From Asaia bogorensis (lineage in GTDB: Bacteria; Pseudomonadota; Alphaproteobacteria; Acetobacterales; Acetobacteraceae): DNA of 64,000 nucleotides. Position 1 is the stretch's first letter, and each line of letters begins with the position of its first letter. The stretch lies in contig CAMCDA010000001.1 of assembly GCA_945873195.1 (NCBI GenBank), positions 35,646 to 99,645 on the forward strand. Direction: 5' to 3'. The position numbers and the translations under genes were made by a program. Below are positions 1 to 64,000 of this stretch, one piece after another. Below the pieces are notes generated by a model. That model saw only the letters and a program-made list of their open reading frames with translations. It searched no databases and had not been told where the DNA came from.

Positions 1-465
1 CGGGTTGCGGGTCTTGTCGGTTCCCGGCCCATCCTGCATCGCGCCGACGGCGCGGTTGAGCCACCCGCTGCTCAGCCGCTGTTCCGCGCCGCTTTCCAGC
101 ATATCCTGCGCGATGAAGTGGCTCCGCTCCCGGTACGGGCCGGCAACCGCGTGGATGATCGCCAGTTCCCCCGCCTTGTACATACCATGTAAGGACGGCA
201 GCATCGGGTTCAGGCCAAAGAAACCGCCAAGGTCGAGCAATCCCTCCGGCTGGCCCGGCCCCGGCGGCACGAGCGGCGCGCGCAGGGCCTTCAACGCGGG
301 ATCGCCATAGGGCACGACCGCCGTCATGCCGTCCATCGCGCCACGCAGGTTGATCACCACGAAGCGCCGGTCGGTATTGGCGGAGGCGAAGGCAAGACTT
401 CCGCGCAGCGACGAAAAGACCGTCGCCAGGCCCAGCAGGGTGGAACGGCGAGTGAGGTTGAACAT
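1..465 (-). CDS. DUF1501 family secreted protein (5' part only, runs off window edge)
   Basis: This reading frame is absent from the ORF track because its stop lies outside the window. Reading leftward from 465 it begins MFNLTRRSTLLG, which looks like a twin-arginine-type export signal followed by a short hydrophobic stretch. It continues with motifs typical of DUF1501 proteins, such as VVINLRGAMDG and the later GPYRERSHF. Its start codon shares one base with the DUF1800 stop (TGATG), so the two are translationally coupled. DUF1501 and DUF1800 genes are usually paired in this way in Proteobacteria. Their biochemical function is poorly known and I do not assign one. About 155 N-terminal residues are visible. 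Confidence 0.8.
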   Translation of the reverse strand, partial: MFNLTRRSTLLGLATVFSSLRGSLAFASANTDRRFVVINLRGAMDGMTAVVPYGDPALKALRAPLVPPGPGQPEGLLDLGGFFGLNPMLPSLHGMYKAGELAIIHAVAGPYRERSHFIAQDMLESGAEQRLSSGWLNRAVGAMQDGPGTDKTRNP

Positions 466-1760
466 CAGCGCCTCTGGAACTCGGGGGAGGTCAGCAGGAT
501 CGTCATGGCGTCGCGGCGCGATCCGGCGCTGGCGATGGCATCGCGCGTGGCGGGGCGGAGCAGGGGGCCAAGGTTCGTCTGCGCGATCTCGATCGGATCA
601 CGCTGTCCGATGCGGCCGGCGAAGGCGTAGCTCCAGTCGATCCGGCGCATCATCGCCTCGGGGGTCGTCCAGGCGACTGCCCTGTCGGGCCAGCCATCGG
701 GGGCCGAAGCCCTCCAAAGCGGCTGGCCGAGGGAGGCAACAAGACGCATGACGTCGGAGCCATCACCGGCGGGGCCGCCCATCGCCCGGACGGCGGCGAT
801 CGCCATGTCCTGCGGCGGGCGCAGCTTGGCGCCGGGCTGCCGCCAGGCGTCCTCCAGGGTCACGAGCGCCGAGGCCGCCACCGCGAGATTGCCCTTGCTG
901 TCGCGAATCGCACTCTCGATCTGGCGGACGGCTTGATCCGGTGGGTCATCGGACACGAAATGGCGCACCAGCTTGGTGGCCAGGAAGCGGTGGGTGGCCG
1001 GATGGTTCGCGAGGAAGCGCAGCGCCTCTATCCCGCCGGCTTCACCCGGGGGGAATGTCTTGCCCAGAACGGTGTGCGCCCCGGGCTCATGTGCGTCTTC
1101 ATCGAACACGAAACCCGGCGGCTCGCCCTGATAATCAATTGTCCAGCCGGTCAGGATGCGGGCCAGTGAGGTGACATCGGCCTGGGTATAGCCCGCGGCC
1201 GGGCTGACGGTATGGAGCTCCAGGCATTCCCGCGCCAGATTCTCGTTCAACCCCCGCTTGCCCTTCCGTGCTGCCCGGCTGTTCGGTCCGACCGAGTTCA
1301 CATTGTCCAGGTAGATCAGCATGCCCGGATGCCGCATCACCGCGAGGACCATATCCTCAAACCGGCCGGTCACATGCGGGCGGATGGCCTCCTCGACAAA
1401 GGCCGCGGCCACGCCGGCGCATGAGGCACGCCGAAGCGAGATCGTGAAATGGTTCGTCCAGAACCAGACCAGCCGCTCCCGGAACGGCGCGCGGGTGGTT
1501 GCGGCGTGGAACAGGGAGGCGGCGCCCTGCTTGCGGTATAACATGAGCGTCGCCGCTTCGCCGGAATTGGGTGCCCGTCGCCGGAGTTCCCGCACCGCGA
1601 TAACCCCGATGGCGGAGGTAGCCGGCGGGTCCATGTTGGCGACCGGATCGGGTCGCTTGAGCTGATCGAGCAGCCACGTGACGGGATCGGAAGGGACAGG
1701 TTCGGCGCCCAGTCGGCCAAGGCCGAACCGTACCAGCGCATGTGCGGATCGAGTGTCCAT
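465..1760 (-). CDS. DUF1800 family protein
   Basis: A 431-residue protein starting at MDTRSAHALVRFG; the ORF track adds 14 upstream residues that look untranslated. Recognisable DUF1800 features are the N-terminal ALVRFGLG segment, RLVWFWTNHFTIS near residue 115, the ENLAREClELHT block near 195, and a C-terminal LLTSPEFQRR ending. Members are found beside DUF1501 genes and are thought to act at the cell envelope, but no reaction is established. I see no clear signal peptide in this copy. It is the first gene of the two-gene minus-strand operon and lies divergent to fusA, with about 230 bp between them. Confidence 0.85.
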   Translation of the reverse strand: MDTRSAHALVRFGLGRLGAEPVPSDPVTWLLDQLKRPDPVANMDPPATSAIGVIAVRELRRRAPNSGEAATLMLYRKQGAASLFHAATTRAPFRERLVWFWTNHFTISLRRASCAGVAAAFVEEAIRPHVTGRFEDMVLAVMRHPGMLIYLDNVNSVGPNSRAARKGKRGLNENLARECLELHTVSPAAGYTQADVTSLARILTGWTIDYQGEPPGFVFDEDAHEPGAHTVLGKTFPPGEAGGIEALRFLANHPATHRFLATKLVRHFVSDDPPDQAVRQIESAIRDSKGNLAVAASALVTLEDAWRQPGAKLRPPQDMAIAAVRAMGGPAGDGSDVMRLVASLGQPLWRASAPDGWPDRAVAWTTPEAMMRRIDWSYAFAGRIGQRDPIEIAQTNLGPLLRPATRDAIASAGSRRDAMTILLTSPEFQRR

Positions 1761-1993
1761 GCTTCGAGTATAGCACGGCGCGCGGGCGGCGGTATGTAAC
1801 AAACCGTGTCGTGGGTCGGTCGCGCGTTTGTGACATCACGAATTCGCGCTTGCAAAAACAGCCGGCCTGTCGCATCTGACCGCGTGACATAGCCGGCCCG
1901 CGAGGGGACGGAGCTTATTCACGGGCGCGCGGGACCTTAACCTCCCGGATCCAGGATTGGATCACGCGCCCGTACGCCGTATGGAGGTTTACA
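1761..1993. other. Divergent intergenic region DUF1800 / fusA
   Basis: This 233-bp spacer separates the divergent DUF1800 and fusA genes and should hold both promoters. A TTGCAA near 1851 could be a -35 element, but I cannot fix a matching -10 with confidence. A good ribosome binding site, GGAGG at 1983-1987, lies six bases before the TTG start of fusA. Confidence 0.4.
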
Positions 1994-4081
<2,088 letters not shown>

Positions 4082-4098
4082 TCTTAGCCTGACCCAGC

Positions 4099-4130
4099 AA
4101 ACGCCCTCTCCGCCTCGGAGAGGGCGTTTT
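4099..4130 (+). terminator. Intrinsic terminator of fusA
   Basis: A perfect 12-bp stem (ACGCCCTCTCCG / CGGAGAGGGCGT, 4101-4112 and 4116-4127) with a 3-base loop, followed by a T run, 18 bases after the fusA stop. It separates fusA from the downstream str operon. Confidence 0.9.
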
Positions 4131-4294
4131 GCGTTTGGGGGTCGGCAATCACCGCACCGGCCGCGTGTGGCGGTCCCTGGGGCGCCCTGGGCCGGCCCTG
4201 GCGTGCCAGGGACGCCCGGCGACGCGGGGGTTCCCGTGGCGTGACCAGGAGCCGAGTCTTCGCCGGTGGACCGGGCCGAATTCCTGACCGCGAT

Positions 4295-4322
4295 TTGACA
4301 CCGATTCATGGAATGCTAACCT
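4295..4322 (+). promoter_or_regulatory. Putative upstream str promoter
   Basis: TTGACA at 4295-4300, a 16-base spacer, then TAACCT at 4317-4322. The -35 is a perfect consensus match; the -10 is only moderate. It faces rpsL. Confidence 0.45.
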
Positions 4323-4446
4323 TCTCGTGCGCTGAAACCGCCTCAAGCGGCCGTTTTCCGGCCCCTCAGAAAAGATATTATCACTAGCCTTTTCCATGGC
4401 TTGCTTGCGGTTTCAGGAATGATGGCGAGAACGGGCGTTGTGGCAC

Positions 4447-4475
4447 TTGACTCCCTGAAAGGCCGCAACTAGGTT
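4447..4475 (+). promoter_or_regulatory. Putative proximal str promoter
   Basis: TTGACT at 4447-4452, a 17-base spacer and TAGGTT at 4470-4475, facing rpsL. With the element at 4295 it would form a tandem promoter pair for rpsL-rpsG-tuf. Confidence 0.5.
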
Positions 4476-4677
4476 CCGCGCCCTCGGCCCATCCCCGCGT
4501 TAACGGGCGGCCGTTGTTCGCAGGTCCATGACGCATGCGGCGCCGCCCCGGTCACCGGGGCTAAGGCCGGATGCCTCGATGAAACCCGCTTGCTGGGACT
4601 TTCCCGGCTGGCGGGTCTCGCTTGTCAGCAACGGTCCCACGTGTTGGATGGGCGGAACGGAGAAGAGAACGAGGTCC

Positions 4678-5049
4678 ATGCCGACCATCAATCAGCTCAT
4701 CGCCAAGGGGCGCGAGCCGCAGAAGAGCCGGAACAAGGTTCCGGCGCTTCAAGGCTGTCCGCAGAAGCGCGGCGTATGCACTCGCGTGTATACGACCACA
4801 CCGAAGAAGCCGAATTCGGCTCTTCGTAAGGTCGCCAAAGTGCGCCTGACGAATGGGTACGAAGTCGTGAGCTATATCCCGGGTGAAGGCCACAACCTTC
4901 AGGAGCACTCGGTGGTGTTGATCCGTGGAGGTCGCGTTAAGGACCTTCCGGGTGTGCGCTACCATATCCTGCGCGGCGTGTTGGATACCCAGGGCATTGC
5001 CAAGCGTCGTCAGCGCCGGTCGCTGTATGGCGCGAAGCGGCCGAAGTAA
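4678..5049 (+). CDS. rpsL: Small ribosomal subunit protein S12 (uS12)
   Basis: A 123-residue S12, located at the decoding centre of the 30S subunit. It begins [15 protein letters not shown]; the ORF track extends 50 residues too far upstream into the leader. The conserved [12 protein letters not shown] segment carries the lysines where streptomycin-resistance changes are known in other bacteria, and both look wild type. The basic tail ends in YGAKRPK. It is the first gene of the str operon, 17 bp ahead of rpsG. Confidence 0.98.
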
Positions 5050-5066
5050 GCGGGGAAAGAGAACCG

Positions 5067-5543
5067 ATGTCCCGCCGCCGTAGAGCGACAAAACGAGAGA
5101 TTTTGCCGGACGCCAAGTTCGGTGACGTCGTGCTCAACCGTTTCATGAACGCGTTGATGTATGACGGGAAGAAGTCGGCCGCCGAAGGAATCGTCTACAG
5201 CGCGCTGGACGTGCTGCGGCGCCGGGGTGGACCGCAGGCTGATCCGGTGCGCATGTTCCATGAGGCGCTGGATAATGTGAAGCCGGCTGTTGAGGTGCGG
5301 TCTCGCCGTGTTGGCGGCGCCACGTATCAGGTGCCGGTCGAGGTTCGCACGGAACGTCGGCAGGCGCTGGCGATACGCTGGATCATCGATGCCGCCCGCA
5401 AGCGCGGGGAGCACACGATGCAAGACCGGCTGTCGAACGAGCTGCTGGACGCGGTCAACAACCGTGGTTCCGCTGTGAAGAAGCGTGAAGATACCCATCG
5501 CATGGCCGAGGCCAACAAGGCTTTCAGCCACTATCGCTGGTAA
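5067..5543 (+). CDS. rpsG: Small ribosomal subunit protein S7 (uS7)
   Basis: A 158-residue S7, the primary 16S rRNA 3'-domain binder that nucleates assembly of the 30S head and is the translational autoregulator of the str operon in E. coli. The start [15 protein letters not shown] and the [12 protein letters not shown] block are diagnostic. It follows rpsL by 17 bp and is followed directly by tuf after 52 bp. The fusA gene usually found between rpsG and tuf is missing here and lies upstream instead. Confidence 0.98.
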
Positions 5544-5595
5544 CGACTGCATCTACCTGGACGAACCCTGACACGGATTCGCGGAGAGGACGACT

Positions 5596-6786
<1,191 letters not shown>

Positions 6787-6801
6787 TTAAGACAGCGATG
6801 A

Positions 6802-6830
6802 CCGGCGCCTCCGCGGTCGCGGGGCGCCGG
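6802..6830 (+). terminator. Possible attenuator hairpin between tuf and rpsJ
   Basis: CCGGCGCC at 6802-6809 pairs with GGCGCCGG at 6823-6830. The 3' side is followed by CCTTCGTTTC, which is only weakly T-rich. It could partly terminate str transcripts before the S10 cluster or simply be an mRNA structure. Confidence 0.4.
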
Positions 6831-6864
6831 CCTTCGTTTCGGCGGGAAACCTTAAGAGCGAACG

Positions 6865-7173
6865 ATGGACAACCAGAATATCCGCATCCGGCTTCGGGCC
6901 TATGATCACCGCGTGCTCGACAATAGCACGAAGGAGATCGTGAACACGGCCAAGCGCACGGGTGCGCGGGTTCGCGGACCGATCCCGCTGCCGACGCATA
7001 TCGAACGGTTCACGGTCAACCGTTCACCGCATGTCGATAAAAAGAGCCGGGAGCAGTTCGAGATTCGGACGCACCGCCGCTTGCTCGACATTGTTGAGCC
7101 CACGCCGCAGACGGTGGACGCGCTGATGAAGCTCGACCTCGCCGCTGGCGTGGACGTAGAGATCAAGATCTAA
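6865..7173 (+). CDS. rpsJ: Small ribosomal subunit protein S10 (uS10) / NusE
   Basis: A 102-residue S10 starting [15 protein letters not shown]. It is part of the 30S head and also acts as NusE in transcription antitermination with NusB and NusG. Diagnostic blocks are [17 protein letters not shown] and the [14 protein letters not shown] segment. It is the first gene of the S10 cluster, and the order downstream (rplC, rplD, rplW, rplB, rpsS, rplV, rpsC, rplP, rpmC, rpsQ) is the canonical one. Confidence 0.98.
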
Positions 7174-7190
7174 AGGCCGGGACACGAGTG

Positions 7191-7883
7191 ATGCGCACCG
7201 GATTACTGGCCAAGAAACTGGGGATGACCCGGATTTTCAAGGATGACGGGACCCATGTGCCGGTCACCGTTCTGCACCTGGACCAGGTGCAGGTGGTTGC
7301 CGCGCGAACCGAGGAGACGGATGGCTACAATGCCGTCCAGATCGGTTGGGGCAAGGCGAAGGTGAAGAATGTAACCCAGCCGAACCGCGGGCACTTCGCC
7401 AAGGCGAAGGTCGAGCCCAAGGCGCGGATGGTTGAATTCCGGGTAGCGGCCGATGCGCTGCTGGAACCGGGCGCGACCCTGTCCGCGGCGCATTTCGCCG
7501 TTGGCCAGAAGGTCGACGTCTGCGGCACCAGCAAGGGCAAGGGCTTCGCCGGTGGCATGAAGCGCTGGAACTTCGCGGGCCTTGAAGCGTCGCATGGCGT
7601 TTCGATCAGCCATCGTAGCCTGGGTTCGACCGGTAATCGGCAGGACCCTGGCAAGACCTTCAAGAACAAGAAGATGGCGGGCCACCTCGGCGTGGAGCGC
7701 ATCACAACCTTGAACCTTGAGGTCGCGGGCGTCGATGCCGACAAGGGATTGCTGATGATCAAGGGCGCCGTGCCGGGCGCCAAGGGTGGCTACGTGTTTG
7801 TGCGGGATGCGATCAAGCGCGCCCGTCCGGCCGATGCGCCCTATCCGGCCGCGCTGATTGAAGCGCCGGCGGCGGCGGGCTGA
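7191..7883 (+). CDS. rplC: Large ribosomal subunit protein L3 (uL3)
   Basis: A 230-residue L3 beginning [13 protein letters not shown] at an ATG just after the GTG used by the ORF track. L3 binds near the 3' end of 23S rRNA, and its central loop reaches towards the peptidyl-transferase centre. The block [15 protein letters not shown] and the [18 protein letters not shown] segment are typical of that loop. It lies 17 bp after rpsJ and 10 bp before rplD, consistent with one transcript. Confidence 0.97.
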
Positions 7884-7893
7884 GGATAGAACG

Positions 7894-8532
7894 ATGCAGG
7901 TCGAGATCACCACCCTCGATAGAGGGAGCGTCGGCAACGCTGAGTTGCCAGACGACATTTTCGCGGTGAAGCCGCGCGCCGATATCATGGCGCGGGTTGT
8001 CCATTGGCAGATGTCCAAGCGCCGGTCCGGGACCCACAAGGTCAAGGGCATGGCGGAGGTATCTGGCACGACCAAGAAGCCGTATCGCCAGAAGGGCACC
8101 GGTAACGCCCGTCAGGGCAGCCTTCGGGCACCGCAGTTCCGCACCGGTGGCGTGGTCCATGGACCCGTCGTTCGGTCGCATGGCTACAGCCTGAACAAGA
8201 AAGTCCGGCGCCTCGGCCTGATCTCGGCTCTGTCACAGAAGGCGGCCGAGGGCAAGCTGATCGTTCTCGACGCCGCTTCAGGTGTCGCGAAGACCGCGGA
8301 CCTGGCGAAGAAATTCAAGGCCCTGGGTTGGTCGTCGGCCCTGATCGTCGATAGCGCGGTGGACCAAGGCTTCCTGCTCGCCAGCCGCAATATCCACGGG
8401 ATCGACATCCTGCCGACGGTCGGCGCCAATGTTTATGACATTCTGCGTCATGACGTTCTGGCGATCACCACCGCGGGCGTCGAGGGTCTGAAGATCCGGC
8501 TCAACGGGACAACCGAGGGAGGCGTGGCATGA
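7894..8532 (+). CDS. rplD: Large ribosomal subunit protein L4 (uL4)
   Basis: A 212-residue L4 starting [14 protein letters not shown]; the upstream ATG in the ORF track lies inside rplC and is not used. L4 lines the peptide exit tunnel with L22. The extended loop with [17 protein letters not shown] and the GGVVHGP motif are diagnostic. In E. coli it also represses its own S10 operon; I cannot confirm that mechanism here. Its stop overlaps the rplW start by four bases (ATGA). Confidence 0.97.
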
Positions 8533-8855
8533 GCGAGACAGTGAAGCGCACCTCGAAGCTGTCGCGTGAGGCGATGTATCAGATCATCCGCAGCCCGGTG
8601 ATCACCGAGAAGGCGACGGCGGTTGCCGCGTTCAATCAGGTTGTGTTCCGCGTCGCGATCGACGCGACCAAGCCTGAGATCAAGGCGGCGATTGAAGGCC
8701 TGTTCGGCGTGAACGTCGTTGGCGTTCAGACGCTGGTGCAGAAGGGCAAGACCAAGCGCTTCAAGGGACGCCCTGGCCAGCGCTCCGACGTGAAGAAAGC
8801 CTTCGTTCGCCTGGCACCTGACCAGTCGATTGATTTCACCACTGGCCTCGCATAA
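8529..8855 (+). CDS. rplW: Large ribosomal subunit protein L23 (uL23)
   Basis: A 108-residue L23 at the exit-tunnel rim, where it docks signal recognition particle and trigger factor. The core [14 protein letters not shown] begins about 15 residues in, so the first residues ([15 protein letters not shown]) are a short extension. An internal ATG at 8574 is an alternative start, but the ATGA overlap with rplD favours 8529. The C-terminal region has [18 protein letters not shown], the usual rRNA-binding segment. Confidence 0.96.
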
Positions 8856-8867
8856 GGCGCGCGCGGG

Positions 8868-9698
8868 ATGGCACTGAGACAATATAACCCGGTAACGCCG
8901 AGCCTTCGTGGGACGGTGTTGATTGACCGGAGCGAGCTTTGGAAGGGCAAGCCTGTCAAGGGTTTGACCGAGGGCCAGAGCAGCACCGGCGGCCGTAACA
9001 ATCATGGCCGGATCACCAGCCGGTTCCGTGGCGGTGGGCACAAGCAGTCCTACCGCGTGGTCGACTTCAAGCGGCGCAAGTTCAATGTGCCCGCGACGGT
9101 TGAGCGTCTGGAATACGATCCGAACCGGACCGCGTTCATCGCGCTGCTGAAGTACCAGGACGGCGAACTCGCCTATATCCTGGCGCCGCAGCGCTTGAAA
9201 GCGGGTGACAATGTCATCGCCGGGGTTCGAGCGGATATCAAGCCGGGCAACGCGATGCCCTTGGCCGCCATTCCCGTGGGAACGATCATCCACAACGTCG
9301 AGCTCAAGGTCGGCGCGGGTGGCAAGATTGCCCGGTCCGCTGGAACCTACGCGCAGTTGGTGGGCAAGGACTCCGGTTACGCGCAGATCAAGCTCATGTC
9401 GGGCGAACTTCGCATGGTGCGGGCCGAGTGCATGGCCAGCATCGGGGCGGTGTCAAACCCCGACAACATGAATGAGAAGATCGGCAAGGCCGGCCGCATG
9501 CGGTGGATGGGCTTCCGCCCGCACAACCGCGGTGTCGTCATGAACCCGGTCGATCACCCGTTGGGTGGTGGCGAAGGTCGCAGCTCTGGTGGTCGTCATC
9601 CCGTGACGCCGTGGGGCAAGCCGACCAAGGGTTACAAGACGCGCAGCAACAAGCGGACGGATGGTCTGATCATTCGCCGCCGCAACAAGGGCAAGTAA
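8868..9698 (+). CDS. rplB: Large ribosomal subunit protein L2 (uL2)
   Basis: A 276-residue L2, a core 23S rRNA binder needed for subunit association and peptidyl transfer. [19 protein letters not shown] near residue 42 and the C-terminal [21 protein letters not shown] block, with the conserved histidine, are diagnostic. The ending RRRNKGK is standard. It starts 12 bp after rplW and is followed by rpsS after a single base. Confidence 0.98.
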
Positions 9699-9699
9699 G

Positions 9700-9978
9700 A
9701 TGGCGCGTTCCGTCTGGAAAGGGCCGTTTGTTGACGGCTATTTGCTGAACAAGGCCGACGCTTCGCGCGCTTCGGGCCGCAACGAGATCATTCGGATCTG
9801 GTCGCGCCGCTCGACGATCTTGCCGCAGTTCGTTGGTCTGACGTTCGGTGTCTACAACGGCCACAAATTCCTGCCGGTGCAGGTGACCGAGAATATGGTC
9901 GGGCATAAGTTTGGCGAGTTCTCGCCAACCCGCACATTCACCGGCCATGCCGCGGACAAGAAGGCGAAGCGGGGCTGA
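9700..9978 (+). CDS. rpsS: Small ribosomal subunit protein S19 (uS19)
   Basis: A 92-residue S19 of the 30S head that contacts the A-site finger of the large subunit. It starts [16 protein letters not shown] and contains [29 protein letters not shown], all typical. The stop is immediately followed by the rplV start (TGATATGA, 1-base gap). Confidence 0.97.
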
Positions 9979-9979
9979 T

Positions 9980-10369
9980 ATGAGCAAGCCGAACCACCCA
10001 CGCGCCCTGGCGGAAAACGAAGCCCAGGCGATCGTCAGCAATCTTCGGGTAAGCCCGCGGAAGCTGAATCTGGTCGCCGGGATGATTCGCAATCTGCCGG
10101 CGCAGCGGGCCGTCGCGACGCTGACGTTCAGCAAGCGCCGGATCGCGCAGCAGGTCAAAAAGGCGCTGGAAAGCGCGATCGCGAATGCCGAGAACAACCA
10201 CCAGCTCGATGTCGACCGCCTGGTCGTAACGCGGGCCGAGGTTGGCCGGTCGGTCGTGATGCGTCGCTTCCATGCCCGCGGTCGCGGTCGTGCGTCGCGC
10301 ATCGAAAAATGGTTCAGCCATCTGAAGATCGTCGTGGCCGAACGCGCTCAAGACGAGGAGGCCGCGTAA
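9980..10369 (+). CDS. rplV: Large ribosomal subunit protein L22 (uL22)
   Basis: A 129-residue L22 beginning [15 protein letters not shown]; the ORF track starts 23 residues too early, inside rpsS. L22 contributes the beta-hairpin that narrows the peptide exit tunnel. The hairpin region [22 protein letters not shown] carries the expected basic, glycine-rich tip. It is followed by rpsC after one base. Confidence 0.97.
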
Positions 10370-10370
10370 C

Positions 10371-11048
10371 ATGGGTCACAAGGTCAATCCCGTCGGGCTT
10401 CGGCTTGGGATCAACCGCACCTGGGATAGCCGGTGGTTTGCCGCTGGTGACTATTCCAAGCTGCTGCATGAAGACCTGAAGCTGCGCGGCCATCTCCGCG
10501 AGAAGCTGCGCAATGCCGGCGTTTCGCGTGTGGTCATCGAGCGTCCCGCCAAGAAGCCGCGCGTGACCATCTACGCCGCTCGTCCGGGTGTGGTCATCGG
10601 CAAGAAGGGCCAGGATATCGAGGTCTTGAAGAAGGAACTCTCCCGGATGGCCAACGCCGAGGTGGCGTTGAACATCGTGGAAATCCGCAAGCCCGAGATC
10701 GACGCCACATTGGTGGCCGAGAATATCGCGCAGCAGCTTGAGCGTCGCGTGGCGTTCCGCCGTGCGATGAAGCGCGCGGTGCAGTCGGCGATGCGTCTCG
10801 GTGCCCAGGGCATTCGGATCAATTGTGGTGGCCGTCTCGGCGGCGCGGAAATCGCGCGGGTTGAGTGGTATCGCGAAGGCCGCGTTCCGCTGCATACGCT
10901 GCGTGCCGACATTGATTTCGGTGTTGCCACCGCGAAGACGACCTATGGCACCTGCGGCGTGAAGGTGTGGGTGTTCAAGGGCGAAATCCTGGCGCACGAC
11001 CCGATGGCACAGGATCGCCGTGCCGCCGAACAGGCGCCCCAGAGGTAA
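10371..11048 (+). CDS. rpsC: Small ribosomal subunit protein S3 (uS3)
   Basis: A 225-residue S3 at the mRNA entry channel, where it helps unwind incoming mRNA. It starts [20 protein letters not shown]. The KH domain has the GxxG loop [11 protein letters not shown] near residue 72, and the C-terminal half has [12 protein letters not shown] and the [14 protein letters not shown] signature. It is directly preceded by rplV and followed by rplP after six bases. Confidence 0.98.
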
Positions 11049-11054
11049 AAGACG

Positions 11055-11471
11055 ATGCTGTCACCGAAGCGCACCAAATATCGCAAGCAGCACAAGGGCC
11101 GCATCCACGGTCTGTCGAAGGGCGGCACCGCGCTGAACTTCGGCACCTATGGCCTGAAGGCGCTTGAGCCCGAGCGGATCACTGCCCGCCAGATCGAATC
11201 GGCCCGTCGCGCGATCACGCGTGCCATGCGTCGAGCCGGCCGCGTGTGGATCCGGATTTTCCCGGACGTTCCGGTCTCGACCAAGCCCGCCGAAGTCCGG
11301 ATGGGTTCTGGCAAGGGGTCGCCGGAATTCTGGGTGGCCCGCGTGGCGCCGGGCCGCATCATGTTTGAGATCGACGGCGTAACCCCGGAACTGGCGCGTG
11401 AAGCGCTGACGCTGGGGGCGGCGAAGCTGCCGATCAAGACCAAGTTCATCGCCCGGATCGGAGACGCCTGA
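11055..11471 (+). CDS. rplP: Large ribosomal subunit protein L16 (uL16)
   Basis: A 138-residue L16 near the A site of the large subunit. It starts [19 protein letters not shown] and contains the conserved [20 protein letters not shown] region, which includes the arginine hydroxylated in E. coli. It sits between rpsC and rpmC with gaps of six bases and one base. Confidence 0.97.
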
Positions 11472-11472
11472 G

Positions 11473-11697
11473 ATGGCTAAGACGCCGTTGAGCAAGGCCG
11501 CCGATGTGCGGACCAAGACACCGGATGAATTGACGACCGACCTGCTGACACTGCGGAAGGAGCAATTCAATTTGCGCTTCCAGCGGGCCACGGGTCAGCT
11601 AGAGGGCACGGGACGCTTCCGCCAGGTGCGGCGCGAGATCGCTCGTGTGAAGACAATCATGGCGGAGAAGACACGCTCCGCCGCGGCTCAGTCGTAA
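11473..11697 (+). CDS. rpmC: Large ribosomal subunit protein L29 (uL29)
   Basis: A 74-residue L29 next to the tunnel exit, a partner of L23. The helical hairpin is recognisable from [30 protein letters not shown]. Short N- and C-terminal tails make it slightly longer than the E. coli protein. It is one base after rplP and 12 bases before rpsQ. Confidence 0.95.
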
Positions 11698-11709
11698 GGA
11701 GAAGGGGCG

Positions 11710-11982
11710 ATGCCCAGGCGCGTCCTGACCGGGCGAGTGACAAGCGATAAGATGGACAAGACCGTGACGGTGCTTGTTGATCGACGCGTTATGCACCCGC
11801 TCTATAAGAAGTTCATTCGTCGCTCGAAGAAGTACGCGGCGCATGACGAGGCGAATTTGTGCAAGATCGGCGACACGGTCCGGATCGAGGAATGCCGTCC
11901 GATCAGCAAGCGGAAGACCTGGATGGTGGTCGAGCGTAACGGCGCGCCGTTCGCGGCGCCGGCTGAAGGAGCCTCGGCATGA
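11710..11982 (+). CDS. rpsQ: Small ribosomal subunit protein S17 (uS17)
   Basis: A 90-residue S17, an early 16S rRNA binder with an OB fold. It starts [21 protein letters not shown] and contains [20 protein letters not shown] conserved hydrophobic segment [14 protein letters not shown] follows, with a short alanine-rich tail. The stop overlaps the rplN start (ATGA). Confidence 0.97.
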
Positions 11983-12347
11983 TCCATCCCGAAAGTAACC
12001 TTGAGGTCGCCGACAATTCCGGCGCCCGCCGGGTACAGTGCATCAAGGTGCTCGGCGGCTCGAAGCGCAAGACCGCTTCCGTTGGCGATGTCATCGTGGT
12101 GTCCGTGAAGGAAGCGATTCCCCGCGGCAAGGTGAAGAAGGGCGACGTTCATCAAGCGGTGATCGTGCGGACCAGCTTCCCGGTGCGTCGGGCCGATGGC
12201 TCCGCGATCCGCTTCGACCGCAACGCGGCCGTGCTGATCAACAAGCAGCAGGAGCCGATCGGCACCCGCATCTTTGGCCCGGTGGTGCGTGAACTGCGTG
12301 GACGTAAGTTCATGAAGATCATCAGCCTTGCGCCGGAGGTGCTGTAA
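11979..12347 (+). CDS. rplN: Large ribosomal subunit protein L14 (uL14)
   Basis: A 122-residue L14 that forms part of the intersubunit bridges. It opens [27 protein letters not shown], the family signature, and ends [10 protein letters not shown]. The length is exactly that of the family. It is translationally coupled to rpsQ (ATGA) and to rplX, whose start shares the last base of the rplN stop (TAATG). Confidence 0.98.
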
Positions 12348-12667
12348 TGGCCGCTCGTATCCGCAAGGGCGACACCGTCGTCGTGATCACGGGCACCAGC
12401 AAGGGTCGCCGCGGTGAGGTTCTTTCGGTCATGCCGGAAGCCGAACGCGCGGTGGTTCGCGGTGTGAACATCGTCCAGCGCCATCAGAAGGCGTCGCGGA
12501 TGGGTGAGCAAGGCGGCATCATTCCCAAGGAAGCCCCGATTCACCTGTCGAATCTGAAGTTGATCGATCCCAGCAGCGAGAAGCCGACCAAGGTCGGGTT
12601 CCGGGTGCTGGAAGACGGTCGCAAGGTCCGGGTTGCCAAGGCGACTGGCGAAGTGATCGGGGGCTAG
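12347..12667 (+). CDS. rplX: Large ribosomal subunit protein L24 (uL24)
   Basis: A 106-residue L24, an assembly initiator at the tunnel exit. The KOW motif lies at the N terminus ([21 protein letters not shown]). [15 protein letters not shown] and the [20 protein letters not shown] region are typical. It overlaps rplN by one base and ends 10 bases before rplE. Confidence 0.97.
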
Positions 12668-12677
12668 AAGGCAAGCG

Positions 12678-13367
12678 ATGAGCGGAACGAAGAACTCCCC
12701 CAAGGGCGGCAAGACCGCCGCTGGCAATCGCGGTGGCGGTGGCCCGCCGCAGGGCAAGGATGCCCAGCGCGCCGCCCGCCGGATCGAGATGGTCGGCGTC
12801 GACAACCCAGAGGCAGCCCCGAAAGAGGCAGCGCGTCTGGCGGTCATCTACCGTGACGAGATCCGTGCTAAGATGCGGGCCGAGTTCGGTTACAAGAACG
12901 AGATGCAGGTGCCCCGGCTCGAGAAGATCGTGCTGAACATGGGCGTCGGCGAAGCGACCGCGGACCAGAAGAAGCTAGACGCCGCGGTTGCGGAACTGTC
13001 GGCGATCAGCGGGCAGCGGCCTGTGAAGACGGTGGCGAAGAAGGCGATTGCCGGCTTCAAGATCCGTAAGGGTCTGCCGATCGGTTGCAAGGTCACGCTG
13101 CGCAATTCGCGGATGTATGAGTTCATGGATCGGCTGATCACGATCGCCCTTCCGCGGGTTCGTGATTTCCGTGGGATCCAGGGCAAGGGCTTCGACGGCC
13201 GCGGCAACTTCGCGATGGGTCTCAAGGAGCAGATCGTGTTCCCCGAGATCAACTACGACCGGGTCGACGATATTCGCGGGATGGACATCCAGTTCGTCAC
13301 CACCGCGAAGACCGACGCGGAAGCGAAGGCCCTTCTAAAGGCCTTCAATCTGCCTTTCGCCAACTAG
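12678..13367 (+). CDS. rplE: Large ribosomal subunit protein L5 (uL5) with N-terminal extension
   Basis: A 229-residue L5, which binds 5S rRNA in the central protuberance. The family core ([27 protein letters not shown], then NMGVGEA, then [16 protein letters not shown] and [12 protein letters not shown]) begins near residue 56. About 45-50 residues rich in Gly, Lys, Ala and Pro therefore precede the usual start. The upstream ATG has an AAGG ribosome binding site and a 10-base gap to rplX, which supports translation of the extension. An internal ATG at 12789 would remove most of it but would leave an atypical 120-base gap. Confidence 0.93.
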
Positions 13368-13423
13368 GCTTTTGGGAAAACCGCCGGGTTACGGTTCGGC
13401 AGGTTCCGGAGGAATTATACAGG

Positions 13424-13729
13424 ATGGCCAAACTCTCCCAGGTCAACCGCAACAAGATGCGTGAGCGCATGGCGGCCCGTGACAAATCCAAGCGCATGGC
13501 GCTCAAGGAGGTCGTGATGGATCGCGAACTCCCGGTCGAGGATCGGTTCAACGCGTCGTTGAAGCTCGCGCAGTTGCCGCGCAATGGCGCGTCGGTTCGC
13601 GTGCGGTTGCGGTGCGAACTGACCGGCCGGTCACGCGGTAACTATCGTAAGTTCAAGCTCTGCCGTATCGCGCTTCGCGATCTGGCCAGTGCCGGGCAGA
13701 TCCCCGGCATGGTCAAGGCGAGCTGGTAG
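13424..13729 (+). CDS. rpsN: Small ribosomal subunit protein S14 (uS14)
   Basis: A 101-residue S14 of the long, zinc-independent type: it lacks the CxxC pairs of the short zinc form. It starts [20 protein letters not shown] and ends with the conserved FRKLxR-like block [28 protein letters not shown] strong GGAGGA ribosome binding site lies upstream. The 56-base gap after rplE is the widest within this part of the cluster. Confidence 0.97.
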
Positions 13730-13739
13730 GGGTACGACA

Positions 13740-14138
13740 ATGTCGATGTCTGATCCCCTGGGCGATATGCTCACACGCATCCGGAACGCGCAGCGCGCGC
13801 GTCATACGGTGTGCGTGGCACCCGCTTCCAAGCTGCGGCAGAACGTGCTGGGCGTGCTGAAGCGCGAGGGTTACATCCGCGGCTATGCCGAGGAACTCCT
13901 GCGCCCCGGTGTCGCGCAACTGCGCATCGAGTTGAAGTACAACGACGGTGAGCCGGTCATCAAGGAGATCCACCGGGTCTCCAAGCCTGGCCGCCGCGTG
14001 TATTCCAAGATCAAGGAACTCCCCCGGTTCTATGCCGGCCTGGGCGTTTCCATCCTGTCCACGCCGCGAGGCGTCATGAGTGACGCCGAGGCCCGCGCCG
14101 CCAATGTTGGCGGCGAAGTCCTCTGCCGCGTGTTCTGA
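13740..14138 (+). CDS. rpsH: Small ribosomal subunit protein S8 (uS8)
   Basis: A 132-residue S8 starting [18 protein letters not shown]; the ORF track starts 17 residues too early, inside rpsN. S8 binds the 16S central domain and is the spc-operon translational repressor in E. coli. The conserved C-terminal [26 protein letters not shown] confirms it. It lies 10 bases after rpsN and 13 bases before rplF. Confidence 0.97.
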
Positions 14139-14151
14139 CGGAGCAACGAGA

Positions 14152-14688
14152 ATGTCGCGCGTCGGAAAATATCCGGTCGAAGTCCCCGCTGGGGTTCAGG
14201 TGGCCATCGCCAATGGCATGGTTTCCGCCAAGGGTCGTCTCGGTGAGCTGAAAATGCCGCTGACCGACCATGTCGAAGCGAAGATCGAAGACGACGGGAA
14301 GGTGTCGGTGGCCCCGCGTGGCAACCAGGCACAAGCCCGAATGATGTGGGGCACGACCCGTGCGCTGATCGCGTCCATGGTCAAAGGGGTTTCCACCGGC
14401 TTTGAAAAGTCGCTGGAAATCACCGGAACAGGTTACCGCGCCGCGGTCGCCGGCAAAAATCTCGAGATCAACCTCGGGTTCTCGCATCCGGTGGTGTATC
14501 CCGTGCCCGAAGGCATCAAGATCACCTGCGAGCGTCCGACCTTGATCAAGGTCGAAGGCATCGACAAGCGGCTGGTCGGTCAGGTTGCCGCCGAAATTCG
14601 CGCGTTTCGTCCGCCCGAGCCCTATAAGGGCAAGGGTGCGCGCTACACGGATGAAGTCATCCGGCGCAAGGAAGGTAAGAAGAAGTGA
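14152..14688 (+). CDS. rplF: Large ribosomal subunit protein L6 (uL6)
   Basis: A 178-residue L6 near the factor-binding site of the large subunit. It starts [22 protein letters not shown]; the ORF track begins 24 residues early. The second repeat carries [21 protein letters not shown] and the C-terminal [16 protein letters not shown] block is diagnostic. The stop overlaps the GTG start of rplR. Confidence 0.97.
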
Positions 14689-15047
14689 GCGGCAAGCAAG
14701 ATCTTCGCGTCCGCCGTCGGGTTCGCCTGCGGTTTCAGCTGCGGCAGAAGTCACATGGGCGCCCTCGGCTGTCCATCTTCCGGTCCAGCGAGCATATCTA
14801 TGCGCAGGTCATCGACGACGCGCATGGCCGCACGCTGGCTTCCGCCTCGACGCTCGACAAGTCGCTGCGCGAAGCGCTGACGACGGGCGCCAATAAAGAT
14901 GCCGCCGCGGCGGTGGGCAAGCTGGTGGCCGAACGGGCACTGGCGGCCGGCGTGACCGAGGTCGTATTCGATCGCGGAGCCTATCTGTATCATGGTCGGG
15001 TCAAGGCCCTGGCTGACGCTGCCCGCGAAGGCGGGCTGTCCTTCTAG
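14685..15047 (+). CDS. rplR: Large ribosomal subunit protein L18 (uL18)
   Basis: A 120-residue L18 that carries 5S rRNA into the central protuberance with L5. It starts at a GTG overlapping the rplF stop (GTGA), giving [16 protein letters not shown]. The [18 protein letters not shown] segment and the C-terminal [28 protein letters not shown] are diagnostic. Confidence 0.97.
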
Positions 15048-15061
15048 AGGAATCGGACTGA

Positions 15062-15658
15062 ATGGCACGGGAACCGAGGGAAGGCGGCGGCCGCGGGCGG
15101 GAGCGTGAACGCGACCGTGAAGCCGATGACGGCCTGACCGACAAGCTGGTCACAATCAACCGCGTCGCCAAGGTGGTGAAGGGCGGACGTCGTTTCGCAT
15201 TCGCCGCGCTGGTCGTCGTGGGCGACCAGAAGGGCCGCGTAGGCTATGGCGCCGGCAAGGCGCGTGAGGTGCCGGAGGCAATCCGCAAGGCCACCGAACG
15301 GGCCAAGCGCGCCATGATCCGCGTGCCGATGAAGGAAGGTCGCACGCTGCATCATGACGTTGAAGGGCACTACGGCGCCGGCAACGTGATCCTGCGGTCG
15401 GCCGCGCCTGGCACGGGTATCATCGCCGGCGGTCCGCTGCGCGCGGTGTTCGAGACCTTGGGCATCCACGACGTGGTCGCCAAGAGCCTCGGAAGCCGCA
15501 ACCCGCACAACATGGTCAAGGCGACATTCGCCGCCCTGACGCAGTGCGCGAGCCCGCGCTCCGTCGCGACACGGCGCGGCAAGAAAGTGTCAGAGCTGTT
15601 CGCTCGGCGTGAAAGCCAGTCAGCGGCCCCGGCACAGGAGGCGCAGGCCAATGGCTAA
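15062..15658 (+). CDS. rpsE: Small ribosomal subunit protein S5 (uS5)
   Basis: A 198-residue S5 at the mRNA entry site, linked to decoding accuracy. An N-terminal region of about 25 residues, rich in Arg, Glu and Gly, precedes the dsRBD-like core [38 protein letters not shown] and [20 protein letters not shown] follow. The C-terminal tail is alanine/glutamine rich and overlaps the rpmD start by eight bases. Confidence 0.97.
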
Positions 15659-15833
15659 GGTTCGCGTGACGCAGATGGCTTCGGTCGCCGGTCGCAAACC
15701 GGGCCAGAAGGAAACTCTGATCGGCCTCGGACTGAACAAGATCCGCCGCACCCGGGAACTGGAAGACACGCCCTCTGTTCGGGGCATGATCCGCAAGGTT
15801 GCCCACCTGGTGAAGGTGGAGGAGCTGACCTGA
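15651..15833 (+). CDS. rpmD: Large ribosomal subunit protein L30 (uL30)
   Basis: A 60-residue L30 starting [19 protein letters not shown]; the ORF track start lies 14 residues upstream inside rps[35 protein letters not shown] matches the family over its whole length. It overlaps rpsE slightly and is one base before rplO. Confidence 0.96.
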
Positions 15834-15834
15834 T

Positions 15835-16320
15835 ATGAAACTGAACGAACTGCGCGACAATCCGGGTTCGCGCCTGAAGTCCAAGCGGCTCGGGCGCGGC
15901 ATCGGCTCGGGCAAGGGCAAGACCTCGGGCAAGGGCGTCAAGGGCCAGAAGGCGCGCGAAGGCGTGTCCCTGAACGGCTTCGAAGGCGGCCAGCTCCCGA
16001 TCTATCGTCGTCTCCCAAAGCGCGGCTTCCACAATCTGTTCCGTAAGTCCTATGCGCCGGTTAATATCGGCACGCTGGACGCGGCGATCGAAGCTGGCAA
16101 GATCGACGGCTCGCAGCCGATCACCGAGGCGATCCTGATCGCCGCGGGCTTGGCCGATGGCGGTCTGCATGGTGTTCGCCTGCTCGCCAACGGTGAGATC
16201 AAGCGCGCCGTGACGATTACCGTCTCCGGTGCCTCGGCCACGGCCAAGGCGGCGGTTGAGCAAGCCGGCGGCTCCGTGACCACCACGGTTGTTCGCCCGG
16301 AAGTCGTGGCGGCGACCTAA
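15835..16320 (+). CDS. rplO: Large ribosomal subunit protein L15 (uL15)
   Basis: A 161-residue L15. The glycine-rich, basic N-terminal half ([26 protein letters not shown]) threads into 23S rRNA, and the C-terminal half has [18 protein letters not shown] and a globular end. It closes the run of tightly packed ribosomal genes. A 143-base spacer with a strong hairpin separates it from secY. Confidence 0.97.
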
Positions 16321-16331
16321 GACGTATTCGG

Positions 16332-16358
16332 CCGTGGGCGAACTTGGTTCGCCCACGG
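16332..16358 (+). promoter_or_regulatory. Perfect hairpin between rplO and secY
   Basis: CCGTGGGCGAAC (16332-16343) and GTTCGCCCACGG (16347-16358) form a perfect 12-bp stem with a TTG loop, 12 bases after the rplO stop. There is no T run, so simple intrinsic termination is unlikely. It may be an mRNA stabiliser, a processing site or an attenuator that lowers secY relative to ribosomal proteins. Confidence 0.55.
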
Positions 16359-16463
16359 GTCGCCGATCAGGGGTATCCCGATCGGTGCTGGGATAAGGCG
16401 ATCCGCCTTGCGCTTGCCGGCCCCAGGGCCGAAAATGGCGGGTAATCCAGGAAGGATCAGCGC

Positions 16464-17801
16464 ATGGCGTCCGCTGCCGAACAACTCGCGGCCAATCTCA
16501 ATCTCGGCGCGTTCTCGAAAGCGACCGAGCTCAAGAAGCGAATCTGGTTCACCCTGGGCGCGCTGATCGTCTATCGCATCGGTAGCTACATTCCGGTGCC
16601 CGGCGTCGATGCCTCGGTGATGGAAGAAATGCTCCGCACCCATGGCGGTGGCATCCTCGGCATGTTCGACATGTTCTCCGGCGGATCACTCGGCCGCATG
16701 ACCGTGTTCGCGCTGAACATCATGCCCTATATCAGCGCCAGCATCATCATCCAGCTCATGACAGCGGCGGTCCCATCGCTTGAAGCGTTGAAGAAGGAAG
16801 GCGAGCAGGGACGCAAGAAGCTCAATCAGTATACCCGCTACCTCACCGTCTTTATCGCGTTGTTCCAGGCCTATGGCATCGCCGTCGGGTTGGAGGGCAT
16901 GCGCGGCGCCTTCGCGGCGGCGGTGCTGGAGCCGGGGCTGTTCTTCCGGGTGTCCTGCGTCATCACGCTGGTCGGCGGCACGATGTTCCTGATGTGGCTG
17001 GGTGAGCAGATCACCGCGCGCGGGATCGGCAATGGCACGAGCCTGATCATCATGGCCGGGATTGTCGCCAATCTCCCGTCGGCCTTGGCATCCTTGCTCG
17101 AACTCGGGCGCACGGGCGCGCTGTCGCCCTTCTTCATCGTCGGCTTCCTCCTGCTGGCCATCGCGACCGTCGCGGGGATCGTGTTCATCGAACGGGCCCA
17201 GCGGCGGATTCCGATCCAGTATCCCAAACGCCAGGTCGGTAACCGCATGTTCGGTGGCGACTCGACCCACATGCCGCTGAAGATCAACACCGCGGGCGTG
17301 ATCCCGCCGATCTTCGCCAGTTCGATCCTGCTGATCCCGGCCACCATCTCCGGCTTTTCAACCGAGGAGCCAGGCTGGCTGCAGATGATCGCGCAGTACC
17401 TCGCGCATGGGGAGCCGATGTATCTGCTGCTCTATGCCGCGCTGATCGTGTTCTTCGCCTTTTTCTACACCGCGGTTGTGTTCAACCCGGAGGAGACGGC
17501 CGATAACCTCAAGAAATATGGCGGGTTCATCCCGGGCATCCGGCCCGGCAAGGCGACCGCGGAATATTTCGACCAGGTGCTCACGCGGTTGACAGTGATC
17601 GGTGCCGGGTATCTCGTGGTGATCTGTCTGTTGCCTGAAATCCTGATCAGCCATTATGGCGTTCCGTTCTATTTCGGCGGGACCTCGATCCTGATCGTGG
17701 TCTCGGTCACGATGGATACCGTGACGCAGGTCCAATCCCATCTCGTGGCGCATCAGTATGAAGGCCTGATCCGGAAGGCTCGGGTGAAGGGGCGGCGGTG
17801 A
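16464..17801 (+). CDS. secY: Protein translocase subunit SecY
   Basis: A 445-residue inner-membrane protein forming the channel of the SecYEG translocon. Ten hydrophobic segments can be placed. Family motifs include [13 protein letters not shown] in TM1/plug, [15 protein letters not shown] in TM2, [24 protein letters not shown] in TM4, and the C-terminal cytoplasmic loop ending RKARVKGRR. Its location after rplO and directly before adk is the standard spc-operon order. The last bases overlap the GTG start of adk. Confidence 0.98.
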
Positions 17802-18457
17802 ATCTGATTCTTCTGGGTCCGCCGGGCGCGGGCAAGGGCACACAGGCGCAGCGGCTTCAGGCCCTGCACGACATTGCCCAGATCTCGACGGGTGACATGC
17901 TGCGCGCCGAGGTTGCCGCGGGCACGGACGTCGGCAAGGAAGCCAAGGCGGTGATGGAGGCGGGGAAACTCGTCTCCGACGATATTATCGTCCGCATGCT
18001 GGCCGCCCGAATCGGGCGGCCGGACTGTGCCAAGGGCTTCATCCTGGACGGTTTCCCCCGCACGGTACCGCAGGCGCAGGCCTTGGATGCCATGCTGGAA
18101 GGCAAGGGTCTGACGCTCGACGCGGTGATTGAGCTCATGGTGGACGACGCGGCCTTGGTCGATCGAATCGCCGGGCGCTTCACCTGTGCCAACTGCAAGG
18201 CCGGCTACCACGACACCTTCAAGCCCACCGCGGTTGCGGGTGTCTGTGACGCGTGCGGCTCAACCGAGTTCACGCGCCGGTCTGACGACAATCGGGAAAC
18301 CGTCGCCAAGCGCCTGGACGAATACCATCGTCAGACCGCGCCGATTCTGCCGCACTATCAGGCGAAGGGAATGCTGCGGGCGGTTGACGGCATGGCCGAG
18401 ATTGATGAGGTTGCAAACCAGATCGACGCCGTGCTCGCACGGGCCGAACGTGCATGA
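17798..18457 (+). CDS. adk: Adenylate kinase, zinc-lid type
   Basis: A 219-residue kinase interconverting ATP plus AMP and two ADP. The P loop GPPGAGKGT spans residues 7-15, the AMP-binding TGDMLR is near 31, and DGFPRT near 84. The LID domain carries four cysteines, C130, C133, C150 and C153, in CxxC pairs, the known structural zinc site of Gram-positive and many alphaproteobacterial enzymes. The start is GTG, overlapping the secY stop. Confidence 0.97.
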
Positions 18458-18482
18458 GTTGCGGTTTGCTGTGAAAGCGTCG

Positions 18483-18510
18483 TTGACTCTGGCGCGCCGT
18501 TAACTATAGT
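18483..18510 (+). promoter_or_regulatory. Strong promoter for rpsM-rpsK-rpoA-rplQ
   Basis: TTGACT at 18483-18488, a 16-base spacer and TATAGT at 18505-18510, both near consensus. It starts 26 bases after the adk stop and about 100 bases before rpsM. It would let the alpha operon, including rpoA, be transcribed independently of the long upstream ribosomal transcript. Confidence 0.7.
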
Positions 18511-18612
18511 CCCGCGCTCCGGTGCACCCCATGGGTTGGCGCCGCGGCCGGTTATTGGGCCCTGTTGGGCAGTCAGCGGTCTGACACTCGTCAGACGACA
18601 GGAGAATCAAGC

Positions 18613-18990
18613 GTGGCGCGTATTGCCGGCGTGAACATCCCGACCAACAAGCGCGTGTTGATCGGGCTTCGCTATATCTATGGCATTGGGGCAACCAAGG
18701 CCGCCGAGATTTGCCAGAAGCTGGCGATTCCCGATGATCGTCGGGTCAACCAGCTCTCTGATGAAGAAGTGCTGAAGATCCGCGAGATGATCGACCGGGA
18801 ACATCAGGTCGAAGGCGATCTGCGCCGCGTTGTCGCGATGAACATCAAGCGGTTGATGGATCTGGGCTGCTATCGCGGTCTGCGCCATCGCCGTGGTCTG
18901 CCGGTGCACGGACAGCGCACCCACACCAATGCCCGCACCCGCAAGGGTAAGGCCGTGGCGATCGCCGGCAAGAAAAAGGTCACCAAGTAA
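18613..18990 (+). CDS. rpsM: Small ribosomal subunit protein S13 (uS13)
   Basis: A 125-residue S13 of the 30S head, forming intersubunit bridges. The start is GTG at 18613 with AGGAG eight bases upstream, giving [14 protein letters not shown]; the ORF track start 16 residues earlier has no family match. The helix-two-turns-helix region and the basic tail [19 protein letters not shown] are typical. It is the first gene of the alpha operon behind its own promoter. Confidence 0.97.
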
Positions 18991-19071
18991 CGGGCCTCCG
19001 TCCGTCAGCCACGAGGAATTCGCGCCGGTCACACGTCCGACCGGCGCCCGTTTAGAGCAGGATCACGACAG

Positions 19072-19464
19072 ATGGCGAAACCCGCCGCCGCCCGCCCGCG
19101 CCGCAAGGAGCGGAAGAACATCACCTCCGGTGTCGCCCATGTCGCGGCGACGTTCAACAATACGATCGTCACCATCACCGACGCGCAGGGCAACGCCATC
19201 GCATGGTCGTCCGCCGGCAGCCAGGGCTTCAAGGGCAGCCGCAAGTCGACTCCCTACGCCGCCCAGGTCGCGGCCGAGGATGCCGGCAAGAAGGCCCGTG
19301 AACACGGGATGGAAACGCTCGAAATCGAAGTCAGCGGTCCCGGCTCGGGCCGCGAGAGCGCGCTGCGGGCCCTTCAGGCCGTGGGATTCATCGTGTCCGC
19401 GATTCGCGACATGACGCCGATCCCGCACAATGGCTGCCGCCCGCGCAAGCGTCGGCGGGTCTGA
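19072..19464 (+). CDS. rpsK: Small ribosomal subunit protein S11 (uS11)
   Basis: A 130-residue S11 on the 30S platform, near the E site. The core [27 protein letters not shown], the [14 protein letters not shown] block and the C-terminal [18 protein letters not shown] are diagnostic. It lies 81 bases after rpsM; rpoA follows 113 bases later. Confidence 0.98.
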
Positions 19465-19577
19465 CCGGTCGGAATCCTCCGGCACGCCGGCGGGTTCCAG
19501 CGACGTGCCGCTGACCACGAACACAGGGGCCGCTTCCGACCAGGCCCACGAGCCGGCGGCCCGAAAGGTATGAGTGC

Positions 19578-20609
19578 ATGAGGCAGAGCGCAGTCATTCA
19601 AAGAAATTGGCAATCCCTGATCAAGCCCGAAAAGCTTGAAGTGGAGCCAGGCGCCGATCCGGCGCGGATCGCCACGATCGTCGCGGAACCTCTGGAACGC
19701 GGCTTCGGCATGACGCTGGGGAACGCCATCCGGCGCATCCTCCTGTCGTCATTGCAGGGCGCGGCTGTGACCGCTGTCCAGATCGATGGCGTTCTGCACG
19801 AGTTCAGCTCGATCCCCGGCGTGCGGGAAGATGTCACCGACATCGTCCTGAACATCAAGCAGCTTGCGCTGCGGATGCACGGCGAAGGCCCGAAGCGCAT
19901 GAGCCTGTCGGCCACCGGCCCCGGCGAAGTTCGCGCCGGTCAGATCTCGGTCGGTCATGACATTGAGATCATGAACCCCGATCTGGTCATCTGCACGCTG
20001 GATGATGGCGTGAAGCTGGGCATGGAATTCACGGTGAACCTTGGCAAGGGCTACCAGCCCTCCAGCGTCAACCGTCCTGAAGATGCGCCGATCGGCCTTA
20101 TTCCGATCGACTCCATCTACTCCCCCGTCCGCCGCGTTTCGTATCGCGTCGAACCGACCCGCGTGGGTCAGGTCACCGACTACGACAAGCTGCTGCTGAC
20201 GGTGGAAACCAACGGCGCCGTCACGCCGGAAGACTCGGTCGCCCTCGCGGCGCGTATCCTGCAGGACCAGCTGCAACTGTTCATCAACTTCGATGAGCCG
20301 CAGCAGATCCGGCACGAAGAACCGCAAGACGACCTGCCGTTCAATCGCAACCTGCTCCGCAAGGTTGACGAACTCGAACTCTCGGTCCGCAGCGCCAACT
20401 GCCTCAAGAACGATAACATCGTTTACATCGGCGACCTGGTGCAGAAGACCGAACAGGAAATGCTCCGCACGCCGAACTTTGGCCGGAAGTCACTGAACGA
20501 GATCAAGGAGGTTCTTACCTCCATGGGCCTCTCGCTCGGTATGACCGTGCCGACCTGGCCGCCGGAAAACATCGAAGAACTGGCAAAGCGGCTCGAAGAG
20601 CCGTTCTGA
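19578..20609 (+). CDS. rpoA: DNA-directed RNA polymerase subunit alpha
   Basis: A 343-residue alpha subunit. The N-terminal dimerisation domain (about residues 1-235) carries [28 protein letters not shown], and the C-terminal domain (about 255-330) carries [26 protein letters not shown] and [12 protein letters not shown], which contact UP elements and activators. The length is in the normal range for alphaproteobacteria. Its place between rpsK and rplQ is canonical. Confidence 0.98.
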
Positions 20610-20642
20610 CCGACCAATAGCGCGCGTCACGAGGACTGAACC

Positions 20643-21068
20643 ATGCGTCACGGGGTAGCCGGCCGAAAGCTCGGCGTTACATCCACCCATCGCCTTGCGA
20701 TGTTCCGCAACCTGGCGGCCGCGTTGATCAAGCACGAGCAGATCACCACAACGCTGCCGAAGGCCAAGGAACTGCGTCCGGTGGCGGAGCGGTTGATCAC
20801 ACTCGGCAAGAAGGGAGGGCTGGCAAACCGCCGGCTCGCAATCTCTCGCCTGCAAGACGACAAGATGGTCGCCAAGCTGTTTGGCCCGTTGGCTGATCGC
20901 TACAAGGAACGCGCGGGTGGCTACACACGCGTCATGAAGGCCGGCATCCGCTATGGCGATGCCGCCGAAATGGCCGTGATCGAGCTGGTTGACCGCGATC
21001 CGGCGGCCAAGGGCCTCGATAGCGGACCGACCCAGGCGCGCCCTGATGAGGACGAAGCCGAGTCCTAA
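20643..21068 (+). CDS. rplQ: Large ribosomal subunit protein L17 (bL17)
   Basis: A 141-residue L17 beginning [24 protein letters not shown], which is diagnostic. [31 protein letters not shown] follows. An acidic C-terminal tail after about residue 120 makes it longer than the E. coli protein. It is the last gene of the alpha operon and is followed by a strong terminator 24 bases later. Confidence 0.98.
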
Positions 21069-21091
21069 CGCGACCCGGTATCGACACGACC

Positions 21092-21122
21092 AAAAAGGCG
21101 GGTTTATGACCCGCCTTTTTTT
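21092..21122. terminator. Bidirectional terminator after rplQ
   Basis: AAAAAGGCGGGT / ACCCGCCTTTTTTT forms a GC-rich stem flanked by A and T runs, so it can stop transcription from both sides. It ends the rplQ transcript. On the minus strand it overlaps the last codons and stop of the convergent lipoprotein gene. Confidence 0.92.
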
Positions 21123-21601
21123 GTGCCGGCGATCCAGGCCTGCCCAGCCGCAAAGGTCGCGATCCGCTCCGCGATGGCGTCGGCCAGGCGTTGGGTATCG
21201 GCGGCTTCGACCCCAAACGACTCCAGGAATTGCGGCGCGGCCGAACCGGCCACATACAACACTTGCACCTCGGCGGCGGCTGTTCGGCCGGGGGCGGTAA
21301 GGCCCATGACGGGACGTGTTGGGGTGCTTGATTGTCCTTGCACCAGCAGTGTGACCCCCTGCGCCGCGTCCGGATCGCCGGCCTCCGCCAGCATCCCCCG
21401 CGCCTTCAGCCGAACCACCAGCGCGTCCCGCAGCGCGGGGGGCGCGGCGGTGAACGCTGACACAATCACCCGATCCGGCGGCGCCAGTTTCAGGCCGGTA
21501 TAGGGGGCGGTCGTCTCGACAACCGGCGGCGCACAGGCGTTCAGGACCGTGCCCGCGGCCATCAGCGCCAGGATCGCCACAATGGCGCGCGTCGTTGGCA
21601 T
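21104..21601 (-). CDS. Predicted lipoprotein of unknown function
   Basis: A 165-residue protein starting MPTTRAIVAILALMAAG behind a GGAGGA-type ribosome binding site. The signal peptide ends in VLNAC, a lipobox with Cys23 as the likely lipidated residue. The mature part has PYTGLKLAPPDRVIVSAFTAAP and an alternating hydrophobic pattern reminiscent of periplasmic DUF4410-type lipoproteins, but I cannot assign the family firmly. The last residues, GTKKGGS, and the stop are encoded inside the shared rplQ terminator. It is a single gene, convergent to rplQ. Confidence 0.75.
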   Translation of the reverse strand: MPTTRAIVAILALMAAGTVLNACAPPVVETTAPYTGLKLAPPDRVIVSAFTAAPPALRDALVVRLKARGMLAEAGDPDAAQGVTLLVQGQSSTPTRPVMGLTAPGRTAAAEVQVLYVAGSAAPQFLESFGVEAADTQRLADAIAERIATFAAGQAWIAGTKKGGS

Positions 21602-21708
21602 GGCTGCTCCTCCGCCCGAATTCCGAGTCGCTGTATGCCCCGGTGGTTGGGACATCGCCAGGGGAATGCTAACCTCTCGGGCGGTATCAATATCAGGAGG
21701 AAACAGTC

Positions 21709-22647
21709 ATGAGCGTGTTCGTCATCGGCGGCACCGGCTTTATCGGCACCCGCGTCATTCCGCTGCTCATCGCGCGCGGTGAGAGCGTCGTGTGCATGGA
21801 TATCAACCCGCACACCGCCAATTTCTCGGCGTTCGGCGACAAGGTCCGCGTGATCCGCGGCGACGTCACGCAGTTCGATGACGTGATCAATCAGATGCAG
21901 GCCTCTGGCGCGGATCGGGTGATGAATCTGTCCTACAATCTCGGCGCGGATCTGCCGCCGCATCTGGCGACCAAGCTCAACATTGTCGGCATGGACAATT
22001 GCTTCGAGGCCGCGCGGATTCTCAAGATCAAGCACACGGTCTATGCGAGTTCGCTCGCGGTGAACGGCCAGCAGCGCCATTTCGGCGACCGCATGGTGAC
22101 CGAGGATGATCTGCATCGCGGCGACTACCAGTATGCCATGCACAAATCGTTCAACGAATGGCAGGCCAAGGACTATGTCGCCAAGTTCGGCATGACGATC
22201 ACTGGGATCCGGCCGGCCAATGTCGCCGGCCCGGACAAGGTGCGCGGCTCGGTCGATCATGTGAATGTGGTCACCCGCCCGGCGCGCGGTGAGGCGATTT
22301 CCTTCCCCTTCGCCGACGCGATGCGGTGCCCGATCCATGTCGATGACATCTCGGAAGTCTTCGTGCGCGTGGTCATGACCGACAAGCCGAAGCACCAGAT
22401 CTACAGCTCGGGCGGCCACACGATCAGCATGGGCGACCTTGCAGCGCTGGTGCGGGAATTCCTGCCCGACGCGAAGATCAGCTTCGACAAGGCGACGGGC
22501 GGCAAGGAAAGCTCGGGCAACTATCTGATCGACAACACGCGGTTGGTGAGCGAGTTCGGCGTGCAATACGCCCCTTACCGGTCACGCGTGCTGCAGATCA
22601 TCAACGAGGTCCGGGCCGACCAGGGCCTGCCGCCGCTGCGCGGCTGA
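21709..22647 (+). CDS. NAD-dependent epimerase/dehydratase (extended SDR)
   Basis: A 312-residue extended short-chain dehydrogenase/reductase. The Rossmann motif GGTGFIG is at residues 7-13, an aspartate after beta-2 (CMDIN) suggests NAD(H), and the catalytic YxxxK is YAMHK near residue 145. GIRPANVAGPD follows, as in sugar-nucleotide epimerases. The substrate cannot be read from sequence. It is the first of three co-directional genes (SDR, DUF3237, hydroxyisobutyrate-dehydrogenase-like) that probably form a small catabolic operon. It has a strong AGGAGG ribosome binding site. Confidence 0.85.
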   Translation: MSVFVIGGTGFIGTRVIPLLIARGESVVCMDINPHTANFSAFGDKVRVIRGDVTQFDDVINQMQASGADRVMNLSYNLGADLPPHLATKLNIVGMDNCFEAARILKIKHTVYASSLAVNGQQRHFGDRMVTEDDLHRGDYQYAMHKSFNEWQAKDYVAKFGMTITGIRPANVAGPDKVRGSVDHVNVVTRPARGEAISFPFADAMRCPIHVDDISEVFVRVVMTDKPKHQIYSSGGHTISMGDLAALVREFLPDAKISFDKATGGKESSGNYLIDNTRLVSEFGVQYAPYRSRVLQIINEVRADQGLPPLRG

Positions 22648-22738
22648 TGGTTCGGCGGGGCGGTTGACAGCCTCCCGGCGCGCCCCTTGTTTCGCTTCCA
22701 TTTTCCGCGACCGACTCTGACCAGGAGCCCCGATACCT

Positions 22739-23197
22739 ATGGCTGAAATCCGCACCGCCCACCTGATGACCATGCGCCTCACCGTGAACGGGATGCAGAT
22801 GGTCGGCGCCACGCCCAATGGCGGCCGCCGAGTCGGCCTTGTTGGTGGCGGCACGTTTGAAGGCGCCCGCCTCAAGGGCACCATCCTGCCCGGCGGCGCC
22901 GACTGGATCATCGCGCGTCCCGATGGCTCCACCACGCTGGATGTCCGCATCGTGTTGCAGACGGACGACGGCGCCGCCATCGCGATGACCTATCGCGGCC
23001 TGCGCCACGGTCCGGCCGAGGTCATGGACAAGGTTAACAAGGGGGAGTTCGTCGACCCCGCGCAGTACTACTTCCGCACGGCGATCCTGTTCGAAACGGC
23101 TTCGGAGAAATACAGCTGGCTGAACGGCATCATCGCCATCGGCACGGGCAGCCGCCCGCCCGAAGGTCCCGTCTACGACGTGTTCGAGGTACTCTGA
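22739..23197 (+). CDS. DUF3237 domain-containing protein
   Basis: A 152-residue single-domain protein. The segment VGGGTFEGARLKGTILPGGADWIIARPDGSTTLDVR and the later YFRTAILFETAS and WLNGIIAIGTG match the DUF3237 beta-barrel pattern as I know it. The family has no settled reaction and is often found in catabolic clusters beside dehydrogenases, as here. The downstream gene begins three bases after its stop, so they are very likely co-transcribed. Confidence 0.8.
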   Translation: MAEIRTAHLMTMRLTVNGMQMVGATPNGGRRVGLVGGGTFEGARLKGTILPGGADWIIARPDGSTTLDVRIVLQTDDGAAIAMTYRGLRHGPAEVMDKVNKGEFVDPAQYYFRTAILFETASEKYSWLNGIIAIGTGSRPPEGPVYDVFEVL

Positions 23198-23200
23198 ACC

Positions 23201-24100
23201 ATGGCGCGCATTGGATTTATCGGCCTGGGCAACATGGGCTTGCCCATGGCCATCAACCTGATCACGGCGGGCCACGCGGTCACCGGCTTCGACCTGGTCT
23301 CCGGCTTGCTCGACAAGCTGGCCGAGGCCGGCGGCAAGGTCGCCGCCACCGCCGGTGACGCCGCCCGCGGGGCCGAGGTGGTGATCACCATGCTCCCGGC
23401 TGGGGAGCATGTCCGGCAGGTGTGGATGCACCAGGGCGGGCTGATCGACGTCGTCAAGGACAGCAAGCCGCTGCTGATCGATTGCTCCACCATCGACGTG
23501 GACAGCGCCCGCGCGGTCACGGCCGAGGCTGAAGCGGCTGGCCTGTCGATGCTGGATGCCCCGGTCTCCGGCGGCACCGTCGGCGCGCAGAACGGCACCC
23601 TGACCTTCATGGTCGGAGGGTCGGAGGCAGCCTTCTCCGCCGGCAAGGCGATCCTGGAAGGGATGGGTAAGAACATCTTCCACGCAGGCGGCCCTGGTGC
23701 CGGCCAGGCGGTGAAGATCTGCAACAACATGATGCTCGCCATCAACATGATTGGTGTGGCGGAAGGGTTCATCCTCGCCCAGAAACTGGGCCTGGACTGG
23801 GAGAAGCTGCACGCGATCTGCGCGACGGCGACCTCCAACTCCTGGGCGCTCAGCAGCTATTGCCCCGCGCCCGGTCCGGTACCGGCGGCCCCGTCGAACC
23901 GGGACTATGCGCCTGGCTTCATGGCGCAGCTGATGCTGAAGGACGTGAAACTGTCCCAGGCCGCGGCCGAGGCGACCGGCTCTCCCACGCCCCTCGCCGC
24001 GATGGCGCAGAGCTTCTACCAGGCGGTCTGCGACCAGGGCGACGGGACGAAGGATTTCTCGGTCGTGTTCAAATGGCTGGCGGAACAGAAGCGGGCCTAA
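23201..24100 (+). CDS. 3-hydroxyisobutyrate dehydrogenase family oxidoreductase
   Basis: A 299-residue beta-hydroxyacid dehydrogenase. The N-terminal GFIGLGNMGLPMAINL binds NAD(P), DAPVSGGTVGAQNGTLTFMVGG is the substrate-binding signature, and the lysine in GAGQAVKICNNMM is the catalytic residue. The length and order fit MmsB-like enzymes, which oxidise 3-hydroxyisobutyrate in valine degradation, but tartronate semialdehyde and related substrates are possible. No mmsA or acyl-CoA dehydrogenase sits beside it, so I do not assign mmsB. Confidence 0.88.
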   Translation: MARIGFIGLGNMGLPMAINLITAGHAVTGFDLVSGLLDKLAEAGGKVAATAGDAARGAEVVITMLPAGEHVRQVWMHQGGLIDVVKDSKPLLIDCSTIDVDSARAVTAEAEAAGLSMLDAPVSGGTVGAQNGTLTFMVGGSEAAFSAGKAILEGMGKNIFHAGGPGAGQAVKICNNMMLAINMIGVAEGFILAQKLGLDWEKLHAICATATSNSWALSSYCPAPGPVPAAPSNRDYAPGFMAQLMLKDVKLSQAAAEATGSPTPLAAMAQSFYQAVCDQGDGTKDFSVVFKWLAEQKRA

Positions 24101-24253
24101 GGCCCGATCGGTGGCGGGGCCCATTCGCGCGGGCCCTTGCCATTCCGTGAATCCACCCAAGTTTCCCGTCGACCGGCAACGATTGATCCATGTCCTTGCC
24201 CGATTCGTGGCCGGCGGCGTAGGGGTTCCGTGTCAGCCTCGGAGTCTCGATTG

Positions 24254-25222
24254 ATGCGCCATCTGTTTGCCTGTCTTCTGGCGATCCTGTCGTTCGGTGT
24301 CCTTGCGCCGTCGGCGGGGGCGCAGGGCATCGCGTTCATCCTCAATTCCGCCGCCGCGTCGATCAGTGTGATCGACATGGGCGCGTTGAAGGAAGTCCGT
24401 CGCATCCCGGTCCTGCGGGAGCCGCATCATCTCGTGCTCAGCCCCGACCGGAAAAGCCTGATGGTGGGCGACACGGTGGGGAATGAGATGCTGTTCCTGG
24501 ATCCCGACACGGGCGCCATCCAGAAGCGTATCCCGATGTCCGATCCGTACCAGTTCGGTTTCAGTCCGGATACGAAATTTTTCGTGGCCGCCGCGCTCGC
24601 GCGCAACCAGATCGATGTTTACGACGGTGCCAGCTTGAAGCTTCTGAAGCGCTTCCAGGTTGTGAAGACGCCGAGCCATTTGGATTATTCACCGGATTCT
24701 GGGACGGTGTATGTGAGTTTGCAGGACAGCGACAAGACCATCGCCATCGACCTGAAGGCGCTGGAGGTGAAGTGGACGATGCCGGTCGGGAAGACTCCCG
24801 CGGGCGTGATCTGGCACGACGGGCATGTGCTGGTGGCGAACATGGGCGCCGACTACGTGTCGCGACTGCGGCCTTCGGATGGGAAAGAGATCGAGCGGAT
24901 CGTGACCGGCAAGGGTGCGCACACGGTCTTCCGTTCGCCGCTGACCAAGGTGCTGTGGGTGAACAACCGGGCGGGCGGGACGACGGTGTCGCTTGATCCG
25001 GCGACGTTGAAGGTGACGCGGACCTACAAGGTCTCGGGCGGGCCGGACGACATCGACTTCACGCCGGACGGCAAGCTGTGGATCACGCGGCGCTGGGCGG
25101 AGAAGGTGGCGGTGCTGGACCCGGTGACGGGGACTATCGAGGACATCAAGGTTGGCCGCTCCCCGCACGGCTTATGGTTGAACGCGAAGGCGCCGGCCCC
25201 CACGGCCGTGGCCCCGCGATGA
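24254..25222 (+). CDS. Secreted YVTN-type beta-propeller protein
   Basis: A 322-residue protein starting MRHLFACLLAILSFG with a signal peptide cleaved near APSAGAQG; the ORF track start 39 residues earlier is not supported. The body is a run of about 40-residue units of the type SISVIDMGALKEVRRIP, DPDTGAIQKRIP and DPATLKVTRTYKV, typical of YVTN/cytochrome-cd1-like seven-bladed propellers. I see no heme-binding or catalytic motif, so a binding or scaffold role is likely. The stop overlaps the start of the sterol-desaturase-family gene (ATGA). Confidence 0.82.
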   Translation: MRHLFACLLAILSFGVLAPSAGAQGIAFILNSAAASISVIDMGALKEVRRIPVLREPHHLVLSPDRKSLMVGDTVGNEMLFLDPDTGAIQKRIPMSDPYQFGFSPDTKFFVAAALARNQIDVYDGASLKLLKRFQVVKTPSHLDYSPDSGTVYVSLQDSDKTIAIDLKALEVKWTMPVGKTPAGVIWHDGHVLVANMGADYVSRLRPSDGKEIERIVTGKGAHTVFRSPLTKVLWVNNRAGGTTVSLDPATLKVTRTYKVSGGPDDIDFTPDGKLWITRRWAEKVAVLDPVTGTIEDIKVGRSPHGLWLNAKAPAPTAVAPR

Positions 25223-26160
25223 CGTTTGATCCGTTCGACCTGGCGGCGGGGTGGTTGCAGGAAACGCTGCTGATCCCGCTGCTGTATGAGCTGGGACTGA
25301 TGTCGTGGGAGGATATCTCCTTCGGCTGGGCGCTGTTCGCGGTGTATGGCGCGATGCAGGTGGCTCTGACCTTTGCCGTGTGTTTGCCGCTGGAGAAGTG
25401 GCGGCCGGTCGAGCGGTGGGCGGACAACGGCGCGGTGTTCGTGGACGTGCTGTATACGGTGCTGTCCCGGGTGGGCATTCTGCCGTTGTTTACGTTCGTG
25501 CTGTTCTACCGGGCTCAGGTCTGGGTGAGCGGGATGATCGCCGACCAGGGGCTGGTGCCGCCGACGCTGGAGCGGGTGTTTCCGTTCCTGTATGGCGCGC
25601 CGATCCTGGCGTTTATTTGTTATGCCATCATTCTGGACTTCGCTGAATACTGGCGGCACCGGTTGTCGCATATGTTCCGGTGGTGGTACGCGCTGCACTC
25701 CCTGCATCACGCGCAACGGCAGATGACGTTCTGGTCGGATGACCGGAACCATCTGCTGGACGATATGATCGCGTTCGTGTGGTTTGGTGTGATCGCGTTG
25801 CTGATCGGGGTGCCGCCGTTGCAGTTCCCCCTGCTGGTGTTGGTCCTGCGGTTCCTGGAGAGTCTGTCGCACGCGAATGTGCGGTTGTCGTTCGGGTGGT
25901 TGGGCGACCGGCTGCTGATCTCGCCGCGGTTTCACCGGGCGCATCATGGGATCAGGGCGGCGGGGCGCAGGAGCTGCAATTACGGGTCGGTGCTGCCGTG
26001 GTGGGACATGATGTTCCGGACGGCGGATTTCACGACCCAGTATGTGCGGACCGGTGATCCGTCGGGCGAGGAAGCGCTGGCAACCGGGACCTGGGCGCAG
26101 CAGCAGATGGCCGGGCTGCGGCGGTTCGGTCGGGCGTTGGGGGTAAGGGCGGCGGGGTAG
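25219..26160 (+). CDS. Sterol desaturase / fatty acid hydroxylase family membrane protein
   Basis: A 313-residue integral membrane di-iron enzyme starting MTFDPFDLAAGW. The histidine clusters HRLSH (147-151), HSLHH (160-164) and HRAHH (239-243) are the expected metal ligands, set among several hydrophobic segments. Family members hydroxylate or desaturate sterols, fatty acids or carotenoids; the substrate here is unknown. The four-base overlap with the secreted propeller gene suggests coupled expression, although the two would act on opposite sides of the membrane. The ORF track start 47 residues upstream lies inside the propeller gene. Confidence 0.88.
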   Translation: MTFDPFDLAAGWLQETLLIPLLYELGLMSWEDISFGWALFAVYGAMQVALTFAVCLPLEKWRPVERWADNGAVFVDVLYTVLSRVGILPLFTFVLFYRAQVWVSGMIADQGLVPPTLERVFPFLYGAPILAFICYAIILDFAEYWRHRLSHMFRWWYALHSLHHAQRQMTFWSDDRNHLLDDMIAFVWFGVIALLIGVPPLQFPLLVLVLRFLESLSHANVRLSFGWLGDRLLISPRFHRAHHGIRAAGRRSCNYGSVLPWWDMMFRTADFTTQYVRTGDPSGEEALATGTWAQQQMAGLRRFGRALGVRAAG

Positions 26161-26163
26161 GGT

Positions 26164-26760
26164 TCAGTCTGCGCCGTTGGCGCGCAGGACAGCATCGATC
26201 TCGGGGATGCGGCCGGGGTGGAGGATTGTGATCTGGCCACCGTTTTTGCGCGCGATCAGGACCGGTCCGTCCGTGCTGCTGTTGTCGAACACGAACACCT
26301 CATTCGCCTGGGGTAGCAGGCGACCGAACATCGTGATCGAGCGTGACCAGCGCGCGACGATCCGGTCAATCGGGACATCATGGCCGCCCCGTTGATGCCT
26401 CTGGCGGACGCGGCGGATGGAGGCTTCGGGCCGGACCAGGCCCACATAGATCACGCCGATCCGATAGCCGAGCGCGATGGCCCGCGCGATATCGTCGAGG
26501 TATTTGTCGGAGGACAGGACGGTTTCCACAAGGAAATCGACGCCGCCCTCGATGCACGCGGTAACCTTTGCATCCGTGTCGATCGCGGCCCTCAGGTTCG
26601 CATCCGGCGCGTCCGGTTCGGCCGCAAGGATTTCAGCCGTCCGAGCATCGGCGTTGAGGCTGATCAGGTCCACGCCCGCCGCGCGCGCTACGACGCCCGC
26701 TGAGACCAGCGTTGTCTTCCCCGCGCCGTTCGGGCCGGCGACGATCCAGAACCAGGGCAT
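26164..26760 (-). CDS. Zeta-toxin-like P-loop kinase (COG4185-type)
   Basis: A 198-residue P-loop protein. Walker A GPNGAGKT is at residues 9-16, followed by NADARTAEI, DFLVETVLSSDKYLDDI near residue 78, and YVGLVRPEASIRRVRQRHQRGGHDVP. This order matches the zeta-toxin/UDP-N-acetylglucosamine-kinase-like ATPases annotated as predicted ABC-type ATPases in many Proteobacteria. The short size suggests a minimal kinase. It is the second gene of a two-gene minus-strand unit whose first gene encodes a small acidic protein, a toxin-antitoxin-like arrangement. Toxicity is not shown by the sequence. Confidence 0.8.
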   Translation of the reverse strand: MPWFWIVAGPNGAGKTTLVSAGVVARAAGVDLISLNADARTAEILAAEPDAPDANLRAAIDTDAKVTACIEGGVDFLVETVLSSDKYLDDIARAIALGYRIGVIYVGLVRPEASIRRVRQRHQRGGHDVPIDRIVARWSRSITMFGRLLPQANEVFVFDNSSTDGPVLIARKNGGQITILHPGRIPEIDAVLRANGAD

Positions 26761-26766
26761 GGGTGT

Positions 26767-27060
26767 TCAGCGGTGGCGCCACCCCGTGGGGGACCAGTCG
26801 GTTGTTTGGTCAATCGCGCGCTTCGTGCCGTCGGGCAGGTATTCGACCGCGACGTCGTCCTCGATGCCCGAGACGGCATGGCCATCCGCATGCGCTGCCT
26901 CGACCGCTGCCTCGACCGCGGCATGGAACCCGGCGGTCAGCGCTTCAGCCATATCTTCCGCCCCAGATGGCCCCTTCCCGGCATGCGCGCTGGATATGGA
27001 CCGGGCGCGGGAGGCCGTTGCCTCGTTCGCAGGCGGAAGGTCGATCACGTCCCGTGTCAT
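26767..27060 (-). CDS. Small partner of zeta-like kinase (candidate antitoxin)
   Basis: A 97-residue protein starting MTRDVIDLPPANEATASRAR behind a GGGAG ribosome binding site; the ORF track uses a TTG two codons upstream. It is rich in Ala and Glu/Asp, with a predicted helix MAEALTAGFHAAVEAAVEAAHADG and a C-terminal VEYLPDGTKRAI segment. I do not recognise a named family. It lies six bases upstream of the zeta-like gene on the same strand, so it is probably co-expressed and could be the cognate antitoxin or specificity partner. Confidence 0.65.
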   Translation of the reverse strand: MTRDVIDLPPANEATASRARSISSAHAGKGPSGAEDMAEALTAGFHAAVEAAVEAAHADGHAVSGIEDDVAVEYLPDGTKRAIDQTTDWSPTGWRHR

Positions 27061-27190
27061 CACCAAAACTCCCGAACGGAATACGGCAGGTTACCACGAA
27101 TGATGGCCGCCAAACCACCGGATTGCCAACCTCGGCGGCACGCTCTATCGCACCGGGCCTGATCCCACCCCGTCCGGAACCCCCCGCCCC

Positions 27191-28267
27191 ATGCGCACGC
27201 CGCTTCTGTTCCAGCCGATCACCTTCCGATCCGTCACCGCCCGCAACCGGATCGCCGTCGCCCCGATGTGCCAGTATTCCGCGACCGACGGCCTGGGTAG
27301 CGACTGGCATGTCCAGCACCTCGGCGCCCGCGCCGCCGGCGGGGCGGGCATCGTGATGGCCGAGGCCACCGCCGTCTCCCCCATCGGACGCATCACCCCG
27401 GGCTGCCTCGGCGCCTATGACCCGGCGCATCAGGCGCTGCTCGCCCGTCTGGCGGCCGTGCTCGAGCTTTGCGGCTCGGTCCCCGCCATCCAGATCGCCC
27501 ATGCCGGCCGCAAGGCTTCCTGCCATGTGCCGTGGGAGGGCGGGAAGCCGATCATGCCGCAGGATGGCGGCTGGGTCCCCGTCGCGCCCAGCCCGATCCC
27601 GATGGTCGCCGGCTCGGTCGATCCGCACCCGCTGTCCGCGTCCGAGGTCGGCGATGTCGTCGCACAGTTCGCCGCCACCGCCCGCATGGCGCGGGAGGCC
27701 GGGTTCAAGCTGATCGAAATCCACGGCGCGCACGGGTATCTCGCGCACTCCTTCCTCTCCCCCATCTCCAACCACCGCAACGACTCCTACGGCGGGGACC
27801 TGGCCGGGCGGTCGCGCTTCCTGATGGAGATCATCGAGGCCGTGCGCGGCGAATGGCCCGACGACCTGCCGCTGTGGGTGCGGCTGTCGTGCTCGGACTA
27901 CATGCCGGGCGGGCTGACGATCGAGGACCAGGTCGAGGTGTGCCGCCGCATCGCCGCCACCGGGAAGGTGGACCTGATCGACTGCTCCTCGGGCGGGGTA
28001 TCGAACGACCAGAAGATCCCGTCGCTGCATCCCGGGTATCAGGTGCCCTTTGCCGAGGCGATCCGTAGCCAGGCCGGCATTGCGACAGGGGCGGTCGGAC
28101 TGATCACCGAAGCGACGCATGCGGCCGAGATCGTGGCCAATGGACGCGCCGACGTGGTCCTGCTGGCCCGGGGCCTGCTGGCCGATCCGGCCTGGCCGCT
28201 GCGGGCGGCGAAGACACTGGGCGTGCAGCCGTATCTGCTGAACCAGTATCTGCGCGCGTCGTTGTAG
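27191..28267 (+). CDS. Old yellow enzyme family NADH:flavin oxidoreductase (YqjM/NamA-like)
   Basis: A 358-residue FMN-binding ene-reductase with a TIM barrel. It begins LLFQPITFRSVTARNRIAVAPMCQYS; Cys27 in that motif is the redox-tuning cysteine of the YqjM (class III) subgroup. HGAHGYLAHSFLSP near residue 175 and SYGGDLAGRSRF follow, with the FMN-phosphate region VLLARGLLADPAWP near the end. Likely substrates are alpha,beta-unsaturated carbonyl compounds. It appears to be a single gene, followed by a GC-rich repeat. Confidence 0.9.
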   Translation: MRTPLLFQPITFRSVTARNRIAVAPMCQYSATDGLGSDWHVQHLGARAAGGAGIVMAEATAVSPIGRITPGCLGAYDPAHQALLARLAAVLELCGSVPAIQIAHAGRKASCHVPWEGGKPIMPQDGGWVPVAPSPIPMVAGSVDPHPLSASEVGDVVAQFAATARMAREAGFKLIEIHGAHGYLAHSFLSPISNHRNDSYGGDLAGRSRFLMEIIEAVRGEWPDDLPLWVRLSCSDYMPGGLTIEDQVEVCRRIAATGKVDLIDCSSGGVSNDQKIPSLHPGYQVPFAEAIRSQAGIATGAVGLITEATHAAEIVANGRADVVLLARGLLADPAWPLRAAKTLGVQPYLLNQYLRASL

Positions 28268-28270
28268 GAA

Positions 28271-28345
28271 GGCGGGGCGCTGCCCCGGACCCCACCGAGG
28301 GCCGTCGCCCTAGCTGGGGATCGAGGGGGCAAAGCCCCGCCCTTA
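28271..28345. repeat. GC-rich palindromic repeat (module-shuffled copy)
   Basis: Contains GGGGCGCTGCCCCGGACCCC, GAGGGCCGTCGCCCT and GGGGGCAAAGCCCC, three short self-complementary modules that also occur, in different order, in the 34.1-34.3 kb element. It lies just after the old yellow enzyme stop and convergent to the nitroreductase remnant. Confidence 0.7.
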
Positions 28346-29045
28346 CGTCCCCGAACCGTTGCCCCAGGCATTGCCCCATCGGTCTGAGAAAGCGACCTCG
28401 GCCACCGGCCGGCGGGTGACTGGGCCGTGGCGGTGGATCGGGTAGCCCATGGGCATCAGGGCGAAGGTGTCGATGTCCTCGGGCAGGCCCAGGGTTTCCT
28501 TCAGCTCGTCTTCGTAGAGGGAGGCGATGGTGGTCAGGACCGTGCCCAGGCCCAAGCCGCGGCAGGCGAGGATGATGTTCTGCACGGCGGGGTAGATGCT
28601 CGAGCCGCGGATGCGTTCCTGGTAGGCTTGGTGGATATCCCAGCGGGCGGCGACGGGGGCGGGCAGGGCCTCACGCGGGGGCATGTCGCGGCGTTTCAGG
28701 CAGGGCACCAGGATGCACGGCGCGTCGCCCATGTGTTCCCAGAGATAGGCGCTGGAGCCGAGGAAGGGATTTGTACTGCGCCTCGGTCAGATGGGCGGGG
28801 CGGGGGCGGGCGGCGTAGATGGCGCTGACTTCCTCGGCCGCCTTGCGGTAGATCGCGCCCAGGCGCTGGCGGGCTGCGGGATCTCGGACGACGATGAAGG
28901 TCCAGTGCTGGGAGTTCCCGCCCGAGGGCGCGCGGATCGCGGCGTCCAGCACCTGCGTGATCAGCGCGTCCGGCACCGGCGTGTCGTGGTAGCGGCGCAG
29001 GGAGCGCGCGGTGTGGATTGCCTCGAACAGCCCGATGTCGGTCAT
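28343..29045 (-). pseudogene. Nitroreductase family gene, frameshifted
   Basis: Two minus-strand ORFs (29045-28671 and 28732-28343) together encode one nitroreductase. The first begins MTDIGLFEAIHTARSLRRY and contains APSGGNSQHWTFIVV; the second contains CILVPCL, IYPAVQNIILACRGLGLGTVLT and a C-terminal MGYP. The frame changes at a run of three C on the coding strand (GGG at 28766-28768). Removing one base restores continuous sequence reading KSFLGSSAYLWEH. Either the gene is inactivated by a one-base insertion or the assembly has a homopolymer error. The FMN-binding and dimerisation parts are otherwise present. Confidence 0.85.
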
Positions 29046-29091
29046 CGCCGGTCTCCGTGTGGGGTGCGGGACGATGCGGCCGGCGTGGCGG

Positions 29092-30672
29092 TCAGCGCAA
29101 GCCGGGGCGTGGCAGGGTGACCGTGTCGGTCACGGCGCCGGTGGGGACGACGCGGAACAGATGCAGGGTCTGGACGTTGGTGCGGGAGACTTCGCCGATG
29201 GGTTCGGCTGAGCGCCAGAGGATAGGGTCGAAGCCGCGCTGGTCGCGGGAGTCGCGGACGAGGATGCCGGCGCCGTCCAGGGGCGCGGGGGTAGGCAGGG
29301 TGAACAGGCGCCACCGGTCCTCGATCCCGAGGACGGGCACCGCCTGGGGCATGATCCAGGCCAGTTCGGCGGCGAGCGCGTATTGATCCGCGGCCACAAA
29401 GCTCGCGCCGGCGCGCCGGCGGGCGGCCTCGACCTCGGTGGCGACGCGGTCCCAGTCGGCGAGGCGCAGCGCGATCGGATCGACCGGCACGGGCATGGGG
29501 ACGGCCCAGGTGGCGGCGTGCAGGTAGGCGAGGACGGTGATCCCGAGACCCAGGCCGATCGCCGGGGCGCGCAGGCGAGTCCAGAGCGGCTGGGTCAGGC
29601 CGGCCGCGGCGATGGCGGCGGCGGGGTAGATGATGCCAGGCCAGTTGCCCTGCACCCGGGCCCCCAGGGCGTACCACACAAAATAGAGGGTTGCGGGCAC
29701 GGTCAGCGCCGCCAGCAATGTCCAGGCCGGATCGCGGGTGCGCCAGGCCCTTGTGGCGGCCAGGGCGATGCCGGCGAGGCACAGCGCCCAGACCAGCGGC
29801 GTGGCCAGGCCCGCCTGCCCGCCGATCAGCTCCGCCAGGAATTGCAGGGCACGATTGGCTTCCCACGCGCCGACGCGACCGCCCTGGCGCAGGAAGCCAG
29901 CCCAGTCGTGATCGGCGTTCCAGGCGATGACGGGAGCGAAGACCGCCAGGGCGATGGCCAGCCCCAGCCAGGGGCCGGGCTGGCGGAGGTGGCGGCGGGT
30001 GGTCGGGGATGACAGGAGCCATAGCCCGATTCCAAGGCCGAGGAAGGCGGCGGTGTATTTGCTGCTCAGAGCCAGGCCTCCGAACAGACCGGCAAGGGCC
30101 CACCAGGGGGTAGCCGCCGCGAAGAAGCCCCCTCCCCCCTTGAGGGGGAGGGTTGGGGTGGGGGGTAACACCACCCCGGTCCGTGCCGCGACACCCCCCG
30201 CCCCAACCCTCCCCCTCAAGGGGGGAGAAGGCGAGGAGGCACCACCGGTGCGATGGGGCGAGGATATCCGCGCCAGCGCCCAGATCGTCGCGCTCCAGAA
30301 CAGCAGCAACGGGGAGTCCGGGGTCATCACCACCGATCCCACCCCCAGGAACAGTGTGGCGTTCAGTAGCCCCCCCGCGATGAGGCCGGCCCGCCGCCCC
30401 GGCAGCAGGCGTTCGGCGGCGTCGGCGAGCAGCAGGGTGCCCAGCGCGGCGGCCAAGGGACCCAGCAGGCGGACTCCCAGCGGCGTTTCCCCCGCCAGCG
30501 CGGTGCCGACCCAGATCCACAACGCCACCATCGGCGGATGATCCAGGTATCCGGGGGCGAGCGCGCGGGACCAGACCCAGTAATAGGCCTCATCCGGCGC
30601 GAGCGGCAGGATCGCGGCCATGACCAGCCGCAGCACGGTCAGCGCCGCCAGCGCGGCACCTGCCCAGATCAC
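29092..30672 (-). CDS. GT39-type membrane glycosyltransferase with in-frame repeat insertion
   Basis: A 526-residue polytopic protein of the ArnT/PMT glycosyltransferase type. The first loop has LAPDEAYYWVWSRALAPGYLDHPPM, with the acidic residues and DHPP motif of lipid-linked-sugar transferases. About ten hydrophobic segments follow, with a periplasmic C-terminal part. A stretch near residues 148-183 (PLRGRVGAGG, then TPTLPLKGGGG) is encoded by a palindromic repeat that keeps the frame open. Such enzymes usually transfer a sugar from polyprenyl phosphate to an envelope acceptor. The neighbouring GT2-GtrA gene upstream could make that donor. Confidence 0.82.
   Translation of the reverse strand: MIWAGAALAALTVLRLVMAAILPLAPDEAYYWVWSRALAPGYLDHPPMVALWIWVGTALAGETPLGVRLLGPLAAALGTLLLADAAERLLPGRRAGLIAGGLLNATLFLGVGSVVMTPDSPLLLFWSATIWALARISSPHRTGGASSPSPPLRGRVGAGGVAARTGVVLPPTPTLPLKGGGGFFAAATPWWALAGLFGGLALSSKYTAAFLGLGIGLWLLSSPTTRRHLRQPGPWLGLAIALAVFAPVIAWNADHDWAGFLRQGGRVGAWEANRALQFLAELIGGQAGLATPLVWALCLAGIALAATRAWRTRDPAWTLLAALTVPATLYFVWYALGARVQGNWPGIIYPAAAIAAAGLTQPLWTRLRAPAIGLGLGITVLAYLHAATWAVPMPVPVDPIALRLADWDRVATEVEAARRRAGASFVAADQYALAAELAWIMPQAVPVLGIEDRWRLFTLPTPAPLDGAGILVRDSRDQRGFDPILWRSAEPIGEVSRTNVQTLHLFRVVPTGAVTDTVTLPRPGLR
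30132..30227. repeat. Palindromic repeat inside the GT39 coding sequence
   Basis: Two 35-base arms (30132-30166 and 30193-30227) are reverse complements with one mismatch, separated by 26 bases. Each arm contains CCCCTTGAGGGGGAGGG, itself partly self-complementary. The element sits in frame within the GT39 gene and encodes proline/glycine-rich peptide in both arms. Confidence 0.9.
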
Positions 30673-30750
30673 CGGACCCGTCAGATCACCGATCCCACCA
30701 ATTCATCGGACCACACGATTACGAGGCCACCCGATCATCGGGCTCCAAGA

Positions 30751-31875
30751 TCATCGGGCGCGCCAGACCAGCGTCGCCGAGACCGCGTAGTTCCAGACGA
30801 CGCCGAGTACCGCGCCGACCGCGCCGGCCGCGGTCCAGGCGGTATTCTGTTCATACAACACGTTGGCGATGCCGATATTGGCGATGGCGCCCACGCCGCA
30901 GACCAGCATGAACAGGATCAGCCCGCGCCACAGGCGGGGGCCGCGCAGGCGTTGCTCCCGATACGTGATCACGTTGTTGAGCTGGAAGTTGAACACCATG
31001 GCGACCAGGGTGGCGATGCTCTGCTCGATCGTGAAATCCAGGTGCGTGACCTGGCGCAGCAAAGCCAGCACCGACAGATGCACCAGGACGCCCAGCGCGC
31101 CCACCGTTGCGAACGACACGAAGCGGAGCGGCAGCAGCCCGCCGAACACCTTGTCGATCAGCAGCCCGCCGAATTGCATCATCACCAGCGCGTCGAGCTT
31201 GCTCTCCCCGGCCACGCGTTCCCGGAACCGCGCCGGCACTTCCTTGACCCGCAGCGGGGCCGGCGCGCTGAGCACCAGGTCGAGCAGGATCTTGAACCCC
31301 TGCCCGGTCAGGCCGCGGGCCAGATCCTCGAACAGCACGCGGGGCAGCATGAAGAAGCCGCTCATGGGATCGCCCAGCCGCACCGGCAGGAACACCTGCG
31401 CGAGCCAGATGCCGCCATCCGAGATCGCATGCCGCCAGCGGTTGGCCAGGCCGGCATTGTCGCCGCCCGCCACGTGCCGGCTGGCGACGATGATGTCGTG
31501 CTGGCCGGTCCGCAGCGCCTCCAGCATCACCGGCAGCCGCGTTTCGTCATGCTGCAGGTCGCCGTCGATCACCGCCACGAATTCGGCCGAGGAGGACATC
31601 GCGCCCTCGATCACCGCCGAGGCCAGGCCGCGGCGGCCGATGCGGCGGATGCAGCGTACGCGCGGGTCATCCTGGGCGATGCGGCGCACCTCGGCCGCGG
31701 TGCCGTCGGGGCTGTCGTCATCGACGTAGATGACTTCCCAAGCGATGCCGTCCAGCGCGGCGTCCAGCTTCTCGATCATCGGGGCGACGTTCGGCCGCTC
31801 ATTGAAGCATGGCACGATCACGCTCAGCACGGGGGTCGTGACGAGCGTCGCGGCGGGTGCAAGGGCGTTTGTCAT
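30751..31875 (-). CDS. Polyprenyl-phosphate glycosyltransferase (GT2) fused to GtrA-like domain
   Basis: A 374-residue protein starting MTNALAPAATL; the ORF track begins 55 residues early. The N-terminal GT2 domain (about 15-235) has LSVIVPCFNERPNV, VDDDSPDGT and VIDGDLQHDE, as in dolichol-phosphate mannose synthases. The C-terminal part (about 250-370) has four hydrophobic segments with FVSFATVGALGVLVHL and FNFQLNNVITYRE, typical of GtrA flippase-like domains. It probably makes, and helps expose, a lipid-linked sugar. It lies upstream of the GT39 gene on the same strand, about 80 bases apart, which suggests the donor and transferase act in one envelope glycosylation pathway. Confidence 0.88.
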   Translation of the reverse strand: MTNALAPAATLVTTPVLSVIVPCFNERPNVAPMIEKLDAALDGIAWEVIYVDDDSPDGTAAEVRRIAQDDPRVRCIRRIGRRGLASAVIEGAMSSSAEFVAVIDGDLQHDETRLPVMLEALRTGQHDIIVASRHVAGGDNAGLANRWRHAISDGGIWLAQVFLPVRLGDPMSGFFMLPRVLFEDLARGLTGQGFKILLDLVLSAPAPLRVKEVPARFRERVAGESKLDALVMMQFGGLLIDKVFGGLLPLRFVSFATVGALGVLVHLSVLALLRQVTHLDFTIEQSIATLVAMVFNFQLNNVITYREQRLRGPRLWRGLILFMLVCGVGAIANIGIANVLYEQNTAWTAAGAVGAVLGVVWNYAVSATLVWRAR

Positions 31876-32079
31876 ATGATCCCGTTGATTTCGCCATGTT
31901 TTAGGCGGAGTCAGGCAATGACAAGACCGACCCCCCGCGTCAAGAGGGGCCGCAACCCACAGCTTATGGTTGAATACCAAAACGTCTAATTTATCGTTTA
32001 TGTTACCGTTTACAGATTCAGGCTGTAGTCCCACTTCCACGGCGACGGGTCGACCGTCACCCCAGTGAGATCAACATTC

Positions 32080-33513
32080 ATGCGGACCACCTTTTCATCC
32101 CGTCTACTCCTTACCTGCGCCCTCGGTTCGGCGCCCTTCTCCGCGTTCGCCGCGCCCCTGAGCGCATCCGACATCTTTTCCCAGTTCAACGCCGTGATTT
32201 TCGGCTCCTTCACCTCGACCTCGGATGTCGAAGGGCGGACGGTTGTCGGCGGCGCCATGACCGGCGGCGCGACGTTCAACATCGCGCCCGGATCGGCGGC
32301 GGCGTCCAGCTATGCCGGCCTGACCGTCTACGGCAACCAGACCGGCACCGGGCACTACAACATCAACAATGGCGCCGGGGTCACGATCCTGGGCTCGAAC
32401 GCTGGGTCCTTCGCGATGAATGGCGGAGGATCCGGCTGGGTCGGCGGATCGAACAGCGGCGCGCTCAGCGTGTCCGGCGGGGCCGGTTCGCTGGCGGTGG
32501 GCGGCGGCAATACCGGCCAGCTCAGCCTGAGCGCCGGCGGCAGCGTCTATGTGGCCGGCTCGAACACCGGACAGATCAATGTCAACGGCGGCAGCGGCGC
32601 CGTCGCGGTCATGGGCGCCACGACCAACGGGATTACCCTGAGCAACGGCGGCTCCGTCTATGCCGGTGGGACGACCGCCAACGGCAACATCAATGTAAAC
32701 GGCGCCAGCGGGTCGGTGTCGATCAATGGGTCGAACGGCGCGCAGGTGACACTGAACAATGGCGGGACGGCGCGGATCGCCGGAAACACCGGCAACGTGA
32801 ATATGAATGGCGGCAGCCTATTGTACACGGGCAGCGTCACCGGCTCGGTCAACCTGAACGGCGGCGCGACCAAGACGCAGGTGGCGAATGCCGGAATCAC
32901 GACCCCGACGGCGCCTTCCCTGACCGTGGGGGCTTTCGCCGCGACCTTCCAGGCGCCGATGCTCGCGCTGTCAGCACAGTTGGATGCCATGACGGCTAAC
33001 AGCGTGGCGACCCGGGTGGGCAACGCGCTGACTTTCGCCGCGGCCCCCGACGTGAGCGGCAGAGCCGTCTTCGATGTGGGATCGTCGGTATTCGCGCCGA
33101 ATTCGACGGTGACGGTGCGGGTGAACGGGGCGAGCACGGTCATCATCAACGTGAATGTCGACAGTTGCGTGGCGGCGGTCTGTGCCTTGTCGCTGCCGAA
33201 CAGCCTGAATTTCGTGAACCCGACGGGCTATGCCGAACGGGTGCTTTGGAACTTCGTCAACGCCACCTCGATCGCCTTCCCGAATGAGTTCGGCGGGTCG
33301 GTGCTGGCCCCGCTGGCGACGGTCACGAACCAGACCCCGATCGACGGCACGCTGGTGGCCGCCGCCTATAACGGCAACGGGGAGCTGCACTCGTATTCGT
33401 TCAAGGGTAGCTTCGCGAGCCAAGCCGTGCCGGAGCCTTCCAGCATGGCGGCCATCGCGTCGGGCCTCGCCGGCCTGGCCTGGTTCCGCCGCCGCCGGCG
33501 GAAGGCGCTATAG
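32080..33513 (+). CDS. Choice-of-anchor A family protein with PEP-CTERM sorting signal
   Basis: A 477-residue exported protein. It has a signal peptide ending near SAFAAP, then LSASDIFSQFNAVIFGSFTSTSDVEGRTVVGG, the N-terminal signature of the choice-of-anchor A domain. A long Gly/Asn/Ser-rich beta-repeat region (about 80-270) follows, then a second half with GGSVLAPLATVTN. The C terminus has VPEPSSMAAIASGLAGLAWFRRRRRKAL, a PEP-CTERM motif, hydrophobic helix and basic tail read by an exosortase. No exosortase is in the window. The start is taken at the ATG at 32080; a GTG five codons upstream is possible. Confidence 0.9.
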   Translation: MRTTFSSRLLLTCALGSAPFSAFAAPLSASDIFSQFNAVIFGSFTSTSDVEGRTVVGGAMTGGATFNIAPGSAAASSYAGLTVYGNQTGTGHYNINNGAGVTILGSNAGSFAMNGGGSGWVGGSNSGALSVSGGAGSLAVGGGNTGQLSLSAGGSVYVAGSNTGQINVNGGSGAVAVMGATTNGITLSNGGSVYAGGTTANGNINVNGASGSVSINGSNGAQVTLNNGGTARIAGNTGNVNMNGGSLLYTGSVTGSVNLNGGATKTQVANAGITTPTAPSLTVGAFAATFQAPMLALSAQLDAMTANSVATRVGNALTFAAAPDVSGRAVFDVGSSVFAPNSTVTVRVNGASTVIINVNVDSCVAAVCALSLPNSLNFVNPTGYAERVLWNFVNATSIAFPNEFGGSVLAPLATVTNQTPIDGTLVAAAYNGNGELHSYSFKGSFASQAVPEPSSMAAIASGLAGLAWFRRRRRKAL

Positions 33514-33990
33514 CGGCACGCCGGCCACGCTGCGGCTGGTGCGGATGGTCTGGAGCGTCTGCACCCGCGTGACGGCCGGTGAGCCGGTCAGGCGCTGGGT
33601 CAGTTGGTTTTCATGCCCGGTGTCGCGCGCGACCAGCTTCAGCAGGAAGTCGCCGCCGCCACGGATCATGTGGCACTCCCGCACCTCCGGCCAGCCGGCG
33701 ACGAGTTGTTCGAACCCGGAGAGCACCGCTTCTTTCTGGCTATCGAGGCCGACGATCGCGAAGAAAGTGATCTCCCAGCCCAGCTTTTGCGGGTCGGGAT
33801 CCGCGTGGTAGCCGCGGATGACGCCGGCTTCCTCCAGCGCGCGGACGCGGCGCAGGCAAGGCGGCGCGGAGATACCGGCCCGCCGGGACAACTCCACGTT
33901 GGTAATGCGCCCCTCCTGCTGCAACGTCGCCAGAATGCGGCGGTCGATCGCGTCGAGTTGGATGGGGGCCTCGGGGCCTGGGATTTTCAT
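33508..33990 (-). CDS. Lrp/AsnC family transcriptional regulator
   Basis: A 160-residue regulator. The N-terminal winged helix has LDAIDRRILATLQQEGRITNVELSRRAGISAPPCLRRVRALEEAG, and the C-terminal RAM domain (about 75-150) binds amino-acid effectors and drives oligomerisation. Its stop overlaps the convergent PEP-CTERM gene by six bases. It is divergent from the D-aminoacylase-like amidohydrolase, separated by a large palindromic repeat, so regulation of that neighbour is conceivable but unproven. Confidence 0.92.
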   Translation of the reverse strand: MKIPGPEAPIQLDAIDRRILATLQQEGRITNVELSRRAGISAPPCLRRVRALEEAGVIRGYHADPDPQKLGWEITFFAIVGLDSQKEAVLSGFEQLVAGWPEVRECHMIRGGGDFLLKLVARDTGHENQLTQRLTGSPAVTRVQTLQTIRTSRSVAGVPL

Positions 33991-34364
33991 GTTGTTCTAT
34001 GCGCGAGGGGCTGCGGAAGCCCCATGGTATTGGAGGGCGCGGTTCTGGCAAGTCCCGGTGTCGTGGAAGGGCGGGGCGCTGCCCCAAACCCTGCCAGGGG
34101 CTTTGCCCCTGGACCCCACCAAAGGCCGGCGGCCTTTGGAAACCATTGGTTGGGGGGATTCCGGGAGGGGCTGAGGTGGTGTTTGAGATATTACCTCAGC
34201 CCCTCCCGGAATCCCCCCAAACTGACCGGTTCCAAGGGCCGTCGCCCTTGGTGGGGGTTCAGGGGGCAAAGCCCCCTGATGGGGTCCGGGGCAGCGCCCC
34301 GATCTTGCATCCCGCGCCCCGCTGCGTCACGCTCCGGACACAAAATCGCGGGAGCTCCAACCCA
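33991..34364. other. Gene-free region carrying a nested palindrome
   Basis: This 374-bp spacer between the Lrp gene and the amidohydrolase is mostly repeat (34073-34300). The frame upstream of the amidohydrolase is open right through it, which is why the ORF track gives a spurious 122-residue extension. No separate gene is visible. Confidence 0.8.
34073..34300. repeat. 228-bp imperfect palindrome built from two inverted repeat copies
   Basis: Outer arms begin GGGGCGCTGCCCC (34073-34085) and end GGGGCAGCGCCCC (34288-34300). Between them each side carries a GGGGCTTTGCCCC-type module and an AAGGCCGGCGGCCTT or AAGGGCCGTCGCCCTT module. At the centre lies a perfect 28-base inverted repeat (34150-34177 and 34193-34220) with a 15-base loop. 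Confidence 0.9.
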
Positions 34365-36086
34365 ATGCATGACACAGTCATCCGTGGCGGCACGATCGTC
34401 GACGGCACCGGCGCCAAGCGCTACACGGGCGACGTTGCCATCGACGGCGATCGGATCGCCCAGGTCGGCGGCAAGGCCGGTCCCGGCAAGCGGGAGATCG
34501 ACGCCAACGGCCTTTTGGTCACGCCCGGCTGGGTCGACGTCCATACCCACTACGACGGCCAGGCGACCTGGGACCCGGTGCTCGCCCCGTCTTCGTGGCA
34601 TGGTGTCACCACCATCCTCATGGGCAATTGTGGCGTTGGTTTCGCCCCCGTCCGCAAGGTCGACCACGCCGCCCTGATCGACCTGATGGAAGGCGTGGAG
34701 GACATTCCCGGAATCGCCCTCGCCGAGGGCCTGAAGTGGGATTGGGAATCTTTCCCCGACTACCTGAACGCGTTGGAGCGTCTGCCGCGCACGATCGACG
34801 TGGCCGCCCAGGTCTCCCACCATCCGCTGCGCGTCTATGTGATGGGCGACCGCGCGGTGCGCCGGGAAAAGGCCACGCCCGACGACATCGAGACCATGAG
34901 CCGCCTGACCGAGGAAGCCCTACGCGCCGGCGCGTTCGGCTTCACGACGTCGCGCACCGACCAGCACAAGACGACCTCCGGCGACCTGGTCCCCGGCCGG
35001 TATTCCGAGGAAAAGGAACTGCTGGGCATCGCCCGCGCCTTCAAGCGCGTCGGCCGCGGCACCTATGGAATGCTCAGCGACTTTGAAGACGAAACCGCCG
35101 AGTTCCGCTGGATCACCGAACTCTGCAAGACCAACAACGTGCCGTTCTGGTTCCTGCTGACCGACCGGTCCTATGATCCCGATCGCTGGCAGCGGCTGAT
35201 GTCGGGCGTGCGCAAGGCGCGGGCCGATGGGGCGCATGTCACCGCGCAGGTCGCGGGGCGTCCGGTGGGGATCATCCTCGGCCTGACCACGTCACTGACG
35301 CCATTCGCCGCGCGCCCGACCTTCGCCGCGTTGCTCAAGCTGCCGCTGGCCGAACGTCTGGCGCGCCTGCGCGATCCGGCGATCCGGGCGCAGATCTTGA
35401 ATGAGGACTCGTCGGAGGAGTTGCTGGCCGTCCTGCCGCCCTTGCAGCGCCCGATCGCCACCCGCTGGGATCGGCAATACGTGCTGGGCGATCCGCCGGA
35501 TTACGAGCCGGACGACAGCCGCTCGATCGCCGCGCTGGCGGCGAAGACGAACCTGACGCCCGAGGAGTTCTGCTACGACTACCTGATCGGGGAAAACGGC
35601 GACCGGATGCTGTTCTATCCCGTCACCAATTACGTCCATGGCGATCATGGCGTGGTGCACCAGATGATCACCGACCCGGACACGCTGCTGGGCCTCGGCG
35701 ATGGCGGCGCGCATTGCGGGCTGATCTGCGACAGCTCCCTGCCCACGTACATGCTGACGCATTGGGCGCGGGATCGTGACCGCGGGCCGCAAGTGCCGCT
35801 GGAGTTCGTGGTGAAGCGCCTGACCAGCGAGACCGCGGACTTCTTCGGCTTCAGCGACCGCGGCCGTCTGGCCGTGGGCAAGAAGGCCGATGTGAACATC
35901 ATCGACCATGACAAGCTGCGGCTGTTCCACCCGGAAATGCGCTACGACCTGCCAGCCGGCGGCAAGCGCCTGGTGCAGCGCGCGCACGGCTACCACGCCA
36001 CCTTCAACAGCGGCGTCGCGATCTTCGAGAACGACCAGGAAACCGGGGCGCGTCCCGGGCGTCTGGTGCGCGCGGGGAAGCTCTGA
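34365..36086 (+). CDS. D-aminoacylase-like amidohydrolase (N-acyl-D-amino-acid deacylase family)
   Basis: A 573-residue amidohydrolase starting MHDTVIRGGTIVDGTGAKRYTGDV; the preceding 122 residues of the track ORF come from a repeat. The metal site includes His60 and His62 in GWVDVHTHYDGQ, followed by GNCGVGFAPV, the family cysteine motif, and DGGAHCGLICDSS near residue 450. The C terminus folds back to complete the small beta-sandwich (LAVGKKADVNIID). It probably hydrolyses N-acyl-D-amino acids or a related cyclic amide; the exact substrate is not readable. Confidence 0.88.
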   Translation: MHDTVIRGGTIVDGTGAKRYTGDVAIDGDRIAQVGGKAGPGKREIDANGLLVTPGWVDVHTHYDGQATWDPVLAPSSWHGVTTILMGNCGVGFAPVRKVDHAALIDLMEGVEDIPGIALAEGLKWDWESFPDYLNALERLPRTIDVAAQVSHHPLRVYVMGDRAVRREKATPDDIETMSRLTEEALRAGAFGFTTSRTDQHKTTSGDLVPGRYSEEKELLGIARAFKRVGRGTYGMLSDFEDETAEFRWITELCKTNNVPFWFLLTDRSYDPDRWQRLMSGVRKARADGAHVTAQVAGRPVGIILGLTTSLTPFAARPTFAALLKLPLAERLARLRDPAIRAQILNEDSSEELLAVLPPLQRPIATRWDRQYVLGDPPDYEPDDSRSIAALAAKTNLTPEEFCYDYLIGENGDRMLFYPVTNYVHGDHGVVHQMITDPDTLLGLGDGGAHCGLICDSSLPTYMLTHWARDRDRGPQVPLEFVVKRLTSETADFFGFSDRGRLAVGKKADVNIIDHDKLRLFHPEMRYDLPAGGKRLVQRAHGYHATFNSGVAIFENDQETGARPGRLVRAGKL

Positions 36087-36097
36087 GGCCTGTGCAT

Positions 36098-36121
36098 GAT
36101 GGCGGCCGCGGGGCCGCCATC
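36098..36121 (+). terminator. Possible terminator hairpin after the amidohydrolase
   Basis: GATGGCGGCC and GGCCGCCATC pair across a four-base loop, 12 bases after the stop. There is no T tract, so it is a weak intrinsic terminator or an RNA-stabilising stem. Confidence 0.45.
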
Positions 36122-36196
36122 AACGACCGGATGACCGCCGTCATGACAAGGCGAACGAGATGCTCGTCGGCCTCCGTGATCGCGTAGGCGCGCGCG

Positions 36197-36409
36197 CTAG
36201 TAAGGCGGCCGGCCGGTGTACATCGCGTCCCGGATCTTCCGGTCCGTGTGATACTGGCTCACGGAATACGCAGCCCAGATCGCGGCCGGAATCCAGCCGA
36301 TCAAGGTGATCTGCAACAACAGGCAGATGATCCCCGCGAACGGCCGTCCGATCGTGAAGAAGGCCAGCCAGGGCAGAAAGATCGCAATGAACAGGCGCAT
36401 GGGGGACAT
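36197..36409 (-). CDS. Small membrane protein of the YqaE/Pmp3 type
   Basis: A 70-residue protein with two hydrophobic helices: RLFIAIFLPWLAFFTIGRPFAGIICLLLQITLIGWIPAAIWAAY. The spacing and the IGWIPAAIWA segment resemble YqaE/Pmp3 proteolipids, which affect membrane potential and stress tolerance in other organisms. A short charged tail ends in YTGRPPY. The start at 36409 has a GAGACGGA sequence upstream; an ATG three codons later is the alternative. It lies downstream of the modE-like gene on the same strand, with a gap of 23 bases. Confidence 0.7.
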   Translation of the reverse strand: MSPMRLFIAIFLPWLAFFTIGRPFAGIICLLLQITLIGWIPAAIWAAYSVSQYHTDRKIRDAMYTGRPPY

Positions 36410-36432
36410 TCCGTCTCGGGGCCAGGAATTCC

Positions 36433-36843
36433 CTATATCGGGGTTTCCACGTCCGATTTCCATGCCGAACCGCGCACCGCGTCGATTGCCTCGACATGCC
36501 GGCGCGCCGCGGCCAGCGCATCCGCCTCCAACGCCCGGTAGCGCGCCACCACTGTCTCACCCGCCGGGGTCAAGCTCGCCCCGCCACCGCCGCTGCCACC
36601 CGCCGCCGTCGCCACCACGGGCTGGCCCAGGCCGCGGTTCAGGTCCTCCACCAACACCCAGGCCCGCCGATATGACATGCCCAGCGCCCGACCGGCGGCC
36701 GAGATCGATCCCGTGCGCGCGATCGCCTCCAACAGCGCGATCTTGCCCGGACCGATCCGCGCGCCGGAAGGCAAATCCACGCGGATGCTCAACCCGCCGG
36801 ATTCCGGCCGCCCGTCCCCGCCTGATCCTCGTCGCCGCACCAT
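36433..36843 (-). CDS. modE: ModE-type molybdate-responsive regulator (DNA-binding domain only)
   Basis: About 136 residues. The winged-helix region KIALLEAIARTGSISAAGRALGMSYRRAWVLVEDLN and the following GGSGGGGASLTPAGE match the N-terminal domain of ModE closely. There are no Mop/TOBE molybdate-binding domains, so this is the short single-domain form. The start at 36843 (MVRRRGSGG) is preferred over 36903 because the latter lies inside the putative Mo-box; neither has a strong ribosome binding site. It is divergent from modA, which it probably controls. Confidence 0.8.
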   Translation of the reverse strand: MVRRRGSGGDGRPESGGLSIRVDLPSGARIGPGKIALLEAIARTGSISAAGRALGMSYRRAWVLVEDLNRGLGQPVVATAAGGSGGGGASLTPAGETVVARYRALEADALAAARRHVEAIDAVRGSAWKSDVETPI

Positions 36844-36891
36844 CCCGCCACCGAACCACGCTCGGCCGCCACAGGCAATCTCCCCACTTGA

Positions 36892-36915
36892 CGCTATATC
36901 CATTCAAACATAGCG
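36892..36915. promoter_or_regulatory. Putative Mo-box between modE and modA
   Basis: CGCTAT at 36892-36897 and ATAGCG at 36910-36915 form an inverted repeat (CGCTATAT, eight bases, ACATAGCG) similar in form to ModE operators. It lies eight bases before the modA ATG and overlaps a TTGACG (-35-like) at 36888, so binding should block modA transcription. Confidence 0.65.
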
Positions 36916-36922
36916 TTCGCCC

Positions 36923-37672
36923 ATGAAAGCCGTCCTCCTCGCCCTCAGCCTCCTGTTCGCCACCCCCGCCGCCGCCCGCGACCTGACGATCTTTGCCGCC
37001 GCCAGCCTGACCGACGCACTGAAGGACATCGCGGCGCAATGGGTCACGAGCGGACAGAAGCCGCCGCGCATCTCTTTCGCCTCCAGCTCCACCCTGGCCC
37101 GCCAGATTGAACAGGGGGCCGAGGCCAACCTGTTCGCCTCGGCCGACACGCCCTGGATGGACTACCTCGCCCAGCGCGGCCTGATCGCCGCCGACACCCG
37201 CGCCGACCTGATCGGCAACACGCTCGTCCTGATCGCCCCGGCCGCCCAACCCCGGCAGGTCACGCTCGGCCCAGGCGTCGACCTGCGCGCCATCCTGGGG
37301 CCGAATGGGCGCATCGCCGTGGGCGATCCCGCGCATGTCCCGGTCGGCCTGTATGCCGCCCAGGCCCTCCGCGCGTTCGGGGTGTGGGAGGCGTTGGAAC
37401 CCCGTCTGGCCCGCACCGCCGACGTCCGCGCCGCGCTGCTGTTCGTCGAACGCGGGGAAGCGCCGCTGGGCATCGTCTATGCCACCGACGCGGCCGTCAG
37501 CCGCAAGGTGATGGTCGCCGGTGAATTCCCCGCCGGCAGCCACGCCCCGATCGTCTACCCCTTCGCGGTGACCAAGGCCGGCGACACCCCGCTGGCGCGC
37601 CGGTTCCTCGCCGCGCTGTCAGCCCCCGCGGCGCACGCGACCTTCCTCCGCCATGGCTTCAGGCCGCTGTAG
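36923..37672 (+). CDS. modA: Molybdate ABC transporter substrate-binding protein
   Basis: A 249-residue periplasmic protein with a signal peptide (MKAVLLALSLLFATPAAARD). DLTIFAAASLTDALKDIAAQW and SFASSSTLARQIEQGAEANLFASAD are the ModA ligand-site motifs, and GEAPLGIVYATDA lies in the C-terminal lobe. The permease and ATPase genes modB and modC, usually directly downstream, are absent; the next gene is a convergent N-acetyltransferase. I see no clear ribosome binding site, and the mRNA may be nearly leaderless given the promoter position. Confidence 0.92.
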   Translation: MKAVLLALSLLFATPAAARDLTIFAAASLTDALKDIAAQWVTSGQKPPRISFASSSTLARQIEQGAEANLFASADTPWMDYLAQRGLIAADTRADLIGNTLVLIAPAAQPRQVTLGPGVDLRAILGPNGRIAVGDPAHVPVGLYAAQALRAFGVWEALEPRLARTADVRAALLFVERGEAPLGIVYATDAAVSRKVMVAGEFPAGSHAPIVYPFAVTKAGDTPLARRFLAALSAPAAHATFLRHGFRPL

Positions 37673-37681
37673 CCGGGCCCG

Positions 37682-38530
37682 TCAGGAGAAATAGGCCTGG
37701 TACCGCGCGTCCTCGGGCTTGTCGCGGATCGCGGCGGCCAGCGCGGCGATGTCCGGTTCATCCAGGCAGAGGCCGAACGCCTCGGTCAGCACGGATCGCA
37801 GGCCATCGGCGTCGGACGGATGCGTGACGCGGGTCCCAGCGCCCCCAGGTTCGGCGAACCGGTTGTTGAACAGCGTCCGCCGTTCCCCCGGCGCGGGACG
37901 CGCGACGATCAGGTTGCCGGTAAAGGGGCTGGCGGGGTGGGTGGCGGTGAACCAGTTCGCCACCTCCAGGTCGATCGAGGCGGGCGTGTCCGGCCCCAGG
38001 CGATACAGCGTCTGCCAGGCGCCGGCCAGGCACGCCTGCACCAGCCATTCCGCGCCGAACGGCACGATCCGGAAGGGTTCATGCCCCGTGGACTGCGGCG
38101 CCTCGGTGTCGAACGCCAGCGGCGCGGTCGGGGTCAGGTTGCCGAAGCCGACATCGGCCAGGAACGGTCCGTCCGCCAATTCCACCCGCAGCATCACATG
38201 GGTGCGCGGCGTCATCGCGTCATCCGTGCGGCCGCGCAGCACGCGGGCCAGGCGGGGCGCCGCGTCGAATCCCAACGCCCGCAGCGCGGCCAGCAGCAGC
38301 AGGTTCTGCTCGAAGCAATACCCGCCGCGCCGGCGGTGGATCAGCTTGTCGGTCAGGCTGTCGGTGTCGATCGCGATCCCCCGCCCGAGGAAGGCGTCGA
38401 TACTCTCAAACGGAATGGCCGCTGTATGATGCGCCACGATCGCGCGCAGCACATCCTGGGCTGAGCCCGTCGGCCTCGGCAGGCCGATCCGCGCCAGGTA
38501 GGCATCAAGATCAAATCCGGTTTCATGCAT
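37682..38530 (-). CDS. Arylamine N-acetyltransferase
   Basis: A 282-residue acetyl-CoA-dependent transferase starting MHETGFDLDAYLARIG. The catalytic triad is visible: Cys72 in RRGGYCFEQN, His111 in PRTHVML and Asp126 in ADVGFGN. The length is that of bacterial NAT enzymes, which acetylate arylamines and hydrazines. It is divergent from the ureohydrolase gene, with only about 60 bases between the two chosen starts. It is convergent with modA. Confidence 0.94.
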   Translation of the reverse strand: MHETGFDLDAYLARIGLPRPTGSAQDVLRAIVAHHTAAIPFESIDAFLGRGIAIDTDSLTDKLIHRRRGGYCFEQNLLLLAALRALGFDAAPRLARVLRGRTDDAMTPRTHVMLRVELADGPFLADVGFGNLTPTAPLAFDTEAPQSTGHEPFRIVPFGAEWLVQACLAGAWQTLYRLGPDTPASIDLEVANWFTATHPASPFTGNLIVARPAPGERRTLFNNRFAEPGGAGTRVTHPSDADGLRSVLTEAFGLCLDEPDIAALAAAIRDKPEDARYQAYFS

Positions 38531-38593
38531 CAACAACTGGCACGCCCCCAACCGTTCGGCCTACTGTTCCGCCTGTCACGGCCCGGATGGGAC

Positions 38594-39589
38594 ATGCACG
38601 CGATGCCCGAGATCAAGCAACCCAGCATTTATGCCGATCAGGCCGACCCGCAGGCGCGTTCCCGCTATACCGGTATCGCCACCTTCTTCCGAACCCCGGT
38701 CGCGGCCGACCTGTCGGAGGTCGATATCGGCCTGATCGGCGTCCCCTTCGACGGCGGGGTCACCCATCGCCCGGGCGCCCGCCATGGCCCGCGCGGGGTG
38801 CGGGAGCAATCGACGCTGCTGCGCCGGTTCAATGGCGCGACCGGCGTGGCCCCCTTCGCGACCCATCGGGTTCGTGATCTCGGCGATTGCTGGATCGAGC
38901 AACCCTATGAACTGGTCGGCGCGTTGGAGGAGGTCGCGGGGTTCTACCGCACCGTCCTCGCCGCCGGGATCACGCCGCTGTCGGTCGGCGGAGACCATTC
39001 GATCAGCCTGCCGATCCTGCGCGCGGTAGCACCGCCAACAGGGCCCATCGGCATGATCCATATCGATGCCCATTGCGACACGGGGGATGATTATCTCGGG
39101 TCCCGCTTCCATCACGGCGCGCCCTTCCGGCGGGCGGTGGACGAAGGGCTGCTCGATCCCACGCGGGTGATCCAGATCGGCATCCGCGGCACGGTGAACG
39201 ACCCGGACCATTGGGGGTTCAGCCAGCGCAGCGGCATGCGCGTGCTGCCAATGGATGAGTTCCACGACAAGGGCTGGCGCTTCGCGGCCGAGGAAGCTCG
39301 CCGGATTGTCGGCGCCGGCCCGGTCTACCTGAGCTTCGACATCGACAGCCTGGACCCCTCGCAGGCGCCGGGCACGGGGACGCCCGAAGCCGGCGGCATC
39401 ACGGCGCTGGAGGCGCTGCGCCTGCTGCGCGCGCTGGATGGGCTTGATTTCATCGGCGGCGACCTGGTGGAGGTTGCGCCGCCCTTCGATGTCGGGACCA
39501 TCACCGCGTTCAACGGCGCGTCGATCCTGTTCGAAATCCTGTGCCTGCTCGCCACCGCGCGGACGCGGCGGGGCGGGTCTCAGCGATAG
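38594..39589 (+). CDS. Agmatinase/arginase family ureohydrolase
   Basis: A 331-residue ureohydrolase. The binuclear manganese ligands are all present: GGDHS (132-136), DAHCDTGD (158-165) and SFDIDSLDPSQAPGTGTPEAGG (from 247). It splits a guanidino compound to urea and an amine; agmatine, guanidinobutyrate and guanidinopropionate are all possible. ATGs at 38594 and 38603 are both plausible; the earlier 38525 overlaps the divergent gene. Its last ten bases overlap the following minus-strand gene. Confidence 0.92.
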   Translation: MHAMPEIKQPSIYADQADPQARSRYTGIATFFRTPVAADLSEVDIGLIGVPFDGGVTHRPGARHGPRGVREQSTLLRRFNGATGVAPFATHRVRDLGDCWIEQPYELVGALEEVAGFYRTVLAAGITPLSVGGDHSISLPILRAVAPPTGPIGMIHIDAHCDTGDDYLGSRFHHGAPFRRAVDEGLLDPTRVIQIGIRGTVNDPDHWGFSQRSGMRVLPMDEFHDKGWRFAAEEARRIVGAGPVYLSFDIDSLDPSQAPGTGTPEAGGITALEALRLLRALDGLDFIGGDLVEVAPPFDVGTITAFNGASILFEILCLLATARTRRGGSQR

Positions 39590-39909
39590 CCGGTCGGGGC
39601 GGTATCAAGCGGGGAGCGGATCTGCTCGGACGGTTGCAGCCCGTGCAGGATATCGGCGCTGTCGTTGCGCAATGACCCGGCGGGCATACCGGCCGGGATG
39701 CCGGCCATGCCGCATGACCCGCCACCCCCCCACGCGTCACCGGGCCTGGTGGCGGGCGGGCCGATGGTGACGGACGCGAGGTCCTGCGGTTCAAGCGGTG
39801 CCGCGACCGTCCGCGAGGGTGGTGGCGGCGCGCCGCAATCGGAGGGCGGCAGGGCGGCCGCGCCAAGCAACAGCCCCATCAACCCGATCAAGGGTGGTTT
39901 CAAACGCAT
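39580..39909 (-). CDS. Small proline-rich secreted protein, unknown
   Basis: A 109-residue protein starting MRLKPPLIGLMGLLLGAAALPPSDCG, which looks like a signal peptide, behind an AGAGG ribosome binding site. The rest is rich in Pro and Gly with no recognisable domain. The codon pattern is consistent with a real but fast-evolving exported protein; a chance ORF cannot be excluded. It lies downstream of hpnN in the opposite-facing segment and overlaps the ureohydrolase 3' end by ten bases. Confidence 0.45.
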   Translation of the reverse strand: MRLKPPLIGLMGLLLGAAALPPSDCGAPPPPSRTVAAPLEPQDLASVTIGPPATRPGDAWGGGGSCGMAGIPAGMPAGSLRNDSADILHGLQPSEQIRSPLDTAPTGYR

Positions 39910-39962
39910 CCGGACCTCTGGGCTGGCGCCCGTTATGCACATTCATGTGCATTCATTTGTAT

Positions 39963-42551
39963 TCACGTGCCGCCAGGACGCCCCATCGCCGCCAGCAGCG
40001 CCGGCAGGAATACAAGACTCGCCACCAAAGTGCACCCCAAACTGATCAGCAGCAGGAATCCCATGCTCGCTGTGCCGGGATGGCCGGACAGGGCCAGGGC
40101 GCCGAAAGCCACCGCCGTGGTCAGGGCCGAGAACATCACGCCGCGCATGGTGGCGGAGCCAAGCGGATGGGTGAGTCCCTGGCGCCAGTTCATGACGAAG
40201 TAGACGTTGTAGGATACGCCGACGCCCAGCAGCAGCGGCAGGGCGATGATATTGGCGAAGTTCAGCTTCATGCCCGTCAGCACGACGACAACCAGTGTCA
40301 GCAGGGCCGAGAGCAGCAGCGGCGCCATCACCAGCGCGACATCCAGGATGCGGCGTTGCGCGACCATCAGGATGATCGCGATCACAACCAGGGCGTAGAT
40401 CGCGGCGGAGCGGAAGGCGCCGACGATGGTCTGGCTGGTGGCCTCGATCGTCACGGCGGGGCCACCGGCATTGGCGGCGACCGAGCGGACCTGTTCGGCG
40501 AAGATGGCGATGGCGCCGGCGGCCAGCGCCTCATCTGTCGCGTTCACCTGCATGCGCAACCGTCCATCGGGGCCGATCCAGTCGCGGGCGATCTCGGCGG
40601 GGATCGTTGGGCGCGTTACCGGTTCGGCGGACAGGGACAGGCGCAACCGGTCGAGCTGGGCCGGCAGGAACCGGGTCAGGGCGACGTTGGCGGCGACAAG
40701 CACGGCGTCGGGCGCGTTGGACAGGGCCTTGAGGTCGCGGGCGATATCGGCCAGCGGATGATCCCGGGCCAGTTTCGGCAGCGCGGGCTCGATCTGCGCG
40801 AGCGCGGTTTCCGCCGCCAACCGGATTTCCTCGGGCGTCACCTTGGTCGCGGATACGCGGGCGTTCAGCGTTGGGGCAAGGATGGTGTTGGCATCGGCGA
40901 TCACGGCCAGCTTGTCGGCCTGGTCGGCGGGCACGAAGCTGAGCAGGCTGATGACGCCGGACACGGTTGGCAGCGCCTTCAACCGTTCGGTCAGCGCCTT
41001 CACCTCGGCTTCGTCGCGCGCCATGATATCGACGGTATAGGGGTTGGTCAGCGGGCTTTCGATCAGTTCCCGCAGGGTGCTGACGGCTTCGGTGTTCGGG
41101 TTCTTGGTGCGCAGCGGATCGGCGTCGAAGGCCAGGCGCGGGATCACCAGGGCGCCGGCGACGATGATGACGCCGGATATGCCGAGGATGGCCCAGCGGG
41201 CACGGACCACCAGCGGATCGAGCGGGACAGCCCAGCGGAAGCCCACTTCCTCCTTTTCGCCGCGCGGGCGGAACAGGGTGATCAGGGCGGGCAGGAAGGT
41301 CACCGAGCAGGCGAAGGCGATGACCATGCCGGCGCCGGCGATCAGGCCGAGTTCGGCGACGCCCGCGAAATCTGTCGGCAGGAAGGCCAGGAAGCCGGCC
41401 GCGGTGGTCAGCGCGGCGAACAGGATCTGCGGGCCGGCGAGGCGTCCGGTCAGGGCCATCGCCGTCGCGGGATCGCCCGAGATCAGCCGGTACTCGCGGA
41501 ACCGGATCGAGAACTGGATGCCGAAATCCACCGCCATGCCCACGAACAGGACCCCGAACCCGACCGAGATCAGGTTCAGCGTGCCCAGCGCGACCGAGGC
41601 GAACAGCAGGGTCAGCATCAGCCCCAGCGCCAGGGTCAGCAGGATCGGGATGATCAGCCGCCAGGTCCAGACCGCGAGGAACAGACAGAAGGTCACCAGG
41701 ACGGTGCTTATGATCATGCCCTCGATCGCGCCTTCGGCGACGGTGGCGAATTCCTCGTCCGACATGGCGATCTGGCCGGTGATCCGGACGCGCGCGGTGC
41801 CGGCCTTCACGAACTCCTGTTCGGCGATCATGCGCCGCAGCGCGGCCTTGGCATCGCCGCCGGCTTCCAACTGGCCATGATCGAGGCGGGGCTGGAGCAG
41901 GACGAAGCGGAACCTGCCGGCCAGGTCGGAGACATCGCCCCCGAGCAGTGCCTGCCACGACAGCGGTTCCGGCTTGCCGGCGAGGATGGCGGTCAGGGCC
42001 AGGTGGAAATTCCGCAGCGGTGTCAGATAGGGGCCGAGATTGGCGTCTTCCTTCGTCACGCCCATGCCGAGCAGAGCGAGGGCGGAAAAGAGGCCGCGGG
42101 CGGAGGGGTCGGCGACGAGTTGGCCCAGGAAGGGCTGGGCGTCGATCGTCTGGTCCATCAACTGCGTCAGCCGCTCCCGGTCGAGCAGCAGCAGCCCGTA
42201 CTTGTCGAAGAAGGCCGAGGTGTCGGGGCGGCGGACGGACCTGAAATGGCGCGGGTCGGCGCGGGCGGCTGCGGCGAGGCCGGCGGCGGTGGCATCGGCT
42301 TCTTCCGGCACGCGGGCATCGATGACGGCGACCAGCAGGTCCTGGAATTGCGGGAAGTCCCGGTTCCGCTCGATCGCCCGCTGGCGCCAGGGGAGTTCGG
42401 CCGAGAACATCAGATCGGTGTCGGTATGGACGCCCATATGGTTGGCGGCGTACCAGCCCGAGAAGCCCGCGAGGCAGAGGCCCGCGATCAGGACGGCGAT
42501 GGCTTGGCGTCGGCAGAAATCGACAACGCCGACGAGCAGGCGGATCAGCAT
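39963..42551 (-). CDS. hpnN: Hopanoid transporter of the MMPL/RND superfamily (HpnN)
   Basis: An 862-residue inner-membrane protein starting MLIRLLVGVVDFCRRQ; the ORF track adds 57 unlikely residues. Two halves each have one N-terminal helix, a large periplasmic domain and a five-helix bundle. The second-helix motifs GVLFVGMAVDFGIQFSIRFREYR and PLLLGVGVSYNVYFVMNWRQ carry the conserved residues of the proton relay region. The arrangement and the VHTDTDLMFSAELPWRQR start match HpnN, which moves hopanoids to the outer membrane. Other hpn genes are not in the window. Confidence 0.85.
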   Translation of the reverse strand: MLIRLLVGVVDFCRRQAIAVLIAGLCLAGFSGWYAANHMGVHTDTDLMFSAELPWRQRAIERNRDFPQFQDLLVAVIDARVPEEADATAAGLAAAARADPRHFRSVRRPDTSAFFDKYGLLLLDRERLTQLMDQTIDAQPFLGQLVADPSARGLFSALALLGMGVTKEDANLGPYLTPLRNFHLALTAILAGKPEPLSWQALLGGDVSDLAGRFRFVLLQPRLDHGQLEAGGDAKAALRRMIAEQEFVKAGTARVRITGQIAMSDEEFATVAEGAIEGMIISTVLVTFCLFLAVWTWRLIIPILLTLALGLMLTLLFASVALGTLNLISVGFGVLFVGMAVDFGIQFSIRFREYRLISGDPATAMALTGRLAGPQILFAALTTAAGFLAFLPTDFAGVAELGLIAGAGMVIAFACSVTFLPALITLFRPRGEKEEVGFRWAVPLDPLVVRARWAILGISGVIIVAGALVIPRLAFDADPLRTKNPNTEAVSTLRELIESPLTNPYTVDIMARDEAEVKALTERLKALPTVSGVISLLSFVPADQADKLAVIADANTILAPTLNARVSATKVTPEEIRLAAETALAQIEPALPKLARDHPLADIARDLKALSNAPDAVLVAANVALTRFLPAQLDRLRLSLSAEPVTRPTIPAEIARDWIGPDGRLRMQVNATDEALAAGAIAIFAEQVRSVAANAGGPAVTIEATSQTIVGAFRSAAIYALVVIAIILMVAQRRILDVALVMAPLLLSALLTLVVVVLTGMKLNFANIIALPLLLGVGVSYNVYFVMNWRQGLTHPLGSATMRGVMFSALTTAVAFGALALSGHPGTASMGFLLLISLGCTLVASLVFLPALLAAMGRPGGT

Positions 42552-42964
42552 CGTGAGGATGGGCCTCGCAGAAGGTCGGTTCTGATAGTCGCTCCGGCCG
42601 GCTGGGTCCATTGTTGGATGGGGGTCGGGTGGGGTGGTTCCGCTTGGCGCACGAGTGGTGGCCCCTCGTTGCGGTGGTTTGGCGCGCGGGCGGTGGCGCG
42701 CCTTCGCGGTGCTTTGGCGCACGGTGGTTGCCCCTCGTCATGGATGGGCTTGACCCATCCATCGCCGGGGAGTCCGGTGGTGGCGCTTGCGTGCGTTAGG
42801 TCAACCGACCGCGTGCCTGGCGATGGTCGGGTCGAGCCCGACCATGACGATATGGCACTGATCTGGTCCTGCCATGTGGCACTGGCCTGGTCCCGCGATC
42901 TGGCCCGACCTGGTCCAACAATGTGGCACCGGTTCGGCCCCCAAAGGGACCCCCCGTCAGGGGC
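42552..42964. other. Gene-free region with short hairpins
   Basis: This 413-bp spacer has no credible gene. It holds two short inverted repeats: ATGGATGGG/CCCATCCAT at 42740-42762 and ATGGTCGGG/CCCGACCAT at 42823-42845. It also has loosely repeated phrases such as TGGCGCACG..GTGGCCCCTCGT near 42645 and 42715, and TGGCACTG..CTGGTCC near 42855-42900. It looks like degenerate intergenic repeat sequence. Confidence 0.6.
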
Positions 42965-43432
42965 CTACAGCGGGATCGCCAGCAGCGTGTCGAAGCGGTG
43001 GCTGTCGCAGACCACCACGCGTTCGGCGAAGCGGGGGCCGTCCACGGTCACGCGGTCCAGATAGAGGCCGGCGGCGAACAGGTCCATCTGGCCGTTCCGC
43101 ATGGTGCGGACCACCACGAACGGGGTTTCCGCTCGGATCAGGCCGTCGGTGGTTTCACCCAGCACGGGCATGCCGATGATGTGTCGGTAGCGTTGGCGTT
43201 CGTAGATGTTGGCGCTCCGCAGCGCGGTGACGCGGTCGGTCAGCATGCCGCGCCCCTCGGCATGGATGACCCCGGCCGGGTAGCCACGGGCGTGGTTGTC
43301 GGCGGTTGTGATGCGATAGAGGCAGTCTTCCGTGAAGAACCCGGGCCAGTCTTCCAGCCGGTCGGCATCGATGGCCGCGCCATAGGCCGCGTTCAGGCCG
43401 GAAATCCGGAACAGGGCGTCCGCGTCGATCAT
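42965..43432 (-). CDS. Aromatic-ring-hydroxylating dioxygenase beta subunit
   Basis: A 155-residue SnoaL/NTF2-fold small subunit. AAIDADRLEDWPGFFTEDCLYRITTADNHARGY and NIYERQRYRHIIGMP fit the beta subunit of Rieske dioxygenases, which stabilises the alpha-3-beta-3 hexamer. It follows the alpha subunit gene after three bases on the same strand. No ferredoxin or reductase gene is adjacent. Confidence 0.88.
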   Translation of the reverse strand: MIDADALFRISGLNAAYGAAIDADRLEDWPGFFTEDCLYRITTADNHARGYPAGVIHAEGRGMLTDRVTALRSANIYERQRYRHIIGMPVLGETTDGLIRAETPFVVVRTMRNGQMDLFAAGLYLDRVTVDGPRFAERVVVCDSHRFDTLLAIPL

Positions 43433-43435
43433 CTC

Positions 43436-44677
43436 CTACAGCCCCATGAAGCGGCGATAGGCCTTCCAGAAGCCGCGGACCGAGGCCTCGGTGGCGCGGG
43501 TTTCCTGGCTGTCGGCCTCCCGCCCGCCCATCTCGACGATCGAGTCCACGTCATCCGCGGCGGCGATGCCGCGCTGGACGAAGCCGCCAACGGCGCCGTC
43601 TTCCAGGGATACATAGCCGGCGGGGCCGACCAGGTTGGCCTGCTTCAGCCGCATGGCGCGCAGGTCGGGGGGATCGTCGGCGAAGCCGATATAGGTCCAG
43701 TGCAGGTCCATCGTATCGACACCGGTCGGCAGCGCCTGGCGGATCGCGAGGCAGTTGTTGATCTGCTGCAGCACGAAGCCCGGGAAGACGGTCAGGATCT
43801 GCAACTGGATGTCGTCGCCGAACTCGTTGCGCGCGTTCATGAAGCTGGGATCGACCAGCTTGAAGGCGTCGTCGGCCGCCCGCATCCCCTCATACGCCGT
43901 ATCATGCTGGGGAGGCGCGCCGCGCGTGGCGGAGGCATGGGCGATGCCGTTGTCGCTGACCAGCACGCCGCCGCCCGATGACAGCCGGGTGATGCGGAAG
44001 GTCGTGAAGAACAGATGCAGCAGGGAGGCGTGATAGGTATCACGCACGTTCTCAATGTACAGCTTCCAATTGTTCGGCATCGGCTGGGTGAAGCGGCCGA
44101 GGATTTCCACCGGCGCGCGCAGGACGCGGCGGACGCGGGCGGTGATCTCGGGGCCGATATACTCCTCGATCGGCGGGGCGTCGTCCGACAGGGTGCCGAA
44201 CACGAGGCCGCACAAAGTGGTGGTGCGGACGGCGCGGGGGCGGTGGTCTTCCATGCGGAAATCGTCGGGCATGCCGCCCTGGCCGTTCACCCCGCGGCGG
44301 AAAGCGATGGAGGTGAGGTTGCCGCGCAGGTCATAGCGCCAGGCGTGGTAGACGCAGTGGAAGTCCTTGACCGTGCCACAATCGTCCAGACAGATCAGGG
44401 CGCCACGATGGACGCAGCGGTTCTCGAAGGCGGCGATGGTGCCGTCCTCGGCGCGGACCACGATGACGGGCATGTTGCCGATGAAATTGGTGCGGAAGTC
44501 GCCCGTGTTGGGGATGTCGGCTTCCAGGCACAAATAGTTCCAGGCCGGGCCTTCAAAGACGTTGGCCTGTTCAGCGCGCGCGACGTCCGGGTCCCGGTAG
44601 ACCCAGTAGGGGATGCGCGTCAGGCCGGGGGGCCAAGTGTGGGCGACCGGGGTTTGGTTGGGGAGGGGGTGGTCCAT
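43436..44677 (-). CDS. Rieske non-heme iron dioxygenase alpha subunit
   Basis: A 413-residue catalytic subunit starting MDHPLPNQTP behind a GGAGGA ribosome binding site. The Rieske 2Fe-2S ligands are Cys88, His90, Cys108 and His111 (CVHRG and CVYHAW). The mononuclear iron site lies in NVRDTYHASLLH, with Asp213 as the bridging residue and His216 and His221 as ligands. The overall pattern resembles anthranilate/salicylate-type oxygenases acting on aromatic acids. With the TctC-like binding protein and an NTF2-like protein upstream, it suggests uptake and oxidation of an aromatic acid. Confidence 0.93.
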   Translation of the reverse strand: MDHPLPNQTPVAHTWPPGLTRIPYWVYRDPDVARAEQANVFEGPAWNYLCLEADIPNTGDFRTNFIGNMPVIVVRAEDGTIAAFENRCVHRGALICLDDCGTVKDFHCVYHAWRYDLRGNLTSIAFRRGVNGQGGMPDDFRMEDHRPRAVRTTTLCGLVFGTLSDDAPPIEEYIGPEITARVRRVLRAPVEILGRFTQPMPNNWKLYIENVRDTYHASLLHLFFTTFRITRLSSGGGVLVSDNGIAHASATRGAPPQHDTAYEGMRAADDAFKLVDPSFMNARNEFGDDIQLQILTVFPGFVLQQINNCLAIRQALPTGVDTMDLHWTYIGFADDPPDLRAMRLKQANLVGPAGYVSLEDGAVGGFVQRGIAAADDVDSIVEMGGREADSQETRATEASVRGFWKAYRRFMGL

Positions 44678-44749
44678 CTTAGGTCCTCCGTGGGGGGGAC
44701 GGGGTGCCGAACGGCCGGAGCATTGGGCGCACTGGGACGGTGCGGGCGA

Positions 44750-44778
44750 TGGTCCCCGGCACAAGGCCGGGGATGACG
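44750..44778. repeat. Single arm of the GTCATCCCCGGCCTTGTGCCGGGGAC repeat
   Basis: GGTCCCCGGCACAAGGCCGGGGATGAC at about 44751-44777 is one arm of the same repeat that forms a complete inverted pair at 61447-61520. Confidence 0.7.
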
Positions 44779-44842
44779 ATTTTGGAGCCCCCAGGGCCAG
44801 GGGGGGCGGGCCGTGGGGCGACCTTTCGGCCGCCCCTTTGGG

Positions 44843-45301
44843 TCAGATCTTGAAGGCCTGGCGGGCCAGGAGCTTCCAGCTGTCCTTTTCCTCGCGCCAG
44901 ACCATCAGGACACCGATCTTGATGTCGCTGGTCTTGCCGTCCCGCTCGGTCTGGCCGATCAGGATGAAGCGGGAAATCGCCTCGTCATCCAGCGCCTTGT
45001 TCGTGACGTCGTTGAAGGCGATCGACTTCCAGGCCGCGTTGGCGCCGGTGGACGCGGCGATGAACTCGGCCTTGGTCTCGATCTTGCCGGCGGAATGGCC
45101 ATAGCTCAGGGCCTCCGAGCACAGCTTCTCGAACGCGTCCTTGTCGCCTTTCAGCATCGCGACGCGGAACGCCTCGACCGCCGCGGCAACCGAGGCATCG
45201 TCTTTCTTCTTCTTCCCATCCGCGAGGGCCATGCCGGGCACGGCCACGGCAACGGCGGAGAACAGCGCGGCGGCGGCCATGGTACGACGATTGGTTTGCA
45301 T
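44843..45301 (-). CDS. Exported NTF2-like/DUF4440-type protein
   Basis: A 152-residue protein with an N-terminal signal (MQTNRRTMAAAALFSAVAVAVPGMALA) that contains an RR pair. The mature part, VEAFRVAMLKGDKDAFEKLCSEALSYGHSAG through SWKLLARQAFKI, matches SnoaL/DUF4440 small alpha-beta cone proteins. Many are non-enzymatic or bind small hydrophobic ligands. It has a strong GGAGGA ribosome binding site and lies between the TctC-like gene and the dioxygenase genes on the same strand. Confidence 0.85.
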   Translation of the reverse strand: MQTNRRTMAAAALFSAVAVAVPGMALADGKKKKDDASVAAAVEAFRVAMLKGDKDAFEKLCSEALSYGHSAGKIETKAEFIAASTGANAAWKSIAFNDVTNKALDDEAISRFILIGQTERDGKTSDIKIGVLMVWREEKDSWKLLARQAFKI

Positions 45302-45432
45302 CGTTTCCTCCTGGTTTCTTTTATGCCGGTCGCAATGGCCGGTTTTTCAGTCCGTTTGCACCGGGGGCGGCGCCGGGGCGCCTGCTCCGGAATGGATGCT
45401 GGCACCCGCGCGCCCCCGGTTCAAGCGTGTCG

Positions 45433-46413
45433 TCAGTCCATGGTGATCTTGGCGCGCTTGATGATGTCGCCGAAATACACCAACTGGCGCTCCTGTCGTG
45501 CCTTGAACTCGGCCAGCGTATCCGTCTTGGCGTAGATATGGATGCCGGCGGCGAACTGCCTGGCCTTGAACTCCTCATCCGTGTGGATCGTGGAAATCGC
45601 GGCGTGCAGTTTCTCGATGATCGGCATCGGGACCCCGGCGGGCGCCCAGGTGCCGAACCAGATCGGCAGGTCGAACTCGGGCAGGCCCTGTTCCTTCATC
45701 GTGCCGACATCAGGAAATTCCGAGTAGCGTTCATCCGACAGGATCGCGAGCAGGGTCAGCTTGCCGGCCTTGACGTGCGGGAACACCAGCGAGTCGAAAA
45801 TCCCATGCACCTGGCCGGCGAGCAGGTCGGGCACGGCCTCTCCGTTGCCGCGATAGGGCACGTGCAGCAGGTCGATGCCGGCCATCAGCTTCAGGGTTTC
45901 GCCGCGCAGATGGTTGACCGAGCCGACGCCGGCCGAAACGAAGGTGATCTGGCCGGGCTTCTGCTTCGCCAGGGCGATGAACTCCGCCATGTTCTTGACG
46001 CCGAGGCCCGGATGGACGGCGAAGCCGGCGATGACCTCTCCCATGCGCGCCACGCCGATGAAATCCTTCAGCGGGTCGTAGCCGACCTTGCGCAGGTTCG
46101 GCAGCACGACGATCGGCGCCTGCGGCGACATCAGGAACGTGTAGCCATCGGGGGTGGAGCGGGCGACGGCCTCGGCGCCGAGCGTGCCGGAGGCGCCGCT
46201 GCGATGCTCGACCACGAATTGCTGGCCCAACTGGCGCGACAGGCGTTCGGCCAGGCCGCGGATGATGAAGTCGGTGCCGGAGCCGGGCGCATAGGGGATG
46301 ACGACGCGCACCGGGCGGGTCGGCCACTCGGTCTGCGCCGAGGCAAGGCCGAGAACGCCGCTCAGCATCAGGCCGATGGCCGAATACGCGAAAAGCCGCC
46401 AGAGTCGGGTCAT
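45433..46413 (-). CDS. TctC/Bug family periplasmic binding protein
   Basis: A 326-residue solute receptor with a signal peptide ending near LASAQTEWP. WPTRPVRVVIPYAPGSGTDFIIRGLAERLSRQLGQQFVVEHRSGASGTLGAEAVARS is the typical Bug N-terminal lobe, with the ligand loop around PYAPGSGTD. Such proteins capture carboxylates or aromatic acids; the TctA/TctB membrane partners are not here, as is common for orphan Bug receptors. Upstream of the dioxygenase operon, it may capture that pathway's substrate. Confidence 0.92.
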   Translation of the reverse strand: MTRLWRLFAYSAIGLMLSGVLGLASAQTEWPTRPVRVVIPYAPGSGTDFIIRGLAERLSRQLGQQFVVEHRSGASGTLGAEAVARSTPDGYTFLMSPQAPIVVLPNLRKVGYDPLKDFIGVARMGEVIAGFAVHPGLGVKNMAEFIALAKQKPGQITFVSAGVGSVNHLRGETLKLMAGIDLLHVPYRGNGEAVPDLLAGQVHGIFDSLVFPHVKAGKLTLLAILSDERYSEFPDVGTMKEQGLPEFDLPIWFGTWAPAGVPMPIIEKLHAAISTIHTDEEFKARQFAAGIHIYAKTDTLAEFKARQERQLVYFGDIIKRAKITMD

Positions 46414-46584
46414 TTTTTATTCCTCCCTGTAGTCGTACGTTTGCCGGCCGTCATTCTTAGGGCCAACCTGGACGGACGCAACCGGGGCCGGCGTGTTTTC
46501 ATCGTGCGGCGCCGGCGGTACGGGCTTGAGTTCCGGGGAGGGCGGCGCCTAGGGTAGGTGCCAAGCCAGCGAAAGGAACAGGCC

Positions 46585-47013
46585 ATGGCACAGGGCCCGA
46601 AACTCCCCGATTTCAGCGAATTTTCCCGCATGTTCGCGGATATGAAGTTCCCCGCCATGCCTGACATGGACGCCTTCCTGACCGCGACGCGGCGCAACAT
46701 GGATGTCTTCACCGCCGCGAACCGGATCGCGCTGGAAGGCGCGCAGGCCGTCGCCCGCCGCCATACCGAGATCATGCAACAGAGCATGGCCGATATGGCG
46801 CAGGCCGTGCAGGCCCTGGCGACCAACGAACCACCGCAGGCCAAGGCCATGCGGCAGGCGGAAATGCTCAAGCACGCCTACGAAATCGCGGTGGCCAACA
46901 TGAAGGAACTGCACGATCTGATGCAGAAATCGCATGAGGAAGCGATGGGCCTGCTGAACCGCCGCTTCACCGAGGCGATGGATGAAGTGAAGACCCTCGC
47001 CGGCAAGGGCTGA
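46585..47013 (+). CDS. Phasin family protein
   Basis: A 142-residue, largely helical protein starting MAQGPKLPDFSEFSRMFADMKFPAMPDMDAFL. The remainder, with FTAANRIALEGAQAVARRHTEIMQQSMADMA and MKELHDLMQKSHEEAMGLLNRRF, matches phasin-type amphipathic helices that coat polyhydroxyalkanoate granules. No PHA synthase is adjacent. The ATG at 46585 is preferred to the track start nine residues upstream because of the AAGGAA sequence before it. Confidence 0.85.
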   Translation: MAQGPKLPDFSEFSRMFADMKFPAMPDMDAFLTATRRNMDVFTAANRIALEGAQAVARRHTEIMQQSMADMAQAVQALATNEPPQAKAMRQAEMLKHAYEIAVANMKELHDLMQKSHEEAMGLLNRRFTEAMDEVKTLAGKG

Positions 47014-47101
47014 GCGGGCGGCTGCCAGGGCAACCCGCGCCTGAGAACGGCACCCCGGGGGGCGCAACCAAAACGCGCGCCCCGGAGACGGACGACCCAT
47101 A

Positions 47102-47148
47102 CTCAATCGGCCAAAACGCCCGATTGAGCCGTTCCATCATCGCATGAT
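47102..47148. promoter_or_regulatory. Inverted repeats upstream of the TRAP operon
   Basis: CTCAATCGG/CCGATTGAG (47102-47110 and 47120-47128) and ATCAT/ATGAT around CGC (47136-47148) lie 40-85 bases before the TRAP binding-protein start. They could be operators or a leader hairpin. Confidence 0.4.
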
Positions 47149-47187
47149 AGATCGGTGACAGAACGTAAAACCCAGGGAGACTAAACA

Positions 47188-48246
47188 ATGAGACGCTTCA
47201 CCGTGCCGTTCGGCGCGGCCATGCTGTTTGGCCTGGCCGCCGTGACCACCTCCGCCGTTGCCCAGGATCTGCCGCGCCGGCAGTTCAAGGTCGTCGGCAC
47301 GTGGTCCAATCTCACCAATTGGCAACGCAACGAGATGCCGCTTTGGACGAAGGAGTTGCCCGCCGCGTCCAACAACGCCATCGGCGCGCAGATCCAGTCG
47401 CTCAGCGACCTCGGCCTGAAAGGCACCGAGGTGATGCGGATGCTCAAGCTCGGCCTCTTTGACTTCGCGCACACGCTGCCGATCTACGTGGCCGAGGACG
47501 CGACGCTCGAAGGCGTCGATCTGGCCGGCACCGCGCGCGATTTTGGGACCGCCCGCAAGGTGACGGAAGTCTATGGACCCATCCTGGCCGATGGCATGGC
47601 CAAGAACTACGGCGCCAAGGTGCTCGCCTGGAACACCTTCCCGGCGCAGATGCTGTATTGCAACAAGCCGATCACCAGCTTGGCCGACATCAAGGGCAAG
47701 AAGGTCCGCGTCCAGGGCGTCAGCCAGGGTGACCTCGTGGCCGGCTTGGGTGGCACCGGCGTCACCATCCCCTTCGCGGAAGTCGTGCCGGCCCTGCAAC
47801 GCGGCACCGTCGATTGCGGCATCACCGGCACCATGCCCGCCTATAAGGCCGGATGGCATGAGGTCACGACCCATGTCCTGCCACTGGCCCTGGGCTTCAC
47901 GGTCGCCAACCTCGTTGTCAGCCTGAACACCTGGAACGGGCTGGACGACAAGACCAAGGCCTTCATGGAAGCACAGGCGAAGACCTGGTCCGATCGCGCC
48001 TGGAAGGTGATCGAGGACGAGAACGACATGGGCCTGATCTGCACGACCGGACAGGGCGGCACCTGCTCGGAGGGCAAGCCCGGCAAGCTGATCGCCGTGA
48101 CACCGACCGACGCGGACAAGGCGTTGCTGGACAAGGTGACCCAGGAAACCGTCCTCACGCGCTGGGCGAAGCGATGCGGCGCGGCCTGCGTGGCGGCCTG
48201 GAACGATACGGTCGGCAAGACGGTCAAGCTGACCGCCGCGCCTTGA
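47188..48246 (+). CDS. TRAP transporter solute-binding protein (DctP family)
   Basis: A 352-residue periplasmic receptor with a signal peptide ending near TSAVAQDL. The DctP pattern is clear: FKVVGTWSNLTNWQ at the N-terminus, the IKGKKVRVQGVSQGDLVAGLGGTGVTIPFAEVVPALQRGTVDCGITG block around residues 165-215, and the conserved arginine that binds the ligand carboxylate in KVRVQG. Two late cysteine pairs (CTTGQGGTC and CGAAC) are unusual. It is the first gene of a complete TRAP system; the ligand is unknown. Confidence 0.92.
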   Translation: MRRFTVPFGAAMLFGLAAVTTSAVAQDLPRRQFKVVGTWSNLTNWQRNEMPLWTKELPAASNNAIGAQIQSLSDLGLKGTEVMRMLKLGLFDFAHTLPIYVAEDATLEGVDLAGTARDFGTARKVTEVYGPILADGMAKNYGAKVLAWNTFPAQMLYCNKPITSLADIKGKKVRVQGVSQGDLVAGLGGTGVTIPFAEVVPALQRGTVDCGITGTMPAYKAGWHEVTTHVLPLALGFTVANLVVSLNTWNGLDDKTKAFMEAQAKTWSDRAWKVIEDENDMGLICTTGQGGTCSEGKPGKLIAVTPTDADKALLDKVTQETVLTRWAKRCGAACVAAWNDTVGKTVKLTAAP

Positions 48247-48278
48247 ACCGATCGCGCCAGCAAGTCGGCGTGATCGGT
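48247..48278 (+). promoter_or_regulatory. Stem-loop after the TRAP binding-protein gene
   Basis: ACCGATCGCGCC (48247-48258) pairs with GGCGTGATCGGT (48267-48278), a 12-bp stem with one G-T pair and an eight-base loop, starting at the dctP stop. No T run follows. Placed between receptor and permease genes, it may protect the receptor mRNA and give it higher expression. Confidence 0.55.
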
Positions 48279-48429
48279 TCGGCCATGACGTCCGCGGAGG
48301 CTTTCCACAGGCCATCCGCGGGCGGCGTGGCGGGCCGATCCCGGGTCTTTTCCTTTCCAGGCGCCATGGCGTGAGCGTCGACGGGCCACGCGCCACGGCG
48401 AGGTTTTTGATAAGACGGAGCATCCCCGT

Positions 48430-49044
48430 TTGACATTTTTCGCACCAGCCGGACGCGCGCTTGCCATCGCCAGCGGCTGGGCCCTGATGGCCATCGCCGT
48501 CCTGACCTGTATCGAGGTCATCGCGCGCAAATTCTACGATTTTTCATTCCAGGGCATTGATGAACTCAGCGGCTACGCGATGGCGATCGTCAGCGCCGCC
48601 GGCTTCACCTATACGCTGACCGAGCGCGCGCATATGCGCATCACCCTGGCCTTTCCCTATCTGCCGAAGGTCGTGTGTGGCGTGCTGCATGTGGTGGCCC
48701 TGATCACGCTGGCGGCGATGGCCATCTTCTGCGCCGTGCGCGGCCTCGCCGAGGTTCAGGCTAGTCTCGGTTCGCACAAGGGCGACTGGATGGACCCGGT
48801 GAACTGGCGCCACGCCAATACACCGATGCAGACACCGCTTTGGATTCCCCAGGCTCTCTGGTTCATCGGCCTCGCGGTCTTCGCCGCCGCGGCCAGCGGG
48901 GCCGCGCTGCATGGCGCCGTCCTGCTGCTCCGCGACCGTGTTCGGTTGGAACAGCTCTATGGCCCGCAAAGCCTGGATGAGGAAATCGAAACGGAAACCC
49001 AACTGGCACGTGAACGCGAACACGCCGAAGGAGCCGCCCGATGA
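48430..49044 (+). CDS. TRAP transporter small permease (DctQ family)
   Basis: A 204-residue four-helix membrane protein. CIEVIARKFYDFSFQGIDELSGYAMAIVSAAGFTYTLTERAHMRITL is the usual DctQ core. It appears to start at a TTG (MTFFAPAGRALAIASGW); there is no better ATG in frame. A charged cytoplasmic tail ends the protein and overlaps the DctM start by four bases (ATGA). Confidence 0.92.
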   Translation: MTFFAPAGRALAIASGWALMAIAVLTCIEVIARKFYDFSFQGIDELSGYAMAIVSAAGFTYTLTERAHMRITLAFPYLPKVVCGVLHVVALITLAAMAIFCAVRGLAEVQASLGSHKGDWMDPVNWRHANTPMQTPLWIPQALWFIGLAVFAAAASGAALHGAVLLLRDRVRLEQLYGPQSLDEEIETETQLAREREHAEGAAR

Positions 49045-50345
49045 TCGACGTCCAGGCCGCCGGCCTCGGCTTCCTCCTGATGCTCGGCCTCATGGCGCTG
49101 GGGCTGCATGTCGCGACCGTGATGTTCATCCTGGGTATCCTCGGCGCCGGGATGTATTTCGGGATGCCCGCGGTGAACGCCCTGGGCGTCGTGTATTTCG
49201 AGCAGATGAACGCGGACCTGCTCATGGCCCTGCCGTTGTTCATCCTGCTGGGCGAGATCCTGGTCCGCTGCGGATCGAGCGAGCGGATGTACCGGTCCCT
49301 GTCGGACTGGCTGAACCCGCTGCCGGGCGGCCTGCTGCACACCAACATCGCCGCCTCGGCGTTGTTTTCGGCGGTGTCCGGGTCCTCGGTCGCCACCGCC
49401 GCCACGATCTCGACCGTGGCGCTGCCGACCTTTCGCAAGCGGTCCTATGATACGCGCATGGTGCTGGGCTCCATCGCCGCCGGCGGGTCGCTGGGCAACC
49501 TGATCCCGCCCGGCTTGGCGCTGATCATCTATGGCGTGCTCACCAACACATCGGTCGCGCGCCTTTACGCCGCCGCGACGATCCCGGGCGCCGTGCTGAC
49601 CGTGATGTTCATGGCCTGCATCGTGATCCTGGCCCTGATCCGCCCATCGATCGCCCCGCGGGAGCCGGTTGTGGACCCGCTACGTGTCCGCCTGGCGCGG
49701 TTGGTCGATCTGCTGCCGCCCATGCTGGTGTTCCTGATCGTCATGGGCAGCATCTACGCCGGCTGGGCAACCGCGACCGAGGCCGCGGCGATTTCCGTGA
49801 TCGCCGCGCTGCCGATCGCCGCCTTCTACCGGCGGCTGTCCATCGGCATGCTGCATGACGCGTACCTGTCGACGATCAAGCTCACATCGCTGAGCATGCT
49901 GATCCTCGCGGCCGCCTTCGTGCTGAATTTCGTGCTGGGCCTGTTGGGCGTGACCGCCACGCTTGGCCGATTCGTCGCCACGCTCGATGTCAGCGCGACG
50001 CAGCTTCTGTACATCCTGTTCGTCTTCTACGTCGTGCTGGGGACGTTCTTCGAGACGCTGCCGATGCTGGTCGGCACCCTGCCGCTGGTGTTCCCGCTGA
50101 TCGTCGCCGCGGGAATCGATCCGGTCTTCTTCGGCGTGTTCCTGGTCCTGATGTGCGAGATATCCCTGATCAGCCCACCGGTCGGGATGACGCTGTATGT
50201 GATCCAGGCGGTCCGCGGCGAGGGATCGATCGGGGACGTATTTCGCGGCACCGTGCCGTTTTTCGTGACGATGCTGCTGATGACGATCGTGCTGATCCAC
50301 TGGCACGACATGGCGCTGTGGCTGCCGCGCGTGGCCTTCGAATAG
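49041..50345 (+). CDS. TRAP transporter large permease (DctM family)
   Basis: A 434-residue sodium-coupled permease with about 12 hydrophobic segments. ALPLFILLGEILVRCGSSERMYRSLSDW, GSSVATAATISTVALPTFRKRSYDTRMVLGSIAAGGSLGNLIPPGLALIIYG and the late ISLISPPVGMTLYVIQ are DctM signatures that line the sodium and substrate path. It is translationally coupled to the small permease and closes the operon before the SRP RNA gene. Confidence 0.94.
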   Translation: MIDVQAAGLGFLLMLGLMALGLHVATVMFILGILGAGMYFGMPAVNALGVVYFEQMNADLLMALPLFILLGEILVRCGSSERMYRSLSDWLNPLPGGLLHTNIAASALFSAVSGSSVATAATISTVALPTFRKRSYDTRMVLGSIAAGGSLGNLIPPGLALIIYGVLTNTSVARLYAAATIPGAVLTVMFMACIVILALIRPSIAPREPVVDPLRVRLARLVDLLPPMLVFLIVMGSIYAGWATATEAAAISVIAALPIAAFYRRLSIGMLHDAYLSTIKLTSLSMLILAAAFVLNFVLGLLGVTATLGRFVATLDVSATQLLYILFVFYVVLGTFFETLPMLVGTLPLVFPLIVAAGIDPVFFGVFLVLMCEISLISPPVGMTLYVIQAVRGEGSIGDVFRGTVPFFVTMLLMTIVLIHWHDMALWLPRVAFE

Positions 50346-50434
50346 GCCGCGTGCGGGCGACGGGGGCCAATCCGAGGCACAAGGTGATTTCACCACCTTG
50401 CCTCCTCCCCCCCAATCGGTGATATGAACGTCCT

Positions 50435-50531
50435 GGGAGGCCGGTGGCGGACGGGCGCCTTGTCTACCCCGGTCAGGTCCGGAAGGAAGCAGCCACGGCG
50501 AGTTTCCGCTCGGGTCGTTCGCCGGTCTCCT
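50435..50531 (+). ncRNA. ffs: Signal recognition particle 4.5S RNA
   Basis: About 97 bases folding as one long hairpin. The invariant domain IV sequence GGTCAGGTCCGGAAGGAAGCAGCC is present at 50471-50494, and the flanks GGGAGGCCGGTGG..GACGGGCG and CGCTCGGGTCG..CCGGTCTCC are complementary with a few G-U pairs. This is the bacterial SRP RNA that binds Ffh for co-translational targeting. TATGAA at 50423-50428 could be its -10. Its place just upstream of dnaX is common in bacteria. Confidence 0.92.
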
Positions 50532-50628
50532 ACATTGCACTTCTCCTGCTTTGCGCTGACGTCCCAGCGCCCCCAAAGCCGTCAGCCGCCATTCGCATGC
50601 CGCCGTGGCGGCCAAGAGACCGCCCCGC

Positions 50629-52629
50629 ATGTCCGGCCTGTTCCAGGACGACCCACCGACCGAGGATGAACCGCCCCCGCCGCCCGATGGGCCAGGGCTG
50701 TTCGGTGACGACTTGCCGGTGCAGGCGCCGGAACCGACCCTGGCGACGCCCTATCGCGTCTTGGCGCGGAAATACCGCCCGACGACATTCGATGATCTGA
50801 TCGGCCAGGACGCGATGGTCCGCATCCTGCGGAACGCCTTCGCCACCGGCCGCGTCGCCCATGCATTCATGCTGACCGGCGTGCGCGGAGTCGGAAAGAC
50901 GACCACCGCCCGCATCATCGCCCGCGCGCTGAACTGCGTTGGCCCCGATGGCCAGGGCGGGCCGACCGCCGATCCCTGCGGCGTTTGCGGCAATTGCGTC
51001 TCGATCCTGGCCGACCGCCACCCCGATGTGGTGGAGATGGACGCCGCCAGCCGCACCGGCGTCGATGACGTCCGCGAAATCATCGAGGCCACCCGATTTC
51101 GCCCCATGCAGGCGCGCACCAAGGTCTTCGTCATCGACGAGGTCCACATGCTGTCGCGCTACGCCTTCAACGCGCTGCTGAAAACGCTGGAGGAACCGCC
51201 GCCGCACGTAAAGTTCGTCTTCGCGACGACCGAACTGCGGAAAGTGCCGATCACCGTCCTGTCCCGCTGCCAGCGCTTTGACCTGCGCCGGGTGCGGATC
51301 GCCGAACTGCACGCCCATTTCGCTCGCATCGCGGTGAAGGAAGGGGTGGAGATCGATCCGCCGGCGCTCGACCTGATCGCGCGCGCCGCGGATGGCTCGG
51401 TGCGCGATGGGCTGTCGATGCTGGACCAGGCGATCGCGCAGGCCGAGGGGACGGTAACCGTCGCCCAGGTCGCCGACATGCTGGGCCAGGCGGACCGCGA
51501 CGCGATCTTCGACCTGCTGGAAGCCGTGATGGCCGGCAAGCCCGCCGCCGCGCTGGCGATCACCGACCGGGCGCATGAGCGCGGCGCCGACCTGGGCACG
51601 CTGCTCCAGGACCTGCTGGAGCTGATCCACACCGTCACCCGCCTGAAATCCATCCCCGGCCTGCGCGACAGCCCCGAATTGCCGGAGGCCGAACGCACCC
51701 GCGGCGCCGACCTCGCGGACCGGCTGGCCGTGCCGACGCTCGCGCGCGCCTGGCAGATGCTGCTGAAAGGCGTGGGAGAGGTCGAATCCGCGCCCGACCG
51801 CCGCTCCGCCGCCGAGATGGTGCTGATCCGCCTGTGCCACGTGAGCGAAATCCCCACGCCCGGCGACCTCGTGCGCCGGATCATGGCCGGCGGCGTCCCG
51901 CCGGCCCCGGCGGGTGGCGGTGGTGCCCCTTCCGGTGGCGGGATGGCGCCCAACGGCGGGTCCGGTTCAGCAGTGTCGTCCGGCCCAGCGATCGGGGCAG
52001 GCACGCAGGCAGGACCTGGAGCCTCCGGCGCCCCGATGGGCAACGGCCCAACGATGTCATCCGGCGGGCCAGCGCGCGCGGTGGCCGGCGGCGGCTCGGT
52101 CATGGCGCTCGCCGCCGAACTGGCCCCGACGGCAACGCCCCAGCCGGCCACCCCGCGTTTGGGCAGTTTCCGCGAAGTCGCCGCCCTGGTCGCCGAACGA
52201 CGGGAGGCGATGCTGCACGCGCATCTGGTGCATTCCGTGCATCTGGTCCGCTTCGCCCCGCCGGTGATCGAAATCCGCACCCGGCCAGAAGCACCGCGCG
52301 ACCTGTCGTCCAAGCTCGCCGCCCTGATGACCGAGGTGACCGGCGCCCGCTGGACCATCGCCGTGTCGACCGCCACGGGGGAGCCGACGCTCGCCGAACA
52401 GGGTGTCGCCGCCGACCAGGCGCGCCGGGTCGCGGCATCGGACCATCCGCTGGTGCGCGCGATCATGGATGCCTTCCCCGGCGCGCGGATCGACAGCGTG
52501 CATGACAGCGGCACCGACGCCTATGGTCTTCCCACCGAGGCAGCGCCACCCGATATGCCTGATTTCGCGCCGCCCGACGCCGAGTTCCTCGACGACGACG
52601 ACGCCTCTCCCTGGGAGTCCGACGCATGA
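50629..52629 (+). CDS. dnaX: DNA polymerase III subunit gamma/tau
   Basis: A 666-residue clamp-loader ATPase. An acidic/proline-rich leader of about 40 residues precedes [18 protein letters not shown]. Walker [11 protein letters not shown] spans 84-93, the zinc-binding cysteines lie in DPCGVCGNC, and [11 protein letters not shown] is Walker B. A flexible Gly/Ser/Pro/Ala region (about 425-505) leads to the C-terminal tau domain that binds the polymerase core. A GTG eight codons upstream is an alternative start. The stop overlaps ybaB by four bases. Confidence 0.95.
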
Positions 52630-52949
52630 AGAACCTCGCCGGCCTGATGAAGCAGGCCTCGCAGATGCAATCGAAGATGGAGGAGATGCAGGCGCGCCTG
52701 CAGACCATCGAACTCGTGGGCGAAGCCGGCGCCGGGATGGTCCGCGTGACGATGAACGGCAAGGGCGAACTGCGCGGGATCAAGATCGACCCGAAGATCG
52801 TGGACCCGGCGGATTCGGAAGTGCTGGAGGACCTGATCATGGCCGCGCACCGCGACGCCAAGGCAAAGATCGACGCGGCGATGGCCGCCGAGATGCAGCA
52901 GGTCACCGGCGGCCTGAACCTGCCGCCCGGGTTCAAGCTGCCGTTCTGA
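52626..52949 (+). CDS. YbaB/EbfC family nucleoid-associated protein
   Basis: A 107-residue DNA-binding dimer. It begins [55 protein letters not shown], the full family signature, and has the closing [11 protein letters not shown]-type motif as [15 protein letters not shown]. It binds and bends DNA and is almost always found between dnaX and recR, as here. Confidence 0.96.
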
Positions 52950-52980
52950 TGCGGCACAGCCGAACCCGGACCGCCTGACC

Positions 52981-53574
52981 ATGGGCGGCCCCGAGATCGA
53001 GACCCTGATCAGCCTGCTTGCCAAGCTCCCCGGCATGGGGCCGCGCAGTGCTCGCCGAGCCGCGCTGCGGATGCTGCAACAGCCGGAGGCGCGGATGCTG
53101 CCGCTGGCCGTCGCGCTGGCCGACGCGGCGCGGGCCGTGAAGCCCTGTGCCGACTGCGGCAACCTCGACAGCCGCGACCCCTGCTCGGTCTGCGTTGATC
53201 CGAACCGCGACCGGTCGGTCATCTGCGTCGTGGAGGGGGTCGGCGACCTCTGGGCCTTGGAACGCGCCGGCGTGCATCGCGGGCTGTATCACGTCCTCGG
53301 CGGCACGCTGTCACCGCTGTCCGGCATCGGCCCCGACGATCTCAACACCGCGTCCCTGCTCGCCCGTGTGACGGAAGGCGAAGTGGCGGAGGTCATCCTG
53401 GCCCTCGGCGCCACGGTCGATGGGGCGACGACGGCGCATTGGCTGTCCGACCGGCTACGGCCGCGCGGCGTGTCGGTGACCCGGGTCGGCCAGGGCGTGC
53501 CGATGGGTGGCGCGCTGGATGTGCTGGATGACGGGACCCTGGCCGCGGCGCTGCGGGCGCGCCGATCCTTCTGA
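52981..53574 (+). CDS. recR: Recombination mediator RecR
   Basis: A 197-residue RecFOR component that helps load RecA on gapped DNA. The helix-hairpin-helix LAKLPGMGPRSARRAALRML is N-terminal, the C4 zinc finger uses Cys56, Cys59, Cys68 and Cys71, and the Toprim domain has VICVVEGVGDLWALE and GGTLSPLSGIGPDDL. The stop codon is the first base triplet of a short tandem repeat. Confidence 0.96.
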   Translation: MGGPEIETLISLLAKLPGMGPRSARRAALRMLQQPEARMLPLAVALADAARAVKPCADCGNLDSRDPCSVCVDPNRDRSVICVVEGVGDLWALERAGVHRGLYHVLGGTLSPLSGIGPDDLNTASLLARVTEGEVAEVILALGATVDGATTAHWLSDRLRPRGVSVTRVGQGVPMGGALDVLDDGTLAAALRARRSF

Positions 53575-53627
53575 ACGCCGATCCTGCTGAATGCCGGTCT
53601 TTCTGAACGCCGGTCTTTCTGAACGGG
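53572..53627. repeat. 16-bp tandem repeat at the recR 3' end
   Basis: Three full units, TGAACGCCGATCCTGC, TGAATGCCGGTCTTTC and TGAACGCCGGTCTTTC, and a partial fourth (TGAACGGG) follow each other from the recR stop codon. The bases before the stop (GCGCCGATCCTTC) look like an earlier degenerate unit. Confidence 0.85.
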
Positions 53628-53638
53628 ATCGGGCCGGC

Positions 53639-54061
53639 TCAGTCCTTGTCGGGCCGCACGATCAGGGTCGTTCCGTCCACGTCCGCGACCAGCAGATGCG
53701 CGCCCGCCTCGGGCGGGGCCACGTCATGCGGCACCCGCGCGGCCCAGTCACTGTCGCCCAATCGCACCCGTCCCGCGCGCCCGTCGAAGGCGATCGCGGT
53801 GGCCGGACGCCCGACCAGGCCGGCGGTCTGCGTGTTCAACCGTCGCACCGGCTTGCGCAGCCGCAGCCCGATGGTGATCGCCAGGGCGCTCAATCCCCCG
53901 AAAGCCAGCACCTGCAACGCGAAGCCGAAGCCGACGACCAGAACCACCAGCCCGGTGCCCAGCGCGCCCAGGCCGATCCACATCAGGAAGGCGCCGGGGA
54001 CGAAGATTTCCAACCCCAGCAGCATCAGCCCGCCGGCAATCCACGGGATCCAGTCGCTCAA
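53639..54061 (-). CDS. NfeD family membrane protein
   Basis: A 140-residue protein: three hydrophobic segments (WIAGGLMLLGLEIFVPGAFLMWIGLGALGTGLVVLVVG and following), then a C-terminal OB-fold domain from about residue 80 (LVGRPATAIAFDGRAGRVRLGDSDWAARV). This is the short NfeD form that pairs with SPFH proteins. Its start overlaps the stop of the SPFH gene by four bases, the usual partnership. Confidence 0.93.
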   Translation of the reverse strand: MSDWIPWIAGGLMLLGLEIFVPGAFLMWIGLGALGTGLVVLVVGFGFALQVLAFGGLSALAITIGLRLRKPVRRLNTQTAGLVGRPATAIAFDGRAGRVRLGDSDWAARVPHDVAPPEAGAHLLVADVDGTTLIVRPDKD

Positions 54062-55056
54062 GTGGCGCCGCCCCAGGGAGCGGTGGGCGCCGGCGGCGGG
54101 TTGGGCCGAGGCGGGCGGGGTGGGGGGGCACCCATGGGCGCGGTATCACCGCCAGCCTTCAGCAGTTCCATTGCCTGGATGATGCCGCCGGCGAGGCCGC
54201 TCGATTCCATCGGCACCACGACCAGGCGCGTGTTCGGCGCGGCGGCGATCTGTTCGAAGGCCTTCACATAGGCGCTGGCGACGAAATACCGCAGCCCCTC
54301 GGTCCCGTGCGTCGCGGCGGCGACGGAAACGACCTCGGTCGCCTCGGCTTCCGCGCGGGCCAGGGCGACCCGGGCCTCGGCGTCGCGGATCGCGGCCTGC
54401 TGGCGCCCCTCGGCTGAGAGGATAAGCGCCTGCTTGTCGCCCTCGGCCCGCTTGATCGAGGCCTCGCGTTCGCCATCCGCGCGGGCCACGACGGCGCGCC
54501 GCTCGCGTTCGGCGGTCATCTGCAGGTTCATCGCCAGGATCAGGTTCTCCGGCGGTTCGATCTTGCGGATTTCGACGCGGCTGACCTTCACGCCCCAGGG
54601 CAGCGTGGCGCCGTCCAGAATGCCGAGGAGGGAAGAATTGATCCGTTCGCGCGACGACAGCGTGGCGTCCAGTTCCATCTCACCGATGACCGAGCGGATA
54701 TTGGTCATTGCCAGGGTGGTCAGCGCGAGTTCCAGGTTCTGCACCTGATAGGCGGCTTTTTCAGGCTCCATCACCCGGAAATAAATGATGCCGTCGACCG
54801 TGACGGTGACGTTGTCGCGGGTGATGACGGTCTGTTCGGGGATTTCGATGACCTGTTCCTGCACGTTCAGCTTGCGGCCGATGCGGTCGATGTAGGGCAG
54901 GACGAATTGCAGGCCTGGCTCCAGCATGCGCGTGTAGGCACCGAAGCGCTCCACCGTCCATATCTGGCCCTGGGGCACGGTCTTGACGCCGGCGAACAGC
55001 GTCATGACGACAAGGACCAGGACGATGACCCAGATTACGACGACGGTTTCGAACAT
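54058..55056 (-). CDS. SPFH/Band 7 (stomatin-like, QmcA-type) protein
   Basis: A 332-residue membrane-anchored scaffold protein. One N-terminal helix (VVVIWVIVLVLVVMTLFAG) is followed by the SPFH domain: VPQGQIWTVERFGAYTRMLEPGLQFVLPYIDRI. A coiled-coil, alanine/glutamate-rich helix (about 195-260) follows, then a proline-rich tail PPPRPPRPNPPP. Such proteins form large ring assemblies in membrane microdomains and are thought to regulate proteases. With NfeD it forms a two-gene operon. I see no catalytic residues. Confidence 0.93.
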   Translation of the reverse strand: MFETVVVIWVIVLVLVVMTLFAGVKTVPQGQIWTVERFGAYTRMLEPGLQFVLPYIDRIGRKLNVQEQVIEIPEQTVITRDNVTVTVDGIIYFRVMEPEKAAYQVQNLELALTTLAMTNIRSVIGEMELDATLSSRERINSSLLGILDGATLPWGVKVSRVEIRKIEPPENLILAMNLQMTAERERRAVVARADGEREASIKRAEGDKQALILSAEGRQQAAIRDAEARVALARAEAEATEVVSVAAATHGTEGLRYFVASAYVKAFEQIAAAPNTRLVVVPMESSGLAGGIIQAMELLKAGGDTAPMGAPPPRPPRPNPPPAPTAPWGGAT

Positions 55057-55145
55057 CCGTGGCTCCGCGTGCTGTTCAGGACAAGGATGATATGCGCCGA
55101 ACGGGGGTCGGACGCCATGTTTTCGTGATGGGCGATCCGACGCGA

Positions 55146-55862
55146 CTACCCCGCCAGGGTGATCGTGATCCGACGGTTCTGCTTGCCCTTGTTCTCGATC
55201 TTCGCCACCTGCACCGGCCCGATCTCTCCGGTCGAGGCCACATGCGTGCCGCCGCAGGGTTGCAGGTCGACCAGTCCCGCCTCATTCCCGACCCGCATCA
55301 GCCGCAGCCGGCCGGTGCCGCGCGGTGGCTGCACCGACATCGTCCTCACCAGGCCGGGATCGGTGTCGAGCACCGCCTCATCCACCCATTCGATCCGCAC
55401 CGGGTGATCGGCGTCGATCAGGGCGTTCAGCCCGGCCTGGATCTCCTCCTTCGGCGGCGGGTTCGGCAGATCGAAATCGAGGCGGGATTTCTCCACCCCT
55501 ACCTGCCCGCCGGTCACCGCGGCGCCCTTGATCAGGCTGCACAGCAGATGCATCGCCGTGTGCATCCGCATCAGCCGGTGCCGCTTTTCCCAGTCGATCG
55601 CGGCCTCCACCGTCGCGCCCACGGGCGGCAGCGTGGCGTCGGGCGCGAGCAGATGCAGGATCGTCTCGCCTTCGCCCTTCACCGCCTCGGAGATCGCGGT
55701 TTCCCCGCCATCCCAGCGCAGCGCGCCGCTGTCACCTGGCTGCCCGCCGCCGCGCGCATAGAAGATGGTGCGGTCCAGCACGATCCCCTCGGGGCCGGCC
55801 GACAGGACGACGGCGTCGGTCACCGCCAGCCGGGGATTGTCGAGGAACAGGCGTTCTGTCAT
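55146..55862 (-). CDS. Alanyl-tRNA editing protein (AlaX family)
   Basis: A 238-residue stand-alone editing domain that removes serine or glycine from misacylated tRNA-Ala. The zinc ligands are His101 and His105 in HTAMH and Cys203 and His207 in CGGTH. YARGGGQPGDSG near residue 35 is the N-terminal subdomain found in the AlaX-M type. The start is MTERLFLDNPRLAV; the long track ORF upstream is the wrong frame of the NUDIX gene. It follows the NUDIX gene by 13 bases. Confidence 0.93.
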   Translation of the reverse strand: MTERLFLDNPRLAVTDAVVLSAGPEGIVLDRTIFYARGGGQPGDSGALRWDGGETAISEAVKGEGETILHLLAPDATLPPVGATVEAAIDWEKRHRLMRMHTAMHLLCSLIKGAAVTGGQVGVEKSRLDFDLPNPPPKEEIQAGLNALIDADHPVRIEWVDEAVLDTDPGLVRTMSVQPPRGTGRLRLMRVGNEAGLVDLQPCGGTHVASTGEIGPVQVAKIENKGKQNRRITITLAG

Positions 55863-55875
55863 GCGGGTGGTTCCT

Positions 55876-56529
55876 TCAGGTCGAAGCGGCGAGCCACTCG
55901 GCCCGCAGCGCAGTACGGCGGGCAGCCAGCCACAGAAGCCCGATCGCGGTGATGGAGTTGGTGAAACGGCCGGCCAGTGCGGCCTCGATCGCCGCATCGG
56001 CGGACCAGACGCGGACGCGGATGTCCTCGTTCTCGACCGCCTCCCCCGCATGCCAGGCGATGCCGTCGGGACCGGTGTCCGGCGCGGTGACGCGGCCGAC
56101 ATAGAGCTCGCATAATTCGTCCGATCCGCCGGCGGTCAGCACATAGCGGCCGATCCATTGCACGCGGTCGGCGTCCATCGCCATCTCCTCCCGCATCTCG
56201 CGGCGGATCGTGACGTCGGGCGCCTCCCCGTCCTCACACAGGCCGGCGGGCAGTTCGACCAGCACGGGATCGAGGCCGGCGGCCAAGGCGGGGAAGCGGA
56301 ACTGTTCGATCAGCACGACCTTGTCGGACACGGGATCGTAAGGCACCAGCGCCGAGGCCCGTCCCCGCCGCCACAGCTCCCAGGTGCGCGTGCCGCTCAT
56401 GGCGCCATCGAAGCGGCGGTGGCGGAACTTCAAGACATCCAGCGGAAACCGCCCCGACCAGACGCGCTGCTCGGATTCGATGACCACGTCGGGATGCTGC
56501 GGAATGGGGCCTGGGATGCGCGGTGCCAT
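55876..56529 (-). CDS. NUDIX hydrolase, ADP-ribose pyrophosphatase-like
   Basis: A 217-residue NUDIX enzyme. The box GLCEDGE..REMREEM (residues 96-116) has the metal-binding glutamates, though the usual glycine after REUxEE is alanine. Upstream VVLIEQFRFPA and the N-terminal domain-swapped strands fit the ADP-ribose/sugar-diphosphate subgroup. It lies between the methyltransferase and AlaX genes on one strand, with short spacers, so co-transcription is likely. Confidence 0.88.
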   Translation of the reverse strand: MAPRIPGPIPQHPDVVIESEQRVWSGRFPLDVLKFRHRRFDGAMSGTRTWELWRRGRASALVPYDPVSDKVVLIEQFRFPALAAGLDPVLVELPAGLCEDGEAPDVTIRREMREEMAMDADRVQWIGRYVLTAGGSDELCELYVGRVTAPDTGPDGIAWHAGEAVENEDIRVRVWSADAAIEAALAGRFTNSITAIGLLWLAARRTALRAEWLAAST

Positions 56530-56538
56530 GCGCCGATC

Positions 56539-58002
56539 CTACCGCCGATCGCGGCGGAACACACACACGCTTTCAAGCCGCGGGGACCACAGGAACTGGT
56601 CGATCGGCGTCGCGATATCCAGCCGGTAGCCGCCTTCCCGCAGCACGGCGGCGTCGCGCGCCAGGGCCACGGGGTTGCAGCTCACATAGATCACGAGCGG
56701 CACGTCGGATGCCGCGAGCGGCCCCATCTGCTCGATCGCGCCGTTATGCGGCGGGTCGAGGACGACGGCCGAGAACCCCGCCAGCTCCTTCGCCTGCACC
56801 GGCTGGCGCGCCAGGTCGCGCTGGTCCGCCTGCACCCGTCCGGCGAGGCCCGCGTTGTTGGCCCCCTGGCGCAGGGCGGCGAAGGATGGGGCGTCGCCCT
56901 CCCAGGCCTGCACCCGGGCGCGTTCCACTAGGGCAAAGGTCAGGGTACCGCAGCCGGCGTGGCACTCGGCGATGCGGGCGCGGTTGGGCATGCGCTCCGG
57001 CAGGGCGGCGAGGACGGCGGCGATGATGGCCTGGGCACCGCTCTCGGTCGCCTGGAGGAAGGCGCCGGGCGGCGGCGTGACGGTGACGCCGGACAGGACC
57101 GTGGTGGGCGCGCGCAGCAGGGAGACGGGTTCGGTGCCCTCGGTCCCCGCCGCCCAGGCGATGCGGGGCAGATCGTGGCGGCGGGCGAAGCCGGCGATTG
57201 TGGCGCGGTCGGCGGGGGTGGGTTCGGCCTCGATCCGCAGCAGCAGGTCGGGGCCGCTGTCGAGGAGATTGGCGCTCACCGATGCATGGCGCCAGGGCGT
57301 GCCTAGCCCGTGCAGCAAGGCGCGCAGCGGATCGAGCAGGGCGGTCAGGCCCGGATGCAGCACCGAGCAATCGGTCAGATCGACGACATCGGCCGAACGG
57401 ACCCGGTGCAGGCCCAGCACGACGCCCTCGCGGGTGCGGCGCGCGGCGAGGTCCATGCGGCGGCGGCTGGCGGGCGCGCAGGGCACGATCGGCGCCAGGT
57501 TCGGGTCGGCGAACCCGGCGCGCAGGAGGGCGTGGCGCAGCAGCTCGGTCTTCCAGGCAAGGTAGGCGCCCGTTTGCCAGTGTTGCAGCGCGCAGCCGCC
57601 GCAGGCGCCGAAATGCGGGCAGGGGGGATCGGCGCGGTCTGGGCCTCGGGTCAGCCAGGTTTCGGCGGAGCCCAGCAGGCCCTGGCCGTGCCGGCGCAGG
57701 CCGGTCGCGCGGACGGTGTCGCCGGGCAGGGTGAAGGGCACGTAGACGGTCTGGCCGCCCGGGTCGGTAGCCGCGTCGGCATGGCCGATATTGTTGGTGA
57801 CGGCCGCATGGCCGATGCCATCGCCGTCGGCGCCGATCCGCGCGATCGTGACGTCGAGATCGGCGGGTATCGCCGCTCCGCCCGTCGGGCGTCCGAGGGC
57901 TTTCGTGGCGGGGCGTGCGGAGGGGCGCGCCCTTTGGTTGGGCTTGCGGGACAAGGCACACCTCTGGATCGGGATGGGGACGCTGGGGTCCTGGCCGGCC
58001 AT
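56539..58002 (-). CDS. TrmA/RlmD-type SAM-dependent RNA m5U methyltransferase
   Basis: About 487 residues. An N-terminal TRAM-like beta-barrel precedes CPHFGACGGCALQHW, whose cysteines, with a later one in DCSVLHPG, would bind a 4Fe-4S cluster. The SAM site is AECHAGCGTLTFAL, the catalytic motif VVLDPPHNGA is present, and YVSCNPVALARD holds the nucleophilic cysteine. It methylates uridine in rRNA or tRNA; the exact site cannot be told. The ATG at 58002 is one option; a TTG at 57954 with AGAGG upstream is equally plausible. Confidence 0.88.
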   Translation of the reverse strand: MAGQDPSVPIPIQRCALSRKPNQRARPSARPATKALGRPTGGAAIPADLDVTIARIGADGDGIGHAAVTNNIGHADAATDPGGQTVYVPFTLPGDTVRATGLRRHGQGLLGSAETWLTRGPDRADPPCPHFGACGGCALQHWQTGAYLAWKTELLRHALLRAGFADPNLAPIVPCAPASRRRMDLAARRTREGVVLGLHRVRSADVVDLTDCSVLHPGLTALLDPLRALLHGLGTPWRHASVSANLLDSGPDLLLRIEAEPTPADRATIAGFARRHDLPRIAWAAGTEGTEPVSLLRAPTTVLSGVTVTPPPGAFLQATESGAQAIIAAVLAALPERMPNRARIAECHAGCGTLTFALVERARVQAWEGDAPSFAALRQGANNAGLAGRVQADQRDLARQPVQAKELAGFSAVVLDPPHNGAIEQMGPLAASDVPLVIYVSCNPVALARDAAVLREGGYRLDIATPIDQFLWSPRLESVCVFRRDRR

Positions 58003-58077
58003 CCTAGCCCCTGGCGGGCGGAGGGCGAACACCGAAGTGCGGCGTATCGCATTTACCACCGCCTGGAGGCCCTGGCG

Positions 58078-59580
58078 CTACCGGCAGCGGGCGAAATCCT
58101 CGAACGCGCCGGCCAGGGACTGACCCGGACGCGTGACGCCGCACAGGTCCACGCGCCCCGCGCCGACACCCGGGATCGATGGCCGCTCCCGCCAGGTCAG
58201 GTCTAGCCTGGCCGGATCGGTGAACAGGCCTCGCACTGGGTGATACCCGGCGAACAGGCCGAGCACGGGGCCGATTTCGTTGGGGCGGAGGCGAAGGATG
58301 CCGCCGTCGCGGGACCGGATCGACCCATCGACGATGTTGGCCGTGACATCGGCCGAGGACTCGGGAAACCGCACATCGATGCCGGCGGTATCGAGCAGCG
58401 TGTTGTGCTCAATCACCGAGCGGGTGGATTTGTTCACATAGATGCCGACATCCGAGCAGAACGCGATCAGGTTGTCCCGGATGATGCCGCCGGTCTGTTC
58501 AAAGCCGGAACGGCCCTGGTCGCGGGTCAGTTCCGGACCGGTGCCGCCGCCGCCCAGGGACAGGCCAACACGCTGGCCGGCGCCGCGCAGCTTCCATTCG
58601 CAGAAGACGACGTTGCGCTCGAAGATCGTGTTCTCACCGGCGCCCTTGGCGAAGGCACCGTAGGTGGGCTTGCTGTTGTCGGCGCGCGCGAAGTCGGCGA
58701 TGAAATTCGAGCTGACACGCCAGTTGCTGGCGGCAACGATGTCGATCGGCGTGATCGGATTGTAGGTATCGCGCGGCTTTGTCATCACGAATGTATTGCC
58801 GTCGATGGTCCCGTCATCGGGAAACCGCCCGTTCTCGCCATTGACCTTGATGGCGGCGTTCAGGTCTTCCAGCCGGTTGTTGCGGATCACGGTGCCGCGC
58901 GCGTCGCCGACGACGTGGAATGCGTGCTCGCAATCGCTGTCGCCGGCGCACACGCCGCGGATCGTCAGGTTCTCAAACCGCCAGAACGGGGCGCTGATCT
59001 TGAAGACGACGCCCTGGTTGGCCTCGATCACCGTGTCGCCGAGGCGCGCGGCGCGGACCGTGATCGGCGCTCCCGCTGTCCCTGGCCGCCCGACGCCGAT
59101 CTGGCGATCGACGAAGGTGAAGCGCCCGGGGGCGAGCATGATCACATCGCCCGGTTCGGCGTTGTTCACGGCGGCGCGGAGATCGGCCTGACTGACGACC
59201 TGCCGCAGGCGACCGCGCGGGCTGCCGGAGCGGTCGGGGGACGCGCCAACATGCGCCGGCGGCTCACCCGTCGCCGTTCGCGTCAGCCGATCCGCCGCCA
59301 TCAGATAGCCAGTCACCAGCGCGGTCGAATCCGTGATGCTGGCGCGGTGGTTCTGGGCGCGCCGGTCGAGGTATGGGGCCCATTCGCGCGGCGTCCGGCC
59401 TTCCTTGTTCAGGAACCACAGCAGGCCGCCGCCGGCGATAAGCCCGCCGAAGATGCCCAGGACGAACAGCGCGCGGACCAGGCGGAACAGAAACGACCGG
59501 CGACGGCGCGGCTCAATCGGCTGCCCATGCTCATCCAGCATGCGGGACACGACGCGTTGGGGCTGATCGGAGCGGCGCAT
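58078..59580 (-). CDS. Membrane-anchored parallel beta-helix protein (PL6-like)
   Basis: A 500-residue protein with a basic cytoplasmic N terminus, one transmembrane helix (about 30-55) and a long periplasmic domain. VSQADLRAAVNNAEPGDVIMLAPGRF resembles the first turn of chondroitinase-B/alginate-lyase-type PL6 helices. Repeats such as VIRNNRLED, IDGNTFVM, IRDNLIAF and IEHNTLLD follow at about 20-25 residue spacing. Possible catalytic residues cannot be set by eye, so lyase activity is only a hypothesis. It lies between the acyl-CoA synthetase and methyltransferase genes. Confidence 0.78.
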   Translation of the reverse strand: MRRSDQPQRVVSRMLDEHGQPIEPRRRRSFLFRLVRALFVLGIFGGLIAGGGLLWFLNKEGRTPREWAPYLDRRAQNHRASITDSTALVTGYLMAADRLTRTATGEPPAHVGASPDRSGSPRGRLRQVVSQADLRAAVNNAEPGDVIMLAPGRFTFVDRQIGVGRPGTAGAPITVRAARLGDTVIEANQGVVFKISAPFWRFENLTIRGVCAGDSDCEHAFHVVGDARGTVIRNNRLEDLNAAIKVNGENGRFPDDGTIDGNTFVMTKPRDTYNPITPIDIVAASNWRVSSNFIADFARADNSKPTYGAFAKGAGENTIFERNVVFCEWKLRGAGQRVGLSLGGGGTGPELTRDQGRSGFEQTGGIIRDNLIAFCSDVGIYVNKSTRSVIEHNTLLDTAGIDVRFPESSADVTANIVDGSIRSRDGGILRLRPNEIGPVLGLFAGYHPVRGLFTDPARLDLTWRERPSIPGVGAGRVDLCGVTRPGQSLAGAFEDFARCR

Positions 59581-59628
59581 GACGGTTCATCCAGGAAAGT
59601 GGCGCCGTCGCGACGGCCTCGGGTTGGC

Positions 59629-61317
59629 TCAGGCGCGGGTGAGTTCGGGGAACTCGTCCTCCCGGAACTCCCGCGGTTCGCGGGTGCCGGCGGTGTAGCG
59701 GGCTTCCTCCGCCTGGCGCAGCTCCACGCGGCGGATCTTGCCGGAGATGGTCTTGGGCAGGTCGGAGAACTCCAGCCGGCGGATGCGCTTATAGGGCGCG
59801 ACGGCGGTCCGCATGTGACGGAAGATCGACAGCGCCGTGTCCCGGTCGGCGGCGATGCCGGCGGCCAGGGTGATATAGGCCTTGGGCACGGCGGTGCGCG
59901 TGGGATCGGGGGCGGGGACGACAGCGGCCTCGGCCACCGCGTCGTGTTCGATCAGGGCGCTTTCCAGCTCGAACGGGCTGACGCGGTAGTCGGAGGCCTT
60001 GAACACGTCATCGGCGCGTCCGACAAATGTCAGGTAGCCATCGGGATCGCGCGTCGCGACATCGCCGGTGCGGTAGGCGTCCGCGCCGCGATCGGCGAAC
60101 GACCCGTCATCCATCTGGTAGCCTTGCATCAGGCCGACCGGCGGGGGATCGAGGGCGATGCAGACTTCCCCGTCCTTCGCGTCCTTGTCGTCGGGATCGA
60201 GCACGCGGATGCGATAGCCCGGCAGCGGCAGGCCCATCGAGCCGGGCTTCACCGGCAGGCCGGGCGGGTTGCCGATCTGCGAGGTCGTTTCGGTCTGGCC
60301 ATAGAAATCGCGCACCGTCAGGCCCCAGGCTTCCTTCACCTGATCGATGACCTCGGGGTTCAGCGGTTCGCCCGCCGAACAGACTTCGCGCAGGATGGTT
60401 TTGCGGGTTTGCAGATTCTCCTGCACGAACATGCGCCAGACGGTGGGCGGGGCGCAGAGTGTGGTGACGCCGTGTTCGGCGATCGCGTCGAGCATCGATG
60501 CGGCATGGAAGCGCGGCTGGTTCAGGATGAACACGGTGGCGCCGGCGTTCCAGGGGGCGAAGAAGCAGGAATAGGCGTGCTTGGCCCAGCCGGGGGAGGA
60601 GATGTTCAGATGCAGGTCGCCCGGTTGCAGGCCGACGACATACATCGTGGACAGGTGCCCGACCGGGTAGCTCTGATGCGTGTGCAGAACGAGCTTCGGC
60701 TTCGCGGTCGTGCCGGAGGTGAAATAGAGCAGCGTGGGATCGGTGGCCTTGGTTTCTCCGTCCGGCGTGAAGGTCGCGGGGGCTTTCAGAAGATCGTCGT
60801 AGCGGTGCCAGCCGGTCGTTGCGTCCCCCACCGCGATGCGGGTGACGCTGGGATCGAGGCCGTCGAACTTCGCGGCATCCGCGGCGGTGCAGACGACGTG
60901 GCGGACTCGGCCGCGGGTGAAACGATCCTTCAGGTCGTTCGTCGTCAGCAGCGTGGTGGCCGGGATCATGACGGCGCCGAGTTTCATCGTTGCCAGCATC
61001 AGGTCCCATAGCGGCACGACGTTGCCGAGCATGAGGAGGACGCGGTCGCCTCGGGCGACGCCGAGGGCGCGGAGGCCGTTGGCGACGCGGTTTGAGCGGT
61101 CGGAGAGTTCGGCGAAGCTCAGCGTCGCGGCGCCGTCGCCGACGATCTTCAGGGCGGGCTTGTGGGCGGAGGGGCCGGCGGCGAGTTCGGCGTCGAACCA
61201 GTCGAGCGCCCAGTTGAACCGGTCAAGCTGGGGCCAGCGGAAGTCGCGGCATGCGGTTGCATGGTCGGTGCGATGGGCCAGCAGGAAGTCGCGCGCCGCC
61301 TTGAAGGATGCCGTCAT
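59629..61317 (-). CDS. AMP-binding acyl-CoA synthetase
   Basis: A 562-residue ANL-superfamily ligase. The phosphate loop YFTSGTTAKPKLV is near residue 196, VRDFYGQTETT is the adenine motif, YRTGDVATRDPDGYLTFVGRADD holds the hinge region, and KTISGKIRR near the C-terminus has the adenylation lysine. The WALDWFDAELAAGP start and overall pattern fit medium-chain or aromatic acyl-CoA synthetases (acetyl-CoA-synthetase-like). The substrate is unknown. It is the first gene of the minus-strand run in this region. Confidence 0.93.
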   Translation of the reverse strand: MTASFKAARDFLLAHRTDHATACRDFRWPQLDRFNWALDWFDAELAAGPSAHKPALKIVGDGAATLSFAELSDRSNRVANGLRALGVARGDRVLLMLGNVVPLWDLMLATMKLGAVMIPATTLLTTNDLKDRFTRGRVRHVVCTAADAAKFDGLDPSVTRIAVGDATTGWHRYDDLLKAPATFTPDGETKATDPTLLYFTSGTTAKPKLVLHTHQSYPVGHLSTMYVVGLQPGDLHLNISSPGWAKHAYSCFFAPWNAGATVFILNQPRFHAASMLDAIAEHGVTTLCAPPTVWRMFVQENLQTRKTILREVCSAGEPLNPEVIDQVKEAWGLTVRDFYGQTETTSQIGNPPGLPVKPGSMGLPLPGYRIRVLDPDDKDAKDGEVCIALDPPPVGLMQGYQMDDGSFADRGADAYRTGDVATRDPDGYLTFVGRADDVFKASDYRVSPFELESALIEHDAVAEAAVVPAPDPTRTAVPKAYITLAAGIAADRDTALSIFRHMRTAVAPYKRIRRLEFSDLPKTISGKIRRVELRQAEEARYTAGTREPREFREDEFPELTRA

Positions 61318-61446
61318 CGTGTTTCTCCCGTCCTGCCGTCCTGGTGCGGCCTTGGGTGGTTCTACAACAGGATGCCGGGGTGGGGGAGGGTGTGGGGGAG
61401 GGCAATCGGGTGAACGGGCTTGATTGGCCGCTGGCCTCTATATCCC

Positions 61447-61520
61447 GTCATCCCGGCCCTGTGCCGGGACCAACACCACCCCAGGTGCCGCGATTGGTCC
61501 CGGCACAAGGCCGGGATGAC
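61447..61520. repeat. Inverted pair of the GTCATCCCGGCC repeat
   Basis: Two 27-base arms (61447-61473 and 61494-61520) are reverse complements with one mismatch and a 20-base spacer. A single arm occurs at about 44750. This is a dispersed intergenic repeat. Confidence 0.85.
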
Positions 61521-61528
61521 GAAAAAAA

Positions 61529-61573
61529 GGAGCCGGCAGCCGATGAAAAAACAGGAGTCGGCAGCCGATGAAA
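61529..61573. repeat. 25-bp direct repeat, two copies
   Basis: GGAGCCGGCAGCCGATGAAA (61529-61548) and GGAGTCGGCAGCCGATGAAA (61554-61573) differ by one base. Confidence 0.8.
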
Positions 61574-61638
61574 TCCATTCACTCGACATTCGGTCTGCCG
61601 GCCGCCACCCAACGCCCCAACCCGGCGAACTCCCAATC

Positions 61639-61667
61639 TTGACAATATTCCTATTTCTTGATAGGAT
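61639..61667 (+). promoter_or_regulatory. Near-consensus promoter with overlapping inverted repeat
   Basis: TTGACA (61639-61644), a 17-base spacer and TAGGAT (61662-61667). A perfect inverted repeat TCCTAT/ATAGGA (61649-61654 and 61661-61666) covers the spacer and -10, as a repressor site would. It lies 33 bases before the HGGxSTG gene. Confidence 0.7.
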
Positions 61668-61699
61668 TTCCGTCCCCCATATCCTGGCCCCAAGCCCCG

Positions 61700-62764
61700 A
61701 TGCCCGCCTTCTCCTACTACCTCCTCGACTACGCCAAATGCTTCTCCCTCGACCCCGACCTGCCCGAGCCGATCCGCGTCGCCGCCACCAACCGGCTGCT
61801 GGAATCCCTGCTCGCGGTGCGGGCGCCCCACCCGGTGGAGGCCATCCTCGCCGCCCGGATCACCGCGGCCCACCTGATCATGATGGAATGCCTCCGCCGC
61901 TCCATGCGCCACAACCAAGGCGCCGACCCCGCCGCTCGGCTGCGGGAGAAGGCGGCGCTGATGCCCCGCGTGGCGGATAGTTTCCTGTTGACGCTGGAGG
62001 CACCGAAAGGCCCGGTGCCCTATCGCGATGACATCCTGGCCTGGGATTCCCTGGATAACCCGGACCGCCCGCTGGGCCTGCCGGAGGAAATGGATTTTTC
62101 CACCGACCACGACCCCATGCCCGGTGAGGATGAGCGCGAGAGTGCCCCCGGGGACCCGCCCCCGCCGGCCGCCGAGGCGGTTTTTTCCACCCGGCACGAC
62201 CCCATGCCCGGTGAGAAACCGGCCCCCGGGCCGCTCCGCAACGGCAACCCACGGCGAGATCTGAAGACCCTGCCATGCTGCGGCGCCCGCACCCGCGCGG
62301 GCCTGGCCTGCCGCCAGCCAGCGATGCGGAACGGCCGCTGCCGCATGCATGGCGGGGCCAGCACCGGCGCCCGCACCGAGGCAGGGCGCGATGTCCTGCG
62401 CGCCAAGACCACGACGCACGGGTTCCATACCGCCGAGGGCCAGAGGTTTCTCCGTCTAATCAGTGCCTTGCAGGCGACGGCCCGGTTGCTCAATCAGGCG
62501 CGGTCGCTGCCGATCGCGGAACTCAACCGGGTGGAGGCCGATCTGAAGGCCTACCCCGAGGCCAGCGCCATGCCGCGCCGTATCAAGGGAGAGGCCGCGC
62601 GCGCCACGCGCTCGCGCCCGCCCGCGCGGGCGTATCGGCCTGGGGTTTGGCGCACGATCCGGCCCGCGCGGTTGGTGCCGGCTTCGGCAGGGGATGCCCC
62701 AAGGGATGCCCCAGGGGACCTCGCTCGGGGGCCGCCTGTGGTGCGGGAGGCGCGGGCAAAATGA
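61700..62764 (+). CDS. HGGxSTG-motif protein of unknown function
   Basis: A 354-residue protein starting MPAFSYYLLDYAKCFS. The N-terminal helical part (to about 105) resembles nothing I can name. Residues about 132-171 contain two copies of a FSTxHDPMPGE motif, and the part near 190-235 has CGARTRAGLACRQPAMRNGRCRMHGGASTGARTEAG, the cysteine/HGGxSTG motif seen in small phage- and island-borne proteins. The tail from about 290 is basic and proline-rich. The motif suggests a zinc or nucleic-acid-binding role, but no function is known to me. It has its own strong, operator-overlapped promoter. Confidence 0.75.
   Translation: MPAFSYYLLDYAKCFSLDPDLPEPIRVAATNRLLESLLAVRAPHPVEAILAARITAAHLIMMECLRRSMRHNQGADPAARLREKAALMPRVADSFLLTLEAPKGPVPYRDDILAWDSLDNPDRPLGLPEEMDFSTDHDPMPGEDERESAPGDPPPPAAEAVFSTRHDPMPGEKPAPGPLRNGNPRRDLKTLPCCGARTRAGLACRQPAMRNGRCRMHGGASTGARTEAGRDVLRAKTTTHGFHTAEGQRFLRLISALQATARLLNQARSLPIAELNRVEADLKAYPEASAMPRRIKGEAARATRSRPPARAYRPGVWRTIRPARLVPASAGDAPRDAPGDLARGPPVVREARAK
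62095..62215. repeat. In-frame 34-base direct repeat within the HGGxSTG gene
   Basis: TTTTTCCACC..CACGACCCCATGCCCGGTGAG occurs at 62095-62128 and 62182-62215, exactly 87 bases (29 codons) apart, so both copies are read in the same frame. Confidence 0.85.
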
Positions 62765-63094
62765 TCGCCGCGAACCATTCGGTGTGGTGCTGTGTGCCAA
62801 CGCGGGGAGAGGCCGGGGGTACCGCGCGGTTCCCCGGAGGATTCGTGAGGGAGATACAGCGGTCGTGCATGTTGTCTGGCGGGTTTGGGGCTGCCGGATG
62901 TTATTATTTTTAATAATGCTATGGTCCTTCGGTCCATAGGTCGTCATCTAGTCATTGATTATACTAATTGAATTTATAGTATCCCACTATGGATCATAGT
63001 ATATACAGTATTTACATTTAGATTGTGCCCGTGAATTGATGGTGCCGAGCGACGCCGGATGTCATCAGGCGCGAACCGGATGTGGAGAGGCAAC
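62765..63094. other. Gene-free AT-rich patch
   Basis: From about 62900 to 63030 the sequence is strikingly AT-rich against a GC-rich window. It holds CTATGGTCC..GGTCCATAG (62919-62939, a hairpin with a T/T mismatch) and ACTATGGATCATAGT (62986-63000). A TTGATT (62955) with TAGTAT (62977) could be a promoter for the downstream HAF-repeat gene. I see no gene in it. Confidence 0.7.
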
Positions 63095-63958
63095 ATGCGA
63101 CGGATGGGTCATTTGCGGACTTGGACTTACGCGGCGGGTTTCGCGCTGTTTGCGTTTCCGGCGCTTGCCGCCCCGATGTACACGGTGACCGCGCTCGGGA
63201 CGTTAGGCGGTCCGAACAGCAAGGGCTATGGTATCAACGCCAGCGGGCAGGTCACGGGTTGGGCTCAAACCATCACGAATCACCAACATGCTTTCCGTTT
63301 TGATGGCACGACCATGCAAGGCATTGGCACTATTGCGGGCGTTAACACTGTAGGCCAAGGCATAAATGCCTCTGGACACGTCGCGGGCTTTTCTACCCTT
63401 ACCAGTAATCCTGGCCTCCGCGCCTTTCGCTACGACGGCTCAACAATGCAGCTTCTCGGGACATTCGGGGGATCAGAGAGCCGAGGCTACGCCATCAATG
63501 CCAGCGGACAGGTTGCAGGTTTCGCCACGAACCAGTTTGGCAATGCACATACTTTCCGCTACAGCGGTTTCACCATGCAGGACCTCGGGACATTCGGGGG
63601 ATCGATCAGTTACGGATTCGGCATAAACGGCAGCGGACACGTCACGGGTACGGCCGCCCTGACTGGAAATACCGGCCAACATGCTTTCGTCCACAATGGA
63701 TCCACCATGCAGGACCTCGGCACACTTGGGGGGGAAAGCAGTACTGGCATGGCCATTAACGCCAGTGGGCAGGTCACGGGTTGGGCTCACATCACAGGTA
63801 ATTCCGCCCTGCACGCGTTTTTCTATGACGGCTCAACCATGCACGATCTTGGCCCACATTTAACAGCCACTCAAATAAACTCCGTCTTATCAGATATTTA
63901 CGGTCCATCTGCAGCCCGAGTGGCACTACATCCGCGTCATCCTCGGGTCACATCGTGA
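63095..63958 (+). CDS. Secreted HAF-repeat protein
   Basis: A 287-residue exported protein starting MRRMGHLRTW behind GGAGAGG, with a signal peptide ending near PALAAP. It is built from about six units of the type HAFxYDGSTMxDLGTLGGxxSxGxAINASGQVTG, the HAF extracellular repeat, spaced about 40-45 residues apart. The C terminus (LTATQINSVLSDIYGPSAARVALHPRHPRVTS) lacks the anchor or PEP-CTERM tail often seen on such proteins. Base composition is lower in GC than the neighbours. Function is unknown; a surface or matrix role is likely. Confidence 0.85.
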   Translation: MRRMGHLRTWTYAAGFALFAFPALAAPMYTVTALGTLGGPNSKGYGINASGQVTGWAQTITNHQHAFRFDGTTMQGIGTIAGVNTVGQGINASGHVAGFSTLTSNPGLRAFRYDGSTMQLLGTFGGSESRGYAINASGQVAGFATNQFGNAHTFRYSGFTMQDLGTFGGSISYGFGINGSGHVTGTAALTGNTGQHAFVHNGSTMQDLGTLGGESSTGMAINASGQVTGWAHITGNSALHAFFYDGSTMHDLGPHLTATQINSVLSDIYGPSAARVALHPRHPRVTS

Positions 63959-64000
63959 ATTTGCGCACCCCGCCAGGAGCGGCGTCGATGCCCAGAGTGT

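Follow-up and report, generated by a model that had tools for sequence, protein, structure and literature searches.

Palindromic repeats that lie within genes have been described in Rickettsia and in some REP families. Triplex motifs, for their part, have been described from Escherichia coli, as intergenic repeats. In work on these E. coli repeats (Holder et al. 2015, PMC4666352), PIT elements are reported to block DNA polymerase in vitro, and palindromic pairs of triplex motifs (TM) are reported to lose parts, with a hairpin left behind. Intragenic REPs often reside in genes for replication and repair, such as those for UvrD/REP helicase, recBCD and DnaE2, and the GTAG and CGTC families of REPs commonly form heterodimers, with CGTC families found without a dedicated transposase (Di Nocera et al. 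2013, PMC3733652). In yeast genes, template switching has been documented to homogenise the arms of inverted repeats and to invert the spacer that separates them (Abraham and Hazkani-Covo 2021, PMC8604942). Here we describe a case in which intragenic position and triplex motif are combined, in that conserved genes in a free-living bacterium harbour dimers of the triplex motif, and in which a sister species allows a view of how such an insertion changes afterwards.

The window, that is, the whole stretch of DNA analysed, comprises 64,000 nucleotides from Asaia bogorensis (contig CAMCDA010000001.1, positions 35,646 to 99,645). It contains an uninterrupted open reading frame of 526 amino acids with a GTG start on the minus strand (29092-30672), the product of which matches Pfam PMT_2 (PF13231) with E=2e-29 and 103 bits against a cut-off of 26. 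A sequence search of this protein against PDB gave no match; a fold search assigned it a GT-C fold, with ArnT (5f15) as the best structure match (TM-score 0.60, E=3e-8), and its AlphaFold2 model has a pLDDT of 85. We name the enzyme PMT_2/ArnT-like after its Pfam and fold matches, and do not use the GT39 label of the preliminary description. Adjoining this gene, also on the minus strand, is a polyprenyl-phosphate sugar synthase-like gene of the GT2 and GtrA/DPMS type (30751-32040), which, judged from gene context, is likely to be the donor synthase for the GT-C enzyme. On the other side of the glycosyltransferase gene, a nitroreductase-family frame of 124 amino acids (28671-29045, minus strand) has a Pfam match that ends at position 68 of 167; since this match is short and another frame on the same strand (28343-28732) continues nearby in a different reading frame, the nitroreductase gene may be frameshifted or misassembled.

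Within the glycosyltransferase frame lies a palindrome of about 104 bases (30127-30232), with 40-nucleotide arms that are 93% complementary and a 26-nucleotide core. The left arm (30127-30166, plus strand) is a triplex-motif unit of the kind we call type A, with a stem formed by 30130-30138 and 30144-30152, a CTTGA loop, a TTG spacer and a purine tail at 30156-30164; as read from the sequence, it has 9/9 Watson-Crick pairs and 9/9 triplet-compatible positions. The core (30167-30192), to which no strand is assigned, separates it from the right arm (30193-30232, minus strand), which carries the motif on the opposite strand in a slightly decayed form, with a TTCTCCCCC stem and a GGGCGGGGG tail. 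The preliminary description had reported arms of 35 bases encoding the peptides PLRGRVGAGG and TPTLPLKGGG in an uninterrupted frame of 526 codons; frame and peptides are as it stated, and its arms correctly mark the centre of an element that is slightly longer. At up to three mismatches, a 34-nucleotide arm was found in none of 100 shuffles of the window.

We compared the host protein with about 107 homologues from congeners and other Acetobacteraceae. These have three to five residues at the insertion site (eight to 15 in a few), against 48 in the aligned window protein, and read across the site like LWALARLHA-TGDGRWWLA. Relative to them, the complete in-frame insertion spans 48 codons (30121-30264, minus strand), corresponding to residues 137-184. 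It had been proposed that the element was absorbed in frame into a loop linking membrane helices and that an alignment with relatives would reveal this. The relatives indeed lack about 45 residues exactly here and keep both flanks, and the alignment together with the AlphaFold2 model supports the proposed location. In that model, residues 141-148 and 159-181 fall below pLDDT 50 between the helices 119-137 and 183-204, and the inserted stretch of about 45 residues is predicted to be a disordered loop linking the two. Topology counted from the conserved D27-E28 loop would place it opposite the catalytic face.

Among the aligned relatives, the insertion of about 48 residues occurs only in this genome (G000) and in the sister species Acetobacteraceae bacterium UBA6159 (G014), whose host protein is 88% identical. 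Since both species have it and the next relatives do not, the insertion is older than their split. The residues directly outside the arms are poorly conserved between the two species. Flanking codons differ by 42 synonymous and 13 nonsynonymous changes on the N-terminal side and by 74 and 30 on the C-terminal side, and this large excess of synonymous changes indicates that the gene, with its insert, is still under purifying selection. We conclude from these alignments that the insertion in the glycosyltransferase gene is real, old and in frame.

To which kind of repeat the palindrome belongs follows from the build of its arms, each of which consists of a pyrimidine stem, a loop, a purine stem and a purine tail that mirrors the purine stem. 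There are three arm types in this genome (CCCTCCCCC/GGGGGAGGG with tail GGGGTGGGGGG, CCCTCTCCC/GGGAGAGGG with GGGGTGAGGGG, and CCCCCTCCC/GGGAGGGGG with GGGGGGAGGGG), and in all three the tail repeats the purine stem in mirror order, which is what purine-motif triplets of the kinds G·G, A·A and T·A need. Stems pair at 9/9 positions in 99 of 117 arms and at 8/9 in the other 18, the arm finder itself having required at least 8/9. Among 50 distinct perfect-stem arms with eight stem types, drawn from across Pseudomonadota, stem and tail covary, with G·G, A·A or T·A triplets in 72/72 instances at the type level, which 0 of 20,000 permutations reach, in a test that was devised after the first three arm types were seen and on arms that are related by descent. 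The type B arms of this genome follow the published TMECO pattern CCCTCNCCCN3-6GGGNGAGGGN3GGGNGAGGG (PMC4666352) to the letter, and the type A arms of the window differ from that pattern at one third-strand position, a change for which a stem base compensates. When genomes were scanned with a degenerate pattern, triplex-type arms appeared in 43 of 399 Pseudomonadota genomes, and a stricter pattern for a 20-nucleotide arm in 21 of 385 alphaproteobacterial genomes. On its sequence architecture we identify the window element as two copies, placed head to head, of the intrastrand-triplex repeat BoxC/PIT/TM, which is G/C-rich and occurs here in the local subtype type A, an identity that the preliminary description had missed. 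We infer that triplexes form in vivo; a G-quadruplex is an equally feasible fold for the G-rich strand, with the mirror covariation of stem and tail favouring triplex-type pairing.

Of the marks of GTAG/CGTC REPs, namely a terminal tag of either kind, AT at stem positions 1-2 and a CCA tail, none is conserved in the arm sequences listed. Rfam gave sub-threshold scores for miRNA-like hairpins and for one antisense family, which we took as meaningless. A fourth arm type, CTTGAGGGCTTGGGCCGCGAAGCGGACCAAGGTTGGGGGG, has an extra hairpin within the arm; it is present at sites #29, #52 and #71 (L029, L162 and L179), and replaces an ordinary arm at orthologous sites in either this genome or that of the sister species. 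The window holds two further palindromic structures. At 61420-61547, CCCGTCATCCCGGCCCTGTGCCGGGACCAA and its inverse form a second palindrome that resembles a CGTC-tagged REP dimer, with a CGTCAT start and a CCA tail; CGTC repeats have been reported missing from Acetobacteraceae (PMC3733652). A perfect 28-nucleotide inverted repeat with a 15-nucleotide spacer (34150-34220) lies within a looser 36-nucleotide inverted repeat (34082-34290) and, by eye, is unrelated to the triplex dimer.

The glycosyltransferase is one of several hosts. In-frame dimers with homologous sequence on both sides were found in four further conserved genes, which encode a P-type ATPase, AddA, ImuB and an MBOAT protein, and these insertions are absent from most congeners; counted with the glycosyltransferase, this genome has at least five in-frame gene copies. 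The genome-wide work consisted of pattern searches and selected stretches, in which only part of the copies were annotated, and the majority of copies appear to be intergenic or upstream of genes. Seven copies within open reading frames (MFS, TrmB-like, ATP-grasp, SBP_bac_5, ABC, GDSL lipase and FolP) were left out of the genic count, since their best Pfam match begins only past the element and the true start may also come after it, and frames that have no Pfam domain were left out as well. Congener G032 has a triplex-type dimer of its own in the same ImuB loop as this genome (L300), and in congener G008 the MBOAT loop in question is occupied by a palindromic repeat of an unrelated kind (VVDGRDKPGHD; L308), which suggests recurrent insertion into permissive loops.

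The preliminary description took the repeat to be mobile, and an active mobile element, either a MITE or a REP moved by a transposase, could insert anywhere and occasionally land in frame. Copy numbers speak for this explanation: at up to two mismatches, the arm has 101 matches in the whole genome (0 for the reversed pattern); the sister species has 61 matches and the other congeners checked by pattern have 0-6, and related arm types have expanded separately in G032 and G024. Copy number has expanded in this species pair. However, Y1 transposase (RAYT, PF01797) had no match in the genome of either species, with controls matched in 5/14. We also mapped the flanks of the elements of this genome on about 1 Mb of the sister genome, in regions chosen around sister elements and biased by that choice to shared sites; both flanks were found for 28 sites, most of which were occupied in both species, about four strongly shortened and none cleanly empty. 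Furthermore, the length of the element is mostly 104 bp, which is not a multiple of three, and no target duplication was identified. With most comparable sites occupied in both species and no transposase found, we see no clear sign of recent movement, and we regard ongoing insertion by an active element as improbable.

We consider it more improbable still that the inserted peptide, or the hairpin in the mRNA, has taken on a function, such as translation regulation, an RNase III site or an interaction loop. The insertion is kept in both sister species, and as RNA the palindrome has a very stable fold (-105 kcal/mol, z = -9.2), but the peptide differs between the species, with a core from the opposite strand and little conservation directly outside the arms, and the loop is disordered in the AlphaFold2 model. 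Moreover, insertions of the same kind are present in unrelated proteins and an unrelated palindrome in the MBOAT loop of a congener, a pattern that permissive loops fit better than function. Taken literally, the earlier suggestion of new peptide segments made by the repeat is correct, but the usefulness of such peptides is unsupported and the element does not stand out by its openness: on average 3.2 of six frames are open, compared with 3.8 for random local windows, and the idea of an element adapted to be open in many frames was rejected. Finally, both genomes are fragmented (400 contigs in G000, and NN gaps inside elements in the sister assembly), but an assembly or annotation artefact, in which the element is really intergenic or its frame broken, is very hard to believe given that here a single open frame carries homologous protein sequence before and after the element, that the independent assembly of the sister species has the same insertion and that four other genes show the same arrangement.

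Shared sites differ internally between the two species, through exchange of arm type, extra or missing units, core inversion and one near-complete deletion. The ImuB element, for example, measures 105 bp here and is a 21-bp remnant in the sister species, a difference of 84 bp or 28 codons. With orientation judged partly by eye, cores are inverted at four sites (the window site, #5, the ATPase and #71) and have the same orientation at about 11. In the glycosyltransferase gene, the cores of the two species are exact reverse complements of each other, matching 30/30 positions with flanking bases, and the nearest other copy among the fetched loci has four mismatches; between the same arm-encoded peptides, the window protein reads VAARTGVVLP and that of the sister species NTTPVRAATP. 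The core of site #5, itself partly palindromic, matches at 23/26 positions when inverted versus 17/26 in direct orientation, that of the ATPase site at 20/26 versus 16/26, and the inversion at #71 shows a weak score difference. In the glycosyltransferase of the sister species, the right arm is otherwise intact but contains an NN gap and nine extra bases, and the arms share exact inverted repeats of 24-27 nucleotides, so core orientation and frame of the sister gene could be an assembly error. The arms at #5, the ATPase and #71 have no exact inverted repeat of 12 nucleotides or more, and for this reason a flip by the assembler hardly explains these three sites. Gene conversion from another copy is a possible source of the inversions in the ATPase and at #71. 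Judged from these comparisons, the central part of such repeats seems to invert from one sister species to the other.

The explanation that we favour, with a probability of roughly 0.8, is that the window element is an old triplex-motif dimer which lies in frame in the PMT_2/ArnT-like gene, is tolerated there and was later rearranged by template switching. The type A subtype has multiplied in this pair of Acetobacteraceae species, and before they split one dimer would have entered the gene at an inter-helix loop, with a net length that preserved the frame. Translation of the dimer presumably yields a disordered linker, rich in Pro and Gly and about 45 residues long, which would be tolerated because the loop lies outside the conserved enzyme and, by its probable topology, opposite the catalytic residues. 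Ordinary drift would then be only part of how this DNA evolves. Arms that fold as hairpins or triplexes would probably stall replication and lead to template switching between them, which could delete, swap or homogenise arms and invert the core. In the gene, core inversion would replace some ten adjacent residues at once and leave arms, length and frame as they were. Judged from its product, template switching between arms is the most likely route of change. The element is best viewed as an old, tolerated repeat under continuing rearrangement rather than as a peptide-making device. More tentatively, triplex dimers might act as self-rearranging cassettes, in which replication-driven core inversion repeatedly swaps about ten residues of a permissive protein loop while length and frame are kept, a proposal that we think doubtful; such an in-frame swap may occur since both core orientations can be open in the same frame.

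The recurring peptides PLRGRVGVGG, TPTLPLKGGG and PLPLREG can be traced to the repeat and need not be taken for protein motifs. If upheld by long reads, the inversions would let template switching at non-B DNA be tested in bacteria by a natural experiment, and self-rearranging cassettes, if they exist, would diversify protein loops by a mutational route that has not been described for this triplex-repeat family.

Among known systems, the repeat resembles TMECO (BoxC/PIT/TM) of E. coli, which, in the part of PMC4666352 consulted, has a 9-nucleotide C-rich stem, a loop of 3-6 nucleotides and a 9-nucleotide G-rich stem, followed by a 3-nucleotide loop and a 9-nucleotide G-rich third strand, and which forms inverted pairs that undergo partial deletion between strains. 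Unlike TMECO as given there, the window arms have G·G in place of one A·A triplet, at least five genes contain an in-frame dimer, whereas the E. coli copies are reported to be always intergenic, and we find a GCGGCAC-type core and core inversion, of which the same part of that paper makes no mention. The in-frame position is shared with the palindromic repeats and dimers of intragenic REPs of the GTAG/CGTC families, including Rickettsia RPE-4 and RPE-6 (PMC3733652), and the copies in AddA and ImuB fit the list of DNA-repair genes for intragenic REPs in that work; in contrast to these REPs, no GTAG or CGTC tag was recognised in our arms, which have a triplex architecture. Rickettsia palindromic elements (RPE-1 and others), compared by description through PMC3733652 and general knowledge, likewise stand in frame in proteins, but differ in sequence and organism and have many genic copies against the five confirmed here. 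Like the enterobacterial repeats RU-1, RU-2 and RU-3 (Delihas 2007, PMC2759123), ours is a short repeat with open frames fused into annotated genes; the repeat types are unrelated, and the abstract of that paper describes no triplex motif. Lastly, the changes between sister species resemble the template-switch inversion of yeast (PMC8604942), in which arms are kept alike, the spacer is inverted and several residues change at once, but the yeast case concerns short single-copy inverted repeats, and ours a dispersed bacterial family with cores of about 26 nucleotides.
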